Source of the DNA: a virus
Reading direction: 5' to 3' (one strand)
Virus record (IMG/VR): IMGVR_UViG_3300010885_025551
Span: 1-21,973 of that record
Length of the DNA: 21,973 nucleotides
In this document: positions 1 through 21,973 of the stretch, piece after piece
How the letters are laid out: every line of letters starts with the position of its first letter
Numbering within the stretch: position 1 is the first letter of the stretch
The notes under the pieces: model-generated
Seen by the model: only the letters and a program-made list of their open reading frames with translations
What the model was told of the DNA's origin: nothing
The model's database searches: none
Program-made: the position numbers and the translations under genes

Positions 1-240
1 AGCCTCGTAGCTGACCTCCATCAACTGGCAGATCAGGCCGGCGTTCACCCAGCGGCCTATGGCGGCCCGCTGCAGGCCGAGGTTGCAGCACTTACGGCGT
101 AGAGCGGTGGCGGTGCGCTGGGGGTAGCCGTGCTGGCGGACGGTATGCCAATAGACCTGAGGCAACACAGGCCATGGAACGTCCCCAACCAAAAGCTCTA
201 GGGTGTCAAGCTCCTCAGCGCTCCAAACTTTTCCGCCCAT
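1..240 (-). CDS. Partial DNA-binding-like protein, paralogue of the gene at 4459-5094
   Basis: The first 80 codons of a leftward gene that runs off the left edge; it starts with ATG at 240 and has no stop in the window. The N-terminus (W6-S-A-E-E-L-D then GDVPWP at residues 24-29) matches the N-terminus of the 211-residue protein at 4459-5094: both have W-[ST]-x-x-E-[LI]-D-x-L-E, GDVP-[WF]-P, a G-x-P-x-R-T stretch, and an RA-x-x-G-x-W segment. The W/E/L pattern recalls short SANT/Myb-like helices, but I cannot assign a family firmly. The full paralogue ends in a NUMOD1-like DNA-binding module, so this one may do the same beyond the edge. A DNA-binding or regulatory role is inference. It lies 33 bases downstream of the HNH gene and is probably co-transcribed with it. 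Confidence 0.7.
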   Translation of the reverse strand, partial: MGGKVWSAEELDTLELLVGDVPWPVLPQVYWHTVRQHGYPQRTATALRRKCCNLGLQRAAIGRWVNAGLICQLMEVSYEA

Positions 241-265
241 AGGTTTTCGGTGGGGATAGGGGGGT

Positions 266-281
266 GGCGCTAACTAGCGCC
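266..281. repeat. Short perfect inverted repeat at the end of the HNH gene
   Basis: GGCGCTA (266-272) and TAGCGCC (275-281) form a perfect dyad with a 2-base centre, or a 6-bp stem with a 4-base loop. It overlaps the TAG stop of the HNH gene (274-276, minus strand). No T-run follows on either strand, so it is not a classical terminator. It could be a processing hairpin or a protein-binding site upstream of the next gene. Confidence 0.4.
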
Positions 282-588
282 TGATGCTGGCGTGGCCTTC
301 GTCCTGGGAGCGGCGGCGGTGGCAGTTAGCGCACCTGACGTCGCACTTTTCGACTTCGGCGCGGATCTTGTCGACGCTGCAGCGGTCGGCGACCATGCGG
401 CTTATGCCGCCGTGCTTCTGCTTAGGGTCGCGGTGGTCGAACTCCAGTACGCGAATGTCGTTTTCACCGCAGTCAACGCAAGGGTGTTCGAGCAGGTAGG
501 ACCAGACCCACATGCGGGCTCGGACCTTGCCGTGGTAGTCCGTGGCCCGCTGAGTGCCCATGCGCATAGACAGCGCGGTCACAGGCAT
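274..588 (-). CDS. HNH endonuclease
   Basis: A 104-residue HNH-family protein. Visible motifs: a first zinc pair C37-x-x-C40 (PCVDC), the catalytic-type D51-H52 in EFDHRDP, and a second zinc pair C86-x-x-C89 followed by H90 (CANCH). This is the usual small phage HNH layout (CxxC, DH, CxxCH), a divalent-metal nuclease that nicks or cuts DNA. In many phages such a gene sits near the packaging genes and helps terminase. I chose the ATG at 588 because the open frame upstream (to 753) overlaps the end of the SET gene and its terminator and reads as low-complexity Arg-rich sequence. No strong Shine-Dalgarno is visible. The gene lies downstream of a terminator, so it needs read-through or its own promoter. 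A homing or free-standing mobile role is also possible. Confidence 0.85.
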   Translation of the reverse strand: MPVTALSMRMGTQRATDYHGKVRARMWVWSYLLEHPCVDCGENDIRVLEFDHRDPKQKHGGISRMVADRCSVDKIRAEVEKCDVRCANCHRRRSQDEGHASIRR

Positions 589-615
589 GATAGGCAGCGG
601 CGGTCGCCGTACTAG

Positions 616-636
616 CCGCCGTTCCAGTGTCGGCGG
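616..636. repeat. GC hairpin between SET terminator and HNH gene
   Basis: CCGCCG (616-621) and CGGCGG (631-636) form a perfect 6-bp GC stem with a 9-base loop in the 5' leader of the HNH gene. It lies about 20 bases beyond the Rho-independent terminator. There is no T-run on either strand. A leader or RNA-stability element is possible; chance is also possible in GC-rich DNA. Confidence 0.3.
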
Positions 637-650
637 ACACAGGCCAAGCA

Positions 651-679
651 CACAAAAGCCCGGTTGTAGAGACCGGGCT
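651..679 (-). terminator. Rho-independent terminator after the SET gene
   Basis: On the minus strand a perfect 7-bp stem, AGCCCGG / CCGGGCT with a 9-base loop (657-679), is followed directly by TTTTGTG. The stem begins inside the TAG stop codon of the SET gene (678-680). Stem strength plus the adjacent T-run make this a convincing intrinsic terminator for the leftward transcript, separating the HNH gene and its neighbour from the main operon. Confidence 0.75.
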
Positions 680-1187
680 ATAGCACTTCGTTTGCTTCCA
701 CAGACGTAGCGCCCCCCAGCTTGGCGGCGGCGAGTACGTGCTGCATCGCCCACCCCTGCTCTGCGTACCGGACCTGGGTTTCGGCCGGCAGCGTGTCAAA
801 ATCGCGGATCGTGCCACGGCATCGCGAGGCGCCGCACTGGCAGTCGTGCATCTCCCAATGCCGCTCCAGCATTGTTGTGCTGTAGTCGATAGTTAGCTCT
901 TCGTCAGCGTCAATGTGCCGAGCAGCTACTAGCCATAGATCAGAGTTTATGTAGCAGTTTGGATCGCAGGAGTGATTGGTATAAAGACCTGGAGATTTGG
1001 GATTGAGGTATAGGTTTTGTCCAATTTGAAGCGCATTGCCTTCGTGGTCTAGCTGGCACTGCTCGTCGAAGCTAAGGTGTTCGCCTTCAAACTGCAACAG
1101 CAGTTTCCCCTTAGGTACTGCTTCCACGGCAAATATGCCATGGCCTAGTCGGCACTTTCTGACCTTGATACAGGGGAAGCGCCTCAT
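678..1187 (-). CDS. SET-domain protein-lysine methyltransferase
   Basis: A 169-residue SET protein expected to transfer methyl groups from S-adenosylmethionine to lysine. Seen: the AdoMet-loop motif G15-H-G-I-F-A, the SET signature NHSCDPN at 71-77, the ELTIDY motif ending at Y102, and a post-SET zinc cluster C116-x-C118-x4-C123-x-G. The combination of complete SET core and post-SET cysteines argues for an active enzyme. I chose the ATG at 1187 because it overlaps the previous gene's stop by 4 bases (ATGA) and the fold starts there; the longer frame adds an unrelated Arg-rich extension. The N-terminal half (about 930-1150) is more AT-rich than the surrounding genes, suggesting recent transfer. 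The target (host or phage protein) is unknown. Bacterial small SET proteins are known; in a phage operon this looks like an accessory moron gene. Confidence 0.85.
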   Translation of the reverse strand: MRRFPCIKVRKCRLGHGIFAVEAVPKGKLLLQFEGEHLSFDEQCQLDHEGNALQIGQNLYLNPKSPGLYTNHSCDPNCYINSDLWLVAARHIDADEELTIDYSTTMLERHWEMHDCQCGASRCRGTIRDFDTLPAETQVRYAEQGWAMQHVLAAAKLGGATSVEANEVL

Positions 1188-1378
1188 TGTTGGCCCCCCA
1201 GCTCGGCGGCGATGGCGAGGAGTTTTAAGTGATCTTGCACACACTCCATCATTGGCGCAGCAGCCCGCAGGGCGGCGGCGGCGGCCCGCTGAAGGTGGCG
1301 GCGCGGGGCGTAGTCCATTTCTTGCCATGTGGCATCCAGCACCGCAGCAGCGGCGGGAGAGAGCGGTTGGTCAGTCAT
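1184..1378 (-). CDS. Small hypothetical phage protein, Ala-rich helical
   Basis: A 64-residue protein starting at ATG 1378 and ending with a 4-base overlap with the SET gene start. It is rich in Ala, Leu and Arg (AAAVLDATWQEM and an Arg-Ala block) and is predicted by eye to be mostly helical. I recognise no domain. Its tight packing between two coding genes (1-base overlap upstream, 4-base overlap downstream) supports it being real. Function unknown. Confidence 0.6.
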   Translation of the reverse strand: MTDQPLSPAAAAVLDATWQEMDYAPRRHLQRAAAAALRAAAPMMECVQDHLKLLAIAAELGGQQ

Positions 1379-1647
1379 TAGTTCTCCTCTTTAGTTGAAA
1401 TTGAACCAGTGGTTGCAATGTATGAAGTGGCTGGATGATCTTCTTCAACCTGCAAACACGTTGCTAACTTGAATGTGGAAACAATAAGTTGCAGTGTTTC
1501 AAAGTCAGGCTTTTTGTCAGTTGTAACTACGTGACGCTGCCACCCAGTTATAGGTAGAAGTGAATCTTTGCCAAATAAATTCCACCATGGGCGGCGTTGG
1601 ATGACTGCCCTGGTGGTTTGCGCGAACCAGCTAACTGTGTAGGTCAT
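1378..1647 (-). CDS. Small hypothetical protein of atypical base composition
   Basis: An 89-residue protein. The start ATG at 1647 overlaps the preceding gene by 4 bases (1644-1647), and its TAA stop shares one base with the next start. The sequence has an aromatic, basic N-terminal half (WFAQTTRAVIQRRPWW) and a TDKKPDFETLQ stretch; I do not recognise a family. It is clearly more AT-rich than its neighbours and uses codons such as TTA, ATA and AAA that are rare around it. Together with the AT-rich part of the SET gene it suggests a recently acquired segment. Cytosolic; no signal peptide or membrane segment seen. Confidence 0.65.
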   Translation of the reverse strand: MTYTVSWFAQTTRAVIQRRPWWNLFGKDSLLPITGWQRHVVTTDKKPDFETLQLIVSTFKLATCLQVEEDHPATSYIATTGSISTKEEN

Positions 1648-1952
1648 GGGGCCTCGGGGGTGGTGTTGGCGGGTGAACTATCTGGTTTGACCGGATAGTT
1701 CCCCCATCGAGCAAGTACGGCGCGGACGAAGTGCTCAGCCATGTCGCCCAGGGTTTGGCAATCGTGAACTAGCATCACCTCGGTGTAGACGGCAACGGCT
1801 TCGCCTTGTGTCGGCCCCACCGGTTCGGGCTGGGCTAGGGCGGCGCGGGCGCGGCGCCGAAGCAGTCCGCCATCCATCTCTGGGTCACGCATGGCTAGCC
1901 CGTCGAGCAGGCTTAGCAGCTCAGCGCACAGGGCTTTGTAGTCGGTGCTCAT
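1644..1952 (-). CDS. Small hypothetical phage protein, MSTDY family
   Basis: A 102-residue protein beginning MSTDYKALCAELLSLLDGLA and containing RRRARAALAQPEPVGPT. The style (MSTDY start, helical Leu-rich segment, Ala-Leu-Ala-Gln-Pro-Glu-Pro linker) resembles small proteins I associate with picocyanobacterial genomes and phages, with no known function. Its first 15 coding bases are identical to those of the next gene upstream (2396-2410), so the two share a start region. It overlaps both neighbours by 4 bases and belongs to the recombination/accessory operon. No catalytic motif seen. Confidence 0.65.
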   Translation of the reverse strand: MSTDYKALCAELLSLLDGLAMRDPEMDGGLLRRRARAALAQPEPVGPTQGEAVAVYTEVMLVHDCQTLGDMAEHFVRAVLARWGNYPVKPDSSPANTTPEAP

Positions 1953-2410
1953 TGGTTGGCCTCCCGCTCAAGGCGCGTGGCCCAACTCAGGCCAAACGGC
2001 TCCTTGCTCAACCACGCCGCCACCTCAAGGATCGCGGCGCGGGCTTCGGTACGCCACCCTTCGTGAGTGTTTGGGGCGTCGTAAATCGCCTTGGACACCC
2101 GATCTATCAACGAATCGGCGGGGGAGCTGGGCATCACGATTGGATCTCCGTCGTCGGCGTCCAGTGCAATCAACCTGTCGAGCTTGTCCTGGGGTGGTTT
2201 CTGCGCAGCCTCCAGGGCCTCGATGCGGGCGCGTATTGCGTGCATTGATGCGCGGACTGCAGACCAGCAGTTCGCATCCTCTTTATAGCAAGCCTCCAAC
2301 GCCTCGATGCGGGCGCGGAGTTCAAGGATGCAGGAGTAGGATTCGCAGCCGTCGGCGCACTGCTCAATGGAATCCCACTGCTCGGGCGTGGCGCGGTAGT
2401 CGGTGCTCAT
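1949..2410 (-). CDS. Hypothetical coiled-coil phage protein with internal repeat, MSTDY family
   Basis: A 153-residue protein starting MSTDYRATPEQWDSIEQCA. Residues about 30-70 hold two copies of a RARIEALEA segment spaced 28 residues (four heptads) apart, which predicts a coiled coil. The DNA repeats behind it (2208-2233 and 2292-2317) match at 24 of 26 positions. The C-terminal half has a helical, acidic/basic stretch (LIDRVSKAIYDAPNTHEGWRTEARAAILEVAAWL). No enzyme motif. It overlaps the 86-residue gene upstream by 4 bases and the 102-residue gene downstream by 4. Probably a structural or adaptor protein of the operon; function unknown. Confidence 0.65.
   Translation of the reverse strand: MSTDYRATPEQWDSIEQCADGCESYSCILELRARIEALEACYKEDANCWSAVRASMHAIRARIEALEAAQKPPQDKLDRLIALDADDGDPIVMPSSPADSLIDRVSKAIYDAPNTHEGWRTEARAAILEVAAWLSKEPFGLSWATRLEREANQ
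2208..2317. repeat. 26-bp direct repeat, 84-bp period, inside coiled-coil gene
   Basis: Two 26-base copies (2208-2233 and 2292-2317) differ at two positions and are 84 bases apart. They encode the repeated RARIEALEA heptads of the 153-residue protein. The exact four-heptad spacing suggests internal duplication of a coiled-coil unit. Confidence 0.7.
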
Positions 2411-2667
2411 GCCCCCACCTCCACCACCATCCGCCGCAGAGCGGTCAGCACGATGGCGTTGATGCCACCGCGGCTGAGCTGATCGAGCTGGTGGTCAATC
2501 AGCATCACCACGCGATCACGCTCAGCAGCGCCGCCCTGCTGCCAGGCGGCCTGCACGGCGGCCGTTGCGGTGAGTTCTTCGGCAGCCTGCGCTACGGCCT
2601 GCTCACGGGCTTCTAGATCGGCCAGCAGATCGTCCAGCTGCTGGCGGGTGCGGGTTAGGGCGTCCAT
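2407..2667 (-). CDS. Small hypothetical coiled-coil protein
   Basis: An 86-residue protein starting at ATG 2667. The stop of the SSB gene shares one base with this start, and the end overlaps the next gene by 4. The N-terminal half (TRTRQQLDDLLADLEAREQAVAQAAEEL) has clear heptad spacing and predicts a coiled coil; the C-terminal half is hydrophobic-helical (GGINAIVLTALRRMVVEVGA). I do not recognise a family. Its position directly after SSB suggests a role linked to DNA metabolism, but that is inference from context only. Confidence 0.65.
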   Translation of the reverse strand: MDALTRTRQQLDDLLADLEAREQAVAQAAEELTATAAVQAAWQQGGAAERDRVVMLIDHQLDQLSRGGINAIVLTALRRMVVEVGA

Positions 2668-3119
2668 TAGAAAGGAATTTGTTCGTCAGACAGGTCGAAC
2701 GTGGAGCCCCAGACCGGCGCGGCTGGTGCTGCTGGCTTGGCTGGTGCAGGTGCTGCCGGTGCTGCCTGCCGTGGCTGGCCGGCTAGTGCCCACTGCTCCA
2801 CCAGCACAACCAACCCGCTGCGCTGCTCGCCGGTGGTGCGGTCGTTCCAGGTCTCGCTCTTCACCCGGCCGGTCACGTCCACCAGATCGCCCTTACGGGT
2901 GGCATCGGTGAAGGCCTGCGCCTTCTCGCCCCATATCTCAAGCTTGAAGCCGTCAGGCTCCTGGCCGTCGTCACGCTTGGCGCCTGGTTTGTTGATCAGG
3001 ATGCGGGCATTGCAGACGCAGTTGCCGGAATCAAACGAGCGCAGTTCAGGATCGCGGACCATGCGGCCAATGAAGCGGTGCTGGCTGGAGCGCAGCACTT
3101 GAGCAATGAGGTCTGACAT
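2667..3119 (-). CDS. ssb: Single-stranded DNA-binding protein
   Basis: A 150-residue SSB that coats single-stranded DNA during replication and recombination. Seen: an OB-fold style core at residues 12-112 (RFIGRMVRDPELRSF, FKLEIWGEKA, GDLVDVTGRVKSETW), then an Ala/Pro-rich flexible linker (115-136) and the acidic tip ending DEQIPF, the hallmark partner-docking tail of bacterial-type SSBs. It is somewhat shorter than the E. coli protein (about 178), mainly in the linker. It sits 37 bases downstream of the RecT-like gene, forming an annealing-protein/SSB pair typical of phage recombination modules. The start ATG at 3119 has only a weak Shine-Dalgarno. Confidence 0.9.
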   Translation of the reverse strand: MSDLIAQVLRSSQHRFIGRMVRDPELRSFDSGNCVCNARILINKPGAKRDDGQEPDGFKLEIWGEKAQAFTDATRKGDLVDVTGRVKSETWNDRTTGEQRSGLVVLVEQWALAGQPRQAAPAAPAPAKPAAPAAPVWGSTFDLSDEQIPF

Positions 3120-3156
3120 TTGAAGGGTTGTGGTTTCGGAAGTGAATCGCCGCAGG

Positions 3157-3996
3157 TCACGCAGACCAGGCGGCAGGTAGATCGTCGGGGTCTTCGGTGG
3201 GTTCGGGTTCGCCGTTGCAGCGAACCACCGTTTCGGGGCTGACGCCGCCCTTAGCTAACCGCTGCAGGATGGGCACCGGCAGCTGGTCGAGCGTCTGCGC
3301 AGCGCCTTGGCTCAGCTCATCGACAAGGGCGATCAGGCCATCGTCAGAGAGCCCAGCATCACCACAGGCTGCGTAGGCCTTAGCGATCAGCTCAGCGTCT
3401 GGCACCAGCCGCGCTGCTGGGGCAGGCTCCGTCACCGTGACCGGCACCACGTCATGACTGCCGAGTTCTTCGGGTGTGTAGGCCGGATGGCCGCCCAACG
3501 CATCGGGGCAGTGGGTGCGCATCCCGGCGGTGAGCGCACGGGAGAACAGCATGGCTTCGGGATAGCTGCGCCAGGTGGGATTCTTGAGCAGGCCAGCACG
3601 CTCAGCCATCTCAATAGTGAACAGCTCTTCGCCGAGCACCTCACCACGGGAGAGAAACTTGATGCGGCACGCCGTAGCGGTTTTCTCCAGCACCCGGTAG
3701 TCGTAGTCAGGGTGGCGGCGCACGGCCTGGGCCAGCAGGTTGGCGCTGAACGCTGGCTTGCCGTTGATGATGTGAATCCCTGTTGCCGAGGCGAAAGGAC
3801 TGAAAGCGGCCTCCATCCCGGCCATCAGTCGAATGGCGCACTCTGCCACCTGGGTCTCCTGATTGCCGGCGCGGCCGAACAATCCGCTGGCAGCAAACAC
3901 CCGGGCCAGGCGGACTAGATCGTCAACGGAGCTGACCTGAAGGCTGAGCGTGCTGGAGCCTGGCGCAGTGAGCGCTGAGCTGTTTTGAATTGCCAT
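3157..3996 (-). CDS. RecT-like single-strand annealing protein
   Basis: A 279-residue protein resembling the RecT/Bet-like phage recombinases. Diagnostic-looking stretches: a G-M-E-A-x-F-S-P-F-A-S-A-T-G-I-H-I-I-N-G-K-P segment (60-81), FTIEMAERAGL (126-136), a W-R-S-Y-P-E-A-M-L-F-S-R-A segment (142-154), and PDALGG (164-169) followed by YTPEELG. I match this pattern to proteins annotated RecT-like in phage genomes; I cannot run a profile search. The C-terminal 90 residues are an acidic, Pro-rich variable tail. It would pair complementary strands at phage ends or forks together with SSB (next gene) and the VRR-NUC nuclease (previous gene). A promoter with a TATGAT -10 box lies just upstream, so it starts a sub-operon. 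Confidence 0.6.
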   Translation of the reverse strand: MAIQNSSALTAPGSSTLSLQVSSVDDLVRLARVFAASGLFGRAGNQETQVAECAIRLMAGMEAAFSPFASATGIHIINGKPAFSANLLAQAVRRHPDYDYRVLEKTATACRIKFLSRGEVLGEELFTIEMAERAGLLKNPTWRSYPEAMLFSRALTAGMRTHCPDALGGHPAYTPEELGSHDVVPVTVTEPAPAARLVPDAELIAKAYAACGDAGLSDDGLIALVDELSQGAAQTLDQLPVPILQRLAKGGVSPETVVRCNGEPEPTEDPDDLPAAWSA

Positions 3997-4000
3997 GGCG

Positions 4001-4019
4001 GTGAGCGGGTGGTGCTCAC
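4001..4019. promoter_or_regulatory. Inverted repeat (operator candidate) before the RecT-like gene
   Basis: GTGAGC (4001-4006) and GCTCAC (4014-4019) are perfect inverted arms with a 7-base spacer. They lie between the -10 box (4020-4025) and the start codon at 3996 on the minus strand, the place expected for a repressor operator or a leader hairpin that occludes the ribosome-binding site. Confidence 0.4.
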
Positions 4020-4048
4020 ATCATAGGGTAATGATTCCGCTTTTGCAC
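4020..4048 (-). promoter_or_regulatory. Sigma70-like promoter for recT-ssb sub-operon
   Basis: On the minus strand GTGCAA (4048-4043), a 17-base spacer, then TATGAT (4025-4020). The -10 matches consensus at 5 of 6 positions, the -35 at 3 of 6. It ends 23 bases before the RecT-like start codon, in the only sizeable gap (3997-4051) of the leftward operon. This supports a second transcription start inside the block. Confidence 0.5.
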
Positions 4049-4051
4049 CCC

Positions 4052-4450
4052 TTAGGTGGAATCGCCCAGCACCATTCGCGCATCCTCAACGCTGCGCACA
4101 ATCCCTGCGCAACCGCCAACGGCGTTGATGTGATCAATGAACTGGGTCTGCTGCGCAGTCGGCCGGCCGGTGGCTGATTTCACCTCCAGCGCCACGAACT
4201 GGGCCACCCGATTGACCACCCGGTAACCAATCAGATCGGAGCTACCAACGCACAGGCCAGCATGGAGCGGGCGGCCCTGGCGGATCACTACATCGCCTGG
4301 CCTGATGGAGTGGGCGACGGCCTGCAGGTTTCCCGGCGTGACCTTGGTGGCTTGGCCTGCCCAGCCCGTGCCGACGTTGTTGCGCCACAGCCTGACCGGG
4401 CCGGAGCCGCAGGCCAGCAGGATGCGCTGTTGGGTGATGTGTTCGCTCAT
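4052..4450 (-). CDS. VRR-NUC domain nuclease
   Basis: A 132-residue stand-alone VRR-NUC protein, a PD-(D/E)XK-type nuclease that typically acts on branched DNA. Seen: LWRNNVG (21-27), GSSDLIG with D72 (69-75), VALEVKS with E89 and K91 (the ExK pair), Q100/Q101 with F104, and GGCAGIVRSVEDA (112-124). This is the usual compact phage form of the family. The ATG at 4450 is my start; an in-frame TTG at 4462 would give the 4-base overlap seen elsewhere in the operon. No strong Shine-Dalgarno favours either. It sits between the NUMOD1-like gene and the RecT-like/SSB genes and likely resolves or trims recombination or replication intermediates. Confidence 0.85.
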   Translation of the reverse strand: MSEHITQQRILLACGSGPVRLWRNNVGTGWAGQATKVTPGNLQAVAHSIRPGDVVIRQGRPLHAGLCVGSSDLIGYRVVNRVAQFVALEVKSATGRPTAQQTQFIDHINAVGGCAGIVRSVEDARMVLGDST

Positions 4451-4458
4451 GCCAGCAG

Positions 4459-5094
4459 TCAACCGAGCACCGGCCCAGCACCACGCAACGCCTCAAACGT
4501 CATGCTTAACGCTGTCAGCTGCCGGCGCTGACGAATCGCCAAGCTGACCGCTGCCTGGCTGACGTGGAGCTCCCGGGCCGCGGCGCCACAGCTGGGCCAG
4601 ATCTGCCCGGTCTCAATGCACCGCACCCGCCAGTCGCCCATCGGCCGCGGGTGAGCAGCGGCGATGGCATCGGCCAGGTCACGATCCTCAAGCAGCGCAA
4701 ACAGAGCGTCCGAGCTGAATCCACCCAGCACGCGAGGCATGGCCCGAGCCAGCCGGCGCCAGGATCTGCGGTTGATGTAGCGCGTGCCGCCAGTCCATTG
4801 CGGGTCAAGAATCGCGGCGACGGCCTTACGCCTCAGCCAAGCATCGACGCGAGTGCCGGGGCACCCCAGCAGCTCGCCTGCGCCGTAGGTGGTAGTCCAT
4901 TCACCAACGCGAGCGCGGCAGTACTGCCTGGAGCGGCGCATCCGCATCACGATGGCTTTATCTGTTCTGGGTGGCCAGCCTTCGTGGGTGGCCTTGCAGT
5001 GCATGGAGCGCAGCAGGGTGGGGAATGGCACGTCGCCCGCGAGGCTCTCTAGGTGGTCGATCTCGGGCTGGGTCCAGCGTGGGGGGTGGGTCAC
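4459..5094 (-). CDS. DNA-binding-like protein with C-terminal NUMOD1-like module
   Basis: A 211-residue protein. The N-terminal half (WTQPEIDHLESLAGDVPFP, then R-x-P-x-R-T) is shared with the partial gene at the left edge and is SANT/Myb-like in its W-E-L spacing. The C-terminus (about 157-200: VRCIETGQIWPSCGAAAREL followed by HVSQAAVSLAIRQ) matches the NUMOD1 pattern, a helix-turn-helix module usually attached to homing nucleases; here no nuclease motif is visible. It is Arg-rich. It overlaps the helicase gene by 4 bases upstream and comes just before VRR-NUC, so a sequence-recognition role for the recombination/nuclease genes, or regulation, is plausible. Function is inference. Confidence 0.7.
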   Translation of the reverse strand: MTHPPRWTQPEIDHLESLAGDVPFPTLLRSMHCKATHEGWPPRTDKAIVMRMRRSRQYCRARVGEWTTTYGAGELLGCPGTRVDAWLRRKAVAAILDPQWTGGTRYINRRSWRRLARAMPRVLGGFSSDALFALLEDRDLADAIAAAHPRPMGDWRVRCIETGQIWPSCGAAARELHVSQAAVSLAIRQRRQLTALSMTFEALRGAGPVLG

Positions 5095-6482
5095 GCCACC
5101 AGCTCCCGAACCCTGGCCTTCCCGCTGCGCAGGCTGCGGGCTGCCATGACGTGCCGTGCCCAGCCGGCGGGGTTCTTCATGTTCCGGCGGCGGCCGATGG
5201 CGATGAGTTCGTCGAGGGTGTTGGCCTGGGCCTGCTCGCGCTTCCTATCTACCTGCTGCACTTCCTCAAGCTCACCGTCCACCGTCTGCAGCTCCCGGCG
5301 CTCAGCCACAAACTCATGGCCGCAGTCGGGGCAGAGCTGTTTGGCGCTGGGCATACAGCTGAAACAGGCAGGGCAGACCTTCACTGATGGCGCCTTCTCC
5401 CGGTCTCGCTTTGGCGTGCCGTCGAGCGTCCATTCCCGCTCCTCCAGGTGGTGTCCCAGCCGGAGCACGTTCCCGACGTGATCCAAGATCACTGCGGTCT
5501 TCCCAGGCTGTGGCCTCAGGCACCGGCCGATCATCTGCAAGTGCAGGCTCACCGATTGCGTGGGCCTGAGCAGGATGCAGCCGGCCACGCTGGGCACGTC
5601 CACACCCTCGCCAATCAACGCGCAGCTGGTAAGCACCTTCAGGCGGCCGGTGCCCAGGTCGCCCAGCAACCGCTCACGGGTCTGGCCGTCCATGGTGCCG
5701 TCGATACTGGCCGCGGCCACGCCATTGCGCTGGAACAGATCCGCCACCGCTTCGGCGTGCGCAATCGAGCAGCAGAACGCAATCGCGGTCTGGCCGTCCA
5801 GATAGCGGCGGTAGTGCGCCAGACAGTCGCCCATGGCCTGCCCGGCCTGCAGCATCTGGCCGGCTTGATTCATATCAAAGTCGCCCATGCGCTTCCGCAA
5901 GCCCACCATTGAAGGGCCTGGTGGTGCCAGCACTCGTGCTGATGCCAGGAATCCCTGCTCGGTCAGCTCGGCCGGCGTTGGCCCCATCACCATCGCCTGA
6001 TACCACTCATTCAGGCCGCGGCCATCGCTGCGGATCGGCGTGGCGGTGACACCCAGCACCCTGGCGCTGGCGCAATGGCTGAGCACTTTGGCCCAGGTGC
6101 CGGCGTTGCTGTGGTGCGCCTCATCCACCACCAGCAGCTGGAAGTAATCCGCTGGTATCCGGTGCAGCCGCCGGGCCAAGGTCTGCACGCTGGCGACCTG
6201 CACCGGCTGGCTCAGGTCCATCGACCGGCCAGCAGCAATCAGGCCATGGCGTACACCCAGGGCCTGAAGGCTGTCGCTCGCCTGTCGCAGCAGTTCCTGC
6301 CGATGCACCAGCACGCAGATCCTGCTGCCCTTGGCCGCGGCCTGCTCGGCGATGTGGCTGAAGACCACGGTTTTGCCGCCGCCGGTGGGAAGGACGAACA
6401 GCACTGATCGGTGGCGTTGGCGATAGGCCTGGCGGATTTCGGCGATGGCCTGGTGTTGGTAGGGGCGGAGGGTGAGGGTCAC
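5091..6482 (-). CDS. SF2 (DEAD/DEAH, RAD25-like) DNA helicase with zinc motif
   Basis: A 463-residue superfamily 2 helicase using ATP to move on or unwind DNA. Seen: Q-motif-like RPYQHQ (6-11), Walker A PTGGGKT (32-38), DEAH box (120-123), TATP (146-149), GEGVDVP (291-297) and QMIGRCLRP (316-324). After the core there is a zinc-ribbon-like CxxC (370, 373) and CxxC (384, 387), then a basic C-terminus. The start is GTG at 6482: a strong AGGAGGT Shine-Dalgarno (6489-6495) lies 6 bases upstream, and the GTG overlaps the upstream stop as GTGA. An upstream ATG at 6518 would lie inside the previous gene. Such helicases in phage recombination modules are thought to remodel replication forks or joint molecules with RecT/SSB. 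Confidence 0.9.
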   Translation of the reverse strand: MTLTLRPYQHQAIAEIRQAYRQRHRSVLFVLPTGGGKTVVFSHIAEQAAAKGSRICVLVHRQELLRQASDSLQALGVRHGLIAAGRSMDLSQPVQVASVQTLARRLHRIPADYFQLLVVDEAHHSNAGTWAKVLSHCASARVLGVTATPIRSDGRGLNEWYQAMVMGPTPAELTEQGFLASARVLAPPGPSMVGLRKRMGDFDMNQAGQMLQAGQAMGDCLAHYRRYLDGQTAIAFCCSIAHAEAVADLFQRNGVAAASIDGTMDGQTRERLLGDLGTGRLKVLTSCALIGEGVDVPSVAGCILLRPTQSVSLHLQMIGRCLRPQPGKTAVILDHVGNVLRLGHHLEEREWTLDGTPKRDREKAPSVKVCPACFSCMPSAKQLCPDCGHEFVAERRELQTVDGELEEVQQVDRKREQAQANTLDELIAIGRRRNMKNPAGWARHVMAARSLRSGKARVRELVA

Positions 6483-7987
6483 ACCGGCACCTCCTGAGGC
6501 AGCTGCATCCCAGGCCATTGCCCACTGATCTGCCCGAGCAAGTTGGTCTTTAGCCAGACCTTGCAGCCATCCCGGCGAGCAGTTTGCACTAGGTCAGCCA
6601 CCCACTCAAACGGCGGGGAGAACGAACTGTTCTGGCCGATGTTCTCCGACTGAGCACCAATCACGATCATGTCAATCCCCTCCAAGGTGGAGAACTTGAT
6701 CGGTTCCAGCAGCGGCTCCAATGACAGCCACTTCACCTTCACCCCAGACACCTTCCGCATGGCTGCCAGGGTTGGCTCCGCTCGGTGCTGCTCATCCACC
6801 GATGCGCCGATCCATCCGCTGGCCGGCAGTTGCAGCCGGTCGTACCGCTGCGGAAACTTCGTCAGGTAGAGGTACTCCCACTGCGGGTTTGCCACTGTGG
6901 AAGCCACCACCTGATCGATCCATTCCTGAGGCACCCAAGCGCCAAATAGGTCGGCCATGGAGCAGACGAACACGCGGCCATGCGCCGGATCTGCAGCTGC
7001 TCGGCCGGGCACCGGGGTGTTGGCTGGCGCCTCCAGCCGTTCGTGGTGAAACAGTGGCGTGAACCCGGCCGGGTAGTAAGCAGCCATGTCGCGGCTGGTG
7101 GCGATGGCGCGGGCGTAGCAGTAGTCGCAGCCGTGGTTGCAGCCAGTGACCGGGTTCCAACTCCACATGGCCCAGCCAATCTCCGTGCCCTTCTGCTGGT
7201 TGAAGGTGGCCTTCCCCTTCGGCTTCGGGTACTCGTAGGGATTGCCCTTGTGGTCGAGAAGGGTGATCGCCTGCTTTTCATCCACCTTCGGAGTCTCAGG
7301 CGTCGGGCGGCTGGCTGCGACCTGCCGTTCACGCTGCTGTGCCTCGCGGTGGGCCCGGTCTAGGGCCATGGTCCCGGCCTGCACCTGGGGGAGAAGATCG
7401 GGGGCCACCTTCTGGACGCGTGCGGCCTGCTCCACAGCACGTGGACTGGCTCCAACGGCCTTAGCGGCCTGGGCGGCGACCTTGCGCTGCTCAGATGCAG
7501 CCTGCTTTGCCGACTGATCAATCAGAGCAGGGGCGGGTGCGGCAGTGGGAGGCAATGAAAGGCCGCGCAGATCTGCGCTGGCTTTCGGTGCAGGCCGGCC
7601 AGGCGCAGCAGATCTGCCCGCTTCGGCCATGCGCTCCTTTGCCGCCGGCTGCAGCAGCTCGCGGACCTTCAACGCCACCACAGCACGTTGGCCTGGGTTC
7701 AAGTGCCGCCGGTGCAGGTTGGCGCTGATGCTGAACTGCACCGGATCAGTGCCCAGGTACTCATCGATCAGCACCTCCTGATTCGTCTCGTAGCAGGCCA
7801 TCAGCCTGTTGCGACCGTCCAGCAGAGTGCCATCAGTCCAGATCGTGATTGGCTGCGCCAGGCCGCGTTCCTTTACATCAGCGCAGAGATCGCGGAACTC
7901 GTCACCCTCCACCATCGGGAACAGATCGGCCGCCGGGTGGATGCCCTTGATCTCTGGGTAATGGCGCAGAACTTCAGACCAATCCAT
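6479..7987 (-). CDS. ParB-like nuclease domain fused to three-Cys (Gp37/Gp68, DUF5131-like) protein
   Basis: A 502-residue two-domain protein. Residues about 10-110 are ParB/Srx-like: LLDGRNRLMACYE (DGRNR at 57-61) and ANLHRRHLNPGQRAVVALKVRELL. A charged Ala/Pro-rich linker (about 111-255) with a helix-turn-helix-like AKAVGASPRAVEQAARV follows. Residues about 260-495 match the phage Gp37/Gp68 (DUF5131) family: WSWNPVTGCNHGCDYCYARA holds C283-x3-C287-x2-C290, the radical-SAM-like cluster motif, followed by VFVCSMADLFG, YLYLTKFPQRY, WIGASV and WLSLEPLLEPI. The known partner of three-Cys proteins is TcmP, and a TcmP-like gene lies directly upstream with a 1-base overlap (TGATG). Start: ATG at 7987 with GGAG 6 bases upstream (GTG at 7990 also possible). 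The chemistry is not established; nucleic-acid modification is my inference. Confidence 0.85.
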   Translation of the reverse strand: MDWSEVLRHYPEIKGIHPAADLFPMVEGDEFRDLCADVKERGLAQPITIWTDGTLLDGRNRLMACYETNQEVLIDEYLGTDPVQFSISANLHRRHLNPGQRAVVALKVRELLQPAAKERMAEAGRSAAPGRPAPKASADLRGLSLPPTAAPAPALIDQSAKQAASEQRKVAAQAAKAVGASPRAVEQAARVQKVAPDLLPQVQAGTMALDRAHREAQQRERQVAASRPTPETPKVDEKQAITLLDHKGNPYEYPKPKGKATFNQQKGTEIGWAMWSWNPVTGCNHGCDYCYARAIATSRDMAAYYPAGFTPLFHHERLEAPANTPVPGRAAADPAHGRVFVCSMADLFGAWVPQEWIDQVVASTVANPQWEYLYLTKFPQRYDRLQLPASGWIGASVDEQHRAEPTLAAMRKVSGVKVKWLSLEPLLEPIKFSTLEGIDMIVIGAQSENIGQNSSFSPPFEWVADLVQTARRDGCKVWLKTNLLGQISGQWPGMQLPQEVPV

Positions 7988-8949
7988 CACAGCTCCACCC
8001 CACGGGCGAACTCATCCTTGGTCAGAAACAAAAACCGCTCCAGCTGATAGAAGCCGCCTGGATCATCTTTGCGCCAGACCACCTGGGGCGGTGCTGTGAT
8101 GCGCTTCTCCAGTTTCTTCGCAGCCCTTATGCACTCTTGGGTGATTTGCTCCCTCCATTTGGTTGGCCCAGTGATCAAGTAGGCCCATTGATCAGCGCCA
8201 CCAATAGAGAACAGGCAGGCGTCATGCCATGTCTGAAGTAGTGATTCGCAAAGCACTTCAACACGCAGAAACCACTCACGCCGCTTTTCTTCGTCGATCC
8301 GCTTTAGCCCGCCGACGTTGCAGCCCAAGGTTGAAAGAGACGTGGTGAACTTTGGGCATGACTGCATGAACTCACCAGTAAGGCACCAGTCCTCGACGTG
8401 GTTTGGATCGTTGTAGATAAAGCAGGTTGCACGCCGGTGAATACCAGGCGGCTTGAGATCCGAAGCGTTCTGATGGCGATACTCGACAAGTCCTTGTCCT
8501 GAGCCCTTGAAGTGGATGCCAGGCGCTTTGGTCTGCCATTCGGCAGCCGAAAGCCACTCAGATGTGTTCCGCAACAGCGCGGCATGAGTCGATGCTTGCT
8601 TCTCACAGGCAATCATCTGAACCGGAGTGGTGGATCGCTGCAGCAGCCAGTCCATGTGCTTTAAGAAGATCCCTGGCGAGCAACCTTCGGTGAAAGGCCG
8701 CTGCCTTTCGGAAAACAAGTCCTCTTGAGTTCCGGAGACAAACGGCACGCCATCACCGGCGGTGAGGTCGTACAGAAGCGCCTCTCTAACGGGAAGGATT
8801 CGGCGGCTCACGACTCCAACTTCTCGGCCCAGCAGGCTGTTGAGCAGGTAGTGCTTGCACGGGGTCACCCCGGATTTTCCGGTTGACGGCCTTCGGGCTT
8901 GCTGAACTGAAGCGGCCATGGACGCGGGCTTGCGGTGGTTCCCGAGCAT
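7987..8949 (-). CDS. Three-Cys-motif partner (TcmP-like) protein, methyltransferase-like
   Basis: A 320-residue protein, first gene of the leftward operon. Seen: a basic N-terminus, KHYLLNSLL (32-40), YDLTAGDG (60-67, resembling the AdoMet-binding D-x-x-x-G-x-G loop), IACEK with E116 (possible ribose-binding acid), YRHQNASDL (157-165) and YNDPNH (179-184, resembling the D/N-P-P-Y site of base methyltransferases), then ADQWAYLITGP. The layout fits the three-Cys-motif partner family TcmP, known to lie beside DUF5131 proteins, as here (1-base overlap). I rate the family match as moderate because no search was possible. The start ATG at 8949 has a GGGG-rich leader; an internal ATG at 8919 is possible. 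A substrate is not known. Confidence 0.55.
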   Translation of the reverse strand: MLGNHRKPASMAASVQQARRPSTGKSGVTPCKHYLLNSLLGREVGVVSRRILPVREALLYDLTAGDGVPFVSGTQEDLFSERQRPFTEGCSPGIFLKHMDWLLQRSTTPVQMIACEKQASTHAALLRNTSEWLSAAEWQTKAPGIHFKGSGQGLVEYRHQNASDLKPPGIHRRATCFIYNDPNHVEDWCLTGEFMQSCPKFTTSLSTLGCNVGGLKRIDEEKRREWFLRVEVLCESLLQTWHDACLFSIGGADQWAYLITGPTKWREQITQECIRAAKKLEKRITAPPQVVWRKDDPGGFYQLERFLFLTKDEFARGVEL

Positions 8950-9009
8950 CCTACCCCTTTGGTTTCATATCCGCACCCCCTATAGTGGAGATTCACACCC
9001 ACGAGATCC
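8950..9009. promoter_or_regulatory. Divergent promoter/operator region
   Basis: Sixty bases separate the leftward and rightward blocks. A dyad CCCCTATAGTGG (8977-8988; imperfect palindrome around CTATAG) overlaps the rightward -10 box. The sequence GCACCCCCTATAGTGGAG (8973-8990) resembles GCACCCCTTAGGTGGAATC next to the recT promoter (4045-4063), allowing small gaps. This is the best place for the phage's main transcription switch, and the ribbon-helix-helix protein encoded next door is the obvious candidate to bind it. All roles here are inference. Confidence 0.5.
8959..8986 (+). promoter_or_regulatory. Sigma70-like rightward promoter
   Basis: TTGGTT (8959-8964), 16-base spacer, TATAGT (8981-8986), with the expected start of transcription around 8993 and the RHH start codon at 9010. 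The -35 matches consensus at 3 of 6 positions and the -10 at 5 of 6. Confidence 0.45.
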
Positions 9010-9189
9010 ATGCCCAGCTGGCCAGCCAAGGAAGGTCAAACCGCTATCACGCTTGAACTCAGGACTGAGCTGGTTGAGCACCTCGACACCCAAGCCCGAT
9101 ACCTCGGCCAATCCCGCGCCGCATACCTGCGTGGCCTGGTGATCAAGGACATGGACCGCCAAGGCCCTGGCCGCGTGGCGACGGCCTAA
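9010..9189 (+). CDS. Ribbon-helix-helix (CopG/Arc-like) DNA-binding protein
   Basis: A 59-residue protein, first gene of the rightward block. The core ITLELRTELVEHLDTQARYL then GQSRAAYLRGLVIKDM shows the RHH pattern: a short beta strand with alternating residues (TAITLEL, 11-17), helix 1 (RTELVEHLDTQARYLG), a turn, and helix 2 starting SRAAYLRGLV. Such proteins dimerise and insert the two-stranded sheet in the DNA major groove, mostly as repressors. The start ATG at 9010 has only a weak Shine-Dalgarno (GAGAT). It is separated by 3 bases from the primase gene, so the two are likely co-transcribed. The adjacent palindrome in the divergent promoter is the likely operator, implying autoregulation of replication genes and possibly control of the leftward operon. 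Confidence 0.8.
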   Translation: MPSWPAKEGQTAITLELRTELVEHLDTQARYLGQSRAAYLRGLVIKDMDRQGPGRVATA

Positions 9190-9192
9190 CTC

Positions 9193-11346
9193 ATGCCCAC
9201 GCTCCTAGAACAGCTCCAGGAGCTTCCGCTCTCCTGGGGTCTTGTTGCGGTCGATGGCGCTAAGCGTCCCTACCAGGCCAACTGGCAGGCCAACCCACTC
9301 ACCAAGGAGCAGGCCGCAGCCGAGATCACAGCTGGCCGGGCCAAGGCCATTGGCGTGATCGCAGGGCCTGTGTCGGATGGGCTGCTGTTTCTGGATCACG
9401 ACGGCATCAGCGCCACAGAACAGCTGGAGAAGCTCGGCATACCACCGCGCAGCCTTCCGAAAACTGCAATCTGCACCTCAGGCCGTGATGGGCGTTTCCA
9501 AGCCCTGTTCACCGTCCCTGAGCGCTACTGGGACAGGATGCGCAATCGCCGTGTCTTTGATACCGGCAAGGTTGACGCTGACGGCAAAGCCGAAAATCTC
9601 GACCTCAGGTGGAATCGCCATCAGTCGGTAGTCATCGGCGCGCACCCGATCACCGGCGCATATCGCTGGATCAAAAACCGATCACCCGCAGAGGCTGGCA
9701 TTGCCGAAGCGCCTGAAGCATTGATCCAACTTCTGATCAATGACCCTCAGACCGCATCAATACCGCTCCTGACCCAGGCCACGGCGGCCATGCCTGACAC
9801 ACTGCCGCTGCTGGAGTTCATCACCCGCGACTCGCGCGCACTGGTTGAAACCGGCGGCACTCCCGGCCAGTGGAATGATGATCAGCTGAAACTCGCCCTT
9901 GACCTACAAGGCACAGAGGACTGGATCATTGCCCAAGGCCATCGGCCAGATATCTCGGCTCGCGATGCCTTTGAGCAGCACATCAACGCCGCACGCGGCA
10001 AGGCGCCGGACTTCGATGCAGGAAGGGCACGCAAACGATTTGATGGCGCCGCAGCCCACAACCCAAAGCCGGCCACACCCGCCGACAAACTTGAAACCCG
10101 GCTGAAATACCACACCCGCACCGAGCGGCCAGTACTTGCCAAACGGCCTACACCAGCATCTGCGGCGGCCCGTGACGACGATGCAGCACCGATGCTCAGC
10201 AAACCAACCAAGCTGGAAGCCGGCGAGCTGCTGGCCAGGCTGCGCAAGCAAGCCGGCGACACTCGCATCAGATACAACCGCTTCAGCCAGCAGATTGAAA
10301 TGGATGGCGCCGTCATTGAAGGCGTTGAGCGCTTCTACCTCTCACTGGCTGAGCAGGGCTACAAGGTCTCCAAAGAACTTGCCGTTGACTGCCTGATTCA
10401 AGTCGCACACGAAAACCCATACGATCCCGTCCGCCTCTACCTTGAGCACGTTGCCGCCACCGTCAAGCCGGCCTACATCGATGGGCTGGCCACTGCATAC
10501 CTCAGGCCCGAAGACGCCGCACTCAACCAAGCCACCATCTACGACCACATGATCCGCTGCACCCTCATCGGTGCAGTGCGCCGGGCCTTTGAGCCTGGCT
10601 GTAAGCACGACACAGCCTGCGTGCTCATGGGTGATCAGGGCGCCCGCAAATCCTCGTTCTGGGAGTGCCTAGGTGGCAAGTTCTTCTCCGATGCGCTCGG
10701 CGACATCAGCAGCAAAGACGACCTCATGGTGCTCCACCGCTCCTGGATCATGGAGTGGGCTGAGATCGATCACATCATGGGACGCAAACAGGCCGGCCAG
10801 GTCAAGGCCTTCTTATCCCAGGCGACTGATCTATTCCGCGTGCCCTATGGCAAGGCCACTGAGGCGTTCCCACGTCGCGGCATCATCGTTGGCAGCACCA
10901 ACCGATCGACCGGCTTTCTGATTGACGACACCGGCAACCGCCGCTTCTGGGTGATCCCGACCACCTGCACGGAGTCCAACCCAATCGACACACCAACCCT
11001 CATGGCTGAGCGCGATGCCATTTGGTCCGCTGCTGTTCATGCCTACCGCAACGGAGAACGGAACTACCTGCCGGCTGATCTGGCCAACATCGTGAGCCAA
11101 GAGAATGAGTCCTACCAGGTGGAGAATCCATGGAAAGCGCCTATTGCTGATTGGCTCAACGCGGCAAGCAATCAAGGCGTTGAGCTGACCTCTGAAATCA
11201 TTCTGAGCAAAGCCATCGTCAAGCCCATTGAGAGGCAGACCAAGGTCGATCAGATGCAGGTGGCCGCGATCATGCGCGACATGGGTTACGGCAAGGTCAG
11301 GCGCGCCATTGGCGGCCAGCAGCGCTGGGTATTCATCAAAGGCTGA
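9193..11346 (+). CDS. PrimPol/VirE-type primase-helicase
   Basis: A 717-residue replication protein. The N-terminal part (about 10-180) matches the bifunctional primase/polymerase fold: LLFLDHDG with D68 and D70, CTSGRDGRFQALF (94-106), and LRWNRHQSVVIGAHPITGAYRW (138-159) with the conserved H143/H151. The C-terminal part (about 440-640) matches the VirE (virulence-associated E) P-loop family: Walker A GDQGARKSS (480-488), then RSWIMEWAEIDHIMGRK (517-532), FRVPYGKATEAFPRR (548-562), GSTN (567-570) and a D-x-x-G-x-R-R-F sensor (579-586). The role is to open the origin and prime phage DNA, like phage P4 alpha. An array of short repeats follows directly downstream, so the protein may recognise it. 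Length fits fused PrimPol-helicases. The C-terminal 70 residues may carry the origin-binding domain (inference). Confidence 0.9.
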   Translation: MPTLLEQLQELPLSWGLVAVDGAKRPYQANWQANPLTKEQAAAEITAGRAKAIGVIAGPVSDGLLFLDHDGISATEQLEKLGIPPRSLPKTAICTSGRDGRFQALFTVPERYWDRMRNRRVFDTGKVDADGKAENLDLRWNRHQSVVIGAHPITGAYRWIKNRSPAEAGIAEAPEALIQLLINDPQTASIPLLTQATAAMPDTLPLLEFITRDSRALVETGGTPGQWNDDQLKLALDLQGTEDWIIAQGHRPDISARDAFEQHINAARGKAPDFDAGRARKRFDGAAAHNPKPATPADKLETRLKYHTRTERPVLAKRPTPASAAARDDDAAPMLSKPTKLEAGELLARLRKQAGDTRIRYNRFSQQIEMDGAVIEGVERFYLSLAEQGYKVSKELAVDCLIQVAHENPYDPVRLYLEHVAATVKPAYIDGLATAYLRPEDAALNQATIYDHMIRCTLIGAVRRAFEPGCKHDTACVLMGDQGARKSSFWECLGGKFFSDALGDISSKDDLMVLHRSWIMEWAEIDHIMGRKQAGQVKAFLSQATDLFRVPYGKATEAFPRRGIIVGSTNRSTGFLIDDTGNRRFWVIPTTCTESNPIDTPTLMAERDAIWSAAVHAYRNGERNYLPADLANIVSQENESYQVENPWKAPIADWLNAASNQGVELTSEIILSKAIVKPIERQTKVDQMQVAAIMRDMGYGKVRRAIGGQQRWVFIKG

Positions 11347-11349
11347 GGC

Positions 11350-11398
11350 CTTGCCAACCTGCCCGTTGATGGTTGGCAAGTTGCCAACCTGTTTTTTT
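11350..11398 (+). terminator. Terminator with competing hairpin (attenuator-like) after the primase gene
   Basis: Three copies of one arm lie in a row: CTTGCCAACC (11350-11359), GGTTGGCAAG (11371-11380) and TTGCCAACC (11381-11389). The second and third form a stem GGTTGGC/GCCAACC with a 5-base loop followed by TGTTTTTTT: a Rho-independent terminator for the plus strand. The first and second form a 10-bp stem with an 11-base loop, which would remove the terminator's left arm. The two structures are mutually exclusive. Confidence 0.7.
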
Positions 11399-11612
11399 GT
11401 CTTGCAATGAGACTAATCCGAGAAGCATGAGATTTGCTAACCTTGCTGACCTAGGTTGGCAACCCCAAACCCGCTGCGCTGCAAGGCGTCTTCTAACCTT
11501 GCTAACCTTGCTAACCTATTAGAAAGAGTAGTAAGGATAGAGGGGTAGAAGGGGGTATATGGCGTTTTCCTGCCTCCTAAGGAAAGGTTGGCAAGGTTGG
11601 CAAGGTCAGCAA
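11351..11612. repeat. Iteron array, eleven copies of TTGCYRACC
   Basis: Plus-strand copies start at 11351, 11381, 11434, 11443, 11499 and 11508; minus-strand copies (GGTYRGCAA) at 11371, 11454, 11586, 11595 and 11604. Variants are TTGCCAACC, TTGCTAACC and TTGCTGACC. Several are strictly tandem with a 9-base period (11434/11443, 11499/11508, 11586/11595/11604). A cluster of plus copies (11499-11516) faces a cluster of minus copies (11586-11612) across about 69 bases. A degenerate extra copy, CTTCTAACC, sits at 11490-11498. Such density cannot easily be chance and points to a cooperative protein-binding array. Confidence 0.85.
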
Positions 11613-11656
11613 CCCCACCGCCCCCATCCCCAGACTGAACCAGCCACCGCTGGGCC

Positions 11657-11878
11657 GTGAAAAAAGCCTCAACTATCTCCACGCTGCTCGACACCAGCAC
11701 CCCATGGCTGACCTGGTGGCAGGAACTGATCCTGAACTGGGCGGCCAGCTGGGAGACGATCGAGACGCTGCACTGCACCAGCGCCAAGACCGACGACTGC
11801 CTGACCTGGGACGTGCCAAGCGACCTGGAGCTGGCCAGGCTTGACCTGGAGGAGTTGCTGGATGTCGAGCTGAAATGA
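11657..11878 (+). CDS. Small acidic Trp-rich hypothetical protein
   Basis: A 73-residue protein from GTG 11657, rich in Trp, Leu, Asp and Glu (TPWLTWWQELILNWAASWETIE, C-terminus SDLELARLDLEELLDVELK). It overlaps the next gene's ATG by 4 bases (ATGA at 11875-11878), which supports translation. I do not recognise a family; an acidic helical partner for the following protein is possible but unproven. Other in-frame starts cannot be ruled out, and no good Shine-Dalgarno is seen before the GTG. Confidence 0.55.
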   Translation: MKKASTISTLLDTSTPWLTWWQELILNWAASWETIETLHCTSAKTDDCLTWDVPSDLELARLDLEELLDVELK

Positions 11879-12534
11879 TCCGCCTATCCATTGACGACGC
11901 AGGCATCGACAAGGCCAAGCTCTTTGTTGCCACCATCAAGAACCAGCTGCCCTATGCCACGTCTGTAGCCATCAACAACGTGGCGTTCAACATGCGCAAA
12001 GACCTGGGACAGCAAACCACCAAGTCATTCGTCAATCCCACCAAGTACACCCAGAGCGCCTTCCGCTACACCAAATCCACCAAGGCCAGCCTTGAGGCCA
12101 CCGTATTCGCTGACCCCACCCGGCGGTTCTTCCCCACCCAGATCCAGGGCGGCGACCGCCGGGCTAAGCCTTACGAGGGCTTCCTGCGTGGCCTAGGCAA
12201 TGGCGCCATCCCATCCAGCGGACGCCTGCTGCCAACGTCCACCATCCTCAATGCAGCAGGCAACCCAAAGAAAAACATCTTTGGCACCATCGCCAGCAAG
12301 CTCAGCACCACTGATCCAGGTGGTGTGTTCATCGGTACGCCCAAGGGTGGAGGCCGCGGCCCTGGTGTCTATCGCAGGTCGAGAGGGCAGCTCTATGCCT
12401 ACTTCGTTCACGTTGATCGAGTCAGCTATCAACCGCGCTTCCCGATGGAGCGGGTTGGCATGGCTACGGCGAAGAGATTGTTCCCGACCGAGTTGAACAA
12501 AGCACTTGAGCGCGCAATCAACTCGGCGCAATAA
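11875..12534 (+). CDS. Phage minor-tail (gpZ-like) candidate protein
   Basis: A 219-residue basic protein. The N-terminal pattern, roughly L-P-Y-A-T-S-V-A-I-N-N-V-A-F-N-M-R followed by KSFVNPTKYTQSAFRYTKSTKASLEATVFAD, resembles lambda gpZ-type minor tail or tail-completion proteins, which begin with an A-x-N-x-x-A-x-x-x-R helix and then a conserved T-K block. The match is by eye and weak. The rest holds Gly/Pro loops (GGDRRAKPYEGFLRGLG, GTPKGGGRGPGVYRRSRGQ) and a C-terminal helix. Such a tail gene normally lies after the head genes; here it precedes the terminase, which is unusual. It follows the 73-residue gene with a 4-base overlap. It could instead be an unrelated DNA- or protein-binding phage protein. 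Confidence 0.5.
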   Translation: MIRLSIDDAGIDKAKLFVATIKNQLPYATSVAINNVAFNMRKDLGQQTTKSFVNPTKYTQSAFRYTKSTKASLEATVFADPTRRFFPTQIQGGDRRAKPYEGFLRGLGNGAIPSSGRLLPTSTILNAAGNPKKNIFGTIASKLSTTDPGGVFIGTPKGGGRGPGVYRRSRGQLYAYFVHVDRVSYQPRFPMERVGMATAKRLFPTELNKALERAINSAQ

Positions 12535-12720
12535 CCCCCCGGCTTCAGGGTCCTCCGTCACGCCTCAGTTATGGGTGATCCTGCGGCCCGCGCTTTCGCT
12601 AGCGGGAGCCCCAAGAACCGTTTAAGCTCAGATCGCAGTCCCTGACTACAAAAACCCCTTCCCCGGTTGCGCCTTTAACCGCTCCGTACGCTGATGTTAA
12701 GCGTTTAAGAGTTTGTTTAA
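12535..12720. other. Pre-terminase intergenic region, candidate cos/terminase-binding site
   Basis: A 186-base gap directly before the Nu1-like gene, where lambda-type phages carry cos. It holds three GTTTAAG boxes (12620-12626, 12703-12709, 12715-12721; the first two preceded by C), related GTTAAG/TTTAAC forms (12696-12701, 12675-12680), and a hairpin CCCGC/GCGGG (12587-12606). The boxes are arranged like the R sites bound by the small terminase in lambda. The last box overlaps the GTG start. No gene is convincing. The packaging role is inference. Confidence 0.4.
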
Positions 12721-12721
12721 G
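12620..12721. repeat. GTTTAAG boxes upstream of small terminase
   Basis: Exact GTTTAAG at 12620, 12703 and 12715, all on the plus strand. Two are CGTTTAAG. They stand out in a GC-rich genome and cluster only before the terminase start. Confidence 0.5.
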
Positions 12722-13311
12722 TGCTGATCGGCTTCAGCGATTTCGCCAGGCTGAAAAAAGTTTCAGCTGCAGCCGTGACGGCTGCGTGCAAGTCGCGGAT
12801 TAAGGAAGCAATTGTCGAGCACAACGGCAAGCGGATGCTTGACCGCGACAAGGCGCTGGAATTGTGGGACCGCAACACCAAGCGCAACGGGTCTGAGCGG
12901 GTGTCTGCAGGCGCCAAAAATCGTGACCGCCGAGAGCTGGAGCCTGATGTTGCTGGTGCGCCGCCACCGCCGCCAGTGCATGTGCCCGACGCCACCGGCG
13001 ACCAGCTCAAGAGCCTGATCATGGGGCTACCAGAAGATCAGATCCCAGGCCTTGACGTAAGCCGCGAGCGTAAGGAGCACTACAACGCCGAGCTGGCCCG
13101 GCTGCAAGCGTTGAAGGAACGCGAAGACCTGGTGACCACCGCCGACGTGAAGCGCATGGCCAGCACGCTGGGCCGGCAGATCCGCGACAACATCCTGGCG
13201 ATTCCAAATCGCGTGGCTCCGTTGCTGGCCGCAGCGCGAGACAGCGCCGAGGTGCATCGACTGCTGAGCGAAGAACTATCCACAGCGCTGCGGGTGTTGT
13301 CCAATGGCTGA
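12721..13311 (+). CDS. Terminase small subunit, Nu1-like
   Basis: A 196-residue protein placed directly before the large terminase, with an 8-base overlap. An N-terminal helix-turn-helix (IGFSDFARLKKVSAAAVTAACK, about 3-24) fits site recognition on phage DNA. After a Pro-rich linker (PPPPPVHVP) a long helical segment (REHY-type helices about 117-185: RKEHYNAELARLQALKEREDLVTTADVKRM then GRQIRDNILAIPNRVAPLL) matches the Nu1/DUF1441-like small subunit pattern. It should bind the packaging site and recruit the large subunit. Start: GTG at 12721; the Shine-Dalgarno is poor and the start overlaps a GTTTAAG box, which hints at autoregulation (inference). Confidence 0.75.
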   Translation: MLIGFSDFARLKKVSAAAVTAACKSRIKEAIVEHNGKRMLDRDKALELWDRNTKRNGSERVSAGAKNRDRRELEPDVAGAPPPPPVHVPDATGDQLKSLIMGLPEDQIPGLDVSRERKEHYNAELARLQALKEREDLVTTADVKRMASTLGRQIRDNILAIPNRVAPLLAAARDSAEVHRLLSEELSTALRVLSNG

Positions 13312-15172
13312 CGGCTCGCTGCTGTACCGGGAGTCTCTGCTGGCTGCGCTGGCGCCACCATCGGCAACGACGGTGAGCGAGTGGGCGGACCAGCATCGAA
13401 TCCTGAGCGGCAAGGGAGCTGCGGAGAAAGGCCCCTGGCGCACGGAGCGCACGCCGTACCTGCGCGAGCCGATGGACTGCCTCAGCCCAAGCAGCTCAAC
13501 GCGCCGCGTGGTGCTGATGTTCGGCAGCCAGATGGGCAAGACCGAGGTGATCTTGAACTGGCTGGGTTCAATCATCGACCTATGGCCTGGGCCGACGCTG
13601 CTGGTGCAGCCAACGCTCGACATGGCCAAGCGCCTCAACCGCCAGCGGCTAGATCCGTTGCTCCGCGAGACACCGCAGCTGGTAGAGAAGATGGCACCGG
13701 CGCGCAGCCGCGACTCAGGAAACACGATGTTCCTGAAGGAATTCGACGGCGGCCTGTTTGTGCTGACCGGCGCCAACAGCGGCAGCGGTCTGCAGTCGAT
13801 GCCAGCCGCCTACCTAGCGGCCGATGAGGTGTCGAGCTATCCGATGGAAGCCGACGACAAAGGCGACCCACTGGAGAACGCCGAAGCGCGCACCAGTACG
13901 TTCCCCATGGGCAAGGTGCTGATCACCAGCACACCCGGCACACGCGGCGCCTGCCGCATTACGCAGGAGTTTGAGAGCAGGTCCGATCGGCGCCTGTATC
14001 ACGCATGGATGCCCTGCTGCGGCGCCAACGAGGTGATCCGCTGGCGCGAGCATATGGTATGGGATAAGTCAGATGGTGATGTGTTCTGCCAGTGCCCGGC
14101 GTGCGGCGAGCGAGTGGCTCAGTACCACAAGCAGCAGATGCTGAGCAAAGCGATTTGGACACCTACCGCCAAGGGCGATGGCATGACCGCAGGCTTTCAC
14201 CTGCCTGGATGGTATGCGCCACTGGGCTGGACCAGCTGGGAGCAGATCCGTGATGAGTTCCTGCGCGCCAAGGCTGATCCGCTGCTGCTGAAGGGCTGGG
14301 TCAATAAGCGCGCCGCTGATGCCTGGGAAGACGAGAGCCTGGCCAAGGTCAGCGCTGATGGCCTGATGGCACGGGTGGGCGGCTACGACCACGGCAGCTG
14401 CCCGGCTGGTGTGCTGGCGGTGGTGATGGCTGTGGACGTGCAGGACACCTGGCTAGAGGTGAGCGTGTGGGGTTACGGCCGCGGCGATGAAGCCTGGCGG
14501 ATCTGGCACCAGAAGATTGACGGCGATCCTGGGCAGGATCACGTCTGGCAGCAAGTGACCACGATCCGCGAGATTGCCTGGCCGCATGAAGCCAGCGGCA
14601 CGATGAAGGTAATCCGTTGCGCAGTGGATACCGGCGGCCACTACACCGGCGAAGCGTATGAATACTGCCGCCGGTACGCAAAGGATGGCGTCACTGCAAT
14701 CAAAGGATCAAGCCAGCGCAACACCGCAGTGCTGGGCAAGGGCACAAAGCAGGACGTGAACTACAAGGGCAAGATCATCAAAAACGGCGTGACGCTCTAC
14801 ATGGTTGGCACCCATGCAATCAAGCGGACGATCTACAGCCGGCTCAAGATTGAAGAGCACGGGCCAGGATTCATTCACTTTGACAACGCCACCACCGATG
14901 GCTACTTGCAGGGCCTGACCTGCGAGCGACTGCAGCCGCGCTACGTCAAAGGGTTTCAAGTGCTGGAGTGGGTCAAGCCAAGCGGCGCTCGCAATGAACC
15001 GCTCGACCTGAAGGTGTACTGCCTGGCAATGCTGGAACTGCTCAAGCGCCGCTACAACCGCGCCACGATGTGGGACCAGCTTGAGGCCGGCCTAACCAAG
15101 GCCGCACCCGAGACCACCAGGCGCCGCACTTCTCCTGCATCACGCCCAGGCGGATTTGTTTCTGGCTGGTGA
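13304..15172 (+). CDS. Terminase large subunit, GpA family
   Basis: A 622-residue packaging motor and nuclease. Seen: the ATPase Walker A-like FGSQMGKTE (73-81), Walker B-type LAADEV (171-176) followed by the S-S-Y-P-M-E...G-D-P-L-E-N-A-E-A-R-T segment typical of GpA, a coupling-motif-like ITSTPG (207-212), a zinc-binding set (C238/C239 and C262-x-C264-x2-C267), and nuclease acids in AVDVQ (D378), AVDTGG (D442) and LDLKVYC (D568). Length agrees with lambda gpA (641). It pumps DNA into the prohead and cuts the concatemer. It overlaps the small subunit by 8 bases, as expected for a translationally coupled terminase pair. Strong assignment. Confidence 0.93.
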   Translation: MADGSLLYRESLLAALAPPSATTVSEWADQHRILSGKGAAEKGPWRTERTPYLREPMDCLSPSSSTRRVVLMFGSQMGKTEVILNWLGSIIDLWPGPTLLVQPTLDMAKRLNRQRLDPLLRETPQLVEKMAPARSRDSGNTMFLKEFDGGLFVLTGANSGSGLQSMPAAYLAADEVSSYPMEADDKGDPLENAEARTSTFPMGKVLITSTPGTRGACRITQEFESRSDRRLYHAWMPCCGANEVIRWREHMVWDKSDGDVFCQCPACGERVAQYHKQQMLSKAIWTPTAKGDGMTAGFHLPGWYAPLGWTSWEQIRDEFLRAKADPLLLKGWVNKRAADAWEDESLAKVSADGLMARVGGYDHGSCPAGVLAVVMAVDVQDTWLEVSVWGYGRGDEAWRIWHQKIDGDPGQDHVWQQVTTIREIAWPHEASGTMKVIRCAVDTGGHYTGEAYEYCRRYAKDGVTAIKGSSQRNTAVLGKGTKQDVNYKGKIIKNGVTLYMVGTHAIKRTIYSRLKIEEHGPGFIHFDNATTDGYLQGLTCERLQPRYVKGFQVLEWVKPSGARNEPLDLKVYCLAMLELLKRRYNRATMWDQLEAGLTKAAPETTRRRTSPASRPGGFVSGW

Positions 15173-15188
15173 TCCATAGCCTGAGGCC

Positions 15189-15764
15189 ATGACAGTTCCC
15201 GCCACCATTCGGGCCGGCACGACCGTGGGGTGGGTGGAGCCGCCGGCTGTGGATCTTGACGGCAACGCAGCTACATCGACTAGCTGGACGCTGATCTCCT
15301 ACCTGCGCACAAACACTGCCAGCGAAGGTGCTGCAGTTACCGGCACGGCCCGGGCTGATGGCGGCTGGGATATGGCGATCACCGCCACCACATCCAGCGC
15401 ATTTGACGCCGGCACTTGGTACTGGGAGACCCGAATCACCAGCGGCGCCACGGTGCTCACAGTTGAATCTGGCACTACGCAAGTGCTGCCGGGTCTGAAC
15501 TACACCGGCACTCCTGCCGCGTTTAACGGCCAAAGCCAAGCCGAGCAAGACCTAGCAGCGGTGCAGGCCGCTATCCGCTCCATCGTCAGCAAGGGCGCCA
15601 AGAGTTACACGATCGGTAGCAGGAAGTTTGACGCCGCTGACCTAGCCCAGCTGATGCAACGGGAATCACAGCTGAAGGCGATCGTCGCCCGCGAGCGTGC
15701 CGCCGAGAAAGTGGCCGCCGGCCTGGGTGATCCGCGCAGCCTGTACGTGAGGTTTGGAAGATGA
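15189..15764 (+). CDS. gpW-like head-tail connector with N-terminal beta domain
   Basis: A 191-residue protein between the large terminase and the portal. Residues about 115-170 (EQDLAAVQAAIRSIVSKGAKS then YTIGSRKFDAADLAQLMQRES) match lambda gpW, a 68-residue helix-hairpin-helix head-completion protein; the C-terminus DPRSLYVRF recalls the gpW end. The N-terminal 110 residues (TVGWVEPPAVDLDGNAATSTSW, GGWDMAITATTSSAFDAGTWYW) read as a beta-sandwich of the kind seen in phage structural proteins, giving a fusion about three times gpW size. The order terminase, gpW, portal is as in lambda. It overlaps the portal start by 4 bases (ATGA). The N-terminal domain identity is uncertain. Confidence 0.65.
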   Translation: MTVPATIRAGTTVGWVEPPAVDLDGNAATSTSWTLISYLRTNTASEGAAVTGTARADGGWDMAITATTSSAFDAGTWYWETRITSGATVLTVESGTTQVLPGLNYTGTPAAFNGQSQAEQDLAAVQAAIRSIVSKGAKSYTIGSRKFDAADLAQLMQRESQLKAIVARERAAEKVAAGLGDPRSLYVRFGR

Positions 15765-17329
15765 GCAAGCGCAAGAAGTCACAGCAGGCCCCGGCCGCAC
15801 CACGCCGCCGCGCCTACGAGGGCGCCATGGTCTCGCGGCTGACCGCTGACTGGGTAACCAGTTCGACATCAGCAGACGCTGAGATTGATGGCAGCTTGGT
15901 TCGGCTGCGCAATCGGGCGCGGCAACTCGTCAGAGATAACGGCTACGCCCAGCAGGCGCTGCGCTGCATTGTCTCCAACGTGATTGGAACCGGCGTCAGG
16001 ATGCAGGCCCAGGTGCCGGCGACGGCCAACGGCGGCAGGCCAGACACCGCAATCAACGACGCCATTGAACGGCAGTGGGCACACTGGTGCCACGCCGACA
16101 CCTGCCACGCTGCCGGCCAGTTGAGCCTGCAGGAGATAGCCCGGCTGGCATGGCGCGCCATGGCTGAATCTGGTGAGGCGTTTATCCGACTGGTGCCTGA
16201 AGCCATGGGCGCCGGCATTGTGCCGCTGGCTTTGGAGATCCTTGAGGCCGATTTGGTCGATGAGGGTAAAACATCTGGGCCGGAAGCTGATGGCGGTGAG
16301 TGGCGCATGGGCGTGCGCGTCAACCGCTGGGGCCGGCCTACTGCCTACCGCTTCAGGACACGGCACCCGGGCGACGTGTCGGGATCAGTGGGTTATTCAG
16401 TGGTCGATGTGCCGGCTGATCAGGTAATTCATCTGCGCCGCATTGAGCGCCCCGGCCAGACCCGAGGCGTGCCATGGTTTGCTGCAGCAATCAAGGGCCT
16501 GCATCACCTAGCCGGATACCAAGAAGCCGAGGTAGTGCGAGCGCGCGCTGCCAGCAGCCTGATGGGATTTATCACCAGCCCCGAAGGCGAGCTGATTGGT
16601 GATGACGTTTACGACGCCGAGCGCGTCAGCAACTTTGAGCCTGGGGTTTTCAAATACCTAGCACCTGGTGAATCGGTCAGCGTGCCTCAACTCGACGCGC
16701 CTGACGGGCAGTTTGAACCATTCCTGCGGGCCATGCTGCGCGGCGTTGCGGCATCAACCGGCTGCAGCTTTGAGCAGGTCAGCAATGACTACAGCCAGAG
16801 CAACTACAGCTCAAATCGAATGAGCCGCCAGGATTCGATTGAGATGTGGAAGGGTGAGCAGCAATACGCCATTGAGCACTTCTATCGACCGATCTTCCAA
16901 AGGTGGATGGATGCAGCTGTTGGCGTTGGCGATCTGTCGCTGCCCAACTACGACACCCTGCGCGACCGCTATCAAGCGGTTCGCTGGTATCCGAGAGCCT
17001 GGGGTTTCCTTGATCCAAAGGTAGAGATCGGCGCTTACAAGGATGCTGTCCGCTGCGGCTTTATGACCCAGGCGCAGGTTGTAGCTGAGCAGGGCGGCGA
17101 CCTGGCCGAGCTGATGCGCGACCTGGCGGCAGAGCGAGAGATGGCCCAGGAGCTGGGCCTGACCCTTGATATCGACGCTGGCAAGGTCTCAGGCGCAGGG
17201 CTGACGCAGGCCCGACCAGTGGGATCAATTATCCCGCAAGACCCCTACGCGCCAGATAACACGGCAGCCGATGCCAGCAGCGATCAACCAGACGAGCCTG
17301 ACGACGACGACCTGGAGGACTTGAGCTGA
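15761..17329 (+). CDS. Portal protein, lambda family
   Basis: A 522-residue portal (lambda gpB-type, pfam05136 style). Seen: RNRARQLVRDNGYAQQALRC then IVSNVIGTGVRMQAQ (about 50-84), QVIHLRRIERPGQTRGVPWF (about 222-241) with GLHHLAGYQEAEVVRARAASS, and the diagnostic NYSSNRMSRQDSIEMWKG (about 347-364) near the C-terminal third, then IFQRWMDAAV. The C-terminus is acidic (DEPDDDDLEDLS). It forms the ring at the portal vertex for DNA entry and tail attachment. It shares the TGATG stop-start junction with the capsid gene, as lambda-type head genes often do. Confidence 0.92.
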   Translation: MSKRKKSQQAPAAPRRRAYEGAMVSRLTADWVTSSTSADAEIDGSLVRLRNRARQLVRDNGYAQQALRCIVSNVIGTGVRMQAQVPATANGGRPDTAINDAIERQWAHWCHADTCHAAGQLSLQEIARLAWRAMAESGEAFIRLVPEAMGAGIVPLALEILEADLVDEGKTSGPEADGGEWRMGVRVNRWGRPTAYRFRTRHPGDVSGSVGYSVVDVPADQVIHLRRIERPGQTRGVPWFAAAIKGLHHLAGYQEAEVVRARAASSLMGFITSPEGELIGDDVYDAERVSNFEPGVFKYLAPGESVSVPQLDAPDGQFEPFLRAMLRGVAASTGCSFEQVSNDYSQSNYSSNRMSRQDSIEMWKGEQQYAIEHFYRPIFQRWMDAAVGVGDLSLPNYDTLRDRYQAVRWYPRAWGFLDPKVEIGAYKDAVRCGFMTQAQVVAEQGGDLAELMRDLAAEREMAQELGLTLDIDAGKVSGAGLTQARPVGSIIPQDPYAPDNTAADASSDQPDEPDDDDLEDLS

Positions 17330-19548
17330 TGGCCAACGTCAGCGGGACAGAGATCAACCTGATGCCGACCGCCGGGATGCGCGCCGAGGCTGAGCGCTAC
17401 CGCGCATGGAAGGCTGATGGCGAGCCTGGCGGCACCGACGTGGCAGCCGCTAGGGCCAGCCAGATATTGAGCGGCGATGAGCTGAGCCCGGACACGGTGA
17501 TCACCATGCGAGCCTGGTTTGCACGGCATGAAGTTGATAAGCAGGGCGAGGGATTCAGCCCCAGCGAAGACGGCTATCCCAGCCCCGGCCGCGTGGCATG
17601 GGCGGCATGGGGCGGTGACCCTGGCCAGACCTGGAGCAACAGCAAAGGCGCCGCAATTGAGAACGCCAGAGAGGACCGAGCCGTAGTGCATAGCCTGATG
17701 CCAGATACAGCCGCGCCGATGGAACAACGCGACCTAAACGGTGAGCCGCTCCGCCGCAGTGCGGTGGTGGCGAACTGGCAGCGCGCCAACGACGATCCTG
17801 AGGTAATCGAGTTCAGCTTTTCTTCAGAGGAGCCGGTCGAGCGTTACTTCGGAATGGAAGTGCTCAGTCATAAGGCTGGCGCCATGAATATGGCCCGGCT
17901 TAATTCTGGCGCAGCGCCATGGCTTTGGAACCACAACCCCGATGTGGTTCTTGGCGGAGTCGAGAAGGCTTGGCAAGGCAATGACGGGCGCGGCTATGCA
18001 CGCACCCGCTGGAGCCCCAACACCAGGGCGGAAGGCTCCGAGGAGTGGAAGGTCAGGCAGAACTGGGAGGCGGGAATTATCCGCAACGTCTCTTTCATGT
18101 ACTCCATCGACGCGCCACTTGATCTCAAGTCGCGTGAGGGTGTGGCGCTGGTAACAGCGTTCACCCCGATGGAGGTCTCCACCGTCTCCATTCCAGCCGA
18201 CGCCACCGTTGGCCAAGGCCGAGCAATCGGCGAAACCGCGGCCCCGGCCGCAGACCAAACCCAACCCCCGATCGAATCCATGGAACCGACCATCGACATC
18301 GAGGCGGTGAAGGCTCAGGCTGCGGCCGATGAGCGTTCACGCGTCTCCAGCATCACCGGCCTTTGCCGCACCCACGCCGCTGACGATCTGGCCCAAGGCC
18401 TGATTGAACGTGGCGCTACTGAATCTGATGCCATGAAGGAAGTGCTCGCCGCCATCGGCAAGCGCGCCAGCCAGCCTGCCGTCCCCAAGGCTGCTCAGCC
18501 CATCGCCTCCGGTGGTTCGGCTGACATTGGCCTGAGCGATAAGGAAGCCCGCTCCTACAGCTTCCTGCGCGCCATCCGTGCTCAGGCGTTCCCCAACGAT
18601 CGCTCTGCTTACGAGGCCGCCGGCTTTGAGCGTGAGGTTTCCGCTGCTGTTGAGCAGCAAATGGGCGTCAGCGCTCGCGGCTACCTGATTAGCAATGAGG
18701 TGCTCCAGCGTGATCTGACCGTCGGCACTGCTTCTGCAGCTGGCGATCTGGTCTACACCGATGCACGGCCTGGTTCGTTTATCGAGTTGCTGCGCAATCG
18801 CTTGGCGCTGAACACTCTTGGCGTCACAATGCTGACTGGCCTTAATGGTCCGGTTGCCATCCCCCGCCAAACCGGCGCTCCTACTGCCTACTGGGTGGCT
18901 GAGAAGGGCACGCTCACCGAGAGCAACCCCACAGTTGACCAGGTGAACATGACGCCAAAAACGCTTGGCGCCTACACCGAGTTCAGCCGCCGCCTGCTGC
19001 TCCAGTCGTCCATCGACGTGGAGACCATGGTCCGCAATGAACTGGCCACCGTGATCGCGCTTGAGATCGACCGCGCTGCGCTCTACGGCCTGGGCAACAC
19101 CAACCAGCCCCAAGGCCTGAAGCTGACCACCGGCATCAACACCGAGGACTTCGCCGCCAACGCTCCGACTTACGCGGAGCTGGTGAGCATGGAGACCAAG
19201 ATCAACGCCGACAACGCCGACATCGGCGCCATGTCCTACGTCACCAACTCAACCATCTACGGCGGATTCAAAACCACCGAGAAGGCCAGCAGCACCGCTC
19301 AGTTCGTCCTTGAGCCTGGCGGCACGGTGAACGGTTATGGCGTGGTTCGCTCCAACCAGGTCGCCACTGGCGATGTGTTCTTCGGAGTTTGGAACCAGAT
19401 GCTGATGGGCATGTGGGGCGCTCTGGATCTGCAAGTCAACCCCTACGCGCTGGATACCTCCGGCGGCGTGCGGGTAACTGCACTCCAGGACGTTGACGTA
19501 GCTGTGCGCCACCCCGAGGCGTTCACCCGCGGCAACAACACCCTTTGA
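17329..19548 (+). CDS. Fused prohead protease and HK97-type major capsid protein
   Basis: A 739-residue three-part protein. Residues about 14-108 hold a small phage domain (MRAEAERYRAWKADGEPGGT, then MRAWFARHEVDKQGEGFSPS, and WAAWGGDPGQTWSNSK) seen elsewhere in phage head proteins. Residues about 140-300 are an S78-type prohead protease: H202 in LWNHNP, S255 in NVSFMY and E282 in FTPMEVSTVSIPA are the likely triad. Residues about 320-400 are a helical, scaffold-like (delta-type) linker. Residues about 400-739 are the HK97-fold capsid: GYLISNEV (451-458), RNRLALNTLGV (489-499), AYWVAEKGTLTES (520-532), TPKTLGAYTEFSRRLLLQSS (542-561), AALYGLGNTNQPQGL (583-597) and VRHPEAF (726-732). In HK97 these are separate genes; the fusion means the protease presumably cleaves itself and its neighbours from one chain. 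Codon use shifts toward highly expressed codons in the capsid part. Confidence 0.92.
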   Translation: MANVSGTEINLMPTAGMRAEAERYRAWKADGEPGGTDVAAARASQILSGDELSPDTVITMRAWFARHEVDKQGEGFSPSEDGYPSPGRVAWAAWGGDPGQTWSNSKGAAIENAREDRAVVHSLMPDTAAPMEQRDLNGEPLRRSAVVANWQRANDDPEVIEFSFSSEEPVERYFGMEVLSHKAGAMNMARLNSGAAPWLWNHNPDVVLGGVEKAWQGNDGRGYARTRWSPNTRAEGSEEWKVRQNWEAGIIRNVSFMYSIDAPLDLKSREGVALVTAFTPMEVSTVSIPADATVGQGRAIGETAAPAADQTQPPIESMEPTIDIEAVKAQAAADERSRVSSITGLCRTHAADDLAQGLIERGATESDAMKEVLAAIGKRASQPAVPKAAQPIASGGSADIGLSDKEARSYSFLRAIRAQAFPNDRSAYEAAGFEREVSAAVEQQMGVSARGYLISNEVLQRDLTVGTASAAGDLVYTDARPGSFIELLRNRLALNTLGVTMLTGLNGPVAIPRQTGAPTAYWVAEKGTLTESNPTVDQVNMTPKTLGAYTEFSRRLLLQSSIDVETMVRNELATVIALEIDRAALYGLGNTNQPQGLKLTTGINTEDFAANAPTYAELVSMETKINADNADIGAMSYVTNSTIYGGFKTTEKASSTAQFVLEPGGTVNGYGVVRSNQVATGDVFFGVWNQMLMGMWGALDLQVNPYALDTSGGVRVTALQDVDVAVRHPEAFTRGNNTL

Positions 19549-19562
19549 TCTGAGACATAACG

Positions 19563-19748
19563 ATGCTGATTGAGATCCTCCGCCAAACATCTATCAAAGG
19601 CATCCCCGCAAGGGTTGGTGAATTGATTGATGTATCTGATGCTGATGGCCGCTACCTAGTGGGTAACGGCAAAGCAAAGGAGGCGGAGACTCAATTGGCT
19701 CAACCTGAGGCGCGGAAGCCTCGCCCCCGCAAATCTACCCCCGCCTGA
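19563..19748 (+). CDS. Small hypothetical phage protein
   Basis: A 61-residue protein (LIEILRQTSIKGIPARVGEL, then DVSDADGRYLVGNGKAKEAE) with a basic C-terminal tail (RKPRPRKSTPA). The V-G-E-L-I-D-V...Y-L-V-G-N-G-K-A pattern is common in small proteins encoded just after phage capsid genes; no function is known to me. It starts 14 bases after the capsid stop and ends 3 bases before the next ATG. The start ATG is preceded by a weak GAGAC. The basic tail could contact DNA or capsid (inference). Confidence 0.7.
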   Translation: MLIEILRQTSIKGIPARVGELIDVSDADGRYLVGNGKAKEAETQLAQPEARKPRPRKSTPA

Positions 19749-19751
19749 TCA

Positions 19752-20141
19752 ATGGCCATCTTTCAACAAACACTGGAGAAACTCCAGCACTTCCCGCTCC
19801 ACCCTGTCGCATCGGAAGCTGCCACCTTCACTGGCGCCACCACCAACATCGCTGACCTCAACGATTTTGACGGTGACATCCAAGTGATTCTGGATGCTGG
19901 CGCTGCTGCATCTTCCGGCACCATGACCGGCAAGATTCAGCACAGCGACACCACAACCGCTGGTGACTTCTCTGATGCAACTGGCGGCGGCTTCACTGCC
20001 GTTGCCCAGGCCGCAGCAAAGCAGGTGATCACCCTGAACCGTGACGCTCTCAAGCGTTACATTCGGTTTGTTGGCACCATTGCCGCCAGTGGCACCACCA
20101 TCTACTCCGTCAACGGCTACGGCCTGAAGAAGTACGGCTGA
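19752..20141 (+). CDS. Structural (decoration/head-accessory-type) protein
   Basis: A 129-residue phage structural protein. The pattern FTGATTNIADLNDFDGDIQV, then an SGTMTGKIQHSDTTTAGDFS segment, and KRYIRFVGTIAASGTT is typical of small beta-rich proteins found just downstream of phage capsid genes and annotated only as structural or decoration-like. No enzymatic motif. It overlaps the next gene by one base (TGATG). Its placement after the capsid gene and its Thr/Gly-rich beta character support a surface or stabilising role, which I rate as an inference. Confidence 0.65.
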   Translation: MAIFQQTLEKLQHFPLHPVASEAATFTGATTNIADLNDFDGDIQVILDAGAAASSGTMTGKIQHSDTTTAGDFSDATGGGFTAVAQAAAKQVITLNRDALKRYIRFVGTIAASGTTIYSVNGYGLKKYG

Positions 20142-20419
20142 TGACACTCACCGAGAACCTAGATGTGTTCTTGGCAGACTTCGGCGTCAGCGTAACTGCT
20201 GGCGCCGTTTCTGGTGTTGGCATCTTGGATATGCCAGGCGAGCTAGTGGCTGATGGCATGATCATCACCACTGACTACAGCCTCAGGTGTGAGGCGTCAA
20301 AGTTTGGAACGTTGGCCTACGGCGCGTCAATCACCGTTGACGGCGCGGCCTACACAATCCGCGAGAATAGACTGATCGAAGATGGTGTGTTCTGTGTGAT
20401 CACGCTGCAAAAGACCTGA
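20141..20419 (+). CDS. Head-tail joining protein, lambda FII-like
   Basis: A 92-residue protein resembling the gpFII-type head-tail attachment family: FLADFGVSVTAG (10-21), ILDMPGELVADG (28-39) and TTDYSLRCEASKFGTLAYGA, then SITVDGAAYTIRENRLIEDG (63-82), with the closing VITLQKT. The pattern of a short beta-barrel with V-D-G-x-x-Y-x-I/V-R fits. It should sit between connector and tail. Its place after capsid and decoration genes agrees with lambda gene order. The assignment is by eye; a small unrelated structural protein is the alternative. Confidence 0.65.
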   Translation: MTLTENLDVFLADFGVSVTAGAVSGVGILDMPGELVADGMIITTDYSLRCEASKFGTLAYGASITVDGAAYTIRENRLIEDGVFCVITLQKT

Positions 20420-20440
20420 CCCTCACCACTGGATCTGATC

Positions 20441-21016
20441 ATGGCTGACCTGGTTGCCGCAGTACGAATCAACAAGCCGGACATTCCAGGCGAGCTGGGT
20501 GATCTGTATTTCCCCGCGTCTCAGGACGTTGCAGGCAATGCCTACCGCTCTACTGCCGCCTTCGTTCGCCCGAGCAACACCACTGCCTACGCCGCTGGCG
20601 ACGTTGTTGGCGCAACTGGCGGATCAGCGATCCACACCCTGACCACGGCAGGGCCTAGCGGCGGATACGTTTTGATCCAGTCAATTTCAATGGCAACGCA
20701 TGACACTTCGGTGCCATCAGGAATGTCGTCATTTAGGGTCCATTTTTACAATGCAAGCCCGACCGCTATTGCAGATAATGCAGCCTTTGATCTTCTGACT
20801 GCGGATCATGGTAAATATCTGGGCTTCGTTGATCTGCCTACGCCGCAAGATTTTGGCAGTTCAATTTACACGCAAACCGACTACGCCGGCAGGCTAATCA
20901 AGCTGGCAGCGGCTAGCACAAGTTTGTTTATTGAGATTGAAACCAAGGGCGCTTTTACGCCTGTGTCTGCTGTGACATTTGATCTGTCTGTAGTTACCCT
21001 AGAGGCTGGCCTGTGA
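20441..21016 (+). CDS. Phage structural protein, conserved hypothetical
   Basis: A 191-residue beta-rich protein. Visible segments: AYAAGDVVGATGGSAIHTLT, TAGPSGGYVLIQSISM, SSFRVHFYNASPTAIADNAA, and YLGFVDLPTPQDFGSSIYTQ. This pattern, with the A-Y-A-A-G-D-V-V-G block, recurs in phage head or tail accessory proteins that lack a defined role. The middle (about 20690-20990) uses more A/T-rich codons than the rest. It is 21 bases from the FII-like gene and ends with a GTGA overlap into the next gene. No enzyme motif; surface or fibre attachment is plausible only. Confidence 0.65.
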   Translation: MADLVAAVRINKPDIPGELGDLYFPASQDVAGNAYRSTAAFVRPSNTTAYAAGDVVGATGGSAIHTLTTAGPSGGYVLIQSISMATHDTSVPSGMSSFRVHFYNASPTAIADNAAFDLLTADHGKYLGFVDLPTPQDFGSSIYTQTDYAGRLIKLAAASTSLFIEIETKGAFTPVSAVTFDLSVVTLEAGL

Positions 21017-21973
21017 GTTTGCTGCTCGTTGCTCAGCGTGCGCTAACCGTCCCTGCCTGGGTTAAGGACTTTCTCTGGCGCCGCGCTCGCGCCGTGCCAT
21101 CGCTTGACCTGCGCTTTGCTGACAACAAGAGCCTGACGGATGCAGTCACTGGGCGGCAGCTGGTGACGTTCACCCGCGCCAGCTCTGGCACGTTTGTGGA
21201 TAGCGCTGGGACGCTGCAGATCGCAGCCACCGATGTGCCTAGGTTCGACCACAACCCCACGACCGGCGAGAGCCTGGGGCTGTTGGTGGAGGAGGCTAGG
21301 ACTAATTTGCTGTTGAACAGCGGCACCCTGTCAACTCAGAGCGCCACTGTTACCGCTGTTGCTCACACCCTGCATTTCACTGGCACCGGCACCATCACGC
21401 TGACAGGGACCAGCACCGCAGGACCTCTGGTGGGCACCGGCACTGGTGAGTCCAACCGGGTAAGCCTGACGTTTACACCAACCGCAGGCAGCCTGACGCT
21501 GACAGTGAGCGGCACTGTTACTAATGCACAGTTAGAAGCCGGAGCGTTCCGAACCTCCTACATCGCCACCGCCGGAGCCACGGCCACCCGCGCCGCAGAT
21601 GTGGCCAGCATCACGGGCAGTGCGTTCAGTTCGTGGTATCGGCAGACGGAAGGCGCTTTCTTTGGAGAGGTGTTTCCAGCCCCGACTTATGTAGCCTTTC
21701 AGGCTGTAGCTACTTCGCACTCAGCTACAAATACTGAAGAATGGCGCCTGTGGAGAACCGGCACTACCACGCAAAATTCGCAAATAACTATAAACAACAT
21801 TACAGAGCTTACCGCAGGAGTTACATTTGCAACTGCAAGCAATGGAAGTTATAAGTTTGCCACTGCGGCTGCTGCTAACAACATGGCTATTGCGTCGTCA
21901 GGCAACCTTGCGAGTGACAATGTAGGGGCAATGGCTCCTTTAACTTCTCTCCGAATAGGCGCTCGCGGCAATA
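21013..21973 (+). CDS. Partial fibre-like structural protein (runs off right edge)
   Basis: Open from GTG 21013 to the window end (at least 320 residues, no stop). The GTG overlaps the previous stop as GTGA. The stretch TRASSGTFVDSAGTLQIAAT, then PRFDHNPTTGESLGLLVEEA and RTNLLLNS (about 54-103), is a signature seen in phage fibre, appendage or receptor-binding proteins, followed by Thr/Gly-rich beta repeats (TGTGTITLTGTSTAGPLVGTG) and RTSYIATAGATATRAADV (180-197), the usual lead-in to a lectin-like domain. The first 200 codons are GC-rich; from about 21660 the sequence becomes AT-rich, suggesting an exchanged host-recognition end. Receptor binding is inference. Confidence 0.75.
   Translation, partial: MSLLLVAQRALTVPAWVKDFLWRRARAVPSLDLRFADNKSLTDAVTGRQLVTFTRASSGTFVDSAGTLQIAATDVPRFDHNPTTGESLGLLVEEARTNLLLNSGTLSTQSATVTAVAHTLHFTGTGTITLTGTSTAGPLVGTGTGESNRVSLTFTPTAGSLTLTVSGTVTNAQLEAGAFRTSYIATAGATATRAADVASITGSAFSSWYRQTEGAFFGEVFPAPTYVAFQAVATSHSATNTEEWRLWRTGTTTQNSQITINNITELTAGVTFATASNGSYKFATAAAANNMAIASSGNLASDNVGAMAPLTSLRIGARGN

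Follow-up and report, generated by a model that had tools for sequence, protein, structure and literature searches.

The window analysed here is a complete IMG/VR virus record, 21,973 bases long, and carries a phage gene set (Table 1). Its minus strand bears two overlapping genes, called here T and F in the order in which they are read, at the places and with the overlap given by the first-pass annotation. F encodes 502 amino acids if translation starts at the ATG at 7987, or 503 if it starts at the GTG at 7990, and ends at 6479. The TGA stop codon of T overlaps the start of F, an arrangement that predicts translational coupling of the two genes, and the commonest T–F spacing among homologues is an overlap of about 4 bases (gap −3). 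The RadD/YejH-like helicase gene that follows F is probably in the same operon; it is not a constant member of the T–F module. A sigma-70-like promoter was looked for near the pair and none was found. RecT, SSB and helicase genes lie near T–F in the window.

Table 1. Features of the window and of the T–F gene pair.
Feature	Coordinates	Strand	Basis or remark
Terminase large subunit and portal genes		plus	window annotation
RecT-like annealing protein, VRR-type nuclease, helicase		minus	window annotation
VapE-type primase-helicase		plus	window annotation
RadD/YejH-like helicase after F	5091..6518	minus	likely GTG start at 6482, overlapping the stop of F
Gene F, ParB-DUF5131 (radical-SAM-like) fusion	6479..7990	minus	ORF, Pfam, fold
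DUF5131 domain of F, radical-SAM-like	6548..7186	minus	Pfam PF07505; fold closest to spore photoproduct lyase
CxxxCxxC of F (C284, C288, C291), putative [4Fe-4S] site	7118..7141	minus	invariant, 60/60
Helical region after the ParB fold, F residues 97-228	7307..7702	minus	can be aligned to the HTH portion of pNOB8-like ParB and KorB
ParB-type (NTP-binding) fold, F residues 10-96	7703..7963	minus	fold and profile
DGRNR, F residues 58-62	7805..7819	minus	R62 corresponds to the P-motif arginine of ParB
T stop/F start overlap, GTGATG	7985..7990	minus	junction reads GTGATGG
Gene T, RlmJ/TcmP-like class I AdoMet-dependent transferase, 320 aa	7987..8949	minus	AF2 model
Motif IV of T, N-D-P-N-H	8398..8412	minus	D181 invariant (73/73); D-P-N typical, not DPPY
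C-S-P of T (S91, P92)	8674..8682	minus	equivalent to G-S-P in TcmP and RlmJ
AdoMet loop of T, DLTAGDG	8749..8769	minus	D61 invariant (73/73 homologues)
T-x-x-K(H) motif of T	8851..8865	minus	K32 73/73, T29 67/73

Residues 269–481 of F match DUF5131 (PF07505) with E 3e-35 and a score of 122 bits against a curated cut-off of 28.9. The earlier naming of this part as a Gp37/Gp68 (DUF5131-like) domain was right. All three cysteines (C284-x3-C288-x2-C291) are kept in 60/60 F homologues, as are S344, D347, R382, Q401, E425 and K481. The features by which a radical-SAM domain was recognized were both found, the conserved CxxxCxxC in the sequences and the barrel fold on the predicted model (pLDDT 89; pTM 0.61, which leaves the relative placement of the domains uncertain). 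Among solved folds, that of spore photoproduct lyase (SPL; VIA-align Z 14.4 over 216 residues, 15% identity) is closest to the DUF5131 part, and RlmN (Z 11.4) and viperin (Z 10.9) come next, again on the predicted model; with the whole two-domain model, SPL chains reached only E 0.002–0.008 in Foldseek. SPL is a radical-SAM enzyme that works on DNA bases. F is like it in the CxxxCxxC and the overall fold, and unlike it in its low identity, in substrate-side residues that are not matched and in missing the family model: PF20903 matched neither F nor any of the 60 homologues in Pfam scans at E 0.01. A reading of C343 of F as the hydrogen-donor cysteine of the photoproduct lyase was dropped, since that position is N, V, S or G in other DUF5131 proteins and the register to SPL was off by one.

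The ParB/Srx-like domain with the DGRNR motif that had been proposed for the front of F was borne out by profile and by fold. A profile of 60 F proteins matched solved ParB/Noc/Spo0J chains with E down to 1.3e-12, and residues 10–94 of the model align with ParB 7bnr (VIA Z 10.8, 83 residues). Pfam ParB_N gives no significant match on F by itself and is detected directly in 18 of the 60 homologues. R62 is kept in 56/60; the arginine of the P-motif is needed for NTP binding in ParB folds, according to a survey of ParB fusions (PMC12704722). The alignment extends into the helical region, over F residues 9–226 for the pNOB8-like ParB 5k5d (Z 10.1) and 9–228 for KorB 8qa9.

This front end is ParB in many F homologues and DUF3102 (which replaces ParB in one homologue) or other domains in some. 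The F-type protein of Streptomyces NBC_01238 has an unrelated N-terminus, and a Mycobacterium intracellulare DUF5131 protein has neither a front end nor an adjacent T. The N-terminal domains of F are thus exchangeable on a widespread viral T–F pair; the ParB fusion, singled out as notable by the first-pass annotation, is real but not unique to this phage. Outside the F family, the nearest ParB relative (47% identity over 92 residues) is part of an MT-A70 methyltransferase of 507 aa encoded on a Sinorhizobium plasmid; a protein of a Bradyrhizobium phage is built in the same way. In phages, fusions that join a ParB fold to an N6/N4 or other DNA methyltransferase are common (PMC12704722; PMC12783734). 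Like such fusions from phages and plasmids, F places a ParB-type domain before a putative base-modifying enzyme, but its catalytic domain is DUF5131 where theirs is a methyltransferase; DUF5131 is absent from the main text of the survey (PMC12704722). DNA targeting, proposed from the ParB-like part, holds up as a putative function, although ParB domains may also act as nucleases or NTPases and not in targeting (PMC5512222).

T matched no family in Pfam, PHROGs, NCBIfam or PADLOC apart from a chance Folate_rec match below the cut-off, and HNH matches to PHROGs within the T set were confined to single members at most. A sequence search of the PDB with the T profile gave weak matches only, the best being PH0793 (E 0.009 over 50 residues). 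An AlphaFold2 model built from 73 homologues (pLDDT 88.2, pTM 0.87) predicts a class I methyltransferase fold closest to RlmJ. The top two Foldseek matches were E. coli RlmJ (E 1.5e-6 and 3.7e-6), VIA-align gave ten RlmJ/DUF519 entries at Z 15.3–17.1 with Trm1 as the next family at Z 12.0, and a fold search of BFVD returned general methyltransferases only. Likeness of T to methyltransferases and conservation of the three cysteines of F, on which the first-pass annotation had made its proposal depend, were therefore both found.

The AdoMet-loop and D-P-N-H motifs pointed out earlier in T hold in the family, with D61 and D181 kept in 73/73 homologues; K32, S91 and E/D116 are conserved as well. 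Invariance of this order, together with that of the cysteines of F (60/60), is not due to chance. The motif order is common to T, TcmP and RlmJ, namely K(H), D-x-x-A-G-x-G, (G/C)-S-P, E/D and D-P, and the K(H) motif of T is in the same place as K-H in E. coli RlmJ and in TcmP. HMMER comparison of T with a single RlmJ sequence gave motif matches in order, with an E-value that relates to a one-sequence database, and hhalign gave no useful alignment of this pair. T thus resembles RlmJ, the 23S rRNA m6A2030 methyltransferase (DUF519), in fold (Z 15.3–17.1) and in the order KH, D-x-x-AG, GSP, E, DP, but differs from it in identity (12–14%), in always being paired with DUF5131 and in motif IV, where N follows D-P in 59/73 T homologues and RlmJ has D-P-P-Y. 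The lack of DPPY speaks against T simply methylating an exocyclic amine; it may instead methylate a carbon or ring position, or transfer a different part of AdoMet.

T had been called TcmP-like, which holds for distant kinship and fold but not for strict family membership. The TcmP model TIGR04474 did not match T even at E 10, and hhalign against three TcmPs put the motifs in register but with a probability of only 3%. Iterated profiles started from the T family reached two of three held-out plasmid TcmPs in round 3 (1e-5 and 7e-3) and all three in round 6 (E about 1e-11 to 1e-14); annotated plasmid TcmPs were excluded from every round, and the ORFs of fetched loci that were searched are DUF5131 neighbourhoods only, so that drift is possible. 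We take this to mean that T and TcmP are homologous families and that T is a divergent TcmP relative. The known DUF5131 + TcmP pair (PF07505 + TIGR04474; PDC-M30/M41 in PADLOC) is like T–F in setting a DUF5131 with CxxxCxxC beside a class-I-methyltransferase-like partner, and TcmP and T have K(H), D-x-x-(A/S)-G-x-G, S-P and D-P in common. In T–F, however, the partner precedes F, is shorter, misses TIGR04474 and lacks the C-terminal GMT-wHTH (0/73 T proteins against 2/3 TcmPs tested; not a formal TcmP criterion), and F has a DNA-binding front end. F matches PDC-M41B/M30B and T matches none of the PADLOC PDC-M30/M41 models. No paper on the function of DUF5131 or TcmP was found in the open literature searched.

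Two plasmid loci of the DUF5131–TcmP kind are recorded here for their layout. On pKLC102 (locus L034, 1897–6060) the pair comes directly after a DEAD/DEAH helicase gene. On a plasmid of Streptomyces sp. P9-2B-2 (L032, 2834–6209) DUF5131 and TcmP run towards each other and are not in tandem, and no gene is annotated for the DUF5131 ORF. In Sinorhizobium meliloti a TcmP gene is listed beside the defence helicase Hna (PMC12445080), and the DUF5131–TcmP pair may be a companion of Hna.

The recurrence of the three-Cys/TcmP-like pairing was seen in full in searches started from T, which yielded 31 loci on 19 distinct viral contigs; F was beside T, with T directly upstream, in 31/31. Searches started from the DUF5131 of F gave 80 genome and 80 viral loci. 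Among 162 usable F genes, an upstream T was present for 77 of the 91 whose N-terminus is extended by 100 aa or more and for 6 of the 71 compact ones; after clustering at 50% identity these became 5/6 and 0/32 clusters, respectively (p 1.2e-5). Compact DUF5131 genes without an upstream T are common, and T is thus not required for every DUF5131. Distances between T proteins correlate with those between F proteins (r 0.65 for DUF5131 and 0.70 for the N-terminus; 68 loci, Mantel p 5e-4), as is expected for genes that travel together, and this is not proof of contact.

T–F homologues are mostly in viral records, among replication and modification genes, and pairs also occur on Streptomyces plasmids. 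A search of genome contigs with T sequence patterns confirmed none; since the F-based scan later found T–F pairs in genomes, these patterns were too narrow. Genes adjoining T–F encode N6/N4 and C5 DNA methylases, helicases and primases (raw counts, with no background set). At loci L017 (1186–3575) and L018 (2470–4859) an N6/N4-type DNA methylase and an SNF2-like helicase are divergent beside T–F, and this helicase family recurs in 8 T–F loci. A Streptomyces caniferus plasmid (L029, 1160–7413) has T and ParB-DUF5131 near Ku and an ATP-dependent DNA ligase of the non-homologous end joining type.

From these data we infer, with close to an even chance of being right, that T and F together modify nucleic-acid bases as a two-component system, with DNA as the most likely target, combining a radical step with transfer from AdoMet. 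DNA base modification is favoured because the DNA-gripping front end is found elsewhere on DNA methyltransferases, because the radical-SAM-type domain is nearest to a DNA-base enzyme, and because the partner, predicted to be co-translated, resembles AdoMet-dependent base transferases. The ParB-type fold and helical domain would place F on DNA and may serve as an NTP-gated clamp or as a sequence reader. The DUF5131 part would hold a [4Fe-4S] cluster and cleave AdoMet to a 5'-deoxyadenosyl radical acting on a base. T, of RlmJ/TcmP type and co-produced with F, would transfer a methyl or some other group from AdoMet to that base, either ahead of the radical step or following it. For the phage, the probable gain would be modified DNA that escapes host nucleases.

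Counted for DNA modification were the invariant cysteines, the SPL-like and RlmJ-like folds, the conserved T residues, the 31/31 adjacency and the tracking of T by the N-terminal extension, and also the exchange of front ends, the presence of ParB on MT-A70 methyltransferases and the DNA-enzyme neighbours. Counted against it were the RNA enzymes RlmJ and Trm1 as nearest folds of T, the second place of RlmN for F, the nuclease or NTPase roles of ParB domains (PMC5512222), the lack of DPPY in T and the abundance of compact DUF5131 without T. The first two of these contrary points would suit an RNA modification system that alters host rRNA or tRNA, or counters a tRNA-targeting defence, with the DNA-binding front end only regulating or tethering it: RlmJ acts on A2030 of 23S rRNA, Trm1 on tRNA, and RlmN is the second fold family for F. 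We consider this improbable, as T is accompanied by ParB, DUF3102 and HTH front ends, which point to DNA, the neighbours are DNA enzymes, and T is without the DPPY of RlmJ.

The SPL-like fold could instead mean DNA repair, in which a photoproduct-lyase-like F would be guided to phage DNA and T would assist or mark the site, damaged bases being restored rather than modified. SPL is the closest solved fold by a clear step (Z 14.4 versus 11.4 for RlmN), one Streptomyces plasmid pair is beside Ku and an ATP-dependent DNA ligase, and the window has RecT, SSB and helicase genes close by. Fold likeness by itself is weak evidence of substrate, however, F matches no SPL family model in Pfam scans, and a methyltransferase has no role in known photoproduct reversal; repair is accordingly given a small chance. 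An equally small one goes to T–F as a phage-borne relative of PDC-M30/M41 that blocks other phages or plasmids by defence or superinfection exclusion. In its favour, PADLOC has TcmP and DUF5131 as candidate defence proteins, plasmid pairs adjoin a DEAD/DEAH helicase gene, and TcmP is a neighbour of Hna in S. meliloti (PMC12445080). Against it, PADLOC lists them as candidates whose mechanism is untested, T–F differs from those pairs in size, in having T before F and in the fused front end, and the viral records that hold most T–F homologues place them among replication and modification genes.

DUF5131 with a TcmP partner is an already catalogued pair, occurring across bacteria, archaea and phages. 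Two points are new: the partner family has a previously unrecognised branch with a predicted RlmJ-type fold, and DUF5131 occurs widely in phages in a form whose DNA-binding front end is exchangeable and accompanies this T branch. The front-end fusions are a strong hint that the substrate is DNA, and the T fold, of RlmJ type without DPPY, supplies a catalytic framework. Together they make a long-open annotation testable with two small overlapping genes and the residues C284/C288/C291, D61 and D181. DNA modification by T–F may extend to a widespread and unnamed phage hypermodification system, a generalization that we regard as rather doubtful. A radical-SAM enzyme would there be brought to DNA by a ParB-type clamp or an exchangeable DNA-binding domain, and an RlmJ/TcmP-type methyltransferase would work on the same base. 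If true, phage DNA would be the direct, polymeric substrate of a radical enzyme.

Two further observations concern neighbouring genes. In the unrelated phages Bipper, vB_LagS-V1 and PhiCh1 (loci L026, L027 and L028), T-less DUF5131 genes are next to or near genes for ASCH-domain proteins, and ASCH may read modified nucleosides. The window itself encodes a SET-domain protein at 678–1328 on the minus strand (Pfam SET, E 3e-12) with a trailing CxCxxxxC; to our knowledge, SET proteins are unusual in phages.

Follow-up and report, generated by a model that had tools for sequence, protein, structure and literature searches.

A dense array of 9-bp iterons at positions 11351-11612 is very probably the replication origin of a phage, at which the iterons would be bound by the winged helix of the primase-helicase encoded just upstream, in the manner of the Pri-Rep proteins of SaPIs and PICIs. 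An origin read by the upstream primase-helicase was the best-supported interpretation because the array lies 3′ of the gene, its repeat word co-varies with the C-terminal domain of the protein, and both are exchanged together. The window, i.e., the whole stretch analyzed here, is the complete 21,973-base virus record IMGVR_UViG_3300010885_025551, which is probably a genome fragment. It encodes a gpA-type terminase, a lambda-type portal, and capsid genes, indicating that it comes from a tailed phage. Among the isolates of the phage collection, only Synechococcus phage S-LBS1 was close, with 90% identity in the primase-helicase. As inferred from S-LBS1, the host is most likely among the freshwater picocyanobacteria.

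The word TTGCYRACC matched exactly at 12 positions in the window, 11 of which were within the array; the only other copy was at 16777. By chance, a mean of 0.80 and a maximum of 3 matches per window were expected (100 dinucleotide shuffles). Plus-strand sites started at 11351, 11381, 11434, 11443, 11499, and 11508, and minus-strand sites at 11371, 11454, 11586, 11595, and 11604. A preliminary description of this DNA had reported eleven exact sites in 262 bases and in both orientations, with strict 9-base tandems, and exact counting confirmed both the sites and the tandems (11434/11443, 11499/11508, and 11586/11595/11604). The array begins with three single copies of TTGCCAACC (site 1, 11351-11359, plus; site 2, 11371-11379, minus; site 3, 11381-11389, plus), followed by the plus-strand tandem TTGCTAACC TTGCTGACC (11434-11451) and a minus-strand TTGCCAACC (11454-11462). 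Next come two tandem copies of TTGCTAACC on the plus strand (11499-11516), with a degenerate version, TTCTAACC, directly in front (11491-11498). This plus pair opposes a minus-strand triple (11586-11612) at a separation of 69 bp.

Between the opposing clusters lies an AT-rich, purine-rich stretch (11517-11566, plus), which we propose as the melting site on the basis of stability and skew scans and of analogous stretches in relatives. Of all 60-mers in the window, 11491-11550 was the least stable, and the most purine-skewed 45-mer of the window started at 11518, in agreement with the purine-rich, partly AT-rich spacer that had been described earlier. Comparable weak or purine-rich stretches adjoined the iterons in relatives; by our reading of the relatives' sequences, the purines were on the opposite strand in the TGCCCTACC class. 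Alignment of clade relatives further revealed a conserved non-iteron block, TTTTCCTGCCTCCTAAG (11568-11584, plus), within which TTTCCT-CCTCCT was invariant in 7/7 aligned relatives of the window's clade. Sequence inspection and folding also showed that sites 2 and 3 form an intrinsic-terminator-like hairpin followed by seven T (11371-11398, plus). Sites 1-3 (11351-11398) permit two alternative hairpins, 1 with 2 or 2 with 3, of which the second precedes the seven T, an attenuator-like arrangement. The window gave no Rfam match and no tRNA.

Since the record of the window's virus is likely partial, the genome-wide word count was made on the complete S-LBS1 genome. The array layout was the same as in the window, but the word was TGCCYAACC, which occurred 15 times, always within the array. 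The concentration of the word in the array, which the preliminary description had made a test of its proposal, was thus seen in both phages. The word of the window was found once in S-LBS1, at 7600 and outside the array, and the window contained zero copies of the S-LBS1 word. The two arrays therefore differ by a concerted change in which the word was switched at nearly all sites, while the spacer was still recognizable (56/75 aligned columns). Cumulative GC skew, also proposed earlier as an indicator, is suggestive only and carries little weight: its minimum in S-LBS1 fell next to the array, at 34,063, but the curve was not a clean V, with a maximum only ~5.6 kb off round the circle. The S-LBS1 record does not annotate the array, and neither "repeat" nor "skew" appears as a word in the S-LBS1 paper (PMC6157547).

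IMG/VR scans yielded 162 distinct loci with enough downstream sequence (161 related sites plus the window). An array of some word 3′ of the gene exceeded all 10 dinucleotide shuffles in 139 of the 162 loci and did not surpass them in the other 23. In the first set, at least 7 copies were found in 48/78 loci, compared with 1/300 for 360-bp segments drawn at random from these contigs. The repeat word was clade-dependent (TTGCCAACC, TGCCYAACC, TTTCCAACC, TGCCCTACC, CGTCCTATC, and others), and C(C/T)NACC, preceded by variable bases, was common to many of the words. Such a word alone is not specific, because many of the matches listed for the pattern TTGCYRACCTTGCYRACC over viral contigs were chance occurrences or coding repeats (e.g., L063 and L086). 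A first scan of genome contigs found no relative, and a second returned 15 loci, mostly distant. In one distant locus, L053, a TTGCCAAC(C/G) array was observed at 10665-10878, 3′ of a primase gene with 30% identity (contig GC 43%). Among 13 distant VapE phages, a small sample hand-chosen for host diversity, arrays of unrelated words lay directly 3′ of the gene in 7 (RcAqua, StAB, QT1, PS3, GaryLarson, IPP50, and V16). The other 6 were without an array at that place: in Haddon it was displaced further downstream, in S-ESS1 it was weak, and in EMB2, FoX2, phiLNTR3, and PT1 no array was found.

The gene immediately upstream of the array (9193-11346, plus) encodes a 717-aa protein, the proposed origin-binding initiator, in which domain searches identified PrimPol (PF09250, 5.9e-16) and VapE-like helicase (PF05272, 1.5e-62) domains, in line with the VirE/PrimPol-type primase of the preliminary description. 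The sole PDB match for the whole protein by sequence was PriRep1 (7pds; phmmer, 3.8e-25, residues 392-610). The C-terminal domain, from the PW647 region to the end (11128-11343, plus), was modeled by AlphaFold2, from an input alignment without S-LBS1 (L005), as helices followed by a two-stranded hairpin, the wing (pLDDT 85.4). The predicted wing, KVRRAIGGQQRWVFIK, is encoded at 11287-11340 (plus) and includes a Gln before RW (codon 11320-11322, plus). Structure comparison of this model places the domain in the winged-helix fold class. Its match to the C-terminal part of SaPI PriRep1 (7pds_B; Z 6.3, 72 residues) was tied with other, unrelated winged helices, and the specific likeness is suggestive. 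Foldseek against the PDB gave no match for the domain at E 0.001 or below, and its profile against PDB sequences returned nothing useful. The P4 alpha domain was not among the structural matches listed, which excludes nothing.

We then compared word distances with protein distances. The correlation was 0.552 for the C-terminus but dropped to 0.158 when the helicase domain was used and to 0.044 with the N-terminus (N = 69). Given the helicase, the partial correlation with the C-terminus was 0.549 (N = 69; p = 0.0005, the permutation floor), and the repeated analysis with N = 138 gave 0.389 (p = 0.001). Within the C-terminus, the top-scoring part was the wing segment GGQQRWVF. As judged from these sequence comparisons, the word tracks the C-terminus of the primase, not its helicase domain, its N-terminus, or TerS. 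A direct exchange was seen between L021 and L013/L014/L015, whose DNA was 79-100% identical over 2 kb upstream, 50-61% in the final 200 bp of the gene, 38-45% in the array, and again 81-89% in the 100 bp beyond it. In this alignment, the C-terminal domain and the array are swapped as a single cassette between well-conserved flanks. Furthermore, the identity between L020 and L024 and between L021 and L024 stopped right after the array, so the gene and array form one module. The C-terminal codons adjoin the array, and linkage alone could yield part of the correlation, a confounder that sequence cannot remove by itself; function is favored by the top score of the wing and by an exchange boundary that lies close to the start of the domain. 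The layout in relatives, the co-variation, and the cassette exchange all support the earlier proposal that this array is a likely origin.

The wing residue before [RK]W was also compared with the base immediately preceding C(C/T)NACC, and Leu corresponded to T and Gln to G. Loci with Leu had T in 23 cases and 1 tie, and loci with Gln had G in 29, T in 5, and C in 1, with 3 ties. On the helicase tree, 4 independent pairs differed in the predicted direction, 0 were opposed, and 1 showed no difference, which was not significant (p = 0.125). L026, with Leu (G0, T5), and its relatives L029 and L030, with Gln (G2, T5), look like intermediates. We tentatively suggest, as a possibility somewhat short of even, that the winged-helix domain and the array are an exchangeable specificity cassette in which the wing reads the word by this Leu-T/Gln-G rule. 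If so, co-infecting phages would fall into replication compatibility groups according to their words.

At the proposed origin, copies of the primase-helicase would bind the 9-bp iterons through the C-terminal winged-helix domain and assemble as helicase rings on the two opposing clusters. These rings would melt the AT-rich and purine-rich DNA that lies between the clusters and alongside them, and the PrimPol domain, or a recruited primase, may then start synthesis.

Several other functions of the sites were considered. The sites might instead be regulatory operators and a terminator, acting on transcription of the primase or of the late genes and having no part in an origin. The terminator-like hairpin of sites 2 and 3 with its seven T would fit this, as would a tandem pair that one clade carries just ahead of the primase start. 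Such same-word pairs were observed at L035 7976, L043 9364, L047 10147, L094 5779 (plus), and L081 7551 (minus), and they possibly serve autoregulation. However, autoregulation is compatible with an origin, and the eleven sites, opposing clusters, and conserved weak DNA exceed the needs of a terminator. Next to the array of L007 and of L013 stands a separate terminator hairpin, and since other relatives have their own terminator in this way, the one at sites 2 and 3 looks like reuse of iterons. A purely regulatory role is therefore regarded as unlikely. A location near terS is common for cos and pac sites, and in the window TerS, at 12721, and then the gpA-type TerL come after the array, so the repeats could be a packaging site to which the small terminase subunit, whose gene is 1.1 kb downstream, would bind. 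Nevertheless, the array was linked neither to terS nor to DNA termini. It moves with the primase, its distance to TerS ranged from 1.1 to 4.3 kb among loci, and the TerS family did not follow the word, as S-LBS1-type TerS occurred with three words and window-type TerS likewise with three. Moreover, PhageTerm placed the S-LBS1 termini at 25,643, ~8.6 kb from the array (PMC6157547), and we consider a packaging site very improbable. Least probable is a centromere-like partition site or an attachment site. A ParB-like N-terminal match is present in the window (6479-7990), and S-LBS1 encodes an integrase. Yet S-LBS1 keeps the array and has no annotated ParB-like gene, its att sites were proposed by the authors at 4147 and 31,346 (PMC6157547), and the word tracks the primase C-terminus.

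The preliminary description had likened the array to the origin of phage P4, and its idea of an origin recognized by a primase-helicase is supported. P4 alpha similarly unites primase and helicase in one protein with a C-terminal winged helix, by which the origin repeats are bound (summarized in PMC4234260), but it has a Toprim-type primase, whereas the present protein has an N-terminal archaeo-eukaryotic PrimPol (PF09250) and a VapE-type helicase. The Pri-Rep systems of SaPIs and PICIs (SaPI5 PriRep1 and EcCICFT073) are the better analogue, because they share the VapE-type helicase (7pds, 3.8e-25), an origin directly 3′ of the gene, and two iteron sets around a stretch that melts easily; their C-terminal domain reads the origin, and a primase is fused in some (PMC7581432, PMC6092414). 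SaPI Rep recognizes iterons directly downstream of its gene via this domain (PMC7581432), and in PICIs the two iteron sets flank an AT-rich region and pri-ori segments replicate plasmids (PMC6092414). The window likewise combines a PriRep-homologous VapE helicase, a predicted winged-helix fold, and 3′ iteron sets around an AT-rich stretch. In contrast to the helper-dependent satellites, the present phages are tailed and encode capsid, portal, and terminase themselves, as found in the window, and they use other iteron words, with iterons partly reused as a terminator.

In SCCmec Cch2, a self-loading helicase, the isolated C-terminal domain binds a putative origin of direct repeats 3′ of its gene (PMC7581432), as we infer for the present protein, but Cch2 is from a staphylococcal element and has a separate CCPol-MP primase and only three iterons. 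The pRN1 protein ORF904 also joins a PrimPol, a helicase, and a C-terminal winged helix, and the essential origin region is directly 3′ (PMC4234260). That origin is a large stem-loop without iterons, unlike the iteron array here, and the suggestion of the pRN1 authors of a stem-loop origin for the whole protein type (PMC4234260) does not fit. No description of this array was found in the open-access literature on cyanophage iterons and VapE-phage origins. Older work on phage origins reportedly exists, e.g., on Streptococcus phage Sfi21. As for the motif family, which had been called new, the word is specific to its clade, but arrays of this kind are known from SaPIs and PICIs. The kind of origin is thus already known; new to us are this member in tailed phages, the cassette swap, and the possible wing-residue-to-base rule.

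These results locate the likely origin in cyanophages related to S-LBS1, for which no description of the origin was found, and suggest a simple origin search for metagenomic phages, in which the DNA directly 3′ of VapE-type genes is inspected. They also bear on the statement that such origin organization is confined to PICIs, since these phages have it as well, and on publications in which the VirE gene of phages is regarded as auxiliary (PMC8424206). In addition, ~140 natural initiator-origin pairs provide material for how a winged helix reads an origin.

Some further observations were made. The S-LBS1 record (L005, MG271909) ends inside the array, and its last 120 bp repeat 34268-34387, which is an assembly effect or a real duplication. 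In the window, a phage-encoded SET-domain protein was found at 678-1328 (minus; PF00856, 3e-12). The ParB-like match at 6479-7990 (minus) is joined to DUF5131; the corresponding stretch of S-LBS1 is annotated as a DNA methylase and a second SF2 helicase. Despite the 90% identical primase, TerL of the window (13304-15172) and of S-LBS1 (603-2504) were only 35% identical, indicating strong mosaicism.
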